Source of the DNA: Aliarcobacter cryaerophilus ATCC 43158
GTDB lineage: Bacteria; Campylobacterota; Campylobacteria; Campylobacterales; Arcobacteraceae
Assembly: GCF_003660105.1 (NCBI RefSeq)
Contig: NZ_CP032823.1
Coordinates: forward strand, 1-64,000
DNA: 64,000 nt
Direction: 5' to 3'
Below the pieces are notes generated by a model. The model saw only the letters and a list, made by a program, of their open reading frames with translations, made no database searches and was not told where the DNA came from. Positions within the stretch are counted from its first letter, which is position 1, and each line of letters opens with the position of its first letter. This document shows, piece by piece, positions 1 to 64,000 of the stretch. The position numbers were made by a program, and so were the translations under genes.

Positions 1-1314
1 ATGACAAATAAAGAGTTTTTATCACTTATTCAAAAAGAGACAAGCAAAAATGACTTCGAAAGATATTTAAAACAACTTGTTTTAAAAAAATTATCTGTTG
101 AAGAAAATCTTGTAATATTTGAAGTAACAAATAAATATATTGCTTCTTGGATAAAGAGCAAATATACAAATCTTATTCAAAACTGCTTTGAAAAAAATAT
201 AAATCTTAAACCAGATATTGAAATTAGATTAATTGGTGAAAAAAAGACAAAAAAAGAGACACAAAATAGTCAAATTCAAAATCATACTCCAGAAAGTACG
301 ATACTAAATCCTTCATATACTTTTGATTCATTTATAGTTGGTCCTTCAAATCAAATGGCTTATAATGCAGCTTTAGCAGTAGCTTCAAAACCAGGTGTTC
401 AGTATAATCCACTTTTTATATATGGTGGAACTGGTTTGGGTAAAACTCATATTTTACAAGCTATTGGAAACCATGCTTTAGAAAATGATAAAACAGTAAT
501 TTATGTAACAATAGAACAGTTTATGAACGATTTTATATTTTCAATAAATAAAAAAAATATGGAACATTTTAGAGAAAAATATAGAAATTGTGATTTACTT
601 TTGATAGATGATGTACAGTTTTTAAGTGGAAAAGAGAGTACTCAAGAGGAATTTTTCCATACTTTCAATGAACTACACAATGCAAAAAAACAAATTGTAA
701 TGACAAGCGACAGACTTCCATCTCAAATAGCTGGGCTTGTTGACAGATTAAAATCAAGATTTGAATGGGGACTTACAACAGATGTTCAAATTCCAAAACT
801 AGAAACAAAAATTGCAATTATTGAAAAAAAATCAGAATTAAATGGAATAAACTTAAGTCGTGATATTGTCTCATTTATTGCAACAACTCTTGATAGTTCA
901 ATTAGAGAAATTGAAGGTGTTTTAATAAGAATAAATGCTAGTGCATCTTTACTTAACCTTGAAATAAATCTACAAATGGTTCAAAATCTTTTAAAAGATC
1001 AAATAAAAGAGAATAAAGAAAATATAAAACTACCAGATATTATAAGTTTAGTTGCAAATGAATTGAATATAAAACCAAGTGATATAAAATCTAAAAAAAG
1101 AACTTCTAGTGTAGCAAATGCACGAAGAATAGTTATATATCTTGCACGTGAATTAACTCACAATTCAATGCCAGATATTGCAAAATTCTTAGAGATGAAA
1201 GACCATAGCTCAATTTCTCATAATGTTAAAAAAACAACAGAGCTAATTGAAAAAGATGAAAACTTTAAATTGATAATTCAAAATTTAAAAAATAAATTAA
1301 TAAACAAGGAGTAA
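1..1314 (+). CDS. dnaA: Chromosomal replication initiator DnaA
   Basis: This 437-residue protein binds DnaA boxes at the origin and melts it to start replication. An N-terminal interaction domain (about 1-80) is followed by a polar linker. The AAA+ ATPase domain has Walker A GGTGLGKT at 142-149 and Walker B LLLIDDVQF near 199-207. The C-terminal DNA-binding domain carries the DnaA signature DHSSISHNVKK at 401-411. Length is normal for Campylobacterota. The gene begins at base 1, so the window probably starts at the conventional chromosome origin and the upstream promoter is not visible. It is followed by candidate oriC and dnaN, the classic order. Identification is secure. Confidence 0.98.
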   Translation: MTNKEFLSLIQKETSKNDFERYLKQLVLKKLSVEENLVIFEVTNKYIASWIKSKYTNLIQNCFEKNINLKPDIEIRLIGEKKTKKETQNSQIQNHTPESTILNPSYTFDSFIVGPSNQMAYNAALAVASKPGVQYNPLFIYGGTGLGKTHILQAIGNHALENDKTVIYVTIEQFMNDFIFSINKKNMEHFREKYRNCDLLLIDDVQFLSGKESTQEEFFHTFNELHNAKKQIVMTSDRLPSQIAGLVDRLKSRFEWGLTTDVQIPKLETKIAIIEKKSELNGINLSRDIVSFIATTLDSSIREIEGVLIRINASASLLNLEINLQMVQNLLKDQIKENKENIKLPDIISLVANELNIKPSDIKSKKRTSSVANARRIVIYLARELTHNSMPDIAKFLEMKDHSSISHNVKKTTELIEKDENFKLIIQNLKNKLINKE

Positions 1315-1461
1315 TAGTTAGATGTGTGAAAAGATGTGAATATATATTAGATTTTAATCACTATATTAAACATCGATATTATAGTGCTTAGAACAGTATT
1401 TACATCTTTTCACATAGACTACTACTAATACTTGAAAATAAATAAAAAATAGGAGAAAAAA
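1315..1461. other. Candidate oriC between dnaA and dnaN (DnaA boxes)
   Basis: This AT-rich gap of 147 bp contains three copies of the TTCAC core seen in Campylobacterota DnaA boxes. Two are on the minus strand (GTGAA at 1326-1330 and 1336-1340) and one is on the plus strand (TTTTCACAT at 1407-1415). The arms 1325-1337 and 1402-1414 form a perfect 13-bp inverted repeat, each containing a box. Clustered boxes next to dnaA suggest origin function. Campylobacterota origins are often bipartite, with another box cluster upstream of dnaA, which this window cannot show. Confidence 0.6.
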
Positions 1462-2532
1462 ATGAAGCTAGTAATAAACAAATCTACTTTTGAAAATGTT
1501 GTAAGTCAAATGCAACCATTTTTAGAAAAAAAAGATTCAAGTGCAATTACATCTCATTTATATTTAGAAATTGCAAATAGCAAAATGACTATAAAAGCTA
1601 CTGACTATGAAATTGGTCTTGAAGTTACAATTGATGCTATAAGTAATTTTGAAGATGGAAAAACAACAGTAAATGGAAATAATCTATTAGGATTTATTAA
1701 AAGACTAAAAAATGAAGATATCACTTTAGAAACTAGTTCAAATAACTTAATAATAAAACAAGGTAAATCAATATTCAAATTACCAAGCTATGATCCAAAT
1801 GAATATCCAACTATAAACAAATATGAAAATTTAAAAGATTTATCTATTTCTACAATCAATTTTATAAATTCAATTAAAAAAATATCTCCAGCAATAGATA
1901 ACAACAATCCAAAATTTGAATTAAATGGAGCTTTACTAGATATAAAAAGCCAAAAAATAAATTTTTGTGCAACAGATACTAGAAGATTAGCAATGAATAG
2001 TTTAGAAAATATGTCAAATGAAGAAGTACAATTAATTATTCCAAAAAAAGCTATTTTTGAAATTCAAAAACTATTTTTAGATAATGCAAAAATATCTTAC
2101 GATAATACAAATTTAGTAATTTCAAATGAAAATACAACTTTTTTTACAAAACTTATAAACGGAAAATATCCAGATTATGAAAGAATTATTCCATTAAATC
2201 TTAAAAATAATCTATATATTCCAAAAAATATATTTATTGAATCTATAAAACTTATTACATCTTTAAATTCAAATATAAAAATTACATTTACAACTCAAGC
2301 TATTATTTTTGAATCTTTAGATACAGATAGTGTTGCAAATACACAAGTTGATATAGATTTAAATATTCCAAATGATTTTTACATAGCAGTAAATGCAAAA
2401 TATATTTTAGATTTTTTAAGTATGACAACAAGTGATAAGATTAAAATAGGATTTAATGAATCAAATCTTCCATTTTATTTAGAAGATAACAAATTTATCA
2501 CAATTGTAATGCCAATAGTTTTAGAAAAATAA
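1462..2532 (+). CDS. dnaN: DNA polymerase III beta sliding clamp
   Basis: This 356-residue protein is the ring-shaped processivity clamp that tethers polymerase III to DNA. The three clamp folds are recognisable by length and by conserved stretches such as CATDTRRLAMN (about 171-181) in the second domain and the C-terminal VMPIVL ending. An AGGAG ribosome-binding site precedes the ATG. It lies downstream of dnaA and candidate oriC and 12 bp upstream of gyrB, so dnaN and gyrB are probably cotranscribed. The sequence diverges from Escherichia coli, as is usual in this phylum, but the context leaves little doubt. Confidence 0.97.
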   Translation: MKLVINKSTFENVVSQMQPFLEKKDSSAITSHLYLEIANSKMTIKATDYEIGLEVTIDAISNFEDGKTTVNGNNLLGFIKRLKNEDITLETSSNNLIIKQGKSIFKLPSYDPNEYPTINKYENLKDLSISTINFINSIKKISPAIDNNNPKFELNGALLDIKSQKINFCATDTRRLAMNSLENMSNEEVQLIIPKKAIFEIQKLFLDNAKISYDNTNLVISNENTTFFTKLINGKYPDYERIIPLNLKNNLYIPKNIFIESIKLITSLNSNIKITFTTQAIIFESLDTDSVANTQVDIDLNIPNDFYIAVNAKYILDFLSMTTSDKIKIGFNESNLPFYLEDNKFITIVMPIVLEK

Positions 2533-4859
<2,327 letters not shown>

Positions 4860-4860
<1 letters not shown>

Positions 4861-4883
4861 GCTAAAGATTTAACTCTTTAGCT
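4860..4883. terminator. Hairpin between convergent gyrB and flavoprotein gene
   Basis: A perfect 9-bp stem (4860-4868 pairing with 4875-4883) with a 6-nt loop sits on the stop codons of two convergent genes. A short T-rich stretch follows on the plus strand. It can serve as a shared terminator. Confidence 0.55.
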
Positions 4884-5830
4884 ATTCTTTGTGCTATTAA
4901 ATACCCATGATTTAAACTACTCGAGATAGAACCTTCATTTTTTGAAGTAATATCTCCAGCTAGATATAAATTTTTACAACAACACTCAAAATTTTCATTA
5001 AATAGTGGCTTTGAATTATCATCAATTTTAACTCCACAAAGTTTTAAAAAATCAATTGGAGCAGTTCCTCCTATTGCATAAATAACTCTATTAAAATTTT
5101 GACTTTCACCATTTGAATAATTTACTTTAACAAATCCATTTTCATCTTCTAAACAATTTATGTCACAGTTAAGTTTTATAGTTAATTTTTTACTAGCTTC
5201 AAACTCTTTTATCATTTTTTCATTTATAGGATTTAATCTTGTAAAATTCTCTTTTCTATATGCCAAAGTTACAATATTTTCATCTAATGCTAAAGAGTAA
5301 GCATATTCAGCTGCACTATTTCCACCACCTATAACTAAAATATTCTCATTTTTTGAACAGTTATCAAGATTAAAATTTATACTCTTTTGAATTTCTATAG
5401 GTACTTTATAATCAGGTTTGTTTGGTTTCCCCATTTTTCCAATAGCAATTACAACACTTTTTGCTCTTAAAATATCTGATTTTAAATGAACTTCAAAAAT
5501 ATCATCTTGGTTTTTAATAATTTTCTCTACTTCATTGTTATACAAAGGTTTTATATTATATTTTTCTAATAACTCTTCAAAATAGTTTAAAACATCCTCT
5601 TTTAAACCAGCTTCAAAATTAATATTTCCAAGAAGTTCAATTATTTGATTTCTCCAATTTCTATCAACTCTTTTCCCATCTTTATAAAAACTTCTTATTG
5701 TGCTAAAAAAATTATTACTTTTTTCAACAATAGCAATATTTTCTATATTTTTTATTTTTAACTCTATAGCACAACTTAATCCTGAAACTCCAGCTCCAAC
5801 AATTACTGTATCAAATATTTTTGAACTCAT
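4862..5830 (-). CDS. NAD(P)/FAD-dependent oxidoreductase
   Basis: This 322-residue flavoprotein has two dinucleotide-binding folds. The FAD-binding GAGVSGLSC motif is at 12-20, and the NAD(P)-binding GGGNSAAEYA motif is at 168-177. A C-terminal YLAGDIT segment contacts FAD. The layout resembles thioredoxin-reductase-like and YpdA-like pyridine nucleotide oxidoreductases, but there is no redox-active CxxC, so it is not thioredoxin reductase. The substrate is unknown. It converges on gyrB, ending 1 bp from its stop. An AAAGG ribosome-binding site precedes the ATG at 5830. Confidence 0.8.
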   Translation of the reverse strand: MSSKIFDTVIVGAGVSGLSCAIELKIKNIENIAIVEKSNNFFSTIRSFYKDGKRVDRNWRNQIIELLGNINFEAGLKEDVLNYFEELLEKYNIKPLYNNEVEKIIKNQDDIFEVHLKSDILRAKSVVIAIGKMGKPNKPDYKVPIEIQKSINFNLDNCSKNENILVIGGGNSAAEYAYSLALDENIVTLAYRKENFTRLNPINEKMIKEFEASKKLTIKLNCDINCLEDENGFVKVNYSNGESQNFNRVIYAIGGTAPIDFLKLCGVKIDDNSKPLFNENFECCCKNLYLAGDITSKNEGSISSSLNHGYLIAQRIAKELNL

Positions 5831-5939
5831 TTTTAGCCTTTATAAATATATTCAAATTTTATCTTTATTTTCGTAAATTAGCTTTATAAGAGATATTTAG
5901 ATAGAATAATTTCAAAAATTTTTAAAAAAAGGTTACTAA

Positions 5940-6323
5940 ATGGAAATAAAATATGGTGAAAAAGAGATTTTAGAGTTTGATATAAATAATTCAGAAAACT
6001 TTTGGCCAAATGAACATGATAAAAATTATATAATTGATATAGAGTTACCAGAGTTTATGGCAAAATGCCCAAGAAGTGGTTACCCTGATTTTGCAACTAT
6101 TAAAATTCAATATACACCAAACAAAAGAGTTATTGAGTTAAAAGCTTTGAAAATATATATAAACTCATTTATGAATAGATATATATCTCATGAAAACTCT
6201 GCAAATGAGATTTTTGATACACTTCTTTCAAAATTAGAACCAAAATGGCTTAAAGTAATTGCAGATTTTAAACCACGAGGAAATGTTCATACAGTTATTG
6301 AAATAGATAGCTCGAAAATATAA
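5940..6323 (+). CDS. queF: NADPH-dependent 7-cyano-7-deazaguanine reductase QueF
   Basis: QueF reduces preQ0 to preQ1 with NADPH in queuosine tRNA-modification synthesis. The 127-residue protein is the short single-domain type. It shows the catalytic cysteine in KCPRSGYPD (C43, with D50), the family signature ELKALKIY at 67-74 that contacts NADPH, and the substrate-binding H84-E85 pair. The family fit is strong. No preQ1 riboswitch-like pseudoknot was recognised in the 110-bp leader. The HTH gene follows 13 bp downstream, but a functional link is not evident. Confidence 0.93.
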   Translation: MEIKYGEKEILEFDINNSENFWPNEHDKNYIIDIELPEFMAKCPRSGYPDFATIKIQYTPNKRVIELKALKIYINSFMNRYISHENSANEIFDTLLSKLEPKWLKVIADFKPRGNVHTVIEIDSSKI

Positions 6324-6336
6324 AAAGAGAATAACC

Positions 6337-6924
6337 TTGCAAAGATTGGTAACCACTTCAGAAGCTTCAGAGATTTTAGGAATCTCTTTGCAGGGTATTC
6401 ACTACCGTATTAAAAGAAATCAACTAAAATCAGAGAAAAAAGATGGCAAAATATTTGTTTATATAGATGAAGAAACTATAAAAAATAGTTTAAAAAATGA
6501 TAAACAAAATAGCCAAGAAAATATTTTTGAAAGAGTAATTCAATCAAAAGATGAGCAGATAGAAATTTTGAAAAAGTCTATAAAATGGATGAAAAATCAG
6601 CATTTTATGGAGATAAAAAGACTTGAAAAAAATCAAAAAAGAATTATAGAAGTTTTTAATAGTGAAATAAAACTTTTACAAAGTGCTTTTAATGAAATGA
6701 GAGCAATATACAAACCTCAAATTGAAAATCAAAAAAATGAGAAAAAAAATGAATTTATAACAATAAAAGAGTTTTTTATTATTTTAAAAAGAGCTTCAAA
6801 GAGTGATTTGGAAATAAAAAACACTATTTTAAATGCTGTAAAAAATGGTGATAAAAGATTTATTTACAATAAAAATAGTAAAAAACTTCTAATTTTAAAT
6901 GATAGTTTTGAAGATTTGATTTGA
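6337..6924 (+). CDS. MerR/excisionase-type helix-turn-helix protein with coiled coil
   Basis: This 195-residue protein starts with a MerR/Xis-like DNA-binding helix-turn-helix (about 3-40, with SEASEILGISLQGIHYRIK). A charged helical stretch (about 65-120) probably forms a coiled coil, and a small C-terminal region follows. The best start is TTG at 6337, preceded by AAAAGAGA; the HTH begins almost at once, so no upstream start is needed. The domain plan suggests a DNA-binding or nucleoid-type protein rather than a metabolite-sensing regulator, but I cannot name a function. A second TTG at 6346 is a possible alternative start. Confidence 0.65.
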   Translation: MQRLVTTSEASEILGISLQGIHYRIKRNQLKSEKKDGKIFVYIDEETIKNSLKNDKQNSQENIFERVIQSKDEQIEILKKSIKWMKNQHFMEIKRLEKNQKRIIEVFNSEIKLLQSAFNEMRAIYKPQIENQKNEKKNEFITIKEFFIILKRASKSDLEIKNTILNAVKNGDKRFIYNKNSKKLLILNDSFEDLI

Positions 6925-6933
6925 ATAGGTGCT

Positions 6934-7047
6934 AAAAGCACTCCTTCCCAGATACCCAATCACAACACTAAAAAAGGTGCCTTGCTATATTCCTATCCTG
7001 GGGCGTTGTCTTTAGAAATGCTTGAAAGGGTCTAAAAAGGAGCATTC
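6934..7047 (-). ncRNA. ffs: Signal recognition particle 4.5S RNA
   Basis: Read on the minus strand, this gap encodes the hallmark of SRP RNA domain IV: CCAGG, then an AUA-GGAA-UAU hairpin with a GGAA tetraloop, then AGCAAGG. Outer helices close it: GCC with GGC, ACAAC with GUUGU, AGACCC with GGGUAUCU (UA bulge), and a terminal 8-bp UGCUCCUU/AAGGAGUG stem. The total of about 114 nt matches the small bacterial SRP RNA. It partners Ffh in membrane-protein targeting. The exact 5' end is uncertain: an alternative shorter fold would start near 7023. The strand is set by the tetraloop, which makes no sense on the plus strand. Confidence 0.8.
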
Positions 7048-7129
7048 AAAACACTTTTGTGTTCTCAATGCTACTTTTAAAGATTGAGATTCTAGCTAAT
7101 ATAACTTTAATATATAATAAAAGAGAAAA

Positions 7130-7546
7130 ATGACATATTTAATACTTTTTATTTCAGCATTTGCAAGTGCAACTTTGATTCCATTAGGAAGTGAAGCTTT
7201 GCTAATTTACAATATTAAAGAGGGTTTAAATATCTATACTCTTTTGTTTGTTGCAACTTTTGGAAATGTTTTAGGTTCGTGTTTAAATTATTATCTCGGA
7301 TTAAATGGTGTTGATTATTTAGTAGATAAAAAGTTAGTTAAACAAAAATATATAGATAGCTCCAAAAAATATTTTGATAGATTTGGAGCTTTCTCTTTAC
7401 TTTTTGCATGGTTACCAATAATTGGTGATCCAATTACTTTTATAGCTGGAGTTTTGAGATATGATTTTAGAAAATTTATTGTTTTAGTAATCATTTCTAA
7501 ATTATCAAGATATTTGTTTATAGTTTTGGTAATTAAATTACTATAA
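7130..7546 (+). CDS. YqaA-type VTT/DedA-like inner-membrane protein
   Basis: This 138-residue hydrophobic protein has about four membrane segments. It shows the compact VTT (SNARE-associated) pattern of the YqaA/DedA group, including a glycine-rich GNVLGSCLNYYLG stretch (about 47-59) and a re-entrant-like FGAFSLLFAWLPIIGDP region (about 84-100). DedA relatives act in lipid flipping or membrane homeostasis; the role of this small family is not established. An AAGAGA ribosome-binding site precedes the ATG. Its 3' end overlaps that of the convergent methyltransferase gene by 6 bp. Confidence 0.75.
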   Translation: MTYLILFISAFASATLIPLGSEALLIYNIKEGLNIYTLLFVATFGNVLGSCLNYYLGLNGVDYLVDKKLVKQKYIDSSKKYFDRFGAFSLLFAWLPIIGDPITFIAGVLRYDFRKFIVLVIISKLSRYLFIVLVIKLL

Positions 7547-8347
7547 ATATTTTTCCCAAGAGATAAATGCCCAAGTTAAACTTTCATCTTTTTCTTTTAA
7601 TTTATAAGTTGTATTAAAATATTTTCTTAGTATTTTTTCTTCTTTTTTAGATATTTTCCCTAAGCTCCATTTTAATTTTTGAATAAACTCATCTTCATTT
7701 GAAGTATCAAATTTTTTGCTACTTGTTTTTATAAAATCAACTTTTGCAAAAATTCCCATACTGTGAAGAGTATTTAAAAGATATATATAATCAGGTCGTG
7801 GAATAATATCTCTTTTAATTTGATTTAAAATCTCTTTGTCTATAAAACTTCCTCCAACTTTAGTAGTGATATAAACTCTTTTATTTGCTTTTTCATTTAG
7901 TTTTTCTAAAGCTTTTTTTATATCTTTTACTTCCATTGACCTACTTGCAATTACTATATCGGCATTTGGAACATCTTCCCAAGAGTCATACCAAGATTTG
8001 TGAATTGTAATAAGATTTTCTATACCTTGCTCTTGTGCATTTTGTTTTGCAAACTCTAGCATATTATTTGAGTAATCAAGAGCATAAATATTTTTTAGTT
8101 TTTTGGCAAGAGCTAAAGAAATATTTGCAGGTCCACTTCCAATATCAATTAGAGTTTCACAATCGTTTAAATCAACTCTTTTTATAAAATCTTTTGTGTA
8201 TGAACTAGCTTTTACATTTTGGTTAAACTCTTTTGCTTTTTTGTCCCAATCTGAGCTACTTTTACTTTTAAAAGTTGAGTTTTTTATCTGTTTTTTATAT
8301 AGTTTTGAAAAATCTAATTTATCTAAATTTGTTTTTATTAATGCCAT
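7541..8347 (-). CDS. Class I SAM-dependent methyltransferase
   Basis: This 268-residue protein carries the SAM-binding motif I (DIGSGPANIS at 68-77) and the acidic motif II (ALDYSNNM, about 93-100) of Rossmann methyltransferases. The rest diverges and the substrate cannot be named. It starts 12 bp after the end of modC on the same strand, so it is probably the last gene of the molybdate operon, which hints at a link to molybdenum or molybdopterin physiology. That link is inferred only from position. Confidence 0.7.
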   Translation of the reverse strand: MALIKTNLDKLDFSKLYKKQIKNSTFKSKSSSDWDKKAKEFNQNVKASSYTKDFIKRVDLNDCETLIDIGSGPANISLALAKKLKNIYALDYSNNMLEFAKQNAQEQGIENLITIHKSWYDSWEDVPNADIVIASRSMEVKDIKKALEKLNEKANKRVYITTKVGGSFIDKEILNQIKRDIIPRPDYIYLLNTLHSMGIFAKVDFIKTSSKKFDTSNEDEFIQKLKWSLGKISKKEEKILRKYFNTTYKLKEKDESLTWAFISWEKYL

Positions 8348-8358
8348 TTTTTAATCCT

Positions 8359-9213
8359 TTAAAGTGTTTTTATAATTGGAGTAAATGCTTTTGTACTTAC
8401 ATTTACTTTTTGTCCAATTTGTAGTTTTCTTGCTTCATCATGACTTAATACAACTTCAACAATTTGTTGTCCAATAGCTACAATAGCAATATTTATAACA
8501 TCAACTTTTATAATATCAAGAAGTTCACCCTCAAAACTAAACTTTTGACTTCCTTGAGTTTTTAGTAAAATATCTTTTGGCAATCCATCATCGATAATTT
8601 TTCCATCTTTTAAAACTAAAACTCTAGATGCTAATTTATACATCTCGCTTGGATCATGGCTTACCATAATAGTTGTAGTTCCAAACTCTTTATGAAGTGC
8701 TAAAATTTCATCTTGAAGTTTTACTCTCATAGATGAGTCAAGTGCTGAAAGAGGCTCATCCATTAGAAGTATTTTTGGTCTTTTCATTAAAGCTCGACAA
8801 AGACTAACACGCTGTTTTTGACCACCACTTAAAGAGTCTGGATATCTATTTTTGAGCTCATATAAATCTGTTAATCTTAGAAGTTTTTTGGCTAAATCTT
8901 TATCTTTTTTTACATAAAGTAGATTATCAAGGACACTTAAATTTGGGAAAAGAGCATAATCTTGAAAAACAAATCCTATATCTCTTTTTTGAATAGATTT
9001 TTTAATATTTTCATTTAACCAAATTTCATCATCTACAATAATTTCTCCAGTAGCTTCTTCAAGACCAGCAACTATTCTTAAAATTGTTGTTTTTCCAGAG
9101 CCACTTACTCCACTTAAAGCTATAAATTCACCTTTTTTTAAATTAAGATTTATAGCTAATAGCATTTTTCCACTACTTCCATGAAGCTCTTTTTTTATAT
9201 TTAAACTTATCAT
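8359..9213 (-). CDS. modC: Molybdate ABC transporter ATP-binding protein ModC
   Basis: This 284-residue ATPase powers molybdate import. It has Walker A GVSGSGKTT at 35-43, the ABC signature LSGGQKQR at 128-135 and Walker B LLMDEP at 149-154. A C-terminal TOBE domain (about 215-280) probably binds oxyanion. It is somewhat shorter than the roughly 350-residue E. coli ModC because it has one TOBE unit. Its start overlaps the modB stop by 4 bp, a sign of translational coupling. Confidence 0.93.
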   Translation of the reverse strand: MISLNIKKELHGSSGKMLLAINLNLKKGEFIALSGVSGSGKTTILRIVAGLEEATGEIIVDDEIWLNENIKKSIQKRDIGFVFQDYALFPNLSVLDNLLYVKKDKDLAKKLLRLTDLYELKNRYPDSLSGGQKQRVSLCRALMKRPKILLMDEPLSALDSSMRVKLQDEILALHKEFGTTTIMVSHDPSEMYKLASRVLVLKDGKIIDDGLPKDILLKTQGSQKFSFEGELLDIIKVDVINIAIVAIGQQIVEVVLSHDEARKLQIGQKVNVSTKAFTPIIKTL

Positions 9214-9905
9214 TTAGAAAAACCTATCTTTTTTTGTTTGCCATTGAAAATATAAACAGCAAGCAGAGTTATAAAGCTCATTAAAATCATAATCAAACTA
9301 TATATATGAGCATTTTTATAATCTAAAATTTCAACAAATTCATAAATTGCAATTGCTGCGACTCTTGTCTCATTTGGAATGCTTCCACCAATCATCAAAA
9401 CAACTCCAAACTCTCCAACAGTGTGTGCGAAAGTTATTATCAAAGCTGTTAAAAGCGATGGTTTGATATTTGGTAAAGCTATTAATAAAACTGTTTTAAA
9501 TTTCCCTTTTCCACTAATATAACTAGCTTCAAGCATATTTTTATTTAAGCTTTCAAACCCACTTTGAAGAGGATTTATCATAAAAGGGAGACTATATATA
9601 CAGCTTGCTATTATTATTCCATAAAAGTTGAATACAAGTTTTATTCCAAAGTAATCATTAAAAAACTCTCCAATTGGTGAATTATGTGATAAGCCCCAAA
9701 GAAGATAAAATCCTAAAACAGTTGGAGGAACAACTAAAGGCATAGTGCAAAGGGCTTCAAGAAATGGTTTAATTTTTGATTTAGTTTGTGATAAATACCA
9801 GCTAAGTGGTAAACAAAGAATAAATAGAATTAAAGTCGTAATAAATGCCAATTTAAATGAGAGTAAAAATGGTGCATAATCAACACTTAGTAAATAATCA
9901 ATCAT
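9210..9905 (-). CDS. modB: Molybdate ABC transporter permease ModB
   Basis: This 231-residue integral membrane protein has about six hydrophobic helices. The cytoplasmic coupling loop EASYISGKGKFKTVLLIALP (about 126-145) fits the EAA motif of ABC permeases. It forms the molybdate channel with ModC and receives molybdate from ModA. The start overlaps the end of the stand-alone TOBE gene by 8 bp and the end overlaps modC, so all sit in one operon. Confidence 0.93.
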   Translation of the reverse strand: MIDYLLSVDYAPFLLSFKLAFITTLILFILCLPLSWYLSQTKSKIKPFLEALCTMPLVVPPTVLGFYLLWGLSHNSPIGEFFNDYFGIKLVFNFYGIIIASCIYSLPFMINPLQSGFESLNKNMLEASYISGKGKFKTVLLIALPNIKPSLLTALIITFAHTVGEFGVVLMIGGSIPNETRVAAIAIYEFVEILDYKNAHIYSLIMILMSFITLLAVYIFNGKQKKIGFSK

Positions 9906-10290
9906 TTAAAATCCTGTAAATAGATAAATCACTAGCTTTTATTAAAATATTTATAATATCACCTTTTTGTAAATCAAGTCTTTGTGAAGACTCTTTTGTG
10001 ATTATACTTTCAATAAATGTATCATTTATTTCTAATGATAGAGAGCTTAAAAGCTCCCCATTTTCTATGGCAACTATTTTTGCAAGAGCTTGGTTTGAAA
10101 GGCTAATATCTTCTATATATTTTTTTGAAATTGCCACACTTGTTGGTTTTACTAAAAGTTCAACTTTTGAGCCTATTTTTAAATCTTTATTAAGTTCTAA
10201 GCTCATCATTTTTAGTAGAATATTATTAAAATCAAACTCTACAATATTTAAATTATCTTTGGTTTTTATATCTTTAACTCTTGCAATCAT
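9898..10290 (-). CDS. Stand-alone TOBE/Mop-domain protein in the mod operon
   Basis: This 130-residue protein appears to consist of two Mop/TOBE-like small beta domains (about 1-60 and 62-128), seen in repeats such as LSNQALAKIVAIENGELLSSL and the closing VSIxxxSD-like segment. TOBE domains bind molybdate or tungstate at subunit interfaces; molbindins of this size buffer intracellular molybdate. The gene lies between modA and modB, overlaps modB by 8 bp and is therefore coexpressed with the transporter. It could buffer molybdate or modulate ModC; which of these is not shown. Confidence 0.7.
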   Translation of the reverse strand: MIARVKDIKTKDNLNIVEFDFNNILLKMMSLELNKDLKIGSKVELLVKPTSVAISKKYIEDISLSNQALAKIVAIENGELLSSLSLEINDTFIESIITKESSQRLDLQKGDIINILIKASDLSIYRILND

Positions 10291-10302
10291 AATTTATTTC
10301 TC

Positions 10303-11049
10303 TCATTTTACTAAATATCCGAATTTTAAAAAAATATCTTTAGCCTCTTTACTTAAAATAAAATTATAAAAAGCATGAGCTTCTTTGTTGTTTTGGGCTT
10401 TTTTTAAAACAACAATTCCTTGATCAATTGGAGTGTATAGTTTTGGATCTACACTTATCCAATTTATATTTTCTTTATATTTAGACATTTTTTCATCATA
10501 TAAAGAGGATTTTGCTATAAACCCAACATCAGCAGCTGTAATTGCATAAGTAACTGCTTGAGAAATAGATTCAGCATAAACAAATTTATTTTCAATTTTT
10601 TCTAGTAAATTTGCATTTTTAAGTGCTTTAATAGCAGCAGTTCCATATGGAGCAGTTTTTGGGTTTGCAATAGCAATTTTTTCAATACTTTTATTGGCAA
10701 CTAAAGCAATACCTTTTGAAAAATCCAAAGGTTTTATACTAAGCATTGCTAGACTTCCTTGAGCATAAATAACTGGTTTTGTAGAAGTTAAATTCTCTTT
10801 TTCTAAAGTTTCAGGGAATTTCATATCAGCACTCATAAAAATATCAAATGGCGCTCCATTTTGAATTTGTGTAGTAAATTTTCCACTACTTCCAAGAACA
10901 ACTTCAACTTTTGTATCTGGATTTGTTTTGTTAAACTCTGCAATTAAGTCATTTATTGCATAACTAACATTTGCGGCAACAGCAATATTTATAGTACCAG
11001 CAAATATAGTTGAACATAAAAATGTAAGTGCTAAAACAATTTTTTTCAT
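10303..11049 (-). CDS. modA: Molybdate-binding periplasmic protein ModA
   Basis: This 248-residue solute-binding protein has an N-terminal signal peptide (about 1-17, hydrophobic, ending before AGTINIAVAANV). The mature start IAVAANV, the GSSGKFTTQIQNGAPFDIFM segment and the AITAADVGFIAKS region are typical of ModA oxyanion pockets. It delivers molybdate to ModBC from the periplasm. It is the second gene of the operon, 9 bp after modE. Confidence 0.94.
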   Translation of the reverse strand: MKKIVLALTFLCSTIFAGTINIAVAANVSYAINDLIAEFNKTNPDTKVEVVLGSSGKFTTQIQNGAPFDIFMSADMKFPETLEKENLTSTKPVIYAQGSLAMLSIKPLDFSKGIALVANKSIEKIAIANPKTAPYGTAAIKALKNANLLEKIENKFVYAESISQAVTYAITAADVGFIAKSSLYDEKMSKYKENINWISVDPKLYTPIDQGIVVLKKAQNNKEAHAFYNFILSKEAKDIFLKFGYLVK

Positions 11050-11058
11050 AATTTTTCC

Positions 11059-11841
11059 TTATTTTCCAATCATAATATCAGATGCTTTTATAACAGCATC
11101 AACATTTGCACCAATTTTTAAATTCATATTTTCTATAGAATTTATATTTACAATAGCAACAATTTTGTCTTCATTTCCAATATTTACAACTATTTCAGCA
11201 TTAACTGAACCAATATTTATCTCTTCAATATTTCCATTTAAACTATTTCTAGCACTTAATTTCAAATTAGTTTCAGTTGATAACAAAACATTGCTAGATT
11301 TAATAACAGCAACAACTTCATCATTTATAGCTAATCCTAAATTCTCAACGGAGCTATTTGTTATAATTGAAATAATAGATTTTCCACTTTTTAGTTTCAT
11401 TTGAATTTCAGCATTAACTGCACCCAATGAAATCTTTTCAATCGTCCCAATTATTTGGTTTCTTGCACTTATTTGCATTGATAGTCTTCTGATAGTTTTT
11501 AGTGTTCCACTGTTTAAATCAGTAATACGATTTAGATTTTCTAAAAACTTTCTTTGCTCCTCTTTTAATAAACTATAAGTTGTCAAAAGATTTTCACCAT
11601 AGTTTGTAAGTTTTGTTCCACCACCACCAGCTCCACCTGTTTCTTTTGTAACTATTGGTGAAATTGATAGATTATTCATAGCCTCAACAGCTTCCCAAGC
11701 AGATTTATAACTCATAGGAACAAGAGTTGCTGCTTTATTTATTGAGCCTGTTTGTTTAATCGCTTTTAAAAGTTCAATTCTTTTTTCAAGTAAAAAAGGT
11801 TGATTTAAAAGCTCTAAAGTTAAATTTGATGATATTGCCAA
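11059..11841 (-). CDS. modE: Molybdate-responsive transcriptional regulator ModE
   Basis: This 260-residue regulator has an N-terminal winged helix (about 1-110) with the family-specific glycine cluster KETGGAGGGGTKLTNYG, followed by two Mop/TOBE domains (about 120-185 and 193-258) that bind molybdate. With molybdate bound, ModE represses its own transport operon. The start is TTG at 11841-11839, supported by an AAGGA ribosome-binding site 8 nt upstream. A palindromic operator lies just upstream. It heads the mod operon. Confidence 0.9.
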   Translation of the reverse strand: MAISSNLTLELLNQPFLLEKRIELLKAIKQTGSINKAATLVPMSYKSAWEAVEAMNNLSISPIVTKETGGAGGGGTKLTNYGENLLTTYSLLKEEQRKFLENLNRITDLNSGTLKTIRRLSMQISARNQIIGTIEKISLGAVNAEIQMKLKSGKSIISIITNSSVENLGLAINDEVVAVIKSSNVLLSTETNLKLSARNSLNGNIEEINIGSVNAEIVVNIGNEDKIVAIVNINSIENMNLKIGANVDAVIKASDIMIGK

Positions 11842-11854
11842 ACTAAATCCTTCT

Positions 11855-11876
11855 GTTATATTATAAGATATATAAC
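11855..11876. promoter_or_regulatory. ModE-type operator upstream of the mod operon
   Basis: A perfect 7-bp inverted repeat, GTTATAT - 8 nt - ATATAAC, lies 14-35 bp upstream of the modE start codon. It matches the known ModE recognition pattern (GTTATAT half-sites in inverted orientation). Its position suggests negative autoregulation of modE-modA-TOBE-modB-modC. Confidence 0.75.
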
Positions 11877-12007
11877 GAAAGAATGTTAGCTTTATATACC
11901 TTAAGAAATAATGATTAATTTTTTAAAAATTATTGTATGATGGTGAAATTAAACAGTAAAAATATAACTCTTAAATTTTTAAGATATTTTTGAAATAGGG
12001 AACAAAT

Positions 12008-13255
12008 ATGCAGATACACGAGCTTTTACTACACATTTTTCCAGTAGTAATTTTTAGTTTTATAATAGGCTTGGAAGTAAGAGCTTATTTGACAAAATTT
12101 CATGAAAATGATGCTAGAGTTTTTTTTGGTACAACAAGAACATATGCTTTTTTGGGGATTTTAGGATTTATTTTATATGAGATAGAGCCAAAGAATTTTT
12201 CACTTTTTATAGTTGGGTTTTTATCTATTACTTTTTTATACTCAATTTTATATAAAAAAATGCTAGAAACATATAAAAATAGCATACTTTTATATATAGT
12301 TTCAATAATTGTATATAGTTTTGGACCTCTTATAGGATTGTTTCCTCTTTGGATAAGTGCTTTAATATTTGTATTAGTTATATTTTTGTTAAATTCAAAA
12401 AGTAGAATCTTAACTTTCCATCCCAAAATAAATATTTATGAATTAGAGACTTTTGGTAAAATTATTTTACTTTCAGCAGTTGTTTTACCGCTTCTTCCAA
12501 CTGATAATAATATTCCATATTTAGGAATATCTTTATACAAAATATGGCTTACAGTTGTTGTTATTTCTACAATCTCATATATTAGTTATTTGGTTCAAAA
12601 ATATATTTTTCCATCAAAAGGTGTTCTTTTGACTGGTATTTTAGGTGGAGCTTACTCTTCAACTGCTACAACAGTTGTATTGTCAAAAAAAGCACAAGCA
12701 GTAGAAGATACAAATATGTTTACAGCTTCTATAATAAGTGCAACTTTTATGATGTATCTACGACTTCTTATAATAGCTGCAATTTTTAATCTTGAGGTGC
12801 TTAAAGTTATTGCTACGCCATATATAGTTTTTGGACTTATTACTTTGATCATATCTTTTGTTTATTATAAAAAAGCAACAAATGAAACTTCTACAATAGA
12901 GACAGAAGATACAAATCCTTTGGAGTTGGGAACTGCTTTTGTATTTGCGATTTTATTTATTGTTACTATGTTTATTACAAATTTTGTAGTAAATAATTAT
13001 GGAACAACAGGCTTAAATATTTTATCTTTTATTATAGGAATGACAGATATAGACCCTTTTATTTTGGCTTTATTGACTGGAGAATACAATATTGATGCAG
13101 CTGCAGTTGCAAGTGCTATGTTGATTGCTACTGGAAGTAACAATATATTAAAAGCAGTATATGCGGTTTGGTTTGGTAAGAAGAAAGCAGTTTCAAGTGC
13201 TTTTTGGCTTATTTCTCTAGGAGTTGCAACAATAGGTTTTGGTATATATATTTAA
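12008..13255 (+). CDS. MgtC/SapB-DUF4010 family membrane protein
   Basis: This 415-residue integral membrane protein has an N-terminal MgtC/SapB-like domain (GLEVRAYL near 22-29, then TRTYAFLGILG) and a larger hydrophobic DUF4010 region with a GGAYSSTATTVVLSKKA motif near 213-229. About ten to twelve membrane segments are likely. The family is linked loosely to ion homeostasis, but no transport activity is established. It stands alone, transcribed away from the mod operon. Confidence 0.75.
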   Translation: MQIHELLLHIFPVVIFSFIIGLEVRAYLTKFHENDARVFFGTTRTYAFLGILGFILYEIEPKNFSLFIVGFLSITFLYSILYKKMLETYKNSILLYIVSIIVYSFGPLIGLFPLWISALIFVLVIFLLNSKSRILTFHPKINIYELETFGKIILLSAVVLPLLPTDNNIPYLGISLYKIWLTVVVISTISYISYLVQKYIFPSKGVLLTGILGGAYSSTATTVVLSKKAQAVEDTNMFTASIISATFMMYLRLLIIAAIFNLEVLKVIATPYIVFGLITLIISFVYYKKATNETSTIETEDTNPLELGTAFVFAILFIVTMFITNFVVNNYGTTGLNILSFIIGMTDIDPFILALLTGEYNIDAAAVASAMLIATGSNNILKAVYAVWFGKKKAVSSAFWLISLGVATIGFGIYI

Positions 13256-13333
13256 TATTTTTACTTATTGTTACATTTTGTTTAAATTTTTAAAGAAGTT
13301 TTTAAAATAAATGTAAATAAAATAAACTTTTGT

Positions 13334-13425
13334 TATAATCCACCATCTTTTCGATTGATAAATGATGAGTATAAAACTTACAGCAGAAGTTTAACTAAAA
13401 CACTATACTCATCACTTATTGATTA
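13334..13425 (+). ncRNA. Possible small RNA or structured 3' region
   Basis: A good extended -10 (TATAAT at 13334-13339) is followed by a long dyad: GATGAGTATA at 13364-13373 pairs perfectly with TATACTCATC at 13404-13413, and flanking bases extend the pairing with mismatches. The loop contains a smaller AAACTT/AAGTTT hairpin. The transcript would end at or over the 3' end of the convergent LysR gene. It could be a short regulatory RNA or simply a strong convergent terminator structure. Confidence 0.35.
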
Positions 13426-14250
13426 AATATCCATTTTCTTTAAATAATCACTAATTTTTGGAATATTATCTCTTCTACAAATTAAACAAGTTGGTATATT
13501 TGCTTCATCTTTTGGCAAAATAGTAATTTTTATATCTTTATCATATCCCATCTTTTTTACTATGCTTGTAGGTAATAAAGTTTTTCCCATACCAACTTTG
13601 ATACATGAAAGAATAGTCTCTAAATTTCCAAAAGGAAGAGTTTTTTCTACATATATATTTTTCTCTTTGTAGTAGTTTTTTAGAAACTCATCATAAACAC
13701 AACCATCTTTGAAGCTCAAAGTTACATTTGGAGTATTTTCTTCGTGAGGCTCTAAAATAGCTATCTCCTCTTCAAATTTTTTTAAAATCATCAAACTATC
13801 ATTTGTTGGCTCCCCACTTATAAATGCAATATCAACTTTGTAATCTAAAATTAGTTGCATAATATCTTTTGTAGTTCCAGTAAAAAGTTCTAATTGCATC
13901 TTTGGAAAATCTTCGTGAAGTTTTAGTAAAAATGGAGAAATTCTCACAACAGCATTACAATCAGTAGAGCCTATCTTTAAAGAACTCATTTGTTTATCTT
14001 CGCATAAACTTGCTATTGAACTCTCCATTTTATGTATTATTTCTAAAGCTTGTGGGTAAAATTTCTCTCCACTTGATGTTAAAATAACACCTTTTGGAAC
14101 TCTATGAAAAAGTTCTAATCCTAAAACTTTTTCAAGCTGTTTTACTCTTGAAGTTACATTTGATTGAGCACATTTTAGCTCATTTGCTGCCATTGAGATA
14201 CTTTTGTGATTTGCCACACTTACAAAAACTTTTAATAAATTCAAATCCAT
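13423..14250 (-). CDS. LysR-family transcriptional regulator
   Basis: This regulator has the N-terminal winged HTH of LysR proteins (DLNLLKVFVSVANHKSISMA, then AQSNVTSRVKQLE) and a C-terminal periplasmic-binding-like effector domain. I chose the ATG at 14250 because AAGGAAAA lies 9 nt upstream and LysR proteins normally start with MDLNLL-like sequence. An in-frame ATG at 14277 would add nine residues but has no ribosome-binding site. It is divergent from the MFS gene at 14344, which it probably controls. The effector is unknown. Confidence 0.88.
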   Translation of the reverse strand: MDLNLLKVFVSVANHKSISMAANELKCAQSNVTSRVKQLEKVLGLELFHRVPKGVILTSSGEKFYPQALEIIHKMESSIASLCEDKQMSSLKIGSTDCNAVVRISPFLLKLHEDFPKMQLELFTGTTKDIMQLILDYKVDIAFISGEPTNDSLMILKKFEEEIAILEPHEENTPNVTLSFKDGCVYDEFLKNYYKEKNIYVEKTLPFGNLETILSCIKVGMGKTLLPTSIVKKMGYDKDIKITILPKDEANIPTCLICRRDNIPKISDYLKKMDI

Positions 14251-14287
14251 ATCATTTTTCCTTATATCACCTATCATTATTGATTAT

Positions 14288-14317
14288 TTGACACAAAATA
14301 ACTATTCGTGATATTAT
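14288..14317 (+). promoter_or_regulatory. Promoter for the MFS gene
   Basis: A TTGACA -35 (14288-14293) and a TATTAT -10 (14312-14317) are 18 bp apart in the LysR/MFS divergent region. The LysR operator probably overlaps it. Confidence 0.5.
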
Positions 14318-14343
14318 GCCAAAAATTATAAGAGAGCTAGATT

Positions 14344-15528
14344 ATGATACAAAGATTGTTTAATCGAAATGATAATATCGCGATTTTAATCGCTGGGATT
14401 TTTTCAATAATTATTGGTTTAGGAGTAGCTAGATTTGCTTTTACAGGACTTATTCCTGCTATGCTTGATAATTATTTAACTATCAAATTTGTTGGGATTT
14501 TAGCTTCACTAAATTTTGCTGGATATTTAAGTGGTTCTATTTTTTCAATTTTTGTAAAAGATATAAATTTTAAAGTATATCTGTATAGATTTGGTATTTT
14601 TTTAGCTATTTCTACAACTTTTATTTTGGCATATAGTGATAACAATACACTTTGGATGATAGGAAGAGTATTAGCTGGATTTGCTGGTGCTATGTGTTTG
14701 ATTGTTGGAACATCTATTGTTATGCAAAAACTTACGATTAAAAGCAAAACAAAAGCCATGGGTATACATTTTAGTGGTATTGGTTTTTCTATTTTAACAA
14801 CAGATTTATTAGCAAGATTTGTGTTAAGTTTAAATTATTCGTGGAGAGATAGTTGGGCAGTTTTAGCTCTTTTTGCAATCATTTTATCTTTTTATAGTGT
14901 TTATATTTTATCATTTGATAAAGAAGTAAAACAAAATGCAGTAAAAGTAAAGTTTGATATCTCTATTTTTACTCCTTTTGTGATAATTTTAATTATTGCA
15001 TATTTTACAGAAGGTGTTGGATTTGTTGTACAAGCTACATTTTTACCAGATATTATAAACAACCTTAAAGGTCTTGAAGGTTATGGAAGTCTTACTTGGA
15101 CACTAGTTGGAGTTGCTGGGATTCCATCTTGTATTATTTGGATGCTTTTAGCTCATAGATTTGGAAGTTCAAATATTATTATAATAGCGCTTTTACTTCA
15201 ATCAGTTGGGATTTTAATACCTGCTTTTAGCTCAAATATCTATTTAAATCTTCTAAGTGGAGTTTTGTATGGAGGTACTTTTATAGGACTAGTTGCACTT
15301 TTTATGAACCTTGGTGGTCAGCTTTCAAGGGGAAATCCTGTAGTTTTAATGGGAGCAATGACTAGTTCATACGGAATAGGTCAGGTAATTGCACCACTTT
15401 ATAGTGTATATTTTATTGAAAAATATGGAAACTATGATTATGCACTATATCTTACAGCTTTTATTGTTTTGGGAGGAGCAATTTTGCTACTATTGGCCAA
15501 AAAATTTGAGCCAAAAGATATAGAGTAG
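14344..15528 (+). CDS. YbfB/YjiJ-family MFS transporter
   Basis: This 394-residue inner-membrane transporter has about twelve hydrophobic helices. The opening GLGVARFAFTGLIPAML (about 26-42) is the signature of the YbfB/YjiJ major facilitator branch. Substrates of the family are poorly known; export of small molecules is likely. The divergent LysR gene on the other side of a 93-bp gap is the likely regulator. AAGAGAG precedes the ATG. Confidence 0.85.
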   Translation: MIQRLFNRNDNIAILIAGIFSIIIGLGVARFAFTGLIPAMLDNYLTIKFVGILASLNFAGYLSGSIFSIFVKDINFKVYLYRFGIFLAISTTFILAYSDNNTLWMIGRVLAGFAGAMCLIVGTSIVMQKLTIKSKTKAMGIHFSGIGFSILTTDLLARFVLSLNYSWRDSWAVLALFAIILSFYSVYILSFDKEVKQNAVKVKFDISIFTPFVIILIIAYFTEGVGFVVQATFLPDIINNLKGLEGYGSLTWTLVGVAGIPSCIIWMLLAHRFGSSNIIIIALLLQSVGILIPAFSSNIYLNLLSGVLYGGTFIGLVALFMNLGGQLSRGNPVVLMGAMTSSYGIGQVIAPLYSVYFIEKYGNYDYALYLTAFIVLGGAILLLLAKKFEPKDIE

Positions 15529-15597
15529 AAATTCCAATAAACCTAAAATAACTTTCAATATAAAAATAAGTAAAAAAATTTAGAAAATTATTAAAAA

Positions 15598-15630
15598 ATC
15601 ACCCCAATGGGTGATGTATTAATTTTTTTA
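15598..15630 (+). terminator. Terminator after the MFS gene
   Basis: A 7-bp stem ATCACCC/GGGTGAT (15598-15604 with 15609-15615) with a 4-nt loop is followed within a few bases by a T-rich run. It separates the MFS gene from the adhesin gene. Confidence 0.55.
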
Positions 15631-15633
15631 TTC

Positions 15634-15642
15634 TGTTAAAAT
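15634..15642 (+). promoter_or_regulatory. Extended -10 promoter of the giant adhesin gene
   Basis: TG-N-TAAAAT (15634-15642) lies about 30 bp before the adhesin ATG, giving a leader of roughly 24 nt that contains an AGGAG ribosome-binding site. No -35 is evident, as is common in Campylobacterota. Confidence 0.4.
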
Positions 15643-15672
15643 ATTTAACTTTATTATTAATAGGAGATAATT

Positions 15673-18600
15673 ATGGCAAATTTAGCACAAATACAATCAA
15701 TTGCACAGGGGCAATTTTTCGTAAAAGATTCTCTAGGAAATTTAACTGAGTTAAAAGTAGGTGACACTGTATCTTTAAATGATACGATAGTTGCTGCAAA
15801 CTCAAATACAGATTTATCAAAAATAGAAATACTTTTTGATACAAATGAACTAATAACACTAAGTCAAGGTGAACAACTTTTAGATGCTACTTTATTAGCA
15901 AGTACTTTTGGAAATGAAGAGTTAGCATTTGATAAACAAGAGGTAGATGAAACTCTAAGCGCTTGGAATAATACAGAAGCTAGTGATGAAGCAGATATGG
16001 AGACAGCAGCAGGTGATGTAACAGAACAAGCAACAAATGCTGGTGATGAAAGAGCTGCTGATGGAGGAGCTTTAAGAAGTAAATTTAACTCAAGAACTGG
16101 TGATTCAACTGATGTCAGAAGTGACTTAAGAGATACTTCTTTTGGTGAAGGAAATCCTGAAAATCCTCAAGAGCAAATTCCAACTGAGCTTTTAAATCCA
16201 GTTGGTGCAACAACTCCAGTGGATACAAGAGTTCCAGTTTCTGTGATTACTTTATCAGACCCAACTATAAATGAAGGTAATCAAATAACTATTACAGCAA
16301 CTGTTACAAATGCACCACAAACAGATTTGATAATCACATTAAATAATGGACAAACTATAACTATACCAGCTGGACAAACAACTAGTAGTGTAACATTTGA
16401 TAATCCAAATAGTGAAGATGTTTATATTGATAAAAGTACAGAAACTTACACAATTACAGGTACTACAGGTGGTAACTATGTTAGTTTAGATACAAGCGAT
16501 AGTTCGGTTGTGACTATAGAAGATACAGAAGATACAACAACAGTAAAAATTACTGGGACAGATACAACAGAGGGTGGAAAAGCAACATTTGAATTAGAAC
16601 TTTCAAATAAACCACAAACAGGAACAACTGTAACAGGAAAAGTAGAAGTAGATGGAAAATCTTATGATGTAACATTTGATGCAGATGGAAAAGCGACATT
16701 AACTGTAGATGTAAAAGCAAATGATGTTTATAATGGAGAACCAACACTTACTGCAAAAGTAACAGAAATAAGTGGTGGAAACTTTGAGAAAGTAAATCCA
16801 AATGCACAAACAACAATAACAGTAAAAGATACAGAAGATACAACAACAGTAAAAATTACTGGGACAGATACAACAGAGGGTGGAAAAGCAACATTTGAAT
16901 TAGAACTTTCAAATAAACCACAAACAGGAACAACTGTAACAGGAAAAGTAGAAGTAGATGGAAAATCTTATGATGTAACATTTGATGCAGATGGAAAAGC
17001 GACATTAACTGTAGATGTAAAAGCAAATGATGTTTATAATGGAGAACCAACACTTACTGCAAAAGTAACAGAAATAAGTGGTGGAAACTTTGAGAAAGTA
17101 AATCCAAATGCACAAACAACAATAACAGTAAAAGATACAGAAGATACAACAACAGTAAAAATTACTGGGACAGATACAACAGAGGGTGGAAAAGCAACAT
17201 TTGAATTAGAACTTTCAAATAAACCACAAACAGGAACAACTGTAACAGGAAAAGTAGAAGTAGATGGAAAATCTTATGATGTAACATTTGATGCAGATGG
17301 AAAAGCGACATTAACTGTAGATGTAAAAGCAAATGATGTTTATAATGGAGAACCAACACTTACTGCAAAAGTAACAGAAATAAGTGGTGGAAACTTTGAG
17401 AAAGTAAATCCAAATGCACAAACAACAATAACAGTAAAAGATACAGAAGATACAACAACAGTAAAAATTACTGGGACAGATACAACAGAGGGTGGAAAAG
17501 CAACATTTGAATTAGAACTTTCAAATAAACCACAAACAGGAACAACTGTAACAGGAAAAGTAGAAGTAGATGGAAAATCTTATGATGTAACATTTGATGC
17601 AGATGGAAAAGCGACATTAACTGTAGATGTAAAAGCAAATGATGTTTATAATGGAGAACCAACACTTACTGCAAAAGTAACAGAAATAAGTGGTGGAAAC
17701 TTTGAGAAAGTAAATCCAAATGCACAAACAACAATAACAGTAAAAGATACAGAAGATACAACAACAGTAAAAATTACTGGGACAGATACAACAGAGGGTG
17801 GAAAAGCAACATTTGAATTAGAACTTTCAAATAAACCACAAACAGGAACAACTGTAACAGGAAAAGTAGAAGTAGATGGAAAATCTTATGATGTAACATT
17901 TGATGCAGATGGAAAAGCGACATTAACTGTAGATGTAAAAGCAAATGATGTTTATAATGGAGAACCAACACTTACTGCAAAAGTAACAGAAATAAGTGGT
18001 GGAAACTTTGAGAAAGTAAATCCAAATGCACAAACAACAATAACAGTAAAAGATACAGAAGATACAACAACAGTAAAAATTACTGGGACAGATACAACAG
18101 AGGGTGGAAAAGCAACATTTGAATTAGAACTTTCAAATAAACCACAAACAGGAACAACTGTAACAGGAAAAGTAGAAGTAGATGGAAAATCTTATGATGT
18201 AACATTTGATGCAGATGGAAAAGCGACATTAACTGTAGATGTAAAAGCAAATGATGTTTATAATGGAGAACCAACACTTACTGCAAAAGTAACAGAAATA
18301 AGTGGTGGAAACTTTGAGAAAGTAAATCCAAATGCACAAACAACAATAACAGTAAAAGATACAGAAGATACAACAACAGTAAAAATTACTGGGACAGATA
18401 CAACAGAGGGTGGAAAAGCAACATTTGAATTAGAACTTTCAAATAAACCACAAACAGGAACAACTGTAACAGGAAAAGTAGAAGTAGATGGAAAATCTTA
18501 TGATGTAACATTTGATGCAGATGGAAAAGCGACATTAACTGTAGATGTAAAAGCAAATGATGTTTATAATGGAGAACCAACACTTACTGCAAAAGTAACA

Positions 18601-21600
18601 GAAATAAGTGGTGGAAACTTTGAGAAAGTAAATCCAAATGCACAAACAACAATAACAGTAAAAGATACAGAAGATACAACAACAGTAAAAATTACTGGGA
18701 CAGATACAACAGAGGGTGGAAAAGCAACATTTGAATTAGAACTTTCAAATAAACCACAAACAGGAACAACTGTAACAGGAAAAGTAGAAGTAGATGGAAA
18801 ATCTTATGATGTAACATTTGATGCAGATGGAAAAGCGACATTAACTGTAGATGTAAAAGCAAATGATGTTTATAATGGAGAACCAACACTTACTGCAAAA
18901 GTAACAGAAATAAGTGGTGGAAACTTTGAGAAAGTAAATCCAAATGCACAAACAACAATAACAGTAAAAGATACAGAAGATACAACAACAGTAACTTTAA
19001 CAGCAACAGCAGAAGTAAATGAAGATAATAATCATGAAGTAGATGGAGTTTATATAGGAAATGCAATTACATATACAGCAAAACTTCCAGATGGAGTAAC
19101 AGCAAATAATGCTATAACAGTAACATTAAGTGTTGGAGCTAATGGAGAACCAGCAAGTGATACAAATCCTGCATTAACAATTACAATTCCAAAAGATGGT
19201 AATTCAGGAACTGTAATAGCAGACAAAGTAAATAGAGATAATAATGATGGAAGTGGTGAGGATAAATATATTGAATCTGATTCATTATCTGCTAAAATTA
19301 CTGGTGTAAGTGAAGCAAATGCAGGAAGTAGTGGAAGCTTTGAGAATTTAACATTCGATGATACGCCAGCGGTTACAAATATACTAAATGATGAAGATGC
19401 TGTTGATGTAACAATTACTGCAACAGTTACAACACCAAAAATTATAGATGTAACTACTGTAACTGATGGAACAACGGGAGTTAAAGTTACTGGATATAAT
19501 AGTGATGGTAAAGAAACAGATTTATCAATAATTAAAGGTACAAACCATGATGGATTTGGAGTGGAAGGTACAAACCTTTCAAATGGAGATACAAAAGAGT
19601 TAGGAGTAGAAGAAAAAATTGTTGTTGAATTTACAGATGGTAAGGATGTAAACTCTCTTGATGTCTCTTTTGCTTGGAGAAATAACCATGAAACAGCAAA
19701 ACTTACATTTGTAAAAGATGGACAAGTTGTTGGTTATGCTACGGTTGATGGTGATGGTTCTAGTACTACAAAAGCTATTGTTAAATATTATGATGAAAAT
19801 AATAATTTAATAAAAACTCAAGAAGCTGAAGGAAGTTCAGATAGAGTTGATAAAGCATTTACTTTTGAGTTACCAGATTCAAATGGGGGAATAGTATCAT
19901 TTGATAAAGTTGAGTTTTCTGCACCACAAAATAAAGATGATTATTTAATCAACAAAATTGTTTACAAAGAGGTATTAAATCCTGAGGTAACTGATATTGT
20001 AACAAATGGAGGAGATATAACATTTAATATTCAAGTAGATGAAAATTATCCTCCTCAAGGAACAGCAACAGCTACTGTTGAAGTAAATGGAAAAGAATAC
20101 TCTGTTGAATTAAATTCAACAGGTAGAGGAACTTTGACTATAGATTCTAAAGAATTAGGAGATTTATCAAATATTGTTGCAAAAGTAGTAAAAGTAGAAG
20201 GTGGTAATTATGAAAAAGTTAATCCTACAGAAGCGAGTTTTAATTTTACACCTACTTTAAAATCTACAGATGATAGTATATCTACAGATGAAGATGTATC
20301 TTATACTCTTAAAGTAACTGATCTTGGTGAAGTTTCCTCAAATACTAAAGAGTTTAAAATCACTGAATTACCAACAAATGGAAAGTTATTCTTAAATATT
20401 ACAGTAGGTGATACAATATTTAATCCAGATGGAACTCAAACAGTAGCTACTGAGGATATAAAAGTTGAGATTACAAAAGATCAAATTGTTACTTTAGGTC
20501 AAGTTGGAGCAGGAAAAGTTGAATTTGTACCAAATAAAGATACAGATATTGATAGTAGCTTTAATTTCCAAGTTGGTGATGGGAATGGAAAATTTAGTAC
20601 AGAATACACAACAACTATTGATGTAAAAGCGGTTGCTGATGCACCGATTGTAAGTATTGATGTAACAAAAATTGGAGCTACTACAATAGTTGTTGATGGA
20701 GATACTGGAAATTCTAATAATGATGGAAATAATAGTATAGGTGGAATAGTTACTGAAAACTTCTGGGAAGGTTATAATAGTAAAGAAGATATTATGACTA
20801 ATTCAACTCATAATGAAAATAGTATAGGATGGCAAAATCCATTTACTAGTAATAGTGACAATGTTGATATAAAGGGGAATCAAACACAATGGATAGATAC
20901 TCAAGATGGAAATGACAATGTATATATCTCTGAAAATGCTGGTGGTATTAATACAGGAAATGGAGATGATAGAGTATTTATAAAAGGAAATGTAACTAAT
21001 AATATTAATTTAGGTTCAGGAAATGATGAATTACATATTAAAGGAAATTCTTCAACAATTGATGCTGGAGATGGTGATGATAAAGTAAAAATTGAAGGCA
21101 ATGCGAATAATGATATTCAACTTGGAGCTGGAAATGATAGCTTAGAAATTAAAGGTAATGCTTCATCTATAAGTACTGGTGATGGAAATGATAAAATAAA
21201 AATTGAAGGTAATTCAAATGGTACTATTGAATTAGGTAGTGGAAATAACTATTTAGAAATCAAAGGAAATGCTACTTCTATTCAAGTTGGTGGAGATTCT
21301 GGGAATGATAGAGTTATAGTTAATGGAAATGCAACAAACAATATCAGTTTAGGAAAAGGAGATGACTATTTAGAGTTAGGTGGAAAAATTCTAAATTATG
21401 TTGATGGAGGAGAAGGAAATAGTGATTCAGTTTATTTAAAAGGATACACTCTTACTGAATATCAAGCTTTGATAGCAAATGGTAATGAATGGAGAGTTAA
21501 AAATTTTGAAAATATAAAACTGGGTGATGGAACTATTGTTAAGGGAGATGGTAGTGTATTCGAAACTTCAAAACCAGAAAATATTATAAAAGCAGTTGCT

Positions 21601-24072
21601 TATAAAGTAGATATTTCAGCATCTCTAAAAGATATAGATGGAAGTGAAACTTTAAGTGTAGTTATCAAAAATGTACCAACAGGAGCTGTTTTAGAGAGTA
21701 CAAAATATGATGTTAGTAAAAATTCAGACGGTTCTTGGAGTGTAAATTTCAAAGCAGGAACTACTGGAGATGCTTTATTAAAAATTGAAGATTCTCTTAC
21801 TATGAAAGTTCCACAAAGCTATAAAGGGGATATTAACCTTCAAATAGAAGCAAAAGCAACTGAAACAAATGATAATACAGATGGGAATAATTTTGCAACT
21901 GCTACAGCAAATGATACTATTAAAACTGTAACAATAGAGCCATTTAAAGCTGAATTAGATATGGAGTTAAGTAGTGCAACAACTAATACTATAACAACTA
22001 AAGATGTTAATAAAACTGCAACAGAACAAGCTGGTATTAAGTTAGGAGCAGATGGTAAATATTATGAAACTAAAGTAGTAAGTAAAACTGAAACAGTAGT
22101 AGATACTGAAGCTTTAAAAGACTTAACAGTTACAATTAATGGTAAGACTTATACTGGTATTACGGTAGGTGCAGATGGTAAATATTATGTTATAGATAAT
22201 ACTATTGCAAAAGAGCAAAAAACTATCGAAGTTGAAAGAGAAGTTACTAAAACTGTTTCATTAACAGATAAACAAGTTGAAAGCTTTATGATAGAAGTAA
22301 CTAAAGAGACAAAAGGTATTGTTCTTGGAAAAGAGGTTACTGATTTAGGAAAAAATGATACTATAACTAAAAATAATTATAAAACTTATACTTTGGAACA
22401 ACCAACTTCAAATATAGAAATAAAACTTTCGAGTGGTTCAGGAAAAATAGAATTTGTAGATTCAAATGGAAAAGTTATTGGAAGTTCTACGACTCAAAGT
22501 GGAATAGATTCAAAAGGTTATAGTGTACCAAAAGATGCTGTTGGAGTAAAAATTACAAGTACAAGTACAAGTTTAAAAATAGAGGCTATTAAATACCATG
22601 TAGATCCACATGAAGAGACTGTACAAGTTGGTGGGAAGATACTTGATGTTGAGGGTATGCAAAAAGCTGGAATTAGCTGGAGTAGTACTGTAAGTGAAAA
22701 ACAAGTTCAAACTCAGGACATAACTAAATTAGGTTCAACAGTTGGAGATGGTAATATCAAAGGATTTAATCCAGAAGCTAAAGCAAATAGCCAAGTTTTT
22801 GATTTTGGAAAAGATAAAGCATTCCAAAAAGTAATTATAGAAGTAGATGCAACTATTTCAGGAACTTGGAATTTTAATAAAGATTCTACAAAAGATGTTT
22901 TTGTTGTTAGTGCAAATGGAGTTCCACAAGGTGCTTATAATTTTTCATCAAATCAAGATTATAGCAATCAGGCTAGTTTTGATAAAAATATAGAAAAAGA
23001 TAATCCAAATGATTTTGATGTAAAATATGTAAATGGAACATTAAGTCAAAAATATACTTATGAAGTATATTTAGATGAAAATGGTAAAGCTCAAATGAAC
23101 TTCACAGTTGCTTCAACAAATACAGATGAGTGGGTAACTATTACAGAAGTTAGAGCAACTTATGATGGTTTAAGTGGATTTGTACAAACAAAAACAGAGA
23201 TAGAAAAAGTTACTGAAACAATATTTGTTGGTGTACCAACAAAAATAGTGTACACAGGTGAAGTCCCTACAAAAGAGATTACAAAATATGAAACTGTACA
23301 GGTAGAGACTACTCCAATATATACAAAAATTACTCAATATGAGTATGAGTTAGATTTAAGTGCTTCAATAACTGTTGGTAGTGGTGAACTATCTATTATT
23401 ACTTTAAAAGATATTCCAAGTGGAGTAACTATAAAAGGATATGAAGCAAATGAAGATGGAAGTTATACTATAAAAATTGGAGAAGATGGAAAATCTCAAT
23501 TAACTTTAGTTTCTGATAATTTGCTAAATGATGCAGATAAAGAAAGTATTAAAGCAAATATTAGTGCTACTAGTGAAGATGGTCATCAAAATGGAGATAT
23601 AGAAGTAAATATAAATGGAGAAATATCTAATAGTATAAATATTATTGGTACGGATAATGATGATGATATTTCTTTAAATATTGATAATGCTACTTCTATA
23701 AATATCGATGGAGGAGTTGGTTATGATACTATTAAATTGGAAGAAAATAATGATATTGATTTCTCTAATTTAGGAAATTTAATCAAAAATATCGAAGCTA
23801 TTGATTTAACAGATGGTAATCACAAACTTACAAACATTACATTAGATGATGTTTTAAAAATGAGTGGAGACGATAACAAGATTAAAATTACTGGAGATGA
23901 ATTTGATAGTGTATCATTTAAAAACACTATCTCTGAAGATGGTAAAGAACAATCTTGGTCTAAAACAGCTGGAGAAGGTGTAGATAAAGGATTTGATATC
24001 TATGTAAATAGTGGAGATCCAACACTACAAGTTAAAGTTGAACAACCAATTTCAGACGGTATTACAAACTAA
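15673..24072 (+). CDS. LapA-like giant type I-secreted adhesin with retention module
   Basis: This 2799-residue surface protein begins with a LapA-type retention module (1 to about 110) and a TAAG site at 111-114, the dialanine motif cut by the periplasmic protease LapG in c-di-GMP-controlled adhesins. An Ig-like domain (about 188-283) is followed by eight apparently identical 102-residue Ig-like repeats (284-1099). More Ig-like and cadherin-like domains follow. An RTX-like block of GxGxDD repeats spans about 1740-1950, and the C terminus is a type I secretion tail (IKNIEAIDLTDG, LDDVLKMSGDDNKI). There is no N-terminal signal peptide, as expected for type I secretion. No ABC exporter, LapD or LapG gene lies in this window. 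The protein probably anchors cells to surfaces. Repeat number may vary between strains. Confidence 0.9.
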   Translation: MANLAQIQSIAQGQFFVKDSLGNLTELKVGDTVSLNDTIVAANSNTDLSKIEILFDTNELITLSQGEQLLDATLLASTFGNEELAFDKQEVDETLSAWNNTEASDEADMETAAGDVTEQATNAGDERAADGGALRSKFNSRTGDSTDVRSDLRDTSFGEGNPENPQEQIPTELLNPVGATTPVDTRVPVSVITLSDPTINEGNQITITATVTNAPQTDLIITLNNGQTITIPAGQTTSSVTFDNPNSEDVYIDKSTETYTITGTTGGNYVSLDTSDSSVVTIEDTEDTTTVKITGTDTTEGGKATFELELSNKPQTGTTVTGKVEVDGKSYDVTFDADGKATLTVDVKANDVYNGEPTLTAKVTEISGGNFEKVNPNAQTTITVKDTEDTTTVKITGTDTTEGGKATFELELSNKPQTGTTVTGKVEVDGKSYDVTFDADGKATLTVDVKANDVYNGEPTLTAKVTEISGGNFEKVNPNAQTTITVKDTEDTTTVKITGTDTTEGGKATFELELSNKPQTGTTVTGKVEVDGKSYDVTFDADGKATLTVDVKANDVYNGEPTLTAKVTEISGGNFEKVNPNAQTTITVKDTEDTTTVKITGTDTTEGGKATFELELSNKPQTGTTVTGKVEVDGKSYDVTFDADGKATLTVDVKANDVYNGEPTLTAKVTEISGGNFEKVNPNAQTTITVKDTEDTTTVKITGTDTTEGGKATFELELSNKPQTGTTVTGKVEVDGKSYDVTFDADGKATLTVDVKANDVYNGEPTLTAKVTEISGGNFEKVNPNAQTTITVKDTEDTTTVKITGTDTTEGGKATFELELSNKPQTGTTVTGKVEVDGKSYDVTFDADGKATLTVDVKANDVYNGEPTLTAKVTEISGGNFEKVNPNAQTTITVKDTEDTTTVKITGTDTTEGGKATFELELSNKPQTGTTVTGKVEVDGKSYDVTFDADGKATLTVDVKANDVYNGEPTLTAKVTEISGGNFEKVNPNAQTTITVKDTEDTTTVKITGTDTTEGGKATFELELSNKPQTGTTVTGKVEVDGKSYDVTFDADGKATLTVDVKANDVYNGEPTLTAKVTEISGGNFEKVNPNAQTTITVKDTEDTTTVTLTATAEVNEDNNHEVDGVYIGNAITYTAKLPDGVTANNAITVTLSVGANGEPASDTNPALTITIPKDGNSGTVIADKVNRDNNDGSGEDKYIESDSLSAKITGVSEANAGSSGSFENLTFDDTPAVTNILNDEDAVDVTITATVTTPKIIDVTTVTDGTTGVKVTGYNSDGKETDLSIIKGTNHDGFGVEGTNLSNGDTKELGVEEKIVVEFTDGKDVNSLDVSFAWRNNHETAKLTFVKDGQVVGYATVDGDGSSTTKAIVKYYDENNNLIKTQEAEGSSDRVDKAFTFELPDSNGGIVSFDKVEFSAPQNKDDYLINKIVYKEVLNPEVTDIVTNGGDITFNIQVDENYPPQGTATATVEVNGKEYSVELNSTGRGTLTIDSKELGDLSNIVAKVVKVEGGNYEKVNPTEASFNFTPTLKSTDDSISTDEDVSYTLKVTDLGEVSSNTKEFKITELPTNGKLFLNITVGDTIFNPDGTQTVATEDIKVEITKDQIVTLGQVGAGKVEFVPNKDTDIDSSFNFQVGDGNGKFSTEYTTTIDVKAVADAPIVSIDVTKIGATTIVVDGDTGNSNNDGNNSIGGIVTENFWEGYNSKEDIMTNSTHNENSIGWQNPFTSNSDNVDIKGNQTQWIDTQDGNDNVYISENAGGINTGNGDDRVFIKGNVTNNINLGSGNDELHIKGNSSTIDAGDGDDKVKIEGNANNDIQLGAGNDSLEIKGNASSISTGDGNDKIKIEGNSNGTIELGSGNNYLEIKGNATSIQVGGDSGNDRVIVNGNATNNISLGKGDDYLELGGKILNYVDGGEGNSDSVYLKGYTLTEYQALIANGNEWRVKNFENIKLGDGTIVKGDGSVFETSKPENIIKAVAYKVDISASLKDIDGSETLSVVIKNVPTGAVLESTKYDVSKNSDGSWSVNFKAGTTGDALLKIEDSLTMKVPQSYKGDINLQIEAKATETNDNTDGNNFATATANDTIKTVTIEPFKAELDMELSSATTNTITTKDVNKTATEQAGIKLGADGKYYETKVVSKTETVVDTEALKDLTVTINGKTYTGITVGADGKYYVIDNTIAKEQKTIEVEREVTKTVSLTDKQVESFMIEVTKETKGIVLGKEVTDLGKNDTITKNNYKTYTLEQPTSNIEIKLSSGSGKIEFVDSNGKVIGSSTTQSGIDSKGYSVPKDAVGVKITSTSTSLKIEAIKYHVDPHEETVQVGGKILDVEGMQKAGISWSSTVSEKQVQTQDITKLGSTVGDGNIKGFNPEAKANSQVFDFGKDKAFQKVIIEVDATISGTWNFNKDSTKDVFVVSANGVPQGAYNFSSNQDYSNQASFDKNIEKDNPNDFDVKYVNGTLSQKYTYEVYLDENGKAQMNFTVASTNTDEWVTITEVRATYDGLSGFVQTKTEIEKVTETIFVGVPTKIVYTGEVPTKEITKYETVQVETTPIYTKITQYEYELDLSASITVGSGELSIITLKDIPSGVTIKGYEANEDGSYTIKIGEDGKSQLTLVSDNLLNDADKESIKANISATSEDGHQNGDIEVNINGEISNSINIIGTDNDDDISLNIDNATSINIDGGVGYDTIKLEENNDIDFSNLGNLIKNIEAIDLTDGNHKLTNITLDDVLKMSGDDNKIKITGDEFDSVSFKNTISEDGKEQSWSKTAGEGVDKGFDIYVNSGDPTLQVKVEQPISDGITN
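16522..18969 (+). repeat. Eight tandem 306-bp repeats in the adhesin gene
   Basis: Eight units of exactly 306 bp (102 codons) begin at 16522, 16828, 17134, 17440, 17746, 18052, 18358 and 18664. They look identical in nucleotide sequence. A partial ninth unit of about 25 bp continues at 18970. Each unit encodes one Ig-like domain from DTEDTTTVKITGTDT to TTITVK. Such identity implies recent amplification or gene conversion, and an assembler could easily miscount the units. Confidence 0.97.
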
Positions 24073-24080
24073 TCTTTTGA

Positions 24081-24104
24081 GAAATGAGGCTTTTGCCTCA
24101 TTTC
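24081..24104. terminator. Hairpin after the adhesin gene
   Basis: A perfect 10-bp stem GAAATGAGGC/GCCTCATTTC with a TTTT loop sits 8 bp after the adhesin stop and just before the end of the convergent small gene. It lacks a long T-run but is well placed as a shared terminator. Confidence 0.5.
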
Positions 24105-24109
24105 AAATA

Positions 24110-24463
24110 TTAAACTTCAATCTCAAAAAACTCTTCACTAATTTTTTCATATTTTGCAATAGAACAAGATATTTTTATGGCATTTGAATAATCTTTAAAC
24201 TCATCTGCAAAAAGTTTTTTTAGCTTTTCAACTTCTGCTGTTCTAAATATGAAAAATCCTAATATTTCGCTCTTTCTTTCACCAGCTTTTTCTATTCCAA
24301 AGCTATCAAATTTCCAGTTTACACCTTTTGAAAAGAAGAAAACTTCACTAACTCTTTTTTCAAGTTCATCTCTTACATTTTGGTTGAACTCTTTTAAATG
24401 TATATAAAATGCAACATTATAGTTGTATTGAGATTGTATTAAATCATCTAAGATTTTACTCAT
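24110..24463 (-). CDS. Hypothetical 117-residue protein
   Basis: I do not recognise this family. The protein is soluble, with no signal peptide or membrane segment. It has an acidic C terminus (KISEEFFEIEV) and mixed alpha/beta character. It converges on the giant adhesin gene, separated by a hairpin, and is divergent from the RND efflux operon across a 133-bp gap. Codon use resembles the neighbouring genes, so it is probably a real gene. No function can be assigned. Confidence 0.6.
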   Translation of the reverse strand: MSKILDDLIQSQYNYNVAFYIHLKEFNQNVRDELEKRVSEVFFFSKGVNWKFDSFGIEKAGERKSEILGFFIFRTAEVEKLKKLFADEFKDYSNAIKISCSIAKYEKISEEFFEIEV

Positions 24464-24558
24464 TTTTTGCCTTTTTTAATTGTTTGTTTATATGTTATCA
24501 ATATTTTGCTACAATTTTTCTTCAATAAAGAGAAATATTAAAATTTTGTTAATAAAGT

Positions 24559-24564
24559 TATAAT
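24559..24564 (+). promoter_or_regulatory. -10 element of the RND efflux operon
   Basis: TATAAT at 24559-24564 lies about 33 bp upstream of the operon's first start codon. No clear -35 was seen. No TetR-type regulator gene is adjacent. Confidence 0.4.
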
Positions 24565-24596
24565 AATATTCATAAATTCTTATTCAAGGTAAAGCA

Positions 24597-25721
24597 TTGC
24601 ATACTATTAAAACTATATTTTCCTTATTTCTTATAACACTTTTTTTAAGCTCATGTGAGCAAAAAAGTGATGGAAATCAAAAAGCACAAAATACAATAGA
24701 AGTAGGGTACATAAATCCTAAAAAAGAGCCAATAAATCTTCAAATTGAACTTATAGGAAAAGTCAAAGCAAAAGAGTTGGCACTTGTTCGTCCTCAGGTT
24801 TCTGGAATTATTGAGAAACAACTTTTCAAAGAGGGAAGTTTTGTAAAGCAAGGTGATATTTTGTACAAAATTGATAGTGCAAGCTATAAAGCTAGTTTGA
24901 ATCAAGCTATTGCTTTGTTAAATAGTGCAAAGGCTAGTTTGATAAGTGCTGAGGCAAAGAGTAAAAGAGCTTTTGAGCTTTTGAAGTTTGATGGAATTTC
25001 AAAACAAGAAGCAGATGAGATAAAAGCTTCATATTTACAATCAAAAGCTTTGGTTGAACAAAGAGCAGCAGAGCTTGAAAGTGCAAAAATAGATTTGAAT
25101 AGATGTGATATAAAAGCACCAATTAGCGGATATATTGGTATTTCAAATGTAACAGTTGGAGCTTTAGTAAATGCAAATCAAAGTGATGAACTTGTAAATA
25201 TAAGAGATACACAAACAGTTTTTGTAGATTTAACTCAATCATACAATGAGATTTTAAATCTAAAAGCAGTTGTAGATTTAGAAGATGATATTGAAGTTAG
25301 TTTGAAGTTTGACAACGATTTTGAGTATCCAATAAAAGGAAAACTAGAAGCAAGAGAGTTAAGCGTAGATGAAAGTAGTCAAACAGTAACTTTAAGAGCA
25401 GTCTTTAATAATCCAAATAATCTTTTACTATCTGGAATGATGACAAAAGCAATACTAAAAAGTCAAAAGAGTGTTGATGGATTTTTAATTCCCCAACAAG
25501 CAGTTTTAAGAGATCAAAAAGCAAATCCTATAGTTACGCTAATTTCTCCTGAAAATAAAACTACTACGAAAATAGTAAAAATACAAAGAGCAGTAGATAA
25601 TAAATGGCTTATTCTTGATGGTTTAGAAGAGAGTGATAAAATCATAGTTGAGGGATTAAATAAGATAAATAGTAGAAGTGTAGTCTCTTTAAAAAATTTA
25701 AACTCACAATACAAAGATTAA
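24597..25721 (+). CDS. RND efflux periplasmic adaptor (MFP) lipoprotein
   Basis: This 374-residue protein is the HlyD/AcrA-like adaptor linking the inner-membrane pump to the outer-membrane channel. A lipobox LFLSSC gives an acylated C20, followed by barrel-sandwich (lipoyl) halves around a helical hairpin (about 100-165) and beta-barrel domains. The start is TTG at 24597, supported by AAGG about 8 nt upstream and by the signal peptide that begins at once. It is the first gene of a three-gene operon, with 3 bp to the permease gene. Confidence 0.9.
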   Translation: MHTIKTIFSLFLITLFLSSCEQKSDGNQKAQNTIEVGYINPKKEPINLQIELIGKVKAKELALVRPQVSGIIEKQLFKEGSFVKQGDILYKIDSASYKASLNQAIALLNSAKASLISAEAKSKRAFELLKFDGISKQEADEIKASYLQSKALVEQRAAELESAKIDLNRCDIKAPISGYIGISNVTVGALVNANQSDELVNIRDTQTVFVDLTQSYNEILNLKAVVDLEDDIEVSLKFDNDFEYPIKGKLEARELSVDESSQTVTLRAVFNNPNNLLLSGMMTKAILKSQKSVDGFLIPQQAVLRDQKANPIVTLISPENKTTTKIVKIQRAVDNKWLILDGLEESDKIIVEGLNKINSRSVVSLKNLNSQYKD

Positions 25722-25724
25722 GAA

Positions 25725-28700
25725 ATGATTGCAAAATTTTTTATTTTTCGTCCAATCTTTGCTTGGGTTATTTCGCTTATTATTATGATAAGTGGTGTTA
25801 TTAGTCTATATATTTTACCAGTTGAGCAGTATCCTGATATTGTTCCACCGCAAATAAATATAAATGCTTCATATAGTGGAGCAGATGCTAAAACAGTAGA
25901 AAATAGTGTAACTCAAATAATTGAGCAACAACTAACTGGTCTTGATGGAATGCTATATTTTTCTTCAAGTTCAAGTAGTGCAGGAAACTCTAGAATAAAA
26001 ATCACTTTTTCTCAAGAAGTAAATGCTGATATTGCTCAAGTTCAAGTACAAAATAAAGTAAATCAAATCTTATCAAGACTTCCAGATGATGTACAAAGAC
26101 AAGGTGTAAGAGTTTTTAAATCTCAAAGTGATTTTTTGATGATGGCATCTGTGTATGATTCAAATGGCTTGGCAGATAAAACAGATATTAGTGACTTTTT
26201 AGTAAGTAATCTTCAAGATAGTATCTCTAGAATTGATGGGGTTGGAGATGTTCAAGTTTTTGGTGGTCAGTATGCTATGAGAATTTGGCTAGATCCATAT
26301 AAACTAGAAAAATATAAACTAATTCCAAAAGATGTAGAAAATGCTATAAATGCTCAAAATTCGCAAGCAAGTGCTGGAAGATTGGGAGCAATGCCTACTT
26401 TGGATAATCAACAACTCTCTGTGGTGGTTACTGCAAGAAGTATGTTTGAAAATGTTGGTCAATTTGAAAATATTGTTTTAAAATCAGATTTAGATGGAAG
26501 TATTGTAAAGATAAAAGATATTGCAAGAGTTGAAATAGGGGCTCAAAGTTATAGTAATGTTACAGCTTTAAACGGTTTTCCAGCATCTGGAATATCTATT
26601 CAGCTTGCAAGTGGAGCAAATGCGGTAGCCACTTCAAATAGAGTAAAAGAGTTTTTAAAACAGAGTGAAAATATGTTACCGCAAGGTTACAAAATAGCCT
26701 ATCCTAGAGATACAACAAGTTTTATACAAGCTTCAATAAATGAAGTTGTAAAAACTTTAATAGAAGCAATTGTTTTAGTAATTTTGGTAATGTTTTTGTT
26801 TTTGAAAAGTTTTAGAGCTACACTTATTCCTGCTATTGCAGTTCCTGTTGTACTTTTAGGAACTTTTGCTATTTTAAATATTTTTGGTTACACAATAAAT
26901 ACTTTAACAATGTTTGCTTTAGTTCTTGCAATTGGGCTTTTGGTTGATGATGCTATTGTTGTTGTTGAAAATGTTGAAAGAAATATGAATGAAAAAGGTT
27001 TAAATCCAAAAGAGGCAACTATTCTTTCTATGCAAGAGGTAACCAGTGCATTAATAGGAATTACAACTGTTTTATCTGTTGTATTTTTACCTATGGCATT
27101 TTTTAGTGGAAGTACAGGAATAATTTATAGACAATTTTCTATTACAATAATCTCATCTATGGTTTTATCAGTAATTGTAGCTTTAACTTTAACTCCAGCT
27201 TTATGTTCAACAATTTTAAAACCACATAAAAAAGATGAAAATAAAATAGAAGAAAAAAATAGTGGATTTTTCTTTTGGTTTGATACAAAATTTGAGAACT
27301 TTACAAACAAATATAAATTTTGGGTTGAAAAATTACTGTATAGTCAAAAAAAGTGGATAATGTTTTATTTGGTAATAATCATATCTTCTACATATATTTT
27401 TATAAAACTACCTACTAGTTTTTTACCAAAAGAGGATCAAGGAAGCTTGATGATTCAATACACCTTACCTGTTGGTGCGGTTGCTTCTAGAACAGTTGAT
27501 GTTGCAAATGTCGTAAGAGATTATTTTATGATAGAAGAAGCAGATGCTTTAAATACTATATTTACAATTTCTGGATTTAGTTCACGAAGTAGTGGACAAA
27601 ATGTAGGAACTGCTTATGTATCATTAAAAAACTGGGATTTAAGAGATAAATCAAATCATGTAGATGAGATAAGTAAAAGAGCTACAAAAGCTTTTAATGA
27701 TCCAAATAGTAAATATTTTATAAGAGATGCAAGAGTTTTTGCTATAAATCCTAGTGTTATTCAAGGTCTTGGAAGTAGTGATGGATTTGAGTTTCAATTA
27801 TTAGCTAGTTCAAATTTGACTAGAGAAGGTTTAAGACAAGCAAAAGATAAGATAATTGAAGAGGCAAATAAAAATCCAAATATAAACTCAATAAGAGCAG
27901 ATGGAACAGAAGAGTCACCACAATTAAAAATATCTTATGATACAAACAAAGCTCTATCTTTAGGATTGGATTTAAAAAATATTGATAATACATTAAGTGC
28001 TGCTTGGGGCGGAACTTATGTAAATGATTATATCGATAAAACTAGAATCAAAAGGGTTTATATTCAAGCTGATGCTCCTTTTAGAAGTAGTCCTGAAGAT
28101 TTATATAAATGGAAAGTACGAAACAGTAGTGGATTAATGGTTCCTTTTAGTGAATTTAGCTCTTTTTCTTGGGTTTATGCACCTGAAGAGCTAACACGCT
28201 TTAATGGTTTTATGTCTTATGAGATTCAAGGAAGTGCAGCAGCTGGAATTAGCTCGGGTGTTGCTATGAATGAGATGGATAAAATTGCAAATGAAAATGC
28301 AAATGGAACAATGCATACATATAGTGGAGCTTCATATCAAGAAAGACTTGCAAGTAATCAAACTTTGATTTTATATGGAATTTCTCTTTTGGTTATATTT
28401 TTATGTTTAGCTGCACTTTATGAGAGTTGGAGTGTTCCTTTTTCTGTTTTATTAGTTGTTCCTTTGGGAGTTTTTGGAGCAGTTTTAAGTATTTATGTAA
28501 GAGATTTAAGTAATGATGTATATTTTCAAGTTGCACTTTTAGCGGTTATGGGATTGGCTAGTAAAAATGCAATTTTAATAGTTGAGTTCATAAATAGTTC
28601 ATATAAAGATGGTATGCCTTTAATAGAAGCTGCTATTAAAGGTTCAAAATTAAGACTTCGACCAATTATTATGACATCTTTGGCTTTTATTGCAGGAATT

Positions 28701-28865
28701 ATTCCTCTAGCAATATCAAGTGGAGCTGGAGCAAATAGTAGAATTGCAATTGGAACTGCAATTTTAGGTGGAACAATAAGTGCAACAATTCTTGCAATAT
28801 TTTTTGTACCACTATTTTTTGTAATAATTACAAAACTATTTCCAAAAGGAGTTAAAAATGATTAG
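25725..28865 (+). CDS. RND multidrug efflux permease (HAE1/AcrB type)
   Basis: This 1046-residue proton-driven pump has twelve membrane helices in two repeats, each with a large periplasmic loop. It shows an N-terminal FIFRPIFAWVISL helix, the GLLVDDAIVVVENVERNM motif of TM4 (about 405-422), where the aspartates relay protons, and the matching GLASKNAILIVEF motif near 945. Length and motifs are those of hydrophobe/amphiphile efflux pumps exporting drugs, bile salts or solvents. It overlaps the channel gene by 8 bp. Confidence 0.95.
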   Translation: MIAKFFIFRPIFAWVISLIIMISGVISLYILPVEQYPDIVPPQININASYSGADAKTVENSVTQIIEQQLTGLDGMLYFSSSSSSAGNSRIKITFSQEVNADIAQVQVQNKVNQILSRLPDDVQRQGVRVFKSQSDFLMMASVYDSNGLADKTDISDFLVSNLQDSISRIDGVGDVQVFGGQYAMRIWLDPYKLEKYKLIPKDVENAINAQNSQASAGRLGAMPTLDNQQLSVVVTARSMFENVGQFENIVLKSDLDGSIVKIKDIARVEIGAQSYSNVTALNGFPASGISIQLASGANAVATSNRVKEFLKQSENMLPQGYKIAYPRDTTSFIQASINEVVKTLIEAIVLVILVMFLFLKSFRATLIPAIAVPVVLLGTFAILNIFGYTINTLTMFALVLAIGLLVDDAIVVVENVERNMNEKGLNPKEATILSMQEVTSALIGITTVLSVVFLPMAFFSGSTGIIYRQFSITIISSMVLSVIVALTLTPALCSTILKPHKKDENKIEEKNSGFFFWFDTKFENFTNKYKFWVEKLLYSQKKWIMFYLVIIISSTYIFIKLPTSFLPKEDQGSLMIQYTLPVGAVASRTVDVANVVRDYFMIEEADALNTIFTISGFSSRSSGQNVGTAYVSLKNWDLRDKSNHVDEISKRATKAFNDPNSKYFIRDARVFAINPSVIQGLGSSDGFEFQLLASSNLTREGLRQAKDKIIEEANKNPNINSIRADGTEESPQLKISYDTNKALSLGLDLKNIDNTLSAAWGGTYVNDYIDKTRIKRVYIQADAPFRSSPEDLYKWKVRNSSGLMVPFSEFSSFSWVYAPEELTRFNGFMSYEIQGSAAAGISSGVAMNEMDKIANENANGTMHTYSGASYQERLASNQTLILYGISLLVIFLCLAALYESWSVPFSVLLVVPLGVFGAVLSIYVRDLSNDVYFQVALLAVMGLASKNAILIVEFINSSYKDGMPLIEAAIKGSKLRLRPIIMTSLAFIAGIIPLAISSGAGANSRIAIGTAILGGTISATILAIFFVPLFFVIITKLFPKGVKND

Positions 28866-30222
28866 AAAATCTATAAGCCTTGTAGCTTTATCGATGCTTT
28901 TTAGTTCTTGTGTATCTTTAGCTCCAAAGTTAGACATAAATAGTGATGAGGTAGTTGCTAAAAATTTTAAAAACTATCAAATAGCAGAAGATAATTCAAA
29001 TATTAGTTTAAATAGTTTTTTAATAGATGAAAATTTAAAAACTCTTGTAAATCTTATTTTGGAAAACAATAAAGATATAAAAATTGCACTTTTAAGAGTA
29101 GAAGAGTCAAAATCACTTTATAGAATTGAAGAGTCAAATTTGTATCCAAAAATAGATGCAAATGGTAGTTTTTCCAGAGAAAAAAAAGAAGGAATCATAA
29201 AAAACAACTATAAAGCATCTGTTGGAACTGTTTTTGAACTTGATTTATTTGGTAAAAATAGAAGTTTAAACGAGGCAGCAAAAAATAGTTTTTTAGCAAC
29301 TCAATATGCTTTTAGTTCAACAAAACTCTCTTTAGTTTCACAAACTATAAATTCATATTTAAGTTTGGCAAGCAATATTGAAAATCTAAATTTACAAAAA
29401 AAAATAGATGAAAATCTAAGTAGTGTTTATGAATTGACACAAAAAAAGTTTACTGCTGGAGTTATTAGTAAAGAAGATGTACTTTCTAGTTTTGCTATGT
29501 TAAAAGAGAGTCAAAATGAAATAATAGCTTATGAAAATCAAATTCAAATAGATATAAATTCGCTTGAATTACTTTTGGGTTCTACTTTAAATGAAAGTTT
29601 AATTCCAAATAATTTAAGAAAAGATGATAGCTATTTAGCCTTGGTAAAATCTGGAATTAGTTCAAATACTCTTTTGAATCGTCCTGATATAAAAGAGTTA
29701 GAGTATCAGCTACGAGCAAAAAATGCAAATATTGGAGCAGCAAGAGCTGCATTTTTCCCAACTATTGCTCTTACTGCAAATACAGGATATTCTAGTTCTA
29801 GTTTGAATAATCTTTTTTCAACTCCAAATAGTTTTTGGCAAATAAGTCCATCTATAAATCTTCCAATTTTTACAGCAGGTGAAAATAGTGCAAAGCTGGA
29901 TTTGAGTGAAACTCAAAAAAAGATAGCTTTAAATGAGTATCAAAAAGGTATTCAAACAGCTTTTAAAGAGGTAAATGATGCTTTGATGGTGAGAAAAAAT
30001 ATCTATACAAAACTTCAAAATCAAAAAGAGCTAACAGATTCCATACAAGATGCATATAATATTGCTTTAAGTTCATATAAAATAGGTTACGGAAGTTATC
30101 TAAATATGCTTATAGCTCAAAAAGCATATATAAACTCACAAAAAAGTTTAACGCAAACTTATCTTGAAGAGCTTGAGAATAGAGTTGAGATTTTCAAAAC
30201 TTTAGGAGGAGAAATAGAGTGA
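28858..30222 (+). CDS. Outer-membrane efflux lipoprotein (NodT/OprM type)
   Basis: This 454-residue TolC-like outer-membrane channel carries a lipoprotein signal (lipobox LFSSC, C18). It has two repeated helical/beta halves of the NodT family, including RPDIKELEYQLRAKNANIGA (about 278-297) and the closing QLNM-like GYGSYLNMLIAQKA segment. It completes the tripartite pump with the adaptor and permease in the same operon. Confidence 0.92.
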   Translation: MIRKSISLVALSMLFSSCVSLAPKLDINSDEVVAKNFKNYQIAEDNSNISLNSFLIDENLKTLVNLILENNKDIKIALLRVEESKSLYRIEESNLYPKIDANGSFSREKKEGIIKNNYKASVGTVFELDLFGKNRSLNEAAKNSFLATQYAFSSTKLSLVSQTINSYLSLASNIENLNLQKKIDENLSSVYELTQKKFTAGVISKEDVLSSFAMLKESQNEIIAYENQIQIDINSLELLLGSTLNESLIPNNLRKDDSYLALVKSGISSNTLLNRPDIKELEYQLRAKNANIGAARAAFFPTIALTANTGYSSSSLNNLFSTPNSFWQISPSINLPIFTAGENSAKLDLSETQKKIALNEYQKGIQTAFKEVNDALMVRKNIYTKLQNQKELTDSIQDAYNIALSSYKIGYGSYLNMLIAQKAYINSQKSLTQTYLEELENRVEIFKTLGGEIE

Positions 30223-30225
30223 AAA

Positions 30226-30267
30226 ATAAATAGAAAGAGTTTCCTATTTATCTTCTCTCTTTTTTTG
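30226..30267 (+). terminator. Terminator of the RND operon
   Basis: An 8-bp stem ATAAATAG/CTATTTAT (30226-30233 with 30244-30251) starts 4 bp after the stop codon and is followed by a pyrimidine stretch ending in seven Ts. Confidence 0.55.
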
Positions 30268-30336
30268 ATATTTGTATCAAGTGTAAATTAATAAACACTA
30301 ATTCTATATTTTATTGATACAAGTCAATACTTCTTT

Positions 30337-32196
30337 CTAAACTATAACTTTTTTTCTAGTCTCTTCAACTATTTTATCTTTACCTAAAAATCTTTTTTCT
30401 AAAACATCATCTACAATATTTTTTGAAATAGTGTCTGTTTCATTTGCTATATCTTGAGTTTTTGAAGCAATAATTGCATTTTGTTGAGTTTTTTGGTCAA
30501 GCATTGTAACTGTATCGTTGATTTGAGAAATTCCTGCTTGTTGCTCTTTACTTGCATTTGAAATCTCATTTATCATTTGCGATGATTTTTCAATATTACT
30601 TAAAAGCTCTTCATAATCTTTTATCATCAAATCAGAGATATTTTTTCCCTCTTGTGCTTTTGAAGTTGCCATTTCTACAATATTCTTAATCTCTTTTGCA
30701 GCTTCAGCACTTCTACTTGCCAAATTTCTAACCTCTCCAGCAACAACAGCAAAACCTTTTCCTGCTTCTCCCGCAGTTGCAGCTTCAACTGCAGCATTTA
30801 GTGAAAGAATATTTGTTTGGAATGCAATTTGGTCAATTACTGCTATTGCTTCATTTATATTTGTTACTTGCTTTGTAATTTCATCCATAGCAACAGCAGT
30901 ATTTCTTGCCATCTCTTGCCCTTTTTTGGCTGAATTACTTACTTCATTTGAGTATCCTGACATCTGAATAACATTGTTAGAATTGCTTGTAACTGTACTT
31001 GTAATCTCTTCTAAAGCAGCAGCTGTCTCTTCAAGACTTGCAGCTGCTTCGTTTGAGCTTTGATTTAGAGTATTTACATTATTTATTAAACTTTTTGAAG
31101 AGTTTTCAAGTTTTATACCATTTGCTAAACTATCTTTTAGCATAGTAACAACAGCTATTTGAAGTGCATTTATTCCATTTATCATTTTTTCAAGAACACC
31201 ACCTTCTTCATCCTCATCTCCAAGTTTTAAAACAGGTCTATAATCATAAGTTGAGTAAGAAGCTAAAACTTCATTTATATGTTGGAATCTATCTTTTGTA
31301 TGAATTATCATCTCATTTAACTCATTTTTAAACTCTTCAAGAGAAGCATTTGGAGTAGATTTATCTATTGATTGAGAATACCAACCATTTCGAACTCGCA
31401 GCATAACTTTTTTTGCTTCATCTATTAGTTCGTTATCTTTTTCTATCGTATCTTGAACTATATCTATATTTTCATTTATAAGTTTAGCCATATCACCAAA
31501 CTCATCTTTAGAACTAGCATCAAGTATTGTTACATCATCTGATTTTCTATTTAAGAAGCTAAAGAAGCTCAAAAGTCCATCTTTGAAATTTTTTAAAGAA
31601 CCAGCTATGCTATTTGAAATCATGATAGATATAAAAATAAAAATTCCTATAGCAAAAACTGCAACTAAAGATAGATTTGTTGTAAGTTTAGTAATAGCAT
31701 CATCTCTTATATCTGCATTTCTACTATTCATCTGCTCATAGTTTTTTTCAACATTTTGAACTATTTTAATAATATTTTTCATAGTTTCGCCAAACTCTGC
31801 TCTTGTCTCTTCTTTGTTTGTTGAAAAAGAGTGTTTAGCAAGAACTTCAACACCTGCTAAATAATCTTTGAGATCTTTTACTACAATATCACACAAATCT
31901 TTATTCTCTTTTGATACAAAAAGCTCTTTTAATGTAAGTGTTTCATCTATTAGCTTTGCCCACTGTTTATCTATTGCATCTTTTCCATTTTGTGTTGGAT
32001 TTAGCATAAATTGGTAGATAGTGATTCTCCCTTTTAAAAGCTCATCAATTAAAAGAGTAGTTTGTGAAGATATTTTAATTCTATCTTGTACAAAACTGAT
32101 AGATGAGCTATATATGATAGCTGTTACAATTGTAGCTATTATAAAAATAGCTGGAAACAAAGCCAATTTTGTCTTTGTTGATAAGTTTTTAAACAT
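30337..32196 (-). CDS. Methyl-accepting chemotaxis protein
   Basis: This 619-residue chemoreceptor has a first membrane helix at about 12-33, a periplasmic helical sensor (about 34-172) and a second membrane helix near 173-195. A HAMP-like region follows, then a long cytoplasmic coiled coil. The kinase-control hairpin tip reads [20 protein letters not shown], the universal MCP signature. The ligand is unknown; the helical sensor resembles four-helix-bundle types. No C-terminal pentapeptide for CheR is seen. It is monocistronic. Confidence 0.93.
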
Positions 32197-32286
32197 AACT
32201 TTCCCTTATAAATAATTAATTTGGGAATTTTATCTATATTTATTTATAAATTTGCTTTAATTCATTTATCTATATAAAATGTTCGA

Positions 32287-33516
32287 TTAAATATTTGATA
32301 AACTTTTCCCAGCCAAATAACCACTTGCCCATGCAAAGTGAAGATTGTATCCTCCTCTATTGCCAACAATATCCAAAACCTCTCCAGCAAAAAATAGGTT
32401 TTTTACAATTTTGCTTTCATATGTTTTATTATCTATTTCAAGAGTTCTTATTCCTCCACCACTAGCTTCTGCATGAGAAAAACCTTGAGTATCTATTACT
32501 TTTAATCTCCATGAGTTTAGCTGATGAGCAAGTGATTTTATCTGTTTTGTGTTTATCTCATGGGCTTTTGTATTTAAATCAATTTTGCAAATCTCTAAAA
32601 GTATTGGAGCTATTTTATTTGAAACAAGACCAGTTAAAATATCAACTGCTTTTTGGTTTGGTAAATTTTTAAACAGAGTTTGTATTTGATTTGCTAAATC
32701 ATTTACTGCAGTTTTTGGAAAAAAATTAATTCTAAGCTCTACATCATAGAATTTACTCAAAGCCAAAACAGCTCTTTGAGAAATATCTAAAATAGCAAAA
32801 CCAGATACTCCATAAGCTGTAAATAAAACATCTCCAAAAATATCTTGCTCAAAATTTCCATTTATATATAAACTCACACTACACTCTTTTTTTACTCCTT
32901 GAAGTTTTCCTTTATAAGTATCTTTTGTTTGAAGTCCAACAAGACTCGGATATGTAGGATTAAAAGAATGTCCAAAACTTGAAGCGATTTGTAGACCAAT
33001 TTCAGTTGAGTTTAGTTGTGGAGCCGCTGCTAATCCGCTTGAGATTAAAACCTTATCGTAAGATTTGAACTCTTTATCATTTGCATAAATGACAAATTTA
33101 TCATTTTGTTTTTCTACTTTTTGAACAATTTGTTCATAAAGAATATTTACATTTAACTCATCTAAAGCAATAGAAAAAAGATTTGTTACAGATTTTGCTT
33201 CATTTGAAAGAGGGTAAACCTTTCCACTCTCTTTAATATCAAGCAATAGCCCAATAGTTTTACAAAATTTCTCAAATGTTTTAAAATCAAACTCTTTTAA
33301 AGCAAAATCTACAAAAGTAGGATTCTCACCTAAATAGTTTTTTGAAGTAATTGTAGTATTTGAGATATTACATCTTCCATTTCCACTTGCAAGTATTTTT
33401 TTTCCGATACTTTTATTTGCATCAAAAATATCAATCTCTATATTTTTATTTAATCTTTTAGCAGTTATGCTTGCCATTATTCCAGCAGCTCCACCGCCTA
33501 TAATTGCTATTTTCAA
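32287..33516 (-). CDS. HI0933/BaiN-family NAD(P)/FAD flavoprotein
   Basis: This 409-residue flavoprotein opens with the FAD-binding GGGAAGIMA motif (about 7-15). It has the family signature KKILASGNGRCNISN near 44-58 and a C-terminal FFAGEVLDIVGNRGGYNLHFAWASG segment (quoted in part: AGEVLD, GGYNL). HI0933/BaiN proteins are flavin reductases of unclear physiological substrate. It is 9 bp downstream of the cupin gene on the same strand, so the two are probably cotranscribed. Confidence 0.85.
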   Translation of the reverse strand: MKIAIIGGGAAGIMASITAKRLNKNIEIDIFDANKSIGKKILASGNGRCNISNTTITSKNYLGENPTFVDFALKEFDFKTFEKFCKTIGLLLDIKESGKVYPLSNEAKSVTNLFSIALDELNVNILYEQIVQKVEKQNDKFVIYANDKEFKSYDKVLISSGLAAAPQLNSTEIGLQIASSFGHSFNPTYPSLVGLQTKDTYKGKLQGVKKECSVSLYINGNFEQDIFGDVLFTAYGVSGFAILDISQRAVLALSKFYDVELRINFFPKTAVNDLANQIQTLFKNLPNQKAVDILTGLVSNKIAPILLEICKIDLNTKAHEINTKQIKSLAHQLNSWRLKVIDTQGFSHAEASGGGIRTLEIDNKTYESKIVKNLFFAGEVLDIVGNRGGYNLHFAWASGYLAGKSLSNI

Positions 33517-33525
33517 AATTTTCCT

Positions 33526-33843
33526 TTAATAAAAAACTGCAAACCAAATAGTTGGTTCATCTTGGCTTGTAAACTTTACTCTATGCTTTTGAAAAGCTTT
33601 TATATTTAAACAATCGCCTTTAAAAAGCTCTACTTCAAAATCTTCAAATTCAAGTATTGCAAAACCTTCAAGAAGCAAAATATACTCATTTTTTTCTTGC
33701 TTATACCAAAAATTATCTGGAGATTTTTGTCCATTTGATACAATTTTTTCTATTTTTATCTTATCATTTTGAAAAATCTGAAAAAATTTCTCTTCATTTT
33801 TATCTACGGGAAGTTCATCGAAAATGTTATATTTTTCTATCAA
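33526..33843 (-). CDS. Small cupin-domain protein
   Basis: This 105-residue single-domain protein has the cupin beta-barrel pattern: a first motif region around WYKQEKNEYILLLEG (about 47-61) and a second around FKGDCLNIKAFQKHRV (about 74-89). Its metal ligands are incomplete relative to the consensus. It may bind a small molecule or act as an isomerase-like enzyme, but no substrate can be named. It probably forms an operon with the BaiN-type flavoprotein gene. Confidence 0.75.
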   Translation of the reverse strand: MIEKYNIFDELPVDKNEEKFFQIFQNDKIKIEKIVSNGQKSPDNFWYKQEKNEYILLLEGFAILEFEDFEVELFKGDCLNIKAFQKHRVKFTSQDEPTIWFAVFY

Positions 33844-33967
33844 TTTATCTTCTTAGTTCTTATTTTATAGTATTCTAACAAAAAAATACTTAAGTAGTTG
33901 ATTAAATTACTCCAGATAATTCAGAAAGCCTATAAATACTATAATCATATAAATTTGATTAAAAAGC

Positions 33968-33996
33968 TTGACATTGTAAAAAAAAAATATTATAAT
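33968..33996 (+). promoter_or_regulatory. Sigma-70 promoter of metY
   Basis: A consensus TTGACA -35 (33968-33973) and TATAAT -10 (33991-33996) have the ideal 17-bp spacing. Transcription would start about 30 bp before the metY ATG. Consensus -35 boxes are unusual in this phylum, which suggests a strong or activator-independent promoter, perhaps subject to repression. Confidence 0.75.
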
Positions 33997-34037
33997 TCCA
34001 ACATATTTAAACTTGATTAATTTGAAAAGGATAAAAA

Positions 34038-35309
34038 ATGCAAAAAGATACAATTGCAATTCATGCAGGTTATGACAAAAAAAGTGGAAATGGTGAGATG
34101 GCAATTCCTATTTCTCAAACAACAGCTTATGCTTTTAGAGATGCAGAACATGCAGCAAATTTATTTGCACTAAAAGAGTTAGGACCAATTTATACAAGAC
34201 TAAATAATCCTACAAACGATATTTTAGAACAAAGATATGCTCAACTTGAAAATGGTGCTGCTGCTTTAGTAACTGCAAGTGGCGCAAGTGCTGTTTTTTA
34301 CTCAATTGCAAATATTGCAGAAGCTGGAGATAATATTTTAATCTCTGATAAGCTTTATGGTGGAAGTGTAACGTTGTTTCATTTTACTCTAAAAAGATTT
34401 GGAATTAGTGTAAAAACTTTTAAAAGTGATGATGCTAGTGATTTAGAGAGTTTAGTTGATGATAAAACAAAAGGTATATTTTTTGAATCATTATCAAATC
34501 CGCAAATTGCAATTCCAAATATTGAAAAAATAGTTGAAGTAGCAAAAAAATATGGAATTATAACTATTTGTGACAATACTGTTGCAACTGCTAGTTTATT
34601 TAATCCTATCTCTTGGGGTGTTGATATATCTCTTCACTCTACAAGTAAATATACAAGTGGAAACGGTACAGCTTTAGGTGGAGTTATAGTTGAAAGAGAT
34701 AATTTAGCAGAATTCTTTAAACAAAATAGTGCAAGATATCCTCACTTTACAACTCCTGATGCTTCGTATCATGGACTTGTTTATACAGATGTTCCGCTTC
34801 CAAACTTTTGTTTAAGAGCTAGATTATCGCTTTTAAGAGATATTGGAGCAACTCCTGCACCATTTAACTCATGGCTTTTAATTCAAAGCTTAGAGACTTT
34901 AAGTTTGAGAGTTGAAAAACACTCTAATAATGCTTTAAAAGTTGCTGAGTTTTTACAATCACATCCAAAAGTAAAAAAAGTTAGTTACCCAGGATTAAAA
35001 GGTGATAAATATTATGATAAAGCGCAAAAATATTTTAAAAATGGACTTGCAAGTGGTCTTATATCTTTTGAAGTAAGTAATTTTGAAGAGGCTAAAAAAG
35101 TTATTGATAGTGCAAAATTATTTAGTATTGTTGTAAATATTGGAGATAGTAAATCTTTAATTGTTCATCCAGCTTCTACAACTCACTCTCAAATGAATGA
35201 AGAGGATTTGCTAAAAGCTGGAGTTACTCCTGTAACAATTAGATTATCTATCGGGCTTGAAGATAGTGCTGATTTAATTGAAGATTTAAATCAAGCATTA
35301 AACAAGTAG
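34038..35309 (+). CDS. metY: O-acetylhomoserine sulfhydrylase
   Basis: This 423-residue PLP enzyme of the Cys/Met metabolism family makes homocysteine from O-acetylhomoserine and sulfide. It has the opening TIAIHAGYDKKSGNGEMAIPIS, the cofactor-anchoring lysine in SLHSTSKYTSGNG (K204), and an SLETLSLRVEKHSNNA stretch typical of MetY. Length matches the family. The Rrf2 gene follows 6 bp downstream, so both are likely cotranscribed, with cysteine synthase next. Confidence 0.92.
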   Translation: MQKDTIAIHAGYDKKSGNGEMAIPISQTTAYAFRDAEHAANLFALKELGPIYTRLNNPTNDILEQRYAQLENGAAALVTASGASAVFYSIANIAEAGDNILISDKLYGGSVTLFHFTLKRFGISVKTFKSDDASDLESLVDDKTKGIFFESLSNPQIAIPNIEKIVEVAKKYGIITICDNTVATASLFNPISWGVDISLHSTSKYTSGNGTALGGVIVERDNLAEFFKQNSARYPHFTTPDASYHGLVYTDVPLPNFCLRARLSLLRDIGATPAPFNSWLLIQSLETLSLRVEKHSNNALKVAEFLQSHPKVKKVSYPGLKGDKYYDKAQKYFKNGLASGLISFEVSNFEEAKKVIDSAKLFSIVVNIGDSKSLIVHPASTTHSQMNEEDLLKAGVTPVTIRLSIGLEDSADLIEDLNQALNK

Positions 35310-35315
35310 TTTGAT

Positions 35316-35729
35316 ATGCCATTGATTTCAACAAAGGGGGTGTATGGTTTGGCTGCTATTTATGAGTTAAGCAAACATAAAGATGATACTCCCATGCAAA
35401 TAAAGGATATTTCAGCAAATGCTTCAATTCCTCAAAACTATTTGGAGCAACTTTTAAGTAAACTTAGACGTGCTGATTTACTAATAAGCACAAGAGGAGC
35501 TAGAGGTGGATACCTTTTGGCAAAAAGTGCAAAAGATATAAAAATAGTTGATATTTTAATCGCCCTTGAAGATGATATAAAGATTGTTGATTCAAAGGTT
35601 GATAACCCGATTTTAAATCTATTTTTTGAAGAGTCAAAAGAGAAAACAAAAAGAATTTTTGATTTGACTTTGGCTGATTTAGATAAATATGAGGGAAAAT
35701 ATAATGAGTTTTTACATTATAACATTTAA
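35316..35729 (+). CDS. Rrf2-family regulator, CymR-like
   Basis: This 137-residue protein has the Rrf2 winged helix (STKGVYGLAAIYEL at 5-18, DISANASIPQNYLEQLLSKL near 31-50, STRGARGGYLLAK near 58-70). It contains no cysteine, so it cannot hold an Fe-S cluster as IscR does. That and its place between metY and cysK argue for a CymR-like repressor of cysteine synthesis genes, which in Bacillus acts through cysteine synthase. The functional assignment is inferred from context. Confidence 0.8.
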   Translation: MPLISTKGVYGLAAIYELSKHKDDTPMQIKDISANASIPQNYLEQLLSKLRRADLLISTRGARGGYLLAKSAKDIKIVDILIALEDDIKIVDSKVDNPILNLFFEESKEKTKRIFDLTLADLDKYEGKYNEFLHYNI

Positions 35730-35733
35730 GTAA

Positions 35734-35793
35734 GGCTTTGTTTTAAAAGCCCTTTAGGTTTTTGCTATTTTTTAGTGGATTTTAATCCGCACT
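35734..35793 (+). terminator. Two hairpins between the Rrf2 gene and cysK
   Basis: A 6-bp stem GGCTTT/AAAGCC (35734-35739 with 35746-35751) follows the Rrf2 stop and precedes a T-rich stretch, so it probably ends the metY-Rrf2 transcript. A second dyad (about 35774-35793, AGTG-GATT/AATC-CACT) lies in the cysK leader. I could not match it to a known riboswitch. The leader is 131 bp. Confidence 0.4.
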
Positions 35794-35860
35794 ATAAAAA
35801 GTAGACAAATATTAAAATTAGGTTCTCTTTAATACGGGAACAATATGAAAGGAATATAAT

Positions 35861-36793
35861 ATGAAATATGCAAATAATGTAACAGAATTAGTAGGAAATA
35901 CTCCATTAGTAAAACTACAAGATGCAAGTAATATAAGTGGAGCTACAGTTTTAGGTAAATGTGAATTTATGAATCCAAGCTCAAGTGTAAAAGATAGAAT
36001 TGGAACAAATATGATAAAAGTTGCTCTTAAAGATGGTCTTATAAATAAAGAATCAACTTTAATAGAACCAACAAGTGGAAATACTGGAATTGCACTTGCA
36101 AGTGTTAGTGCAGCTTTAGGATTAAAACTTGTGCTTGTAATGCCAGCTTCAATGAGTGTTGAAAGAAGAAGACTTCTTCAAGCTTTAGGTGCTAAATTAG
36201 TTCTTACTCCTGCTGAAAAAGGAATGAAGGGTGCTATTGAAAAAGCTAATGAGATAAAAGATGAAACTCCAAATTCAATTATCTTACAACAGTTTCAAAA
36301 TGCTTCTAATCCAGCAATTCATAGAGAGACAACAGCTCAAGAGATTTTAAAAGATACAGATGGAAAAATTGATATTTTTATAGCTGGTGTTGGAACAGGT
36401 GGAACTTTAACAGGTGTAGGTGAAGTTTTAAAAGCTCATAACCCAAATATAAAAATAATTGCAGTTGAGCCAGAAGCATCGCCAGTGTTAAGTGGTGGTA
36501 ACCCAGGACCACATAAGATTCAAGGAATTGGAGCAGGATTTGTACCAGATGTATTAAATACAAAAGTTTATGATGAGATTATAAAAATAGCAAATGATGA
36601 TGCAATTGAAAGCTCAAGAGAGTTAGCAAAAACAGAAGGACTTTTAGTAGGAGTATCTTCAGGAGCAAATACATTAGCAGCAAAAATAGTTGCTTCAAGG
36701 CCAGAAAATAAAGGTAAAACAATAGTAACGATTCTTTGTGATACAGGTGAGAGATATTTAAGCTCTGGTTTATATGACTATATAGAAGAATAA
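35861..36793 (+). CDS. cysK: Cysteine synthase A
   Basis: This 310-residue PLP enzyme joins O-acetylserine and sulfide to make cysteine. The cofactor lysine is K44 in [11 protein letters not shown], the phosphate-binding loop is [12 protein letters not shown] (about 176-187), and TSGNTG (about 69-74) binds the acetylserine carboxylate. Length is that of CysK. An AAAGGAA ribosome-binding site precedes the ATG. It lies between the Rrf2 regulator and the sulfate reduction genes, and in CymR systems the enzyme itself serves as cosensor. Confidence 0.95.
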
Positions 36794-36823
36794 TTCTTCT
36801 ATATAGACTTTTTTAGGAAATAT

Positions 36824-37054
36824 ATGCACGAAAAACCATATAGATCGGTCGCAAAAGCAATATCTTGGCGAACGGTTGGAACACTTGATACTATTATAGT
36901 ATCTTATTTTGTAACAGGGAATTTAGTTATGGCGGCTTCGATTGGGACAATTGAAGTTATTACAAAGATGATTTTATACTATTTTCATGAAAGAGCTTGG
37001 AATAGAATAAAATTTGGTACAGTAAAACCAACAGAAAACGACTATCAAATTTAA
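36824..37054 (+). CDS. DUF2061 small membrane protein
   Basis: This 76-residue protein shows the DUF2061 pattern: the opening YRSVAKAISWRTVGTLDTI (about 6-24), two membrane segments, and a C-terminal YYFHERAWNRIKFG (about 52-65). The family's function is unknown, but it recurs beside assimilatory sulfate reduction genes, as here, 30 bp after cysK and 8 bp before cysH. A membrane role connected to sulfate or sulfite handling is a reasonable guess only. Confidence 0.85.
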   Translation: MHEKPYRSVAKAISWRTVGTLDTIIVSYFVTGNLVMAASIGTIEVITKMILYYFHERAWNRIKFGTVKPTENDYQI

Positions 37055-37062
37055 GGCAGCTT

Positions 37063-37764
37063 ATGAGTTTAGAAAAAGTAAAAGATATTGAAGATAAAAT
37101 CCTATCTTTAAATACAAGTGATTTAATCAAATATATATTGGAAAATCATAATAATGTAGCTTTAAGTTCAAGTTTAGGTGCAGAAGATCAAGTATTGACA
37201 GATATGATATTTAAAGTAAATAGAAATAGTAGAGTATTCACTCTAGATACTGGAAGATTACATAGTGAAACTTATAAAGTTATGGATGCAACAAATATAA
37301 AATATGGTGTAAAGTTAGAAGTTATTTTTCCAAAATATGAAAATGTAGAAAATTTATATAAAACTCAAGGTGTAAATGGTCACTTTGAAAGTATTGAAAA
37401 TAGAAAAAATTGCTGTAATATAAGAAAAATAGAGCCATTAAAAAGAGCTTTAAAAGATGTTGAGATTTGGATTACAGGTCTTAGAGCATCTCAAAGTATT
37501 ACAAGAGAAAATATTCCAATAGTTGAGTGGGATGAAAATTTTAAAGTTATAAAACTAAATCCACTTATAAATTGGAGTGAAGATGATGTTTGGAATTATA
37601 TAAAAGAGAATAAAGTTCCATATAATAAACTTCATGATCTCGGTTTCCCTAGTATTGGTTGTGAACCATGTACTAGAGCTATAAAAGATGGTGAAGATAT
37701 AAGAGCAGGTCGATGGTGGTGGGAAAATCCAGAACATAAAGAGTGTGGACTTCATAAGAAATAG
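37063..37764 (+). CDS. cysH: Adenylylsulfate (APS) reductase, CysH type
   Basis: This 233-residue enzyme reduces activated sulfate to sulfite using thioredoxin or glutaredoxin. The cysteine pairs CC at 117-118 (NCCNIRKIEPL) and CxxC at 200-203 (GCEPCTR) ligate a [4Fe-4S] cluster, which marks the APS-using type rather than the cluster-free PAPS type. No cysC kinase gene is visible nearby, consistent with direct APS reduction. It is followed by cysD and cysN. Confidence 0.93.
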   Translation: MSLEKVKDIEDKILSLNTSDLIKYILENHNNVALSSSLGAEDQVLTDMIFKVNRNSRVFTLDTGRLHSETYKVMDATNIKYGVKLEVIFPKYENVENLYKTQGVNGHFESIENRKNCCNIRKIEPLKRALKDVEIWITGLRASQSITRENIPIVEWDENFKVIKLNPLINWSEDDVWNYIKENKVPYNKLHDLGFPSIGCEPCTRAIKDGEDIRAGRWWWENPEHKECGLHKK

Positions 37765-37805
37765 TCTAAATTTCTTAATTAAACGAACAAAAGGATAAGA
37801 ATTAA

Positions 37806-38717
37806 ATGTTAGATACAAAACAATTAACACATTTAAAGCAGCTAGAAGCTGAATCAATACATATTATTAGAGAGGTTGTTGCAGAGTTTGATAATCCTGT
37901 AATGATGTATAGTGTTGGAAAAGATTCAGCAGTTATGTTGCATTTAGCTCTAAAAGCTTTTGCACCTGCAAAATTACCATTTCCACTTTTGCATGTGGAT
38001 ACTTTATGGAAATTTAAAGAGATGATAGAGTTTAGAGATAAAAGAGCAAAAGAGGAAGGATTTGAACTTTTGGTTCACACAAATCCACAAGGTTTGGAGA
38101 TGAATATTAGCCCTTTTACTCATGGTTCAGCTATTCACACAGATATTATGAAAACTCAAGGACTAAAACAAGCACTTAACAAATATAAGTTTGATGCTGT
38201 TTTTGGAGGAGCTAGAAGAGATGAAGAAAAATCTCGTGCAAAAGAGAGAATATATTCATTTAGAGATAAAAATCACAGATGGGATCCAAAAAACCAAAGA
38301 CCAGAACTTTGGAATATTTATAATGCAAGAGTTCATAAAGATGAGAGTATTAGAGTTTTTCCACTTTCAAACTGGACGGAGCTTGATATTTGGCAATATA
38401 TCTATTTAGAGCAAATTCCAATAGTTCCACTATATTTTGCTGCTTCAAGACCTATTGTTGAAAAAGATGGTGTAAAAATAATGGTTGATGATGACAGAAT
38501 GCCAATAGAAAAAGATGATGTTATAAAACAGGAGATGGTTAGATTTAGAACTTTAGGATGTTATCCCCTAACTGGAGCTGTAAATTCAACAGCTCAAACT
38601 CTTGAAGAGATAATAAAAGAGATGCTTCTAAGCCGAACAAGTGAGAGACAAGGAAGAGTTATAGACAATGATAGCGCTGGGTCTATGGAGAAGAAAAAAA
38701 TAGAAGGGTATTTTTAA
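37806..38717 (+). CDS. cysD: Sulfate adenylyltransferase subunit 2
   Basis: This 303-residue subunit makes APS from sulfate and ATP. It has the PP-loop [17 protein letters not shown] (about 37-53) and the CysD-specific [15 protein letters not shown] stretch (about 136-150). It works with the GTPase CysN, whose gene starts 1 bp after its stop. Part of the cysH-cysD-cysN run. Confidence 0.95.
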
Positions 38718-38718
38718 A

Positions 38719-40113
38719 ATGGAAAAAATAGATGATATAAAAGCTTATTTAAAAGAGCATGAGAATAAACAACTTCTTAGATTTATAACTTGTGGAAATG
38801 TTGATGATGGAAAATCTACTTTAATTGGAAGATTACTTCACGATAGTAAAGGTATTTTTGAAGATCAGCTTGAAAGTATAAAAAAAGATAGTAAAAAAAA
38901 TAATAGTACAGACAATGAGTTTGATTTATCTCTTCTAGTAGATGGGCTTCAAAGTGAAAGAGAGCAAGGTATTACTATTGATGTTGCATATAGATACTTT
39001 ACAACTCCAAAAAGAAAGTTTATTATTGCTGATACTCCAGGTCATGAACAATATACAAGAAATATGGCAACGGGAGCTAGTACTGCAAATTTAGCGATTA
39101 TTCTAATAGATGCAAGATATGGAGTTCAAACTCAAACAAAAAGACACTCTTTTATAAATAAGTTACTAGGAATTAAACATATTGTTGTAGCAGTTAATAA
39201 AATGGACTTAATGGATTTTAGAGAAGATGTTTTTGATAAAATTAAAGAGGATTATCTTAAATTTGCAAAAGAGCTGGGGCTTTCAAGTAATATAACTTTA
39301 ATTCCATTATCTGCTTTAAATGGAGATAATGTAGTTGAAAGAAGTTCAAAATCTCCTTGGTATAAAGGTGAAACATTAATAGAACATTTAGAAAATGTAC
39401 AAATTGATAGTGATAGAGATTTAACTCATTTTAGATTCCCAGTTCAATATGTAAATAGAGCTAATCTTGATTTTAGAGGTTTTTGTGGAACTATTGCTAG
39501 TGGAGTTATAAAAGTTGGTGATGAAATTACAGTTTTACCTTCTAAAAAAAGTTCAAAAATAAAAGAAATTGTAACTTATGAAGGAAATATTCCTTATGCT
39601 TATGCACAACAAGCAGTTACTTTGACACTTGAAGATGAGATAGATATTAGTCGTGGTGATGTTATTGTAAAAAGTGATGAACAAGCAGATGAGGCAAATA
39701 ATTTTGATGTAGATGTTGTATGGCTTAGTGAAGATCCTTTAATAAAAGGAAAACAATATTTTATTAAAAGAGCAACAAGTACAACAGTTGGAACTATTAG
39801 TCAATTTTATTATAAAACTGATGTAAACACTCTTGAAAGAAGTGCAACAAATACTTTAAATTTAAATGAGATTGCAAGAGCTAAACTTGATTTAGAGCAA
39901 ATAATTGCATACGACACTTATGATAAAATAAAAACAATGGGAAGCTTTATAATAATAGATAGAGTTACAAATAATACTGTTGGTGCTGGAATGATTAGAG
40001 CAAAATCAAGCGATCAAAGCAAAAAAGATAGCTCTTATAGTGCTTTTGAGATTGAGTTTAATTCACTTGTGAGAAAACATTTTCCGCACTGGGAGTGCAA
40101 AGAGATTTTTTAA
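38719..40113 (+). CDS. cysN: Sulfate adenylyltransferase GTPase subunit
   Basis: This 464-residue EF-Tu-like GTPase drives APS formation by CysD. It shows the G1 loop GNVDDGKSTLIGRLL (about 27-41), the G3 motif DTPGHEQYTRN (about 111-121) and the G4 motif NKMD (about 160-163). There is no C-terminal CysC kinase fusion, which fits the APS reductase type of CysH next to it. The sulfite-reductase-like gene follows 10 bp on. Confidence 0.95.
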   Translation: MEKIDDIKAYLKEHENKQLLRFITCGNVDDGKSTLIGRLLHDSKGIFEDQLESIKKDSKKNNSTDNEFDLSLLVDGLQSEREQGITIDVAYRYFTTPKRKFIIADTPGHEQYTRNMATGASTANLAIILIDARYGVQTQTKRHSFINKLLGIKHIVVAVNKMDLMDFREDVFDKIKEDYLKFAKELGLSSNITLIPLSALNGDNVVERSSKSPWYKGETLIEHLENVQIDSDRDLTHFRFPVQYVNRANLDFRGFCGTIASGVIKVGDEITVLPSKKSSKIKEIVTYEGNIPYAYAQQAVTLTLEDEIDISRGDVIVKSDEQADEANNFDVDVVWLSEDPLIKGKQYFIKRATSTTVGTISQFYYKTDVNTLERSATNTLNLNEIARAKLDLEQIIAYDTYDKIKTMGSFIIIDRVTNNTVGAGMIRAKSSDQSKKDSSYSAFEIEFNSLVRKHFPHWECKEIF

Positions 40114-40123
40114 TGGAGTTAAA

Positions 40124-41203
40124 ATGTCAATAAATATAAATATTGAAAAATTAAAAAAAGATATAACTAGTGAAGATATTTTGGCTTCACTATTTTATTA
40201 TGCTGTTTTTGGAGAAAAAATATCCCAAAATGATTTAGAGAGATTTAAGTGGCATGGAATTTATGCAAAAGATGAAAAACAAACAAGTTTTTCTCTTAAA
40301 ATCCCTCTAAATCTAGGAGAGCTAAATTTATCTCAACTAGAGTCAATATTAAATATTTTAGAGATTTTTTCACTATTAAAAATATCTTTCAAAGATGGTC
40401 AAAAAATAGAGTTTGAAGATATAAAGTTAAGAGATATTCCAGAGATTTTTAATATTTTAAATAAAGTCGAACTATCTAGCTTTTTTGAGTCAAGTCATAG
40501 CATAAAAAAAGTTTTGACATGTCCTGTAAATGGTCTAGATACTACACAAATCTTTGATGTAGAAGAGTTAGCAAAAAAATTAAATGAGAGCTTTGTAGAG
40601 AATAAAAATTTCTTTAATCTTCCAAACAAATTGCAATTTGCAATAAGTGGTTATCGTGAAGGTTGTGATGCTGGATTTACCCCAGATGTTAGTTTTAATG
40701 CTTTTAAAAATAACAAAGATAAAATAGTTTTTGATTTAAAGATTTTGGATAAGGTTGTAGCTCAAATAAGTAGTTCTCAAATTATAAAAACCGCAAGAGT
40801 AATAGCTAGCGTATATAGAGATTTTGGAAATAGAGAAAAAAGTAACAACTTTAAAGAGTTTATAAAAGAGTTTACAATTGAGAGTTTTTGTGATATTTTA
40901 AGTTCGAATTTGGACATCAAAATAGAAGATAATCAAGAAATAAAGATATTAAACCAACCAAAAAAACCTAGAATGGGAATAAATAAAAGTTCAAAAGATG
41001 GTTACTCTTTTATAGGGCTAAAAAGTTTAAAAAAAGAGCTTACTAAAGATGATTTAAAAAATCTAATAGAAAATATGAAAAAATATAGTGCAACAAAGCT
41101 AAAAATTACTCATAAATCAAATATTATAATCTTAGATTTACCAAGTCAAAATAGTGATATTCTAGTAAACTCTCTTAAAAAAAGTGGATTAGTTTTAGAA
41201 TAA
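40124..41203 (+). CDS. Truncated ferredoxin-type sulfite/nitrite reductase-like protein without siroheme/Fe-S ligands
   Basis: This 359-residue protein matches the two ferredoxin-like half domains of NirA/sulfite reductases: FKWHGIYAKDEKQTSFSLKI (near 38-57) and GYSFIGLKSLKKELTKDDL (near 291-309). Between them are remnants of the first siroheme domain (TCPVNGLDTTQIFD, LQFAISG). The usual ISGCPxxC segment is altered to ISGYREGC, and the protein ends before the C-terminal domain that supplies the cluster and siroheme cysteines. Full enzymes are about 500 residues or more. It directly follows cysN and should reduce sulfite, yet it looks catalytically incomplete. It may be a degenerate or accessory subunit. 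The reading frame is intact throughout. Confidence 0.7.
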   Translation: MSININIEKLKKDITSEDILASLFYYAVFGEKISQNDLERFKWHGIYAKDEKQTSFSLKIPLNLGELNLSQLESILNILEIFSLLKISFKDGQKIEFEDIKLRDIPEIFNILNKVELSSFFESSHSIKKVLTCPVNGLDTTQIFDVEELAKKLNESFVENKNFFNLPNKLQFAISGYREGCDAGFTPDVSFNAFKNNKDKIVFDLKILDKVVAQISSSQIIKTARVIASVYRDFGNREKSNNFKEFIKEFTIESFCDILSSNLDIKIEDNQEIKILNQPKKPRMGINKSSKDGYSFIGLKSLKKELTKDDLKNLIENMKKYSATKLKITHKSNIIILDLPSQNSDILVNSLKKSGLVLE

Positions 41204-41204
41204 A

Positions 41205-41233
41205 ATAAATAGTTGAAAAAATCAACTATTTAT
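41205..41233. terminator. Convergent terminator hairpin
   Basis: A perfect 12-bp stem (41205-41216 with 41222-41233) with an AAAAA loop sits between the convergent sulfur operon and the MFS gene and overlaps the MFS stop codon. Confidence 0.6.
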
Positions 41234-42377
41234 AACTTCTAATAATTAAAAAGCTGATAATTGATAAAAAAGTGATACTAAAAGCTATCACAAAAAATCC
41301 ATTGTTATCAAAATTTAGAGCAATAGAAGATATTATTGCACCTAATCCAAATTGTAAAACACCAATAACTCCACTAGCAACTCCTGCATTTTTTGAAAAA
41401 TGCTCAATAGCTAAAGACATACAATTTCCAAAAATGAATGCCATCATACTCATATATGAAGCTATTATAATAACTGTAAAAATCAAGTTCATATCTTTGT
41501 GAATTAATAAAAATATAATACCAACACAAAATTGAATTAATGTTGCATATTTTGCAATATTTTTAGCTTCATAATGTTTAAGAAGTTTAACATTTACATT
41601 TATCATAGCTATTAAAATAATAAAATTTATACCAAAAAATAGTGGAAAATAGTCTGTTTTTATACCAAAATATTCAATATAAATATACGATGTTTTTGCA
41701 ATAATAATAAAAAAAGCACCAAAGCTAATAGCAAGTACCAACATAGCTTTCATGGCTTTTTTATGAGTTAAAACAAGTTTGTATGATTCAATAATATTTT
41801 GTTTTGTATATGTAAAACTTTCTGGTAAATCTTTATAAATAAAAAATGCAACAAGTAAAGCATAGATTGTTAAAAAGATAAAAATACCTTCCCATGGGAA
41901 AAAGTGAATTATAACAGCACCAAATACAGGAGCCAAAAGAGGAGCTAAACTTCTAACCATTCCAATAAGTGAAAAAACTTTTGCTGCTTCTTGTCCGCTA
42001 AATCTATCTCTTACAGCAGCAGTTGCATTTACAACTGTAATTCCACCAAAAAATGCTTCTAAAAATCTATAAATCCATAATTCATAAATAGATGAACTAA
42101 AGATTATTAAGAAACTAAAAAGAGCATATCCTAAAAGTCCAACAATAGAACCAATCCTTCTTCCATATCTATCAGAAATTGGACCTCCAAAAATTTGTCC
42201 TATAGCAAATCCTATTAAAAATATAGATAAAGATAATTCAACTTTGTGAATATTTACGTCAAAATATTTTGCAATTTCTGGGATTGATGGTAAATATGTA
42301 TCTATTCCCATAGGCGCTACTGAAGATAAAATAGATATAAGAATAATTAAATATAGATGATTAATAGATTTTCGCAT
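41226..42377 (-). CDS. Bcr/CflA-family drug MFS transporter
   Basis: This 383-residue inner-membrane protein has about twelve helices. The opening MGIDTYLPSIPEIAKYF (about 23-39) and GFAIGQIFGGPISDRYGRR (about 56-74) are signatures of the Bcr/CflA drug:proton antiporter branch. Export of chloramphenicol-like, bicyclomycin-like or sulfonamide compounds is typical of the family; the actual substrate is unknown. It is a single gene, convergent with the cys cluster. Confidence 0.88.
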   Translation of the reverse strand: MRKSINHLYLIILISILSSVAPMGIDTYLPSIPEIAKYFDVNIHKVELSLSIFLIGFAIGQIFGGPISDRYGRRIGSIVGLLGYALFSFLIIFSSSIYELWIYRFLEAFFGGITVVNATAAVRDRFSGQEAAKVFSLIGMVRSLAPLLAPVFGAVIIHFFPWEGIFIFLTIYALLVAFFIYKDLPESFTYTKQNIIESYKLVLTHKKAMKAMLVLAISFGAFFIIIAKTSYIYIEYFGIKTDYFPLFFGINFIILIAMINVNVKLLKHYEAKNIAKYATLIQFCVGIIFLLIHKDMNLIFTVIIIASYMSMMAFIFGNCMSLAIEHFSKNAGVASGVIGVLQFGLGAIISSIALNFDNNGFFVIAFSITFLSIISFLIIRSYK

Positions 42378-42457
42378 AAAAACTCATTTGTAAAATATTA
42401 TAAATTTTTTTGATTTTAAAGATTAGAAATTAAAAAATTGATAGTAAAATTGTAGTT

Positions 42458-42505
42458 AAAAGAGGATAAAAATCCTCTTTTATAGATTTTATAGGCTATG
42501 CCTAT
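42458..42505 (-). terminator. Terminator of dps (two hairpins)
   Basis: A perfect 10-bp stem AAAAGAGGAT/ATCCTCTTTT (42458-42467 with 42472-42481) is followed by Ts on the minus strand. A small ATAGGC/GCCTAT hairpin at 42491-42505 covers the dps stop codon. Confidence 0.6.
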
Positions 42506-42939
42506 TTTTGCATACTGCTTAACATCCATAAATCTTTTTCAAGTTTTGCAACTTTTTCATCTGCAAATGCTTCAGTTCCTTTATCATCTTCTTCACTAGC
42601 AGCAATACTTAGTTTTTTGAAAGATTTTAAAAGGTATTCAAAATCAGCAGTTATTTTTTCTACTATTTCTCTTGATTTAAAGCTATCACCTTTTTCAGTC
42701 TCAATTTTTGTAGCTTTACTTAACTCTTCAATAGTTAAATATGGTTTATCACCTAAGATAATTGTTCTTTCTGCCATATCATCGAAAAGAACTGACATTT
42801 CATTATAAAGCCCTTCTGTATAAGAATGAACTGGGTGAAAATCCATACCTTTTACATTCCAATGATAATTATGAACTTTTATATATAAAGCATGTGCATC
42901 TGCTTGAATTTGTTTTAACTGTTTAATTACTTTTGACAT
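42502..42939 (-). CDS. dps: Dps-family DNA-protecting ferritin
   Basis: This 145-residue mini-ferritin assembles into a dodecamer that oxidises and stores iron and protects DNA. The dinuclear ferroxidase ligands are visible: His in HNYHWNVKG (about 23-31), and His/Asp/Glu in HPVHSY and DDMAER (about 35-58). Length is standard. It has its own strong promoter. The hydrogen peroxide link makes it a functional neighbour of the yaaA genes discussed elsewhere, but not a physical one. Confidence 0.92.
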   Translation of the reverse strand: MSKVIKQLKQIQADAHALYIKVHNYHWNVKGMDFHPVHSYTEGLYNEMSVLFDDMAERTIILGDKPYLTIEELSKATKIETEKGDSFKSREIVEKITADFEYLLKSFKKLSIAASEEDDKGTEAFADEKVAKLEKDLWMLSSMQK

Positions 42940-42968
42940 TTTATAACTCCTTGAAATTTTGTTAAACT

Positions 42969-42997
42969 ATTATAGTATCAAAAAATATGCTTGTCAA
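42969..42997 (-). promoter_or_regulatory. Sigma-70 promoter of dps
   Basis: On the minus strand TTGACA (42992-42997) and TATAAT (42969-42974) are separated by exactly 17 bp, about 30 bp upstream of the dps ATG. No clear PerR or Fur box was identified. Confidence 0.75.
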
Positions 42998-43000
42998 GAT

Positions 43001-43645
43001 TTATTTAAGGATTTTTAAAATCTCAATAGGATTTGAAACTATAAAATCAGCTCCAAAATCTCTTAACTCTTTTTCATCTCTAAATCCCCATAAAACACCA
43101 ATTGCAGTCATATTTGCACTTTTTGCTGTTTGCATATCTATTTTTGTATCTCCTATAAAATAGCTTTTTTCGCAAGAGCTATTAAAACATTTTACAATAT
43201 CAAGAGCAGCTTTGGGGTCTGGTTTTTTTGGAACATCTTCTTTTTGTCCATGAATCTCTTTAAAATCATAATTTTTAAAAAAATGGTTTACATATGAAAC
43301 TGTAAATTCATGAGGTTTATTTGATAAAACTGCTAAATTTATATCTAATTTTTTTAATTCATCTAATAAATCATAAATACCATCATAAGGTATAGTTTTT
43401 GAGTGTAGTTTTCCATCATACTCTACTTTAAATCTTTTTATTACTTCATCTTTTATCTCTTTTGATTCATTCTTTAAAGCATTTTCAACTAAAATATCAA
43501 CTCCTCCACCAACAAAATATTTATAATCTTCAATTTTATGAATTGGAAGTTTTAAGCTTTCTAGCACCTTATTCATACTAGATGCTATATCTTCAATCGA
43601 GTCCAAAAGTGTTCCATCAAGGTCAAATATAACTGTTTTTTTCAT
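43001..43645 (-). CDS. gph: HAD hydrolase, phosphoglycolate phosphatase-like
   Basis: This 214-residue HAD phosphatase has motif I VIFDLDGTLLDS (about 5-16) with the nucleophilic aspartate, motif II LSNKP (about 107-111), and motif IV GDTKIDMQTAK (about 166-176). The cap and length match the Gph group, which removes phosphate from 2-phosphoglycolate formed during DNA repair. Substrate assignment is by family resemblance. Its end abuts the dps promoter. Confidence 0.82.
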   Translation of the reverse strand: MKKTVIFDLDGTLLDSIEDIASSMNKVLESLKLPIHKIEDYKYFVGGGVDILVENALKNESKEIKDEVIKRFKVEYDGKLHSKTIPYDGIYDLLDELKKLDINLAVLSNKPHEFTVSYVNHFFKNYDFKEIHGQKEDVPKKPDPKAALDIVKCFNSSCEKSYFIGDTKIDMQTAKSANMTAIGVLWGFRDEKELRDFGADFIVSNPIEILKILK

Positions 43646-43748
43646 TCTATAAATTCTCCTTTTATCTAAAGTGTAACTTTTTGTTAATATAAAGTTATAA
43701 GATGTGTAAATATAGTTAATATTATATAAAGAATAGTTTTAATATGGT

Positions 43749-43754
43749 TATAAT
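43749..43754 (+). promoter_or_regulatory. -10 element of the ALS-like gene
   Basis: TATAAT at 43749-43754 within a TGG-TTATAAT context lies about 100 bp upstream of the TPP enzyme start. The 211-bp gap otherwise holds only AT-rich sequence, and no gene was seen in it. Confidence 0.4.
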
Positions 43755-43856
43755 ATCATTTGTTTATTAAGTATGAAAAAATATAATATTTTTTATATTT
43801 AAAATTAGCTATGAGATTTATTTTAAAACTATTAATCAAAACGGAGTGAAAGAAAG

Positions 43857-45509
43857 ATGAATGCATCAGATTTATTTATAAAAGCATTAGAAAACGAAGG
43901 TGTTGAGTACATTTTTGGTGTTCCAGGTGAAGAAAACTTAGATTTCTTGGAAGCTATGAGAAAATCAAATATCAAACTTATTTTAACAAGACATGAGCAA
44001 GGTGCAGGATTTATGGCCGCAACTTATGGAAGATTAACAGGAAAAGTTGGAGTTTGTTTAGCAACTCTTGGCCCAGGTGCAACTAACTTTGCTACAAGTG
44101 CAGCTTATGCACAACTTGGTGGAATGCCAATGATGATGATTACTGGTCAAAAACCAATTAAAAAATCAAAACAAGGAAGATTCCAAATCATTGATATCGT
44201 AAGAATGATGAGACCAATGACTAAATTTGCAAAACAAATTGTAAATGCAAATAATATCCCTTCTGTTGTAAGAGATGCATTTAAAATAGCTACTACTGAA
44301 AGACCAGGAGCTGTTCATATTGAATTACCTGAAGATATTGCTGAAGAGAAAGTAGATGCAGATACAACTATTTATCCAGTACATAATGTAAAATATCCAG
44401 TTGCAGTTGATGAGGTTATTGCTGAAGCAGTTGCTATGATTGAAAAAGCAAAAAGACCACTTTTATTAATTGGAGCAGGTGCTAACAGAACAAGAATTGG
44501 AAATACATTAACAGATTTTGTTAACAAAACTGGAATGGCATTTTTCTCTACTCAAATGGGTAAAGGTGTTGTTGATGAAAACCACCCAATGTGTTTAAGT
44601 GCTGCTGCATTATCAAAAGATGACTTTGTTCACTGTGCAATTGAGAGAGCTGACTTAATTATCAATGTTGGACATGATGTTATTGAAAAACCACCATTTT
44701 TTATGTCAAATAAAGAGGGTGCAACAAAAGTTATGCATGTAAACTTCTTCCCAAGTGAAGTAGATGATACATATTTCCCACAAATGGACGTTATTGGTGA
44801 TATTGCTGGAAATATCAAAAAATTCACTGATAAAATAACTGTTCAACCTCACTGGGATTTTGATTATTATACAAGATTAGCAGATGAAATTAGAACAAGA
44901 TTATCAAAATATTTTGGTGATAATAGATTCCCAATTTTACCTCAAAGAGCTGTAAGATCTATTAGACAAACTTTAGCTGCTGAAGATATAGTAACTTTAG
45001 ATAATGGTGTTTATAAAATCTGGTTTGCAAGAAATTATAGATGTGCAAAACCAAATACACTTTTACTTGATAATGCACTTGCAACTATGGGTGCAGGACT
45101 TCCTTCTGGAATGATGGCAAAAATGATTAATCCAGATAAAAAAGTTGTTGCTGTTTGTGGAGATGGTGGATTTATGATGAATTCACAAGAGATGGAAACT
45201 GCAATCAGATTAGGTATTGATATGACTGTAATTATCCTAAATGATAATGCATACGGAATGATTAAATGGAAACAAACAGGTATGGGATTTGAGTCATTTG
45301 GACTTGATCTTGGAAATCCTGATTTTGTTAAATATGCAGAGTCTTATGGAGCAAAAGGTTATAGACCAACTTCAGTAGAAGATTTTGAAAAAACTTTAAA
45401 AGAGTGTGTTAACTCAAAAGGTCTTCACTTAATTGACCTTGCAGTTGATTACTCTTTAAACCACTCAATCTTAAATGAGTTATTACCACAAAAAACTTGT
45501 ATGATATAA
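43857..45509 (+). CDS. Acetolactate synthase-like TPP-dependent enzyme
   Basis: This 550-residue enzyme has the three-domain ThDP fold. The catalytic glutamate region is LILTRHEQGAGFMAATYGR (near 41-59). The ThDP-binding GDGGFMMNSQEMETA motif starts near 435 and continues to LNDNAYGM. It resembles the large subunit of acetolactate synthase, but no small regulatory subunit gene is adjacent. The next gene is an aldehyde dehydrogenase, so a catabolic role (decarboxylating a 2-oxoacid or making acetoin precursors) is more likely than isoleucine/valine synthesis. The exact reaction is unknown. Confidence 0.85.
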   Translation: MNASDLFIKALENEGVEYIFGVPGEENLDFLEAMRKSNIKLILTRHEQGAGFMAATYGRLTGKVGVCLATLGPGATNFATSAAYAQLGGMPMMMITGQKPIKKSKQGRFQIIDIVRMMRPMTKFAKQIVNANNIPSVVRDAFKIATTERPGAVHIELPEDIAEEKVDADTTIYPVHNVKYPVAVDEVIAEAVAMIEKAKRPLLLIGAGANRTRIGNTLTDFVNKTGMAFFSTQMGKGVVDENHPMCLSAAALSKDDFVHCAIERADLIINVGHDVIEKPPFFMSNKEGATKVMHVNFFPSEVDDTYFPQMDVIGDIAGNIKKFTDKITVQPHWDFDYYTRLADEIRTRLSKYFGDNRFPILPQRAVRSIRQTLAAEDIVTLDNGVYKIWFARNYRCAKPNTLLLDNALATMGAGLPSGMMAKMINPDKKVVAVCGDGGFMMNSQEMETAIRLGIDMTVIILNDNAYGMIKWKQTGMGFESFGLDLGNPDFVKYAESYGAKGYRPTSVEDFEKTLKECVNSKGLHLIDLAVDYSLNHSILNELLPQKTCMI

Positions 45510-45522
45510 ATCATACTTTCAA

Positions 45523-45554
45523 AAAGGGGCTTTAGATTTAAAGCCCCTTTTTTT
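45523..45554 (+). terminator. Intrinsic terminator after the ALS-like gene
   Basis: An 11-bp stem AAAGGGGCTTT/AAAGCCCCTTT with a 6-nt loop is followed by a T-run. This is the strongest terminator in the window; it would reduce readthrough into the aldehyde dehydrogenase gene. Confidence 0.85.
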
Positions 45555-45582
45555 AATCTTAAAATATATATAAAGGAAAAAT

Positions 45583-46974
45583 ATGAGCAAAATAGATGTT
45601 ACATCACCATTTGATGGAAAAGTAGTAGGAAGTGTAAATTTTAATACTTACGAAGAAGTTGAAGCTGCAATTGATTTAGCACATAAAACTTTTGTAAACA
45701 AAGATGGATGGTTACCAAAATATAAAAGAGTTGAGATTTTAGAAAATGTTATGAAAATTATGAGTTCTCAAGTTGAAGAGCTTACAATTCTTTGTGCAAG
45801 TGAAGGTGGAAAACCTTATATTGACTCTAAAGTTGAAATTTTAAGAGCAATAAATGGTATTAAAATAGCTATTGAGCATTTAAGTGTATTTGAAGGTAAA
45901 GAAGTTGCAATGGGGCACACAAATACAAGTGCAAATAGATTAGCTTATACATTTAAAGAACCAATTGGTGTAGTTGCTGCAATTTCTGCATTTAATCACC
46001 CATTTAATCTTGCTGTTCACCAAGTAATCCCTGCTATTGCAGCTGGTTGTCCAGTAATTATTAGACCAGCAACACAAACTCCTATGAGTGCAGTAAAACT
46101 TGTAGAGATTTTAAAAGAAGCTGGTCTTCCAAATGGTTGGGCTCAATCTGTTGTTTGCGATAGAAAAGGTGGAGAATTACTAGCAACTAGTCCAAAAACT
46201 GCATTTCTAACATTTATTGGTTCAGGAAGTGTTGGTTGGTACTTAAACTCAAAAGCTAGTGATGGAACAAGAGTTGTTTTAGAACATGGTGGAGTTGCTC
46301 CTGTTATTGTTGAAGCTGATGCTGATATAGAAGATATGATTCCAGCTCTTGCTAAAGGTGGTTTCTACCATGCTGGACAAGTTTGTGTATCTGTTCAAAG
46401 AGTATTTGTTCAAGAGTCAATTTGTGAAGAAGTAGCTTCTAAGCTTGCAACTGCTGCTTCAAAACTAATAGTTGGAAATCAATTAGACCCAAAAACTGAA
46501 GTTGGACCTTTAATTAATAATGGTGAAGTTGATAGAATCGAAGAGTGGGTTAATGAAGCAGTTGCTAAAGGTGGAAAAATTTTAACAGGTGGTAAAAGAA
46601 TTGGAGCATCTTGTTTTGAACCAACAGTTATTTTAAATCCAGCAGAAGATGCTTTAATATCTACAAAAGAGGTATTCGGACCAGTTGTTTGTATCTATTC
46701 TTATAAAGATTTAGATGAAGCAATTGATAGAGCAAACCAACTAGATGTTTCATTCCAAGCAGCAGTATTTACAAAAAATATTGATAAAGCTTTAAAAACT
46801 GTAAAAAGATTAAATGCAACTGCAGTTATGGTAAATGATCATACAGCATTTAGAGTTGATTGGATGCCATTTGGTGGAGCAAAAGTATCAGGATTAGGAA
46901 TGGGTGGAATTCCTCACTCTATGCATGATATGAGTGTTGAAAAAATGATGGTTATAAAATCACCAGTTTTATAA
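45583..46974 (+). CDS. NAD(P)-dependent aldehyde dehydrogenase
   Basis: This 463-residue enzyme oxidises an aldehyde to its acid. The catalytic cysteine is C268 in GQVCVSVQRV and the general-base glutamate is E234 in LEHGG. The NAD-binding fold contains FNHPFNLAVHQVIPAIAAG (near 138-156). It is close to succinate-semialdehyde and lactaldehyde dehydrogenases in size; the substrate is not determined. It is paired with the preceding ThDP enzyme gene, although a terminator lies between them. Confidence 0.9.
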   Translation: MSKIDVTSPFDGKVVGSVNFNTYEEVEAAIDLAHKTFVNKDGWLPKYKRVEILENVMKIMSSQVEELTILCASEGGKPYIDSKVEILRAINGIKIAIEHLSVFEGKEVAMGHTNTSANRLAYTFKEPIGVVAAISAFNHPFNLAVHQVIPAIAAGCPVIIRPATQTPMSAVKLVEILKEAGLPNGWAQSVVCDRKGGELLATSPKTAFLTFIGSGSVGWYLNSKASDGTRVVLEHGGVAPVIVEADADIEDMIPALAKGGFYHAGQVCVSVQRVFVQESICEEVASKLATAASKLIVGNQLDPKTEVGPLINNGEVDRIEEWVNEAVAKGGKILTGGKRIGASCFEPTVILNPAEDALISTKEVFGPVVCIYSYKDLDEAIDRANQLDVSFQAAVFTKNIDKALKTVKRLNATAVMVNDHTAFRVDWMPFGGAKVSGLGMGGIPHSMHDMSVEKMMVIKSPVL

Positions 46975-46995
46975 TTTTTGATAAATATCAATTTA

Positions 46996-47030
46996 AAAGC
47001 TAAGGTTTTTATAACCTTAGCTTTTTTTAT
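46996..47030 (+). terminator. Intrinsic terminator after the aldehyde dehydrogenase gene
   Basis: A perfect 12-bp stem (46996-47007 with 47013-47024), a 5-nt loop and a T-run form a textbook terminator. Confidence 0.85.
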
Positions 47031-47050
47031 TTTTAAATTTAGGATAATAA

Positions 47051-47698
47051 ATGGATTGGCTTGATGTAATTGATTTAGAAAAACAAAAAGATTATTATAA
47101 ATCTTTAGAAAAAGAGATAAATAAAAGATATGAGACAACAACAGTTTTTCCAGAAAAAGAGAATATTTTTAAAGCATTTTCTCTAACAAAGATTGATAAT
47201 CTAAAAGTTGTAATCTTAGGACAAGACCCCTATCATGGAGCTGGACAGGCTCAAGGTTTGGCATTTTCAACACCATCAAATATAAAAAATCCACCATCTA
47301 TGCAAAATATATTAAAAGAGATAAATGATGATTTACAAAAGCCATCAATTTGTATTGATGGGGATTTAACTTCTTGGGCGAAGCAGGGTGTTTTACTTTT
47401 AAACAGTGTTTTAACAGTTGAAGAAGCAAAAGCGGCTAGTCATAAAAATTTAGGCTGGGAAGTTTTTACAGATAATATAATTAAATATATTAGTCAAAAC
47501 TGTGAAAATATAATTTTTTTACTTTGGGGAACACCCGCAATTAAAAAAAGTAGTTTAATTGATAAAAATAAGCACCACATATTAACATCAGTTCATCCAA
47601 GCCCACTAAGTTCATATAGAGGATTTTTTGGTTGTAAACACTTCTCACAAACAAATGATATTTTAAAATCTTTAAATAAAGAATCTATTATTTGGTAG
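47051..47698 (+). CDS. ung: Uracil-DNA glycosylase
   Basis: This 215-residue repair enzyme removes uracil from DNA. It shows the catalytic GQDPYHGAGQAQGLAFS motif with D59, the LLLNSVLTVE segment that contacts uracil, and the DNA-intercalation loop HPSPLSSYRG with H182. It is a family 1 enzyme of normal length. It converges with the YgbA-type gene, 1 bp apart. Confidence 0.95.
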   Translation: MDWLDVIDLEKQKDYYKSLEKEINKRYETTTVFPEKENIFKAFSLTKIDNLKVVILGQDPYHGAGQAQGLAFSTPSNIKNPPSMQNILKEINDDLQKPSICIDGDLTSWAKQGVLLLNSVLTVEEAKAASHKNLGWEVFTDNIIKYISQNCENIIFLLWGTPAIKKSSLIDKNKHHILTSVHPSPLSSYRGFFGCKHFSQTNDILKSLNKESIIW

Positions 47699-47699
47699 A

Positions 47700-48047
47700 T
47701 TAATTAAAAAGATTCATAACTCTTGATTTGATTTTTCCAAGGGAGAGTTTTATAGCTGAATATTTCATAACTCTTGCTGTTTCTTTCCATTTAGATTTTT
47801 CATAACATGGAGATGGACATCTTCTACAACGTGGTTTAATCTCATGAGGACAGCCTTGCAATCTATCAAAAGAGTATTTTATATCTTCAAAACATTTACT
47901 GCAAAGATTAAGTTCTAAATTGAATTCTTTCTCTTTATAATAAAGTTTAATAAGAATATTTTTTTTGCCTTCATGCTTATCTTTACAATAAAGTTCATAA
48001 AATTTTTTGAGTACATCTATCTCAATTTTGTATTTTTCATGCGTCAT
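47700..48047 (-). CDS. YgbA-type (nitrous-oxide-stimulated) cysteine-rich protein
   Basis: This 115-residue protein has the cysteine pattern of the YgbA_NO family: LCSKC near 50-54, then CPHEIKPRCRRCPSPCY near 68-84. YgbA proteins are induced by nitric oxide and aid growth under nitrosative stress. The Crp/Fnr-type regulator gene is divergent across an 81-bp region with an FNR-type box positioned near -44 of a likely ygbA promoter, so that regulator probably activates it. Confidence 0.82.
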   Translation of the reverse strand: MTHEKYKIEIDVLKKFYELYCKDKHEGKKNILIKLYYKEKEFNLELNLCSKCFEDIKYSFDRLQGCPHEIKPRCRRCPSPCYEKSKWKETARVMKYSAIKLSLGKIKSRVMNLFN

Positions 48048-48102
48048 TTTATATCTTTAATTTTACTTTATATAATATTTGCATACAATAATTAATAGAT
48101 AA

Positions 48103-48116
48103 TTGATAGGCGTCAA
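48103..48116. promoter_or_regulatory. FNR-type operator (TTGA-N6-TCAA)
   Basis: A TTGA-TAGGCG-TCAA dyad differs by one base from the FNR consensus TTGAT-N4-ATCAA. It is centred about 44 bp upstream of a plausible ygbA start point set by the minus-strand -10 TATTAT (48072-48077). It also overlaps the leader of the regulator gene 12 bp before its ATG. It fits activation of ygbA together with autoregulation. Confidence 0.6.
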
Positions 48117-48128
48117 GAAGGAGAGAAA

Positions 48129-48770
48129 ATGAATAAATATGGGGATTATAAATATTTTAATTTTTTAGAAGAGAAGGATTTAGATAAATTAAAAGATATA
48201 TCTATTAAAAAAACATACAAAAAAGATGAAATTTTATTCTACAAAGGTGATGAGTCAAAATATCTTCATCTTTTAGTTTCTGGAATTGCAAAGTTATATA
48301 CTCACGATTTTAAAGACAATGAAGTTGTAATTCATAATCTCATTGGTCCTGCACTTATTGCTGAAATTATGAATTATGAAGAGATGGATTTTTTAGCAAA
48401 TTGTTCTTTTGATACTGATGCAGAAGTTATTTTAATAGATTATAAAAAGTTTAAAGAGGAGTTTTTGCAAAAACCAGAGATTTCAATGTTTTTTATAAAA
48501 TCATTAACAAAAAAGATAAAGTTTTTACAAAATTTCATAGATTATAATGTAAGCTTAAACAGTATGGAAAAGATTGCAAAATTTTTGTATGAAAATGAAG
48601 AACTTCTTAAAACTCTAAAACAGGTAAAAATAGCTCAAATCTTAAATATTACTCCAGAGACTTTTTCAAGACAACTAGCAAAACTAAAAAAAGAGAATAT
48701 TATAGAGAATGAAAAAGGCTATATCAAAATTTTAGATTATAAAAAAATACAAAATTTTATAAGTAATTAA
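48129..48770 (+). CDS. Crp/Fnr-family transcriptional regulator, probably NO-responsive
   Basis: This 213-residue protein has a cyclic-nucleotide-binding-like sensor domain (about 10-125), a dimer helix and a winged HTH. The recognition helix ETFSRQLAKLK has the E--SR pattern that in FNR reads TTGA. It lacks the N-terminal cysteine cluster of FNR, so it does not bind a [4Fe-4S] cluster in that way and may use heme, like NssR or DNR. The divergent YgbA-type gene supports a nitric-oxide response role. The host yaaA 5' part follows 13 bp downstream. Confidence 0.85.
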   Translation: MNKYGDYKYFNFLEEKDLDKLKDISIKKTYKKDEILFYKGDESKYLHLLVSGIAKLYTHDFKDNEVVIHNLIGPALIAEIMNYEEMDFLANCSFDTDAEVILIDYKKFKEEFLQKPEISMFFIKSLTKKIKFLQNFIDYNVSLNSMEKIAKFLYENEELLKTLKQVKIAQILNITPETFSRQLAKLKKENIIENEKGYIKILDYKKIQNFISN

Positions 48771-48783
48771 TATAAGGATATAT

Positions 48784-49173
48784 ATGAAAATTTTATTTTC
48801 TCCTAGTGAGACAAAAATTAGTGGTGGAGATAAAAAGATTTTTGATAAAGATAGTTTTATATTTCCAGAGCTTTTTAATAAAAGAGTTGAAATAGTAAAC
48901 TCTTATAATGAGTTTTTAAAAACTGCTTCAATATCACAATTAGAGAAACTATTTGGTACAAAAAAAGGTGATGTAATAGAAAAATATAGAACAGATATTT
49001 TTAAAAGTCCACTTTTAAAAGCAATACAAAGATATGAAGGTGTTGCTTATGATTATTTAGATTATAGTAATTTAGAAAAAAGTTCACAAAAATATATAGA
49101 TGATAATGTTTTGATTTTCTCAAATCTTTTTGGAGTTCTAAAAGCAAGTTTTAGAAACTATCAATATAATTAA
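48784..49173 (+). pseudogene. yaaA: 5' part of interrupted host yaaA (peroxide stress protein)
   Basis: The first 121 codons (48784-49146) encode the N-terminal half of YaaA (DUF328), from MKILFSPSETK to FSNLFGVLKA. The reading frame then enters element sequence and stops at 49173 after eight foreign codons. The missing half is at 63069-63446. YaaA limits intracellular iron and oxidative DNA damage during peroxide stress. The fragment lies 13 bp after the Crp/Fnr gene, probably in the same transcript. Together the two halves would give about 247 residues, close to the 246-residue intact copy inside the element. Confidence 0.92.
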
Positions 49174-49187
49174 TAATTGAATTAATA
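49156..49187 (+). repeat. Left terminal inverted repeat of the element
   Basis: Begins with AACTATCAATA, which is perfectly inverted at the right end. The following 20 bases also match the right end imperfectly (the AATTGAATTAATA part matches 11 of 13). Confidence 0.75.
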
Positions 49188-49276
49188 TAAATATCATATT
49201 TATTCTATAAGTATTAATTCAATATATTTACAAAAATTTGATTATATAATTGAAATAATAAGTCATTATAACTTAA

Positions 49277-50488
49277 TTATCTTGATAAAGCTTTTTTAAC
49301 ATTTTTTGCAATAGCAAATGACATTAAAGGAGGAACAGCATTCCCTACTTGGATATATGTTTGTCCTTGTCCACCAATAAATACAAAATCATCTGGAAAA
49401 GATTGAATTCTAGCAGCTTCTCTAACAGATAAGGTTCTTAATTCTTCTGGATGAATATACATATAACCATCCATTCCAATATGGGCTAAGATTGTCCATG
49501 AGGGATTAGTATTTACCAACCTTTTAAGTCTATCTTTAAAAATGTCTTCTCGAAAAGGTAAGATATTTCTTATTTCTTTAGGTAAATCAATATAAATATC
49601 TCCTTGATTCATATACTCAAAAACTTTCTTTGCTCTATCATTAGACATTCTACATATATTATTTCGTACAGTATTCTTAGTGTTTTTTCTCATTAATTTT
49701 TGATAAGGATGTAACTTATTACTATAAGAATATTCACATTCATCTATTCTCCAATTATCTGTAATTATTGGTAAATCAGAAATTGCTGTTTTTACATCTA
49801 TATATAGGGGTAAGCCAGTTTTATTTAAAATCTTTGATTTTTCATACGTATTTGTAGATTTTGTGCTAAGCGACTCATCATACCAATGCGTAGGTGTTGG
49901 ATATTTAAAAGTTAAATTTTTTTTACAAGCAACTAGTATCATTCTTTTTCTTACTTGTGGTACACCATAAAAAACTGCATTTAATATTTGAGTAGGACTT
50001 ACTATTTCATATTCAGGTAAATCATTTTCAATTATTTGTTTAACTCTTTCAAATGTTTTTCCTTTGTATTTAGTCATAAAATTAGGAACATTTTCCATTA
50101 CAAAAATTTCAGGTTGAAAATATTTAACATACTTTAAATAATCCATAAAAAGTTCATTCCTAGGATCATCTGTGATATCTTTGTCTTTCATTCTAGAAAT
50201 TGATTGAATTTTTGCATGTCCAATTGTTGAGAATGTAGGACATGGTGGTCCTCCAATAATAACATCAATTTTATTTCCTTTTCCAATTATTTCATGAAAC
50301 TCTTCAGGTTCAATTTTTCTAATATCCCTACAAATTGATTTCGATTTTGGGAAATTAAATGAATGAGTATCAATAGCAGCTTTAACATTATCAATTCCAC
50401 CTACACATTCAAAACCAGCCATTTCAAAACCTTTTGCAAAACCTCCTGCACCACAAAACAAATCAATAAATTTATATTTCACAATCAA
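49277..50488 (-). CDS. DNA (cytosine-5) methyltransferase, first of two (M1)
   Basis: This 403-residue enzyme transfers a methyl group to C5 of cytosine in a specific sequence. Motif I is DLFCGAGGF (9-17), motif IV is GGPPCPTFS with the nucleophile C83, motif VI is ENV at 132-134, motif VIII is QVRKRM, motif IX contains SVREAARIQSFPDDF, and motif X is QVGNAVPP. The variable target-recognition region is about 205-330. It is the last gene of the five-gene cassette, overlapping the preceding gene by 4 bp. The recognition site cannot be read from sequence. It differs clearly from the second methyltransferase of the cassette. Confidence 0.92.
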   Translation of the reverse strand: MIVKYKFIDLFCGAGGFAKGFEMAGFECVGGIDNVKAAIDTHSFNFPKSKSICRDIRKIEPEEFHEIIGKGNKIDVIIGGPPCPTFSTIGHAKIQSISRMKDKDITDDPRNELFMDYLKYVKYFQPEIFVMENVPNFMTKYKGKTFERVKQIIENDLPEYEIVSPTQILNAVFYGVPQVRKRMILVACKKNLTFKYPTPTHWYDESLSTKSTNTYEKSKILNKTGLPLYIDVKTAISDLPIITDNWRIDECEYSYSNKLHPYQKLMRKNTKNTVRNNICRMSNDRAKKVFEYMNQGDIYIDLPKEIRNILPFREDIFKDRLKRLVNTNPSWTILAHIGMDGYMYIHPEELRTLSVREAARIQSFPDDFVFIGGQGQTYIQVGNAVPPLMSFAIAKNVKKALSR

Positions 50489-51372
50489 TTCTTACTCAAA
50501 TTTGTATAGTTAGTTCTGGCTAAAGTAACCTCAGGGACATAATCATAAGTGCTTTCTCCTTGCTTTGTAAATATATGAAGAATATAAACTTTATTAACTT
50601 CTTTCTTAAATAAAATTCTTATAGCAGATTGTTGTAGACCACCCATTGTGCCAACTTTAATTTGCAAAATATCACTATCAATTACTTTAACTAGAAAACC
50701 ATCGATCCTAAATTCACTATTCATAGATTCTGTTATCTTATCAACAATTTTTTCTCTTGAATCTGCATAATAATCAGTTGCATATAGTTTTTTAAATTCA
50801 TCTGAATACAAAATATTTTCTTGTGGCAATTGTTCTATTATTTTATCTTTATAGTGAGATAATACATGTTCTTTATTAGCAATATTATTTAAAACAACTT
50901 TTTCTGAACTACCATCTGCTTTTACTTTATTTGCAACAACTTTATACTTTGTCCATCTATTTTTTCCAAAGCTTAATAAAAAAGTCCTTTTTTCCAAACA
51001 ATAAGAAAGTATGATATACTTTTGTCCATCATATGGCTCATCTTCAAAATATAAATCACCATCTAGAATATTTTTCAGTTCATCATCAGTGATTTTATTT
51101 AAACAGTCAGTATCACATTTTCTTGATAAAAAAAGAGAAAAAGGCTCAAGCACTTCTCTTTTTAATAATTTTATTGCATCTTTAAACTTATAATTCTGAA
51201 TAATTTCAAATTCTAATATATCTTTTTCTTCCGTATAAAAACGACTTAACTTATATTCATCATAACTTAAAAATTTTTTTATACTTAATGCCATTTCAAG
51301 AAGTAACCTAGTTACTTCTTCTTTTGTATCAATATCCTCATTACTCAAGGTATTTAAAGTTAATAAATTCAC
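50485..51372 (-). CDS. Unrecognised 295-residue cassette protein
   Basis: I do not recognise this protein as a whole. It is soluble, with no membrane segment. The N-terminal two-thirds is alpha-helical and charged. The C-terminal 60 residues (GGLQQSAIRILFKKEVNKVY, then ILHIFTKQGE) loosely resemble the RelE/HigB toxin fold, where an arginine-containing strand is followed by a hydrophobic LLHxFxK segment. It overlaps the ATPase gene by 4 bp and the methyltransferase gene by 4 bp, so its production is tied to theirs. It is a candidate for the missing effector or for a specificity partner. Confidence 0.5.
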   Translation of the reverse strand: MNLLTLNTLSNEDIDTKEEVTRLLLEMALSIKKFLSYDEYKLSRFYTEEKDILEFEIIQNYKFKDAIKLLKREVLEPFSLFLSRKCDTDCLNKITDDELKNILDGDLYFEDEPYDGQKYIILSYCLEKRTFLLSFGKNRWTKYKVVANKVKADGSSEKVVLNNIANKEHVLSHYKDKIIEQLPQENILYSDEFKKLYATDYYADSREKIVDKITESMNSEFRIDGFLVKVIDSDILQIKVGTMGGLQQSAIRILFKKEVNKVYILHIFTKQGESTYDYVPEVTLARTNYTNLSKN

Positions 51373-52409
51373 ATTAATCTCATTTTATTATTTAAAGATG
51401 TATCGAAGAAATTTTCTGGCCACTCATCTAAATGACCTTCCTCTCCTATTTCAGGAGATAAAACTTTTGTATTTAAAATCTCATCAAGTTCAAAATAATG
51501 TAATTGTGTTTTATCTTTTCCAATTTTTTTATCTTTTACAGATAACCTTAAACCATCCAAAATATAATCACTATGTGTTTCAATAATAACCTGAATGCCA
51601 AAATTAGTTATTCTTGATATAAACTCAGCTAATTTTGTTTGTCCTTTAGGATGTAAGTGAGCTTCAGGATTTTCTATTAATATTAGAGATTTAATTTTAT
51701 GTTTATCAAATAGATATATTGAATATATTAATTGAACAAGAATTGATAAAGTATAACTTATCCCAAATCCTACATTATAAGGTGTATATCCATTAATAGA
51801 AAATGATGCTACATTCATTTTTTTATTCAATTCTGTTTCAAGCTTAACATTAGGAGAAATCTCTTGAAGCCATTTCTCTACATGATTAATTATTGTATTT
51901 TGTTTTTCAATATCTTTTTTAAATTCATCAGGTAACAGCTCATCTCTAAATTTTGACAAAATATCTAAAGTAAATTCACCATTAACTCCTACATTATTAT
52001 ATAATGAGGTTCTACTATTTCTTATATGTTGAAATTCTGTTGGTCCCAATCTGTTAGCACTAAGATATATCAAATGTATATTTTCTTTTTTAAATTCCTC
52101 TGAACCAATATGAGTAATAGTGTCATTTTCTAGATTTACAGATACATTTAATGATTTTTCTTCAGAAAAAAACAATTCTAAATTAAAAGACTTCTCTTTA
52201 CTATTAGTATTCTTTAATGTAGACAATTCACCATATTCATTTAACACTAAATCTCCAGAATATAAAAGTTGCCAAAACATTCTTAAAGATTGGAATATAC
52301 TACTTTTACCTGCTCCATTTAATCCTGTTAATAAAGTAATATTTTTAAATTTGATTTTACCATCTCTATGAGACTTAAAGTCTTTTAGATTTAACTGTGT
52401 AATGTACAT
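51369..52409 (-). CDS. DUF3696-family AAA ATPase (ABC/OLD-like)
   Basis: This 346-residue ATPase has Walker A GLNGAGKSS at 29-37, a signature-like NVGFGISYTL at 212-221, Walker B LILIENPEAHLHP at 242-254 and the sensor ETHSDYI at 277-283, all typical of the SMC/ABC-like AAA_15/AAA_21 group. The closing DEWPENFFD segment (about 327-335) is the DUF3696 signature. There is no TOPRIM nuclease domain, so it is not a full OLD nuclease. Such ATPases often act as sensors or motors in defence systems. It is coupled to the unknown protein by a 4-bp overlap and lies 9 bp after the DUF262 gene. Confidence 0.85.
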   Translation of the reverse strand: MYITQLNLKDFKSHRDGKIKFKNITLLTGLNGAGKSSIFQSLRMFWQLLYSGDLVLNEYGELSTLKNTNSKEKSFNLELFFSEEKSLNVSVNLENDTITHIGSEEFKKENIHLIYLSANRLGPTEFQHIRNSRTSLYNNVGVNGEFTLDILSKFRDELLPDEFKKDIEKQNTIINHVEKWLQEISPNVKLETELNKKMNVASFSINGYTPYNVGFGISYTLSILVQLIYSIYLFDKHKIKSLILIENPEAHLHPKGQTKLAEFISRITNFGIQVIIETHSDYILDGLRLSVKDKKIGKDKTQLHYFELDEILNTKVLSPEIGEEGHLDEWPENFFDTSLNNKMRLM

Positions 52410-52418
52410 TTTTTACCT

Positions 52419-54503
52419 TTATGTATATTTATTTATCATTTCAGATAATATTGAATATCTAACCTTAACGGATGACATTTTATGAGAATCTCTTCCTATC
52501 ATATTTGAAAATTCTGTAGTTAAAAGAAATTTTTCTTTATATTCTAATAAAAATTCATTTTTATGTTTTAATAATGTACTAAATTTATTTTCATCTAAAT
52601 TTAATAATAAATTACTAAATACTTCAAATAATGTTTTATTAATTGAAGTTCTTCTCTTTCCAGGAAAAGATTTCCTAAAAGTGTGGGAACCAAAAAGTTG
52701 TTTATTTCTAATCATTGCAAGTTCAAAATCTTTTTTTATTTCTTTTATACTAACTTTCTTAATAGACATATATAAATTGTTTAAATCTAGATTTTTTTCA
52801 TTTTTAAATTCATCTTGTAGTTTCTCAAAAGATAATTTATTCAAAATATTAATAATTCTCATTGTAGTACTTAGATGATTATCCATACTTGAATCTTTAA
52901 TATAATGAACATGGTCTCTAAGATAAAAACTTAAAAATCTTAAAATTAATTCTCTACCTGACATCCTCGTGTCATCTATCTTCTCTACTGCATTTAAAAA
53001 ATACTCATTCCCTACCAATTCTTCTAATAAAATAGTTGAATCACCTTGATATAGAGCATGCCTAATTTCTTGTGAAGTTAAAGGCATTCCTCCTGTATTA
53101 ATTCTTTTAAAAATATTTCTTTTTACTTCTTCTGGAGTATCTGGATTAATAATTGTAAAACTTAATTCTGTTTCCATTATGTTATTATAAGGTTTACCAG
53201 GAAATTCACTGTCATGAATATTAAATCCTTCTAAATCTCTCCAAAATTCTAATTTTCTTAATTTAAAACCTTTTCCATCATATTCGTTTTTATTATTATC
53301 ATTATTACCTAAAATAAATTCTTTAATAGTTGATAATCTTTGTAAACCATCAACAACCGTCCAATTATTATTTTTATCACTTGAAACATAGAACATTGGT
53401 AAAGGAATATTTAACATCATAGATTCTATCAATCTACTTTTCCTTTCTATATCCCAAACCGTTTTTCTTTGAAAAGCAGGTTTTAAGTTTATTTCATTCT
53501 TTTTAATTCTTCTCAATAATCCTTCAAGAACAACAGCTTTTGTTTGAATAGATATTTCGTCAGGATTAAAAGGTGTAGTAAAAATTTCTTCATCAGAAGA
53601 ATCATTTTCTATTCCTGTCTCCTTTCCAGACTCTCCTAATTCGTTATAAATAACATTTATAAAAGCATTTTCTTTCCATTTATTAAATCTTTCCTGATTA
53701 TTTAAGAATTTCGCCCACTCAGTTGCATTTTCTTTATCAGATAAATTCTCATTAATTACACAAACATCTTCTCTAATTTCATCTCTCAATAACCATTTGA
53801 TTTTACTAATAACTCCATACTCTTTTGATAAACCAAATGCAAAATCTTCATCAATAGTATAATCAGAACTTTCAAAAGTTAAAAGACTAGAATTTCTTAA
53901 ATAAGTTATATCATAAGCTAAAACTCTTATTTTTTGTATATCTAAGAAATTGTTTTTTCTTCGTTCTATTATATTTAATGCTAATTCTACATTTATATTT
54001 CTATATGATTTAAAAAAATTATTTGAGACCTTAAATAATTCATAAAATTCTGTTTTTGTTAAATAAGCTTCTTCTTTATTTATCTTTTCTAACTCTAATA
54101 AAAGAGATAAAATTAATAAATAAGGTTTTCTAATTTCCATATTTTTATTTTCATTTTGATTAAATCTTGGATATTGAAAATATGCTAATGAATAATCTAG
54201 ATATATATTAATAAACTGTGAATCACTCATATTATTTTCTAAAAACTCATTCTGCTCAACAATATATTTATTATTTTCTTTTCTTGTTTGTAATAAACCT
54301 AAGAAATTTATTAGCGTTATAATTTGTCCAAAATAGCTAGGATTTTCTTTTTTATCAAAAACTATAGGACATATTTCTTTTAATTCATCATAATCTTTAC
54401 CAAAAACCTTTGAAATAAATTTATCATATATATTATAAACATTATCTGTATTCATAACTTGAACATTTGGAATATTCCAATACATCTTTTTTGCTTCACT
54501 CAT
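52419..54503 (-). CDS. DUF262 protein with long N-terminal extension
   Basis: This 694-residue protein has a DUF262 (ParB/sulfiredoxin-fold) domain starting near 320. Its PAFQRKTVWD motif is at 342-351 and the DGLQRLST nucleotide-binding motif at 385-392. DUF262 domains occur in GmrS/BrxU-type modification-dependent systems, usually with a DUF1524 HNH nuclease, but no HNH motif is present here. The first 310 residues are a separate region. Part of it (KPYLLILSLLLELE, then YLTKTEFYELF, about 126-158) looks like a winged helix seen in some type II restriction enzymes; that comparison is tentative. It overlaps the upstream methyltransferase gene by 8 bp. Confidence 0.8.
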   Translation of the reverse strand: MSEAKKMYWNIPNVQVMNTDNVYNIYDKFISKVFGKDYDELKEICPIVFDKKENPSYFGQIITLINFLGLLQTRKENNKYIVEQNEFLENNMSDSQFINIYLDYSLAYFQYPRFNQNENKNMEIRKPYLLILSLLLELEKINKEEAYLTKTEFYELFKVSNNFFKSYRNINVELALNIIERRKNNFLDIQKIRVLAYDITYLRNSSLLTFESSDYTIDEDFAFGLSKEYGVISKIKWLLRDEIREDVCVINENLSDKENATEWAKFLNNQERFNKWKENAFINVIYNELGESGKETGIENDSSDEEIFTTPFNPDEISIQTKAVVLEGLLRRIKKNEINLKPAFQRKTVWDIERKSRLIESMMLNIPLPMFYVSSDKNNNWTVVDGLQRLSTIKEFILGNNDNNKNEYDGKGFKLRKLEFWRDLEGFNIHDSEFPGKPYNNIMETELSFTIINPDTPEEVKRNIFKRINTGGMPLTSQEIRHALYQGDSTILLEELVGNEYFLNAVEKIDDTRMSGRELILRFLSFYLRDHVHYIKDSSMDNHLSTTMRIINILNKLSFEKLQDEFKNEKNLDLNNLYMSIKKVSIKEIKKDFELAMIRNKQLFGSHTFRKSFPGKRRTSINKTLFEVFSNLLLNLDENKFSTLLKHKNEFLLEYKEKFLLTTEFSNMIGRDSHKMSSVKVRYSILSEMINKYT

Positions 54504-55722
54504 TAATTATTCCTAAAGTTTTTTTAATAGCTTTTGCTATTGCTTTTGACATTAAAGGAGGTACTGCATTACCCACTTGTTTATATTGATTAGTCCTTGC
54601 ACCAATAAATTGAAAATCATCTGGAAAAGATTGTATTCTAGCAGCTTCTCGAACAGTAAATGTTCTTTCCTGACTAGAATCTGGATGAATAAATAAATTA
54701 CCATCCTTAGATAAATGGGCAACTATTGTTAAACTTGGTTTATCAAACCGTTGAACTTTATATTTATTAATAAAGTGATCAGGATCATAATTAACTAGAT
54801 CAGGTCTTAAGTCAACTAAATCTTTCAGTAACCAATTATTTTTACTTAAAAGTTTGTATCTTTCTCTATCTTTTTCATTATGTTTTCTTGCAACATGATT
54901 ATACAACTTATCTGTATTTTCTTTTCGCATTATTTTAATATAATCATTATTACTATTTGATTTAAAAGAAACTTCTTCTTTTCCTTCCCCTGGAAATAAT
55001 TTAGGTAAATCAGAAATTGCCTCTTCAACTGTAACAAACTTTAACAACTTAGTATCTTCTTCACAAGGTCCATAATGTGTTTTTTCTATTAAATTATATA
55101 TATCTTTTGATTTAATCTTAAGTTCTTTTTTTATACCAATAAGAATAACTCTTTTTCTTAATTGAGGAACTCCATAATTAACAGAATTTAATACAATCCT
55201 TTCTTCATCATTATAAACATCATAACCATTCTTTTCAAACTCTTTAATTATTTCTGGGAAAATTCTATAACCATTTGGTTTTGAAGTTAATAGTCCTGTA
55301 ACATTTTCAAAAATAAATATTTTTGGTTTGATTCTTGTAAGACATTCAATATAGTGTTTATATAAATAGTTCCTCTTGTCATTTTTCATTGAATTAGGGT
55401 CTTGAGCCCTTCCTACTGATGAAAATGCTTGACAAGGCGGACCACCTAAAAGAATATCTACTTCTTTTCCATCTAATAGTTTTATAATTTTATCAATATT
55501 GTTATGATTTGTTAAATCATAATTTAATACCTTTTTCTTTATTTGACTAGATTCTCCACCATAATATTTTAATCTATTTGATAGTGTTTCACACGCTTTT
55601 TCATCTATGTCAACGTGACATAAACCTTCAAATCCTAATTGTAGAAAACCTTCTGATAAACCACCACAACCAGCAAATAAATCTACAAAAGTAAATATTT
55701 TATTATTAATATAGTTTTTCAT
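54496..55722 (-). CDS. DNA (cytosine-5) methyltransferase, second of two (M2)
   Basis: This 408-residue enzyme is the first gene of the cassette. Motif I is DLFAGCGGLSEGF (14-26), motif IV is GGPPCQAFS with C97, motif VI is ENV at 139-141, then QLRKRV, TVREAARIQSFPDDF and QVGNAVPP. It is a complete Dcm-type methyltransferase and not a close copy of the first one: their target-recognition regions differ. Two cytosine methyltransferases in one operon are typical of systems that recognise an asymmetric site and need one enzyme per strand. It lies 78 bp downstream of the serine recombinase gene. Confidence 0.92.
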   Translation of the reverse strand: MKNYINNKIFTFVDLFAGCGGLSEGFLQLGFEGLCHVDIDEKACETLSNRLKYYGGESSQIKKKVLNYDLTNHNNIDKIIKLLDGKEVDILLGGPPCQAFSSVGRAQDPNSMKNDKRNYLYKHYIECLTRIKPKIFIFENVTGLLTSKPNGYRIFPEIIKEFEKNGYDVYNDEERIVLNSVNYGVPQLRKRVILIGIKKELKIKSKDIYNLIEKTHYGPCEEDTKLLKFVTVEEAISDLPKLFPGEGKEEVSFKSNSNNDYIKIMRKENTDKLYNHVARKHNEKDRERYKLLSKNNWLLKDLVDLRPDLVNYDPDHFINKYKVQRFDKPSLTIVAHLSKDGNLFIHPDSSQERTFTVREAARIQSFPDDFQFIGARTNQYKQVGNAVPPLMSKAIAKAIKKTLGIINE

Positions 55723-55800
55723 TTAGCCTTTCATTATTTAATTTTCTTAAATATTTTTAATTAAATTTATTTTTATTCATAGCTAATATCTAAAAAATTA

Positions 55801-56418
55801 TTATAATTTTTTAGACTTTATATAGTTATTTAAACTTTGTCTAGTTCCAACTTCAATAATTTTACTTATGCTTGAGATAGAAACTTTTTTTTTCAATAAT
55901 TCTTTAATTTTGTCTAAATGTTTATCATAGATAGATTTAACAATGGCACCTTTTTTTCTACCTAATTTTATTCCCTGAGCTTTTCTTAAAGCTAATGCCG
56001 ATTTAGTTCGTTCACTTATAAAATTTTTTTCCATTTGGGCAAAACAGCTTAGTAATGTAAGCATCATGTCATTTATAGGATTTGAAATACTACCATCTAC
56101 AATTAAACCATCTTGAATTATATGTAAAACAATACCTTTTGTTTTTATCTCCTCGATAATTCTTAAAACTTCTATTGTACTTCTACCTAATCTATCAAGC
56201 TTAGTGACAATCAAAATATCATTTTTTTTCAATTCATGTATTGTCTTGTCTATTAATCTATCTTTCTTATTTTTTGACGAAGTGATATCTATTTCTACAA
56301 TTTCAGATAATAAAAAATTGTTTTTATGTGCATATTCAAGTATTTCACTTCTTTGGGTTTTTGTAGATTGTGTTGATGTTGATACTCTAGTGTATACATA
56401 AACTAAAGAATTAGACAT
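55801..56418 (-). CDS. Serine recombinase (resolvase/invertase)
   Basis: This 205-residue protein has the catalytic domain of small serine recombinases: YTRVSTSTQ at 9-17 with the nucleophilic serine S13, and KLDRLGRST (about 73-81) with active-site arginines. The C-terminal HTH is about 160-200 (SISSISKIIEVGTRQSLNNY). It resolves or inverts DNA at short dyad sites, and imperfect dyads lie just upstream at 56432-56473. Its role may be to resolve dimers or control the cassette. It is separate from the tyrosine-recombinase operon. Confidence 0.88.
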   Translation of the reverse strand: MSNSLVYVYTRVSTSTQSTKTQRSEILEYAHKNNFLLSEIVEIDITSSKNKKDRLIDKTIHELKKNDILIVTKLDRLGRSTIEVLRIIEEIKTKGIVLHIIQDGLIVDGSISNPINDMMLTLLSCFAQMEKNFISERTKSALALRKAQGIKLGRKKGAIVKSIYDKHLDKIKELLKKKVSISSISKIIEVGTRQSLNNYIKSKKL

Positions 56419-56431
56419 TGCTTTTCCACAG

Positions 56432-56473
56432 ATTGTAAGTTTAAATATGACAATTATATCTAAACTTTACAAT
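56432..56473. promoter_or_regulatory. Inverted repeat upstream of the serine recombinase (possible res site)
   Basis: ATTGTAAGTTTAAATAT (56432-56448) is nearly the inverse of 56456-56473, ending in TAAACTTTACAAT, with 7 nt between. A further TTTACAAT-type half-site follows. Multiple dyads ahead of a small serine recombinase are typical of its own recombination and operator site. Confidence 0.4.
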
Positions 56474-56540
56474 TATGACAAATTTAAAAATATGTATTTA
56501 CTTTACAATAATACAATTTTTAATGTTCATCTATACTTAC

Positions 56541-57281
56541 TTATTTTATATTATAAATAATTTCTGTTTTTAACTTCTGTTTTTTTATCTCTTTAATTGA
56601 AAGATTATCAATATTTATATTCATTAATTCATCTATACTCTGAATATTATTTTGAGCTAATAACCTTAAAATTATACCTCTATATGCTTTTGCCCAATGG
56701 CTAACAACTTTACCATCTTTTATAAACTTCATTGTTGTATATGGTTTCTTTATTGTATAAAATTTTTCATAGAATCCCGCTCTTAAATCAACTATATCAT
56801 CATCTTTAAGATAATTATCTAATGAATTAGAAAATTTTTCATTATAAAATTTTTCTAATTCAAAATCTCCAATTTTTTCATTTTGTTTTAACTTATAGTC
56901 TGGAATTCCCATATCACCTGCAAGAATTGGACCCATTAAATTCGAAAAGATAACTACATTTTCATCAATGTATGCCTTTTCAATATTTTTTAGAGTTGAA
57001 TATTTTAGATAGTCAAAAGCTACTCCATCATATCTTTCTATAACTTTCATAATTTCTTTTTCTAGAAGATTTCCTTTATAATAATCAATCATATCTTCTT
57101 TTTTAGTTCCAAATAATTTTTCTAATTTTCCATTTGATGCATTATTAATAAAAGTTTGATATAAATTTACTACTTTTATTCTTTCTTCAAATAATTCTGG
57201 AAAAAGAAAACTGTTTTTGTTAATTTTTTTAGTTTCTCCACCTTTAAATTTTGTTTCACTTGGTGAGAATAGGATTTTCAT
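56541..57281 (-). CDS. yaaA: Intact YaaA (peroxide stress protein) carried by the element
   Basis: This complete 246-residue YaaA/DUF328 protein matches both broken halves of the host gene: MKILFSPSETK at the start, NVVIFSNLMGPILAGDMGIP at the junction region, and FYEKFYTIKKPYTTMKFIKD near 170-189. It differs from the host halves at many positions, so it is not a recent duplicate. Its start codon lies inside the end of the large recombinase gene (26-bp overlap) behind a GGAG ribosome-binding site, so it is the fourth gene of the integrase operon. It probably supplies YaaA activity lost through insertion. Confidence 0.93.
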   Translation of the reverse strand: MKILFSPSETKFKGGETKKINKNSFLFPELFEERIKVVNLYQTFINNASNGKLEKLFGTKKEDMIDYYKGNLLEKEIMKVIERYDGVAFDYLKYSTLKNIEKAYIDENVVIFSNLMGPILAGDMGIPDYKLKQNEKIGDFELEKFYNEKFSNSLDNYLKDDDIVDLRAGFYEKFYTIKKPYTTMKFIKDGKVVSHWAKAYRGIILRLLAQNNIQSIDELMNINIDNLSIKEIKKQKLKTEIIYNIK

Positions 57282-60200
57282 TTTTATACTCCAATTTTAA
57301 TTTTTTATTTTCAAGTAATTTCAATAAATTTTCAAGTTCTTGTTTGTTTTTTTCATTTGTTTGCCAATTAATTGATATCTTTTGATAAGTTGGTAAAAAC
57401 CATTTTATAATTTCTTCATTATTTAAATCTTCAATTTCTGTATAAGAATTATTATTTATAGTGTATTTGATAATTTTATTTGCCATGATGTTAGTGATAT
57501 CAACAACTGTTTCATTATCATATATTTTTCTTTTGTAGGTCTCAGATAATATCTCTAGATATCCATGTTCAATATTAAGAGATGGTATCAAGGCAAAAAT
57601 AGAGTTTTCCATTTGATTCGAATAATTAGCTAAAGAGGTATCGTTTTTTACCTTATTCAAATTATATTGTGAATCATTGTATGATGAGTTTGCCAATGAT
57701 AATATTTCTAACCAAGCTGTAAAATCTTCAATTTCATTGTTCATCTGTTGTTTTAATTTTGAATTATTTTCATTATTTCCATCTTCTCGATTTTTAATTA
57801 TCATTTCACTATATTTTTTTACTCTAGCCATTGATAATTGCATTTCCAATCCGATTTCTTGTGTAAACATATAATTTGTTATGAAATATGGGCATAAACT
57901 ACATCTTCCAATTATTTGAGATGGACATTGAGTTTTTGTGCAAATGCCTGTTCTTAAGGGTTTCCAATATAATGGTTCAGATTTTGAAATTTTTGCTAAT
58001 GTAATTTCATCTTTAAAAGTTAAATCTCTATTTTGAGGATTAAAGAAATTATAATTATTTAATATTTCTAGAATAATTTCTGGATTTTTTGATTTTATTT
58101 CATCTTTTAATATTTCTTTTTTTATAAATAATTGACTTAATTCATGCATATTTATATTTTCTGTAATATCAATATTATGTTTAGTTAGCCAATTATTAAC
58201 TAGTGCATCTTGATTTATATGATTATAAATAGTTAAAATAGTATTAAAACCACTATGTCCACTTAGCATTCTTACCAATTCTAAAGGCATTCCTGCTTTA
58301 ATATTTCTAGTAATTCCTGTATGTCTTAATGAGTGAATATCGTATTTTTTCTTAAAAGTATTTATTTCACTACTTGTTAAATTATCTAATTCTTCTTGTG
58401 TTTTTGGTAAATCAACTTCTTTACTGTAAATTAAAAATTTATTTTTATTCTCTTGATTAAATTCCATTTGAGCTTGAATTAATACTTTTGTCCAATAAAG
58501 CATATGCTGTCTTTCTGGATATGCTCCTGTACCATCTGCATTTGGAAACAATGGTAAGATACCATTTTTTAATGTTATATCGTCAGGATAATATTTTTTT
58601 AAGAATGGAAAAAAAGCTTTATTATATTCTATTAAATTAATTAAAAAAGACAATTCACTTTTCCAAATATTAGGAACAATAAATGGTTCTTTTCTTTTTT
58701 TATTTTTATCACTCACAAAATGAAATCCTTTTATATTTCCTCTATCTCCTATTACCAATAAGGAATCTCTATTAATTAATCTTAAAGAAGCACCTCTTGT
58801 GGGAATTCTTAAATGTAATTTAATAATTAACGGTTCAAAGGGAACAACTCTATCAAAATATTTCCACCATGAAGTATCTACAGAAACTTTATGGTTATTG
58901 AAGTAGTTACTTTTAGGTGGTCTTGTCGTTACAATATCATCTATTTTATAAATTATTTCTTCATCTTCAATTGCTTCTCTTTTTGAAGGTATTGAGGTGT
59001 TATAATTTGGAAGTTTTCCTTTTGTAAAAACATTTTCATATCCAAGTGTATTAGAAAATATTTCCAAAAAGATTGAAATTTTGCTACTTTTTGTACTATC
59101 TGATATTTCTAAACTATTAATATATTCTTGATAAGTATATATCTTTGAATTAGGATAATCAAATAGTTTTGTTAAATTATCTTTATTTAGAATCAAATTT
59201 GTATGAAATTTATCTACAAATTCTAAAAAGCTAACTATTTTTGAACTGGTGCTTTTATTGTAAGTTTTTGGTATTGATGTTTGATTTAATTTAACTTTTC
59301 TATTCATGTGTTCATTACATATGGTTATGAAATCTTGATAGTTTTTATTTTTCATATAGAAATAATAATCAGTTGTAAATTGATTTGTATCTTTAAAAAT
59401 ATTTATATTTGCACCAAATTTATTAAAAAGTTTTTTTATCAAATTAGCTTTTGTTGTATCAAACATATTTATTTTATTAAAGTATTCATCTGTAATTGTT
59501 TCTATCTTAGTATTGAAATTATTCAGGCTAAGACAAAATAAATAAAATAACCTTTTAATTTTGATTTCTTTATCATTTAAAATATTCCTATTTAAAGCAT
59601 CTTGGTAACTTTTATTAATAAAAAATTCTGATTCAAATAGAGATAACTCCTTTTGAACTTTTTTGGAATCATAGATATCTCTATAAACAAATTCAAAAGA
59701 AAATAGTATTTGTTTTTTTATATATAAGAAAATTAACAATCCTAACAACATGTTTTGCCTATGAATACCATAAATCTTATCATTGGCTAAAACATTTTTT
59801 TTGCTTAAATGCACAATGTCTTTTAATTTTAAGTTTTTTACATGTAATTTTTTATCCAATAAAAAGTATATTTTTTTATTATCTGTATTTATTTTTAATT
59901 TATTATTTCTATCAAACAATTCATTGGTTACATTTATTCTCTTTGCTGACAATAAAGCTAAATATTCATTAAGATATTCCATCCAAAAAATTTCTAAATC
60001 TTTTTCACATTCTTCTATAGCAATAATGTCACTATCATCATTATGATATGATGGTAGAACTTTTGTATATGAGATTTTTGTATTATTATTTTTATTAAGA
60101 TATTTTATATTATCTTCAAGAGTATTTTCTAATTTTTTTTCATCAAATAAATCTTTAGATAAAATTCTTATATTATGAATTTCTTGAATATAATCCTTAT

Positions 60201-60981
60201 ATTCTAATATTTTTTTATACCCTAAATTAGGAAAAGAATATGTATATCCTAATTTAGAAAATTCTCCTGCAAAAATCTGATTAATTCCTTTTTCTTTGAG
60301 ATTAGAAGCGATTTTATTTATAATGTCTTTTTCATAATAATTAGCATTTTTTATTTTCTTGTTAAGGGTAATAGGAATATTCATTTGAATGATTTCATTC
60401 GAATAGTTGTATAAAGAAGTAAGAGAAATTTCACCTTTAAGATGTTTATATAGAGTAGGCATATCAATTTTTTCATTTTTTAATTTTAATTCTTGTACAA
60501 CATTTGATTCTGAAAAATCTTTTAAAATAGATATAACATTCTCTTTTTGTTTTTTACTAGTATAAAAAGATAAATTGATTTCTTTCATAATTTTTTTTAC
60601 ATTGTTATATTTTAAAAAGGTAGTATTTAATTTTATTTTAAATTTATATTTCTCTATCAAAATTTCTTCTAATTCTTTTCCTGTAATAACATTCTTTTTT
60701 AAATCATTTTTTATATAATATAATGCTTTTTCTACTAGTTCTCTAGTATTTTTTTGTTTTTCTTCTCTATAAACATAAATATCAATATTGGCATCTTCAA
60801 ATAATTTAGAAAAACTTCGCATAGTAATTATTAACTGTGTTATACTTTTATCATGATTGGGGAAATATTTGTCCATATTTTGTGCAAGTTCATAAAAACT
60901 GGTAGAACTAATATCTTCTTTTTCTAAAATTCCAATTAGTTCTATTATTTGATTTTTACCAAAAGTTGTATGTCTAGCCAT
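57256..60981 (-). CDS. Very large tyrosine recombinase (1241 residues)
   Basis: The catalytic domain of this integrase has the HxxR box with H883 and R886 (DIHSLRHTGITR), H909 in LSGHSGF, and the tyrosine nucleophile Y919 in LTIYNH; the first arginine is probably in the LRIPTRGASLRL stretch. A cysteine cluster GICTKTQC...GRCSLCPYF (about 1012-1030) could bind zinc. The first roughly 700 residues are mostly helical, of unknown function. Ordinary integrases have 300-450 residues; TnpB of Tn554 and GInt recombinases are the closest large relatives. Its ATG overlaps the stop of the small upstream gene (TAATG), and it overlaps yaaA by 26 bp. Confidence 0.85.
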   Translation of the reverse strand: MARHTTFGKNQIIELIGILEKEDISSTSFYELAQNMDKYFPNHDKSITQLIITMRSFSKLFEDANIDIYVYREEKQKNTRELVEKALYYIKNDLKKNVITGKELEEILIEKYKFKIKLNTTFLKYNNVKKIMKEINLSFYTSKKQKENVISILKDFSESNVVQELKLKNEKIDMPTLYKHLKGEISLTSLYNYSNEIIQMNIPITLNKKIKNANYYEKDIINKIASNLKEKGINQIFAGEFSKLGYTYSFPNLGYKKILEYKDYIQEIHNIRILSKDLFDEKKLENTLEDNIKYLNKNNNTKISYTKVLPSYHNDDSDIIAIEECEKDLEIFWMEYLNEYLALLSAKRINVTNELFDRNNKLKINTDNKKIYFLLDKKLHVKNLKLKDIVHLSKKNVLANDKIYGIHRQNMLLGLLIFLYIKKQILFSFEFVYRDIYDSKKVQKELSLFESEFFINKSYQDALNRNILNDKEIKIKRLFYLFCLSLNNFNTKIETITDEYFNKINMFDTTKANLIKKLFNKFGANINIFKDTNQFTTDYYFYMKNKNYQDFITICNEHMNRKVKLNQTSIPKTYNKSTSSKIVSFLEFVDKFHTNLILNKDNLTKLFDYPNSKIYTYQEYINSLEISDSTKSSKISIFLEIFSNTLGYENVFTKGKLPNYNTSIPSKREAIEDEEIIYKIDDIVTTRPPKSNYFNNHKVSVDTSWWKYFDRVVPFEPLIIKLHLRIPTRGASLRLINRDSLLVIGDRGNIKGFHFVSDKNKKRKEPFIVPNIWKSELSFLINLIEYNKAFFPFLKKYYPDDITLKNGILPLFPNADGTGAYPERQHMLYWTKVLIQAQMEFNQENKNKFLIYSKEVDLPKTQEELDNLTSSEINTFKKKYDIHSLRHTGITRNIKAGMPLELVRMLSGHSGFNTILTIYNHINQDALVNNWLTKHNIDITENINMHELSQLFIKKEILKDEIKSKNPEIILEILNNYNFFNPQNRDLTFKDEITLAKISKSEPLYWKPLRTGICTKTQCPSQIIGRCSLCPYFITNYMFTQEIGLEMQLSMARVKKYSEMIIKNREDGNNENNSKLKQQMNNEIEDFTAWLEILSLANSSYNDSQYNLNKVKNDTSLANYSNQMENSIFALIPSLNIEHGYLEILSETYKRKIYDNETVVDITNIMANKIIKYTINNNSYTEIEDLNNEEIIKWFLPTYQKISINWQTNEKNKQELENLLKLLENKKLKLEYKNENPILTK

Positions 60982-61577
60982 TAAAGATTTCCTAGATTTA
61001 GTAGTTTAATAATTTGTGATGATATTAAAACTTGATGTTCAGACTCAGTAATTAAATTCATATCTTTATCTAAAAAAGCAATACCTTCTTGCCTTGTAAA
61101 ATTTACTAAATCTTTTAAAATACTTTGGAAATCTATATTATTAGCTTTTTGGATTTGCAAAGAACTATTATTTTGAATGTTAGCTCTTTTAATTATTGCT
61201 TCAAGCTCTTTATTTTTGGCTTCTTGTTTTGCAATCATAGTTTTTAATTTAAAAACTTCAAATTGTTTATCCCCATCTGTATTATATTTCTTATTCTTAC
61301 TATTGTTAAATTCTGAATTATCATTTGCTTCTAAAATCATATTTTTATAAATTTCATTTTTTGAAATTGCAGATGGAGTAATTACTGCATCATATTCTTT
61401 ATCCTTCGATGTTGATAATTTTTCCATCATTTCACATACATTTTTTTGATTAATCTTTGCATTAAGGTTTTGTAATTCCTGAATAGCTCTTGCTAACAAC
61501 TGTTCAGTAAGAGCTTTCTTTTTATTTCTCCACTCTTTTAAATTATCATTTTCGCTTCGTAAGTCTTTTGCCATCAT
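60981..61577 (-). CDS. Small coiled-coil accessory protein of the recombinase module (TnpC-like)
   Basis: This 198-residue protein has an N-terminal helical region with RAIQELQNLN and ITPSAISKNEIYK (about 30-80), resembling the HTH-like part of DUF6262/TnpC proteins, and a coiled coil (about 105-135). TnpC in Tn554 influences the orientation and efficiency of transposition. It lies between the two tyrosine recombinases, overlapping the first by 32 bp and the second by 1 bp (TAATG), so the three are translationally linked. AGGAG precedes two adjacent ATGs; the second (61574) has better spacing. Confidence 0.65.
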   Translation of the reverse strand: MMAKDLRSENDNLKEWRNKKKALTEQLLARAIQELQNLNAKINQKNVCEMMEKLSTSKDKEYDAVITPSAISKNEIYKNMILEANDNSEFNNSKNKKYNTDGDKQFEVFKLKTMIAKQEAKNKELEAIIKRANIQNNSSLQIQKANNIDFQSILKDLVNFTRQEGIAFLDKDMNLITESEHQVLISSQIIKLLNLGNL

Positions 61578-62937
61578 ATTTCTCCTGCAATTGTTCTAAA
61601 CTCATTGATTTCATCATTTCATCATATAAAGTAATAATATGTTCTCCCAATTCAATATCAAGGTGCCAAGGTCTATTAAAATATACATCAGTTGAAGATA
61701 AACTTCTATGTCCCATTGCTTCTTTTGTAATGATTTTAATCTGGTCTATAGGAATATTATATTTTAAATCTTTTTTATTCATTAATATTTTGGCTTGAAA
61801 TGTTGCCATCATAACTCCAAACATATGTCTCAAAGAGTGTAATCCTAAACCATCAAGATTATTTGCTTTTTCAGGGAAAAGTTTTTTTAATTTTTCACAA
61901 TGAGCTGTAAATGTAACATGTACTTGTTGCGGAGTTAATCTTGCACCACTATTTGTTACAAAAAAGAAAGGATGCTTTGGTATTCTTGAGCTTTCTGGTA
62001 AGAATTTATACTCAGCTAAAGTATCAAAGAATAAACTTCTATATATATCTGAAATCCAATATAGTGGTATTCTATTCTTGAATCGTAATGGAATAGGAGC
62101 TTTGAATCCAACATTTGAATGTGGTTTATCTTTTGCTGCATCAATATTATAAACATCTTGTAAAAAAGTTTTTCTACCTATTCCATGTATTCCTAATTGG
62201 TCATTACTTCTAGGGTCAATCAACCAAACATGTTTATTTTCGTAGTCAAAATCATACAAAGTTAAATTTAGTACTTGCGAAACTCTTGCTGAACATGCAC
62301 CACATAGTAGATATATGAGTTTTTCTCTTGGTGATGATATTTCAAGTAAAGAATTAAATAATTGATATGGAAAAGATTTGAAATCATTTCCTAGAGATTT
62401 ATTTCTTGGAGGAATAACAGATATATCATTAGCAAATGCTTTTTGAGCAAGAGAGCCCATTCTTAATCCATATCCATCATGTACAGAATTCTTAAAACTA
62501 TGATTTAAAGATTTAATATTTTTTTCAAGATTAAAACTAGTGAATAAACCTTGATTAGTAGATTTTAAGAAATCTTCAATAATTGCCTTATCTTTATCGA
62601 TTGTTGTTGGTTGCTTTGGATTTATAGAAAGTATTTTGTAATTAACTACTTGGTTTAATTCTTGAATAAAAATTGAATCATAAATTTCAAATCCATTTTC
62701 ACAGTCTGAAAGGTATTTTGATAGATAATAAACTAATTGTTCATTTGATGTGGAAGGATTAGCTAAACTCCAAATAATAAATGATTTAATAGAAGATAAA
62801 ATAGTTTTTAATGAATTAGGTTTTACTCTTTTAATGAGAACTTTTATCTTGATATAATTTTCTAGTTCAGGAAAGAAATATAGTTCATTATTCAAATATA
62901 AAGTAAAAAAATATTCATTGTTTATTTCTTTATACAT
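61546..62937 (-). CDS. Tyrosine recombinase, first gene of the module (TnpA-like)
   Basis: This 463-residue integrase has a complete catalytic set: R218 in GACSARVSQV, the HxxR box H367/R370 (GLHSLRHMFG), H410 in MGHRSL and Y419 in TDVYFNRP. The N-terminal 150 residues form the arm- and core-binding region. It is the gene nearest the right end of the element and starts the recombinase operon, so its promoter and likely the attachment sites lie in 62938-63068. Confidence 0.88.
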   Translation of the reverse strand: MYKEINNEYFFTLYLNNELYFFPELENYIKIKVLIKRVKPNSLKTILSSIKSFIIWSLANPSTSNEQLVYYLSKYLSDCENGFEIYDSIFIQELNQVVNYKILSINPKQPTTIDKDKAIIEDFLKSTNQGLFTSFNLEKNIKSLNHSFKNSVHDGYGLRMGSLAQKAFANDISVIPPRNKSLGNDFKSFPYQLFNSLLEISSPREKLIYLLCGACSARVSQVLNLTLYDFDYENKHVWLIDPRSNDQLGIHGIGRKTFLQDVYNIDAAKDKPHSNVGFKAPIPLRFKNRIPLYWISDIYRSLFFDTLAEYKFLPESSRIPKHPFFFVTNSGARLTPQQVHVTFTAHCEKLKKLFPEKANNLDGLGLHSLRHMFGVMMATFQAKILMNKKDLKYNIPIDQIKIITKEAMGHRSLSSTDVYFNRPWHLDIELGEHIITLYDEMMKSMSLEQLQEKYDGKRLTKRK

Positions 62938-63037
62938 TTTATTAATTCCTAATTCAATTATATATAGTAGTATTTTATATAAACTAAAATAAAGAATAAC
63001 TTAATATTTAAATGTTAAAATATCAATGTTTTATATT
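62938..63037. other. Element right-end non-coding region
   Basis: About 100 bp of AT-rich sequence between the first recombinase gene and the right terminal repeat. It probably holds the recombinase promoter and arm-type binding sites. No other feature was recognised. Confidence 0.4.
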
Positions 63038-63068
63038 TATTAGTTCAAGTTAGATATTATTGATAGTT
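63038..63068 (-). repeat. Right terminal inverted repeat of the element
   Basis: Ends in TATTGATAGTT, the exact inverse of the left end's first 11 bases. The more internal 20 bases match the left end imperfectly. Host yaaA codons resume at the next base. Confidence 0.75.
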
Positions 63069-63446
63069 GACGAAATACCAGATTATAAACTAAAGCAAGG
63101 TGAAAGTTTTTGTGATTTAAAAATAGAGAAATTTTATAACGATAATTTTAGCAAAGAACTTGATAAATATTTAGAAAATGATAATATTTTAGATTTAAGA
63201 GCTGGATTTTATGAGAAGTTTTATACTATAAAAAAACCATATAAAACATTGAAGTTTATAAAAGATGGAAAGGTTGTAAGCCATTTTGCAAAGGCTTATA
63301 GGGGAGAGATTCTAAAAATTGTTGCACAAAATGATATAAAAACTTTTGATGATTTTATGAATTTAGAGTTAAAAGACCTAAAACTTGAAGAAATAAAAGA
63401 GCAAAAATTAAAAACAGAAATTGTTTATAGTATAAATAAAAGGTAA
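63069..63446 (+). pseudogene. yaaA: 3' part of interrupted host yaaA
   Basis: These 125 codons encode the C-terminal half of host YaaA from DEIPDYKLKQ to the end, including FYEKFYTIKKPYKTLKFIKD and VVSHFAKAYRGEILK, matching the intact copy in the element. A TTG at 63060 in the element end could start a short product, but it lacks a clear ribosome-binding site. The 5' half is at 48784-49146. The next gene starts 3 bp after the stop. Confidence 0.92.
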
Positions 63447-63449
63447 AAA

Positions 63450-64000
63450 ATGAAACCATTTCAAGGTTTTTTAATAGAAAAAGATGGAACAGCTCAAGAG
63501 CTTAAATATAATGATATGGCTAATGTAGAAAAAGATAATAAGATTTTGTGGTTACATTTTGATTATACTAGTAAAGAAGCAAAAGAGTGGATTAGAAATA
63601 GTAGCAATATTGATACAGTTGCAGTTGAAGCACTTTTAACTGATGAAACAAGACCAAGAACTATTGTTTTAAATGATGCACTGCTTATTGCTTTAAGAGG
63701 TGTAAATTTAGAACCAAATTCAAAACCAGAAAAGATGATATCTATTCGTATTTTTATCTCTTCTGATGTAATTATTTCAACAAGTAGAAAAAATATTCTA
63801 TCTGTAACAGAAATAAGTGAAAATTTAAAAAAAGGAAAAGGTGTAAAAAGCTCTTCTGAATTTTTGGTTGAACTAACTTATAGAATGATTGATAGAATGG
63901 ATAATGTAATAGATAAAATAGAAGATAGGGCAGATTTTTTAGAAGAAAATATTATAGAATCTGAACATAATACAGCTTTTAGAACAGAAATATTAAAAAT
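63450..64000 (+). CDS. CorA/ZntB-family divalent cation transporter (partial)
   Basis: The reading frame opens with ATG at 63450 and is cut by the window end after about 183 codons. The N-terminal cytoplasmic domain shows the CorA/ZntB pattern: KILWLHFDYTS (about 30-40), EALLTDETRPR near 60-70, and the helical FLVELTYRMIDRMDNVID stretch. The membrane helices with the GMN motif lie beyond the window. ZntB-type proteins carry zinc or magnesium. It begins 3 bp after the host yaaA 3' part, so it was once in the same operon and may now depend on a promoter in the element. Confidence 0.85.
   Translation, partial: MKPFQGFLIEKDGTAQELKYNDMANVEKDNKILWLHFDYTSKEAKEWIRNSSNIDTVAVEALLTDETRPRTIVLNDALLIALRGVNLEPNSKPEKMISIRIFISSDVIISTSRKNILSVTEISENLKKGKGVKSSSEFLVELTYRMIDRMDNVIDKIEDRADFLEENIIESEHNTAFRTEILK

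Follow-up and report, generated by a model that had tools for sequence, protein, structure and literature searches.

A genomic island that splits yaaA and carries a complete, divergent yaaA at the end of its recombinase operon

When a mobile element interrupts a coding gene and itself encodes a complete version of that gene, the question arises whether the carried gene makes up for the broken one. This question is raised by yaaA in the window, the whole stretch of 64,000 nucleotides of Aliarcobacter cryaerophilus ATCC 43158 analysed here. The split of the host yaaA noted in the preliminary description is real, as judged by the junction with the intact locus of genome G022 from the same genus, although the cut falls after codon 122 (position 49149) and not after codon 121. 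In blastn, the intact G022 yaaA stretch matches the window with 94.2% identity across 1867 bp up to 49149 in the left flank and with 96.0% over 933 bp in the right flank starting at 63068; the two flank alignments meet at one query base, and the element junction is exact. The host gene resumes in frame at 63069, as had been described, and the joined halves, both of them open, encode 247 residues with 95.1% identity to the G022 protein. An empty site exists, with yaaA whole in G022, and the search for an uninterrupted gene in relatives gave a single full-length yaaA match in 29 of 30 same-genus genomes, the remaining genome, which lacks a match, being 54% complete. Three mismatches to G022 occur in the 12 bases to the right of the junction, and their interpretation as bases delivered by the element is unproven. 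The features of the locus are listed below in window coordinates.

48784..49149, + strand: host yaaA 5' part, 122 codons, by match to the intact G022 locus
49150..63068, no strand: integrated element, 13,919 bp, with a one-base junction ambiguity; the blastn alignment of the intact G022 locus is interrupted at 49149/63068
49150..49155, no strand: six bases separating host DNA from the left terminal sequence, putatively coupling-like
49156..49187, + strand: left terminal sequence, common to both ends of the Sulfurovum element L045 (0/500 shuffles as good, either end)
49277..50488, - strand: DNA cytosine-5 methyltransferase, cargo
50485..51372, - strand: PADLOC NsnC, cargo (E=6.1e-20)
51369..52409, - strand: AAA ATPase, PADLOC NsnB, cargo (E=2.7e-90)
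52419..54503, - strand: GmrSD_N-domain protein, PADLOC NsnA, cargo (E=6.6e-112)
54496..55722, - strand: DNA cytosine-5 methyltransferase, cargo
55801..56418, - strand: serine recombinase, Mpi-invertase-like, cargo
56541..57281, - strand: carried complete yaaA, 246 aa (Pfam YaaA E=1.1e-37)
57256..60981, - strand: large tyrosine recombinase, 1241 aa, GmtZ-like (Pfam PF00589 E=3.3e-7; relatives found)
60981..61577, - strand: small protein, 198 aa, GmtX-like by position, without family match (relatives by tblastn)
61546..62937, - strand: tyrosine recombinase, 463 aa, GmtY-like (PF00589; NF040693 44.7 bits, under the cut-off of 340)
63058..63068, - strand: right terminal sequence, repeating the first 11 bases of the left terminal sequence in inverted orientation
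63069..63446, + strand: host yaaA 3' part, resuming in frame, by match to the intact G022 locus

From the right end of the element, an operon runs through the genes for the 463-aa recombinase, the 198-aa protein and the 1241-aa recombinase (together referred to here as the trio) to yaaA, with all genes overlapping. The preliminary description correctly recognised a complete YaaA of 246 residues within the element (Pfam E=1.1e-37), encoded by the fourth gene of this operon with an overlap of 26 bp with the large recombinase gene. In the cargo, NsnABC-like defence genes (window 49277-55722) are flanked by two cytosine methyltransferase genes, which have several repeated stretches in common that are 71-90% identical. 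Scans for inverted repeats and folding within the window's element gave nothing clear.

A search for other elements with a recombinase-linked yaaA was also productive. A recombinase-alignment scan of genome contigs yielded 25 loci, the two best of which, L045 in a Sulfurovum MAG (G471) and L044 on a 3.3-kb contig of a Sulfurimonas MAG, share 99.8% identity across 3252 bp and were counted as one case, making two independent cases in total, the second of which is a MAG contig. In L045, the C-terminal part of yaaA adjoins the recombinase gene, the same four-gene order ends in a full yaaA whose overlap with the large recombinase gene is 4 bp (26 bp for the window's element), and the split gene's N-terminal part lies 12.1 kb away on the same contig. 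The cut is at the same aligned codon boundary, between A-S and D-E-I-P in the window and between A-S and D-L-I-P in Sulfurovum, and the same insertion site has thus been used repeatedly, at one codon boundary in two genomes. Among relatives of the Sulfurovum MAG, yaaA is uninterrupted across the site in at least 21 of 29 loci. The recombinases of both yaaA elements form a clade (GmtY-like, 99/98; GmtZ-like, 100/100), and their large recombinases (window 57256-60981; L045 11157-14894) measure 1241 and 1245 aa, compared with 946-1070 aa in most relatives. Both have an N-terminal extension that is absent from most relatives, has no clear Pfam match and might bear on target choice. The element ends are also related, since the left end of the window's element aligned with the left and with the right end of L045 better than all 500 shuffles in each case. 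For the remaining pairs, the shuffles as good numbered 3/500 for the L045 ends against each other and 44/500 for the window's ends against each other (11 bases, inverted), both by local alignment, 65/500 for the two right ends, and 48/500 for the window's right end against the left end of L045. Taken alone, inverted repeats at the ends of the window's element thus fall short of significance.

These comparisons bear on the possibility that the split arose through faulty assembly or binning, or represents an old pseudogene without relation to the element. The origin of the second case from a MAG would favour such an account, but the junction in the window is exact against an intact relative, the open host halves are 95% identical to the protein of that relative, and the junction in L045 is identical in two MAG contigs that are 99.8% alike, so that this explanation is hardly credible. 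Assembly error in particular is very unlikely because the second genome has the same structure at the same codon.

The insertion is precise, the site occurs empty, the carried gene is intact and overlaps the operon, and codon and gene order recur in the genome of a second bacterium that is only distantly related. The favoured reading, which is likely though well short of certain, is that of a site-specific genomic island that splits yaaA at one codon boundary and compensates with a complete foreign yaaA in its own operon; judged from sequence, the island probably makes good the damage done to yaaA. Under this reading, the two tyrosine recombinases and their small partner would catalyse the insertion of a circular form at the yaaA site (between A-S and D-x-I-P), and different short bases would remain at each junction after insertion. 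The carried yaaA, as the last gene of that operon, would then supply the protein, provided that it is expressed and restores function, and excision would be expected to restore the host gene. In Escherichia coli, YaaA reduces the level of free iron, and peroxide causes DNA damage in yaaA mutants (PMC8115020); loss of yaaA could therefore be costly. The need for rescue may not be universal, since the order as a whole does not depend on yaaA: a YaaA match was found in 323 of 398 genomes sampled from it and none in the other 75.

A comparison comes from islands of other Campylobacterota in which a homologous trio is likewise inserted within a coding gene, differing in that the target is comM and no replacement comM is present in 7/7 genomes. 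A whole-genome search for ComM (TIGR00368) in 13 genomes found comM split beside recombinase genes with both parts on one contig in five (G017, G300, G330, G342, and G380) and with the parts on two contigs in two (G126 and G1293), and none of these seven genomes with a trio-split comM has another full-length comM. The gene is whole in G033, G104, and G372; G1292, where a comM fragment adjoins the trio but an intact comM stands at another, unremarkable locus, was left out as ambiguous. A copy of the target is therefore carried by 2/2 yaaA islands and 0/7 comM islands, and since the comM islands are without compensation, compensation is not required by the machinery. Close relatives of the yaaA-island recombinases that split comM without replacement provide a natural comparison for when an element must pay for a broken gene. 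In the window's own genome, comM is split by an insertion of ~15 kb (L266, G000:C1:1409000-1427000) that holds TnsA-, Mu-transposase-, TniB-, and TniQ-domain proteins and is Tn7-like. The splitting of comM without replacement, including by a Tn7-like element, fits comM being dispensable. Genome G330 has two trio copies (L099 and L100), one of them within comM; the copy outside comM has a shorter large recombinase (867 vs 965 aa) and lies near what are presumably hydrogenase-like genes.

The strategy had been put forward as undescribed for yaaA, and no yaaA island was found in the literature searched; as a strategy it is not new, having been published for recA (PMC4405046). According to Rapa et al., the recA element RME of Vibrio cholerae S24 excises, targets recA and carries a working recA, which the authors regard as offsetting the disruption, the same reasoning as is applied here to yaaA (PMC4405046). 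As in the window, RME is described as an island that interrupts a conserved gene and brings along a complete, divergent version of it from another lineage; RME has inverted repeats at its ends (PMC4405046). It differs in its target (recA), its size (32.8 kb), its gammaproteobacterial host and the position of the carried recA, which in that account lies at the end opposite the integrase and outside its operon (PMC4405046). In addition, excision and targeting were established by experiment for RME, whereas the yaaA island is known from sequence. The yaaA island departs from RME in its target, operon linkage and phylum and, apparently, in its recombinase set, and it contributes a second independent case as well as a related control group free of replacement. 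Target replacement, known from one recA island, would thus be a recurrent solution that has arisen for an unrelated target in another phylum.

Gamma-Mobile-Trio (GMT) islands (Mahata et al. 2024, as cited in PMC12039261) reportedly consist of a three-gene recombination set with defence cargo. The window holds such a set and cargo, with two PF00589 proteins, NsnABC-like genes and two methyltransferases. Resemblance to GMT islands thus lies in the two tyrosine recombinases with a small protein, in the defence cargo and in weak matches to the NCBIfam models for GmtY (window) and GmtZ (L045). Differences are the Campylobacterota host, yaaA as a fourth operon gene and recombinases far under both curated cut-offs: for GmtY (NF040693, cut-off 340 bits), the window scores 44.7 bits and L045 has no match at E<=1, and for GmtZ (NF047926, cut-off 600 bits), L045 scores 28.2 bits and the window has no match at E<=1. 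The sole GmtY over the cut-off among 274 gammaproteobacterial-class genomes (L183, G988) has no yaaA within the 20 kb examined; it adjoins a GreA/GreB fragment of 110 codons, and greB may be another in-gene target. The Tn554 family and RIT elements also have several cooperating tyrosine recombinases, one of them unusually long in some Tn554 relatives, and insert into genes such as radC (PMC3414803). They are set apart by description, having another gene make-up and no carried target copy reported in the portion of that source available (PMC3414803).

The carried and host YaaA are homologous yet divergent, as had been noted, with 60.0% identity, which rules out a recent duplication of the host gene. 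Both carried YaaAs retain 44/44 near-invariant columns (invariant, with one exception at most, in 46 native rows), and no sequence in the PDB was matched by the carried YaaA. The proposal that DNA divergence around the insertion point hides the carried copy from the recombinase did not hold up. Of 39 bases around the site, 21 agree between the two targets, and 23-27 agree between carried copies and targets when the carried copies are granted their best 3-base gap; the carried copies are no less target-like than the targets are to each other, and immunity by divergence is therefore not supported. Both carried copies have one extra codon where the insertion would fall, which at first resembled recoding, but 27 of 94 native YaaAs also have one (five identical or short rows of 103 were removed, and relatives of the carried copies are over-represented in the sample); its bearing on protection is suggestive at best.

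The ancestry of the carried genes is not that of their recombinases. The window's carried YaaA is placed away from the host copy and groups with a protein of G056 in one tree or with G098, G056, and G1271 in another, and that of L045 groups with the YaaA of a Sulfurimonas MAG, so that the two carried YaaAs are not a clade, though their recombinases are sisters. One ancestral carried yaaA co-diverging with the trio was accordingly rejected (p-AU 2.9e-5 on 50 rows), with a weaker rejection on 98 rows with a quick tree (p-AU 0.036); both tests presuppose one history per gene, which a mosaic pattern calls into question. Codons 180-240 of the window's carried gene have 89-92% DNA identity to the same-genus G001, whereas upstream of codon 180 the identity is 62-72%, the generally conserved codons 160-200 excepted; in trees, the nearest row changes from G098 (codons 1-172) to G001 (codons 173-246). 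The gene thus seems to be a mosaic. An origin of its 3' part within the genus is likely from these identities, yet a clade uniting the genus rows with the carried copy was rejected with either part of the gene (p 0.003 and 0.044). Non-matching ancestry and a mosaic look point to an exchange of rescue genes between islands and hosts, and their upkeep thereby becomes testable. A further tentative proposal, which is possible but on the whole improbable, is that one line of trio islands became specialised for a single yaaA codon junction, its rescue yaaA being swapped or patched from successive hosts. If so, the disrupt-and-replace unit would stay usable in each new host, as a natural counterpart of engineered cleave-and-rescue elements.

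The same differing ancestry and apparent mosaicism, which fit repeated capture or exchange, could be read as signs of a passenger, a yaaA captured from an earlier host beside the integration site and without a selected role. This account is doubtful, as the gene lies at the same place and overlaps its operon neighbour in both elements, distant as these are, its frames are intact with conserved columns kept, and no comparable capture of comM is seen (0/7). Similarly doubtful is an account in which the carried YaaA takes part in recombination as a subunit of the machinery, for instance as a site-recognition or DNA-bending partner, and has only an incidental likeness to the target. Such a role would agree with the place of yaaA as the last gene of the recombinase operon, overlapping the large recombinase gene in both elements, with the description of YaaA as a DNA-binding protein (PMC11701544) and with the occurrence of yaaA only in the trio clade with the longer large recombinase. 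For a co-evolving subunit, however, it would be odd that the recombinases form a clade and the carried YaaAs do not, and 14 related loci are without yaaA: it was found near none of the 14 other GmtY-like loci in the stretches of 7.4-21 kb examined, 12 of which also match the large partner.

The large recombinase was found in 5 of 104 family genomes, the window's included, and in 12 of 397 genomes from the order of the Sulfurovum MAG, several of these matches being weak; among all large recombinases found, only those of the window and L045 are of the 1240-aa kind with yaaA. More than one YaaA piece occurs in 13 of the 398 genomes, including the window's own, and a split at this codon was seen in none of the 12 others (11 re-searched, and G1231, which has two full-length copies) among the matches listed. 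Seven genomes of one genus (G160, G174, G209, G211, G214, G217, and G229) have a second, short YaaA C-terminus frame of ~66-78 codons that stands far from the full yaaA. Phage records yielded no relatives of the large recombinase, and viral contigs yielded none for the two recombinases. A Sulfurospirillum plasmid (NZ_CP118374.1 10409-12355), which is a possible vehicle for such islands, encodes a protein distantly related to the large recombinase (28.7%).
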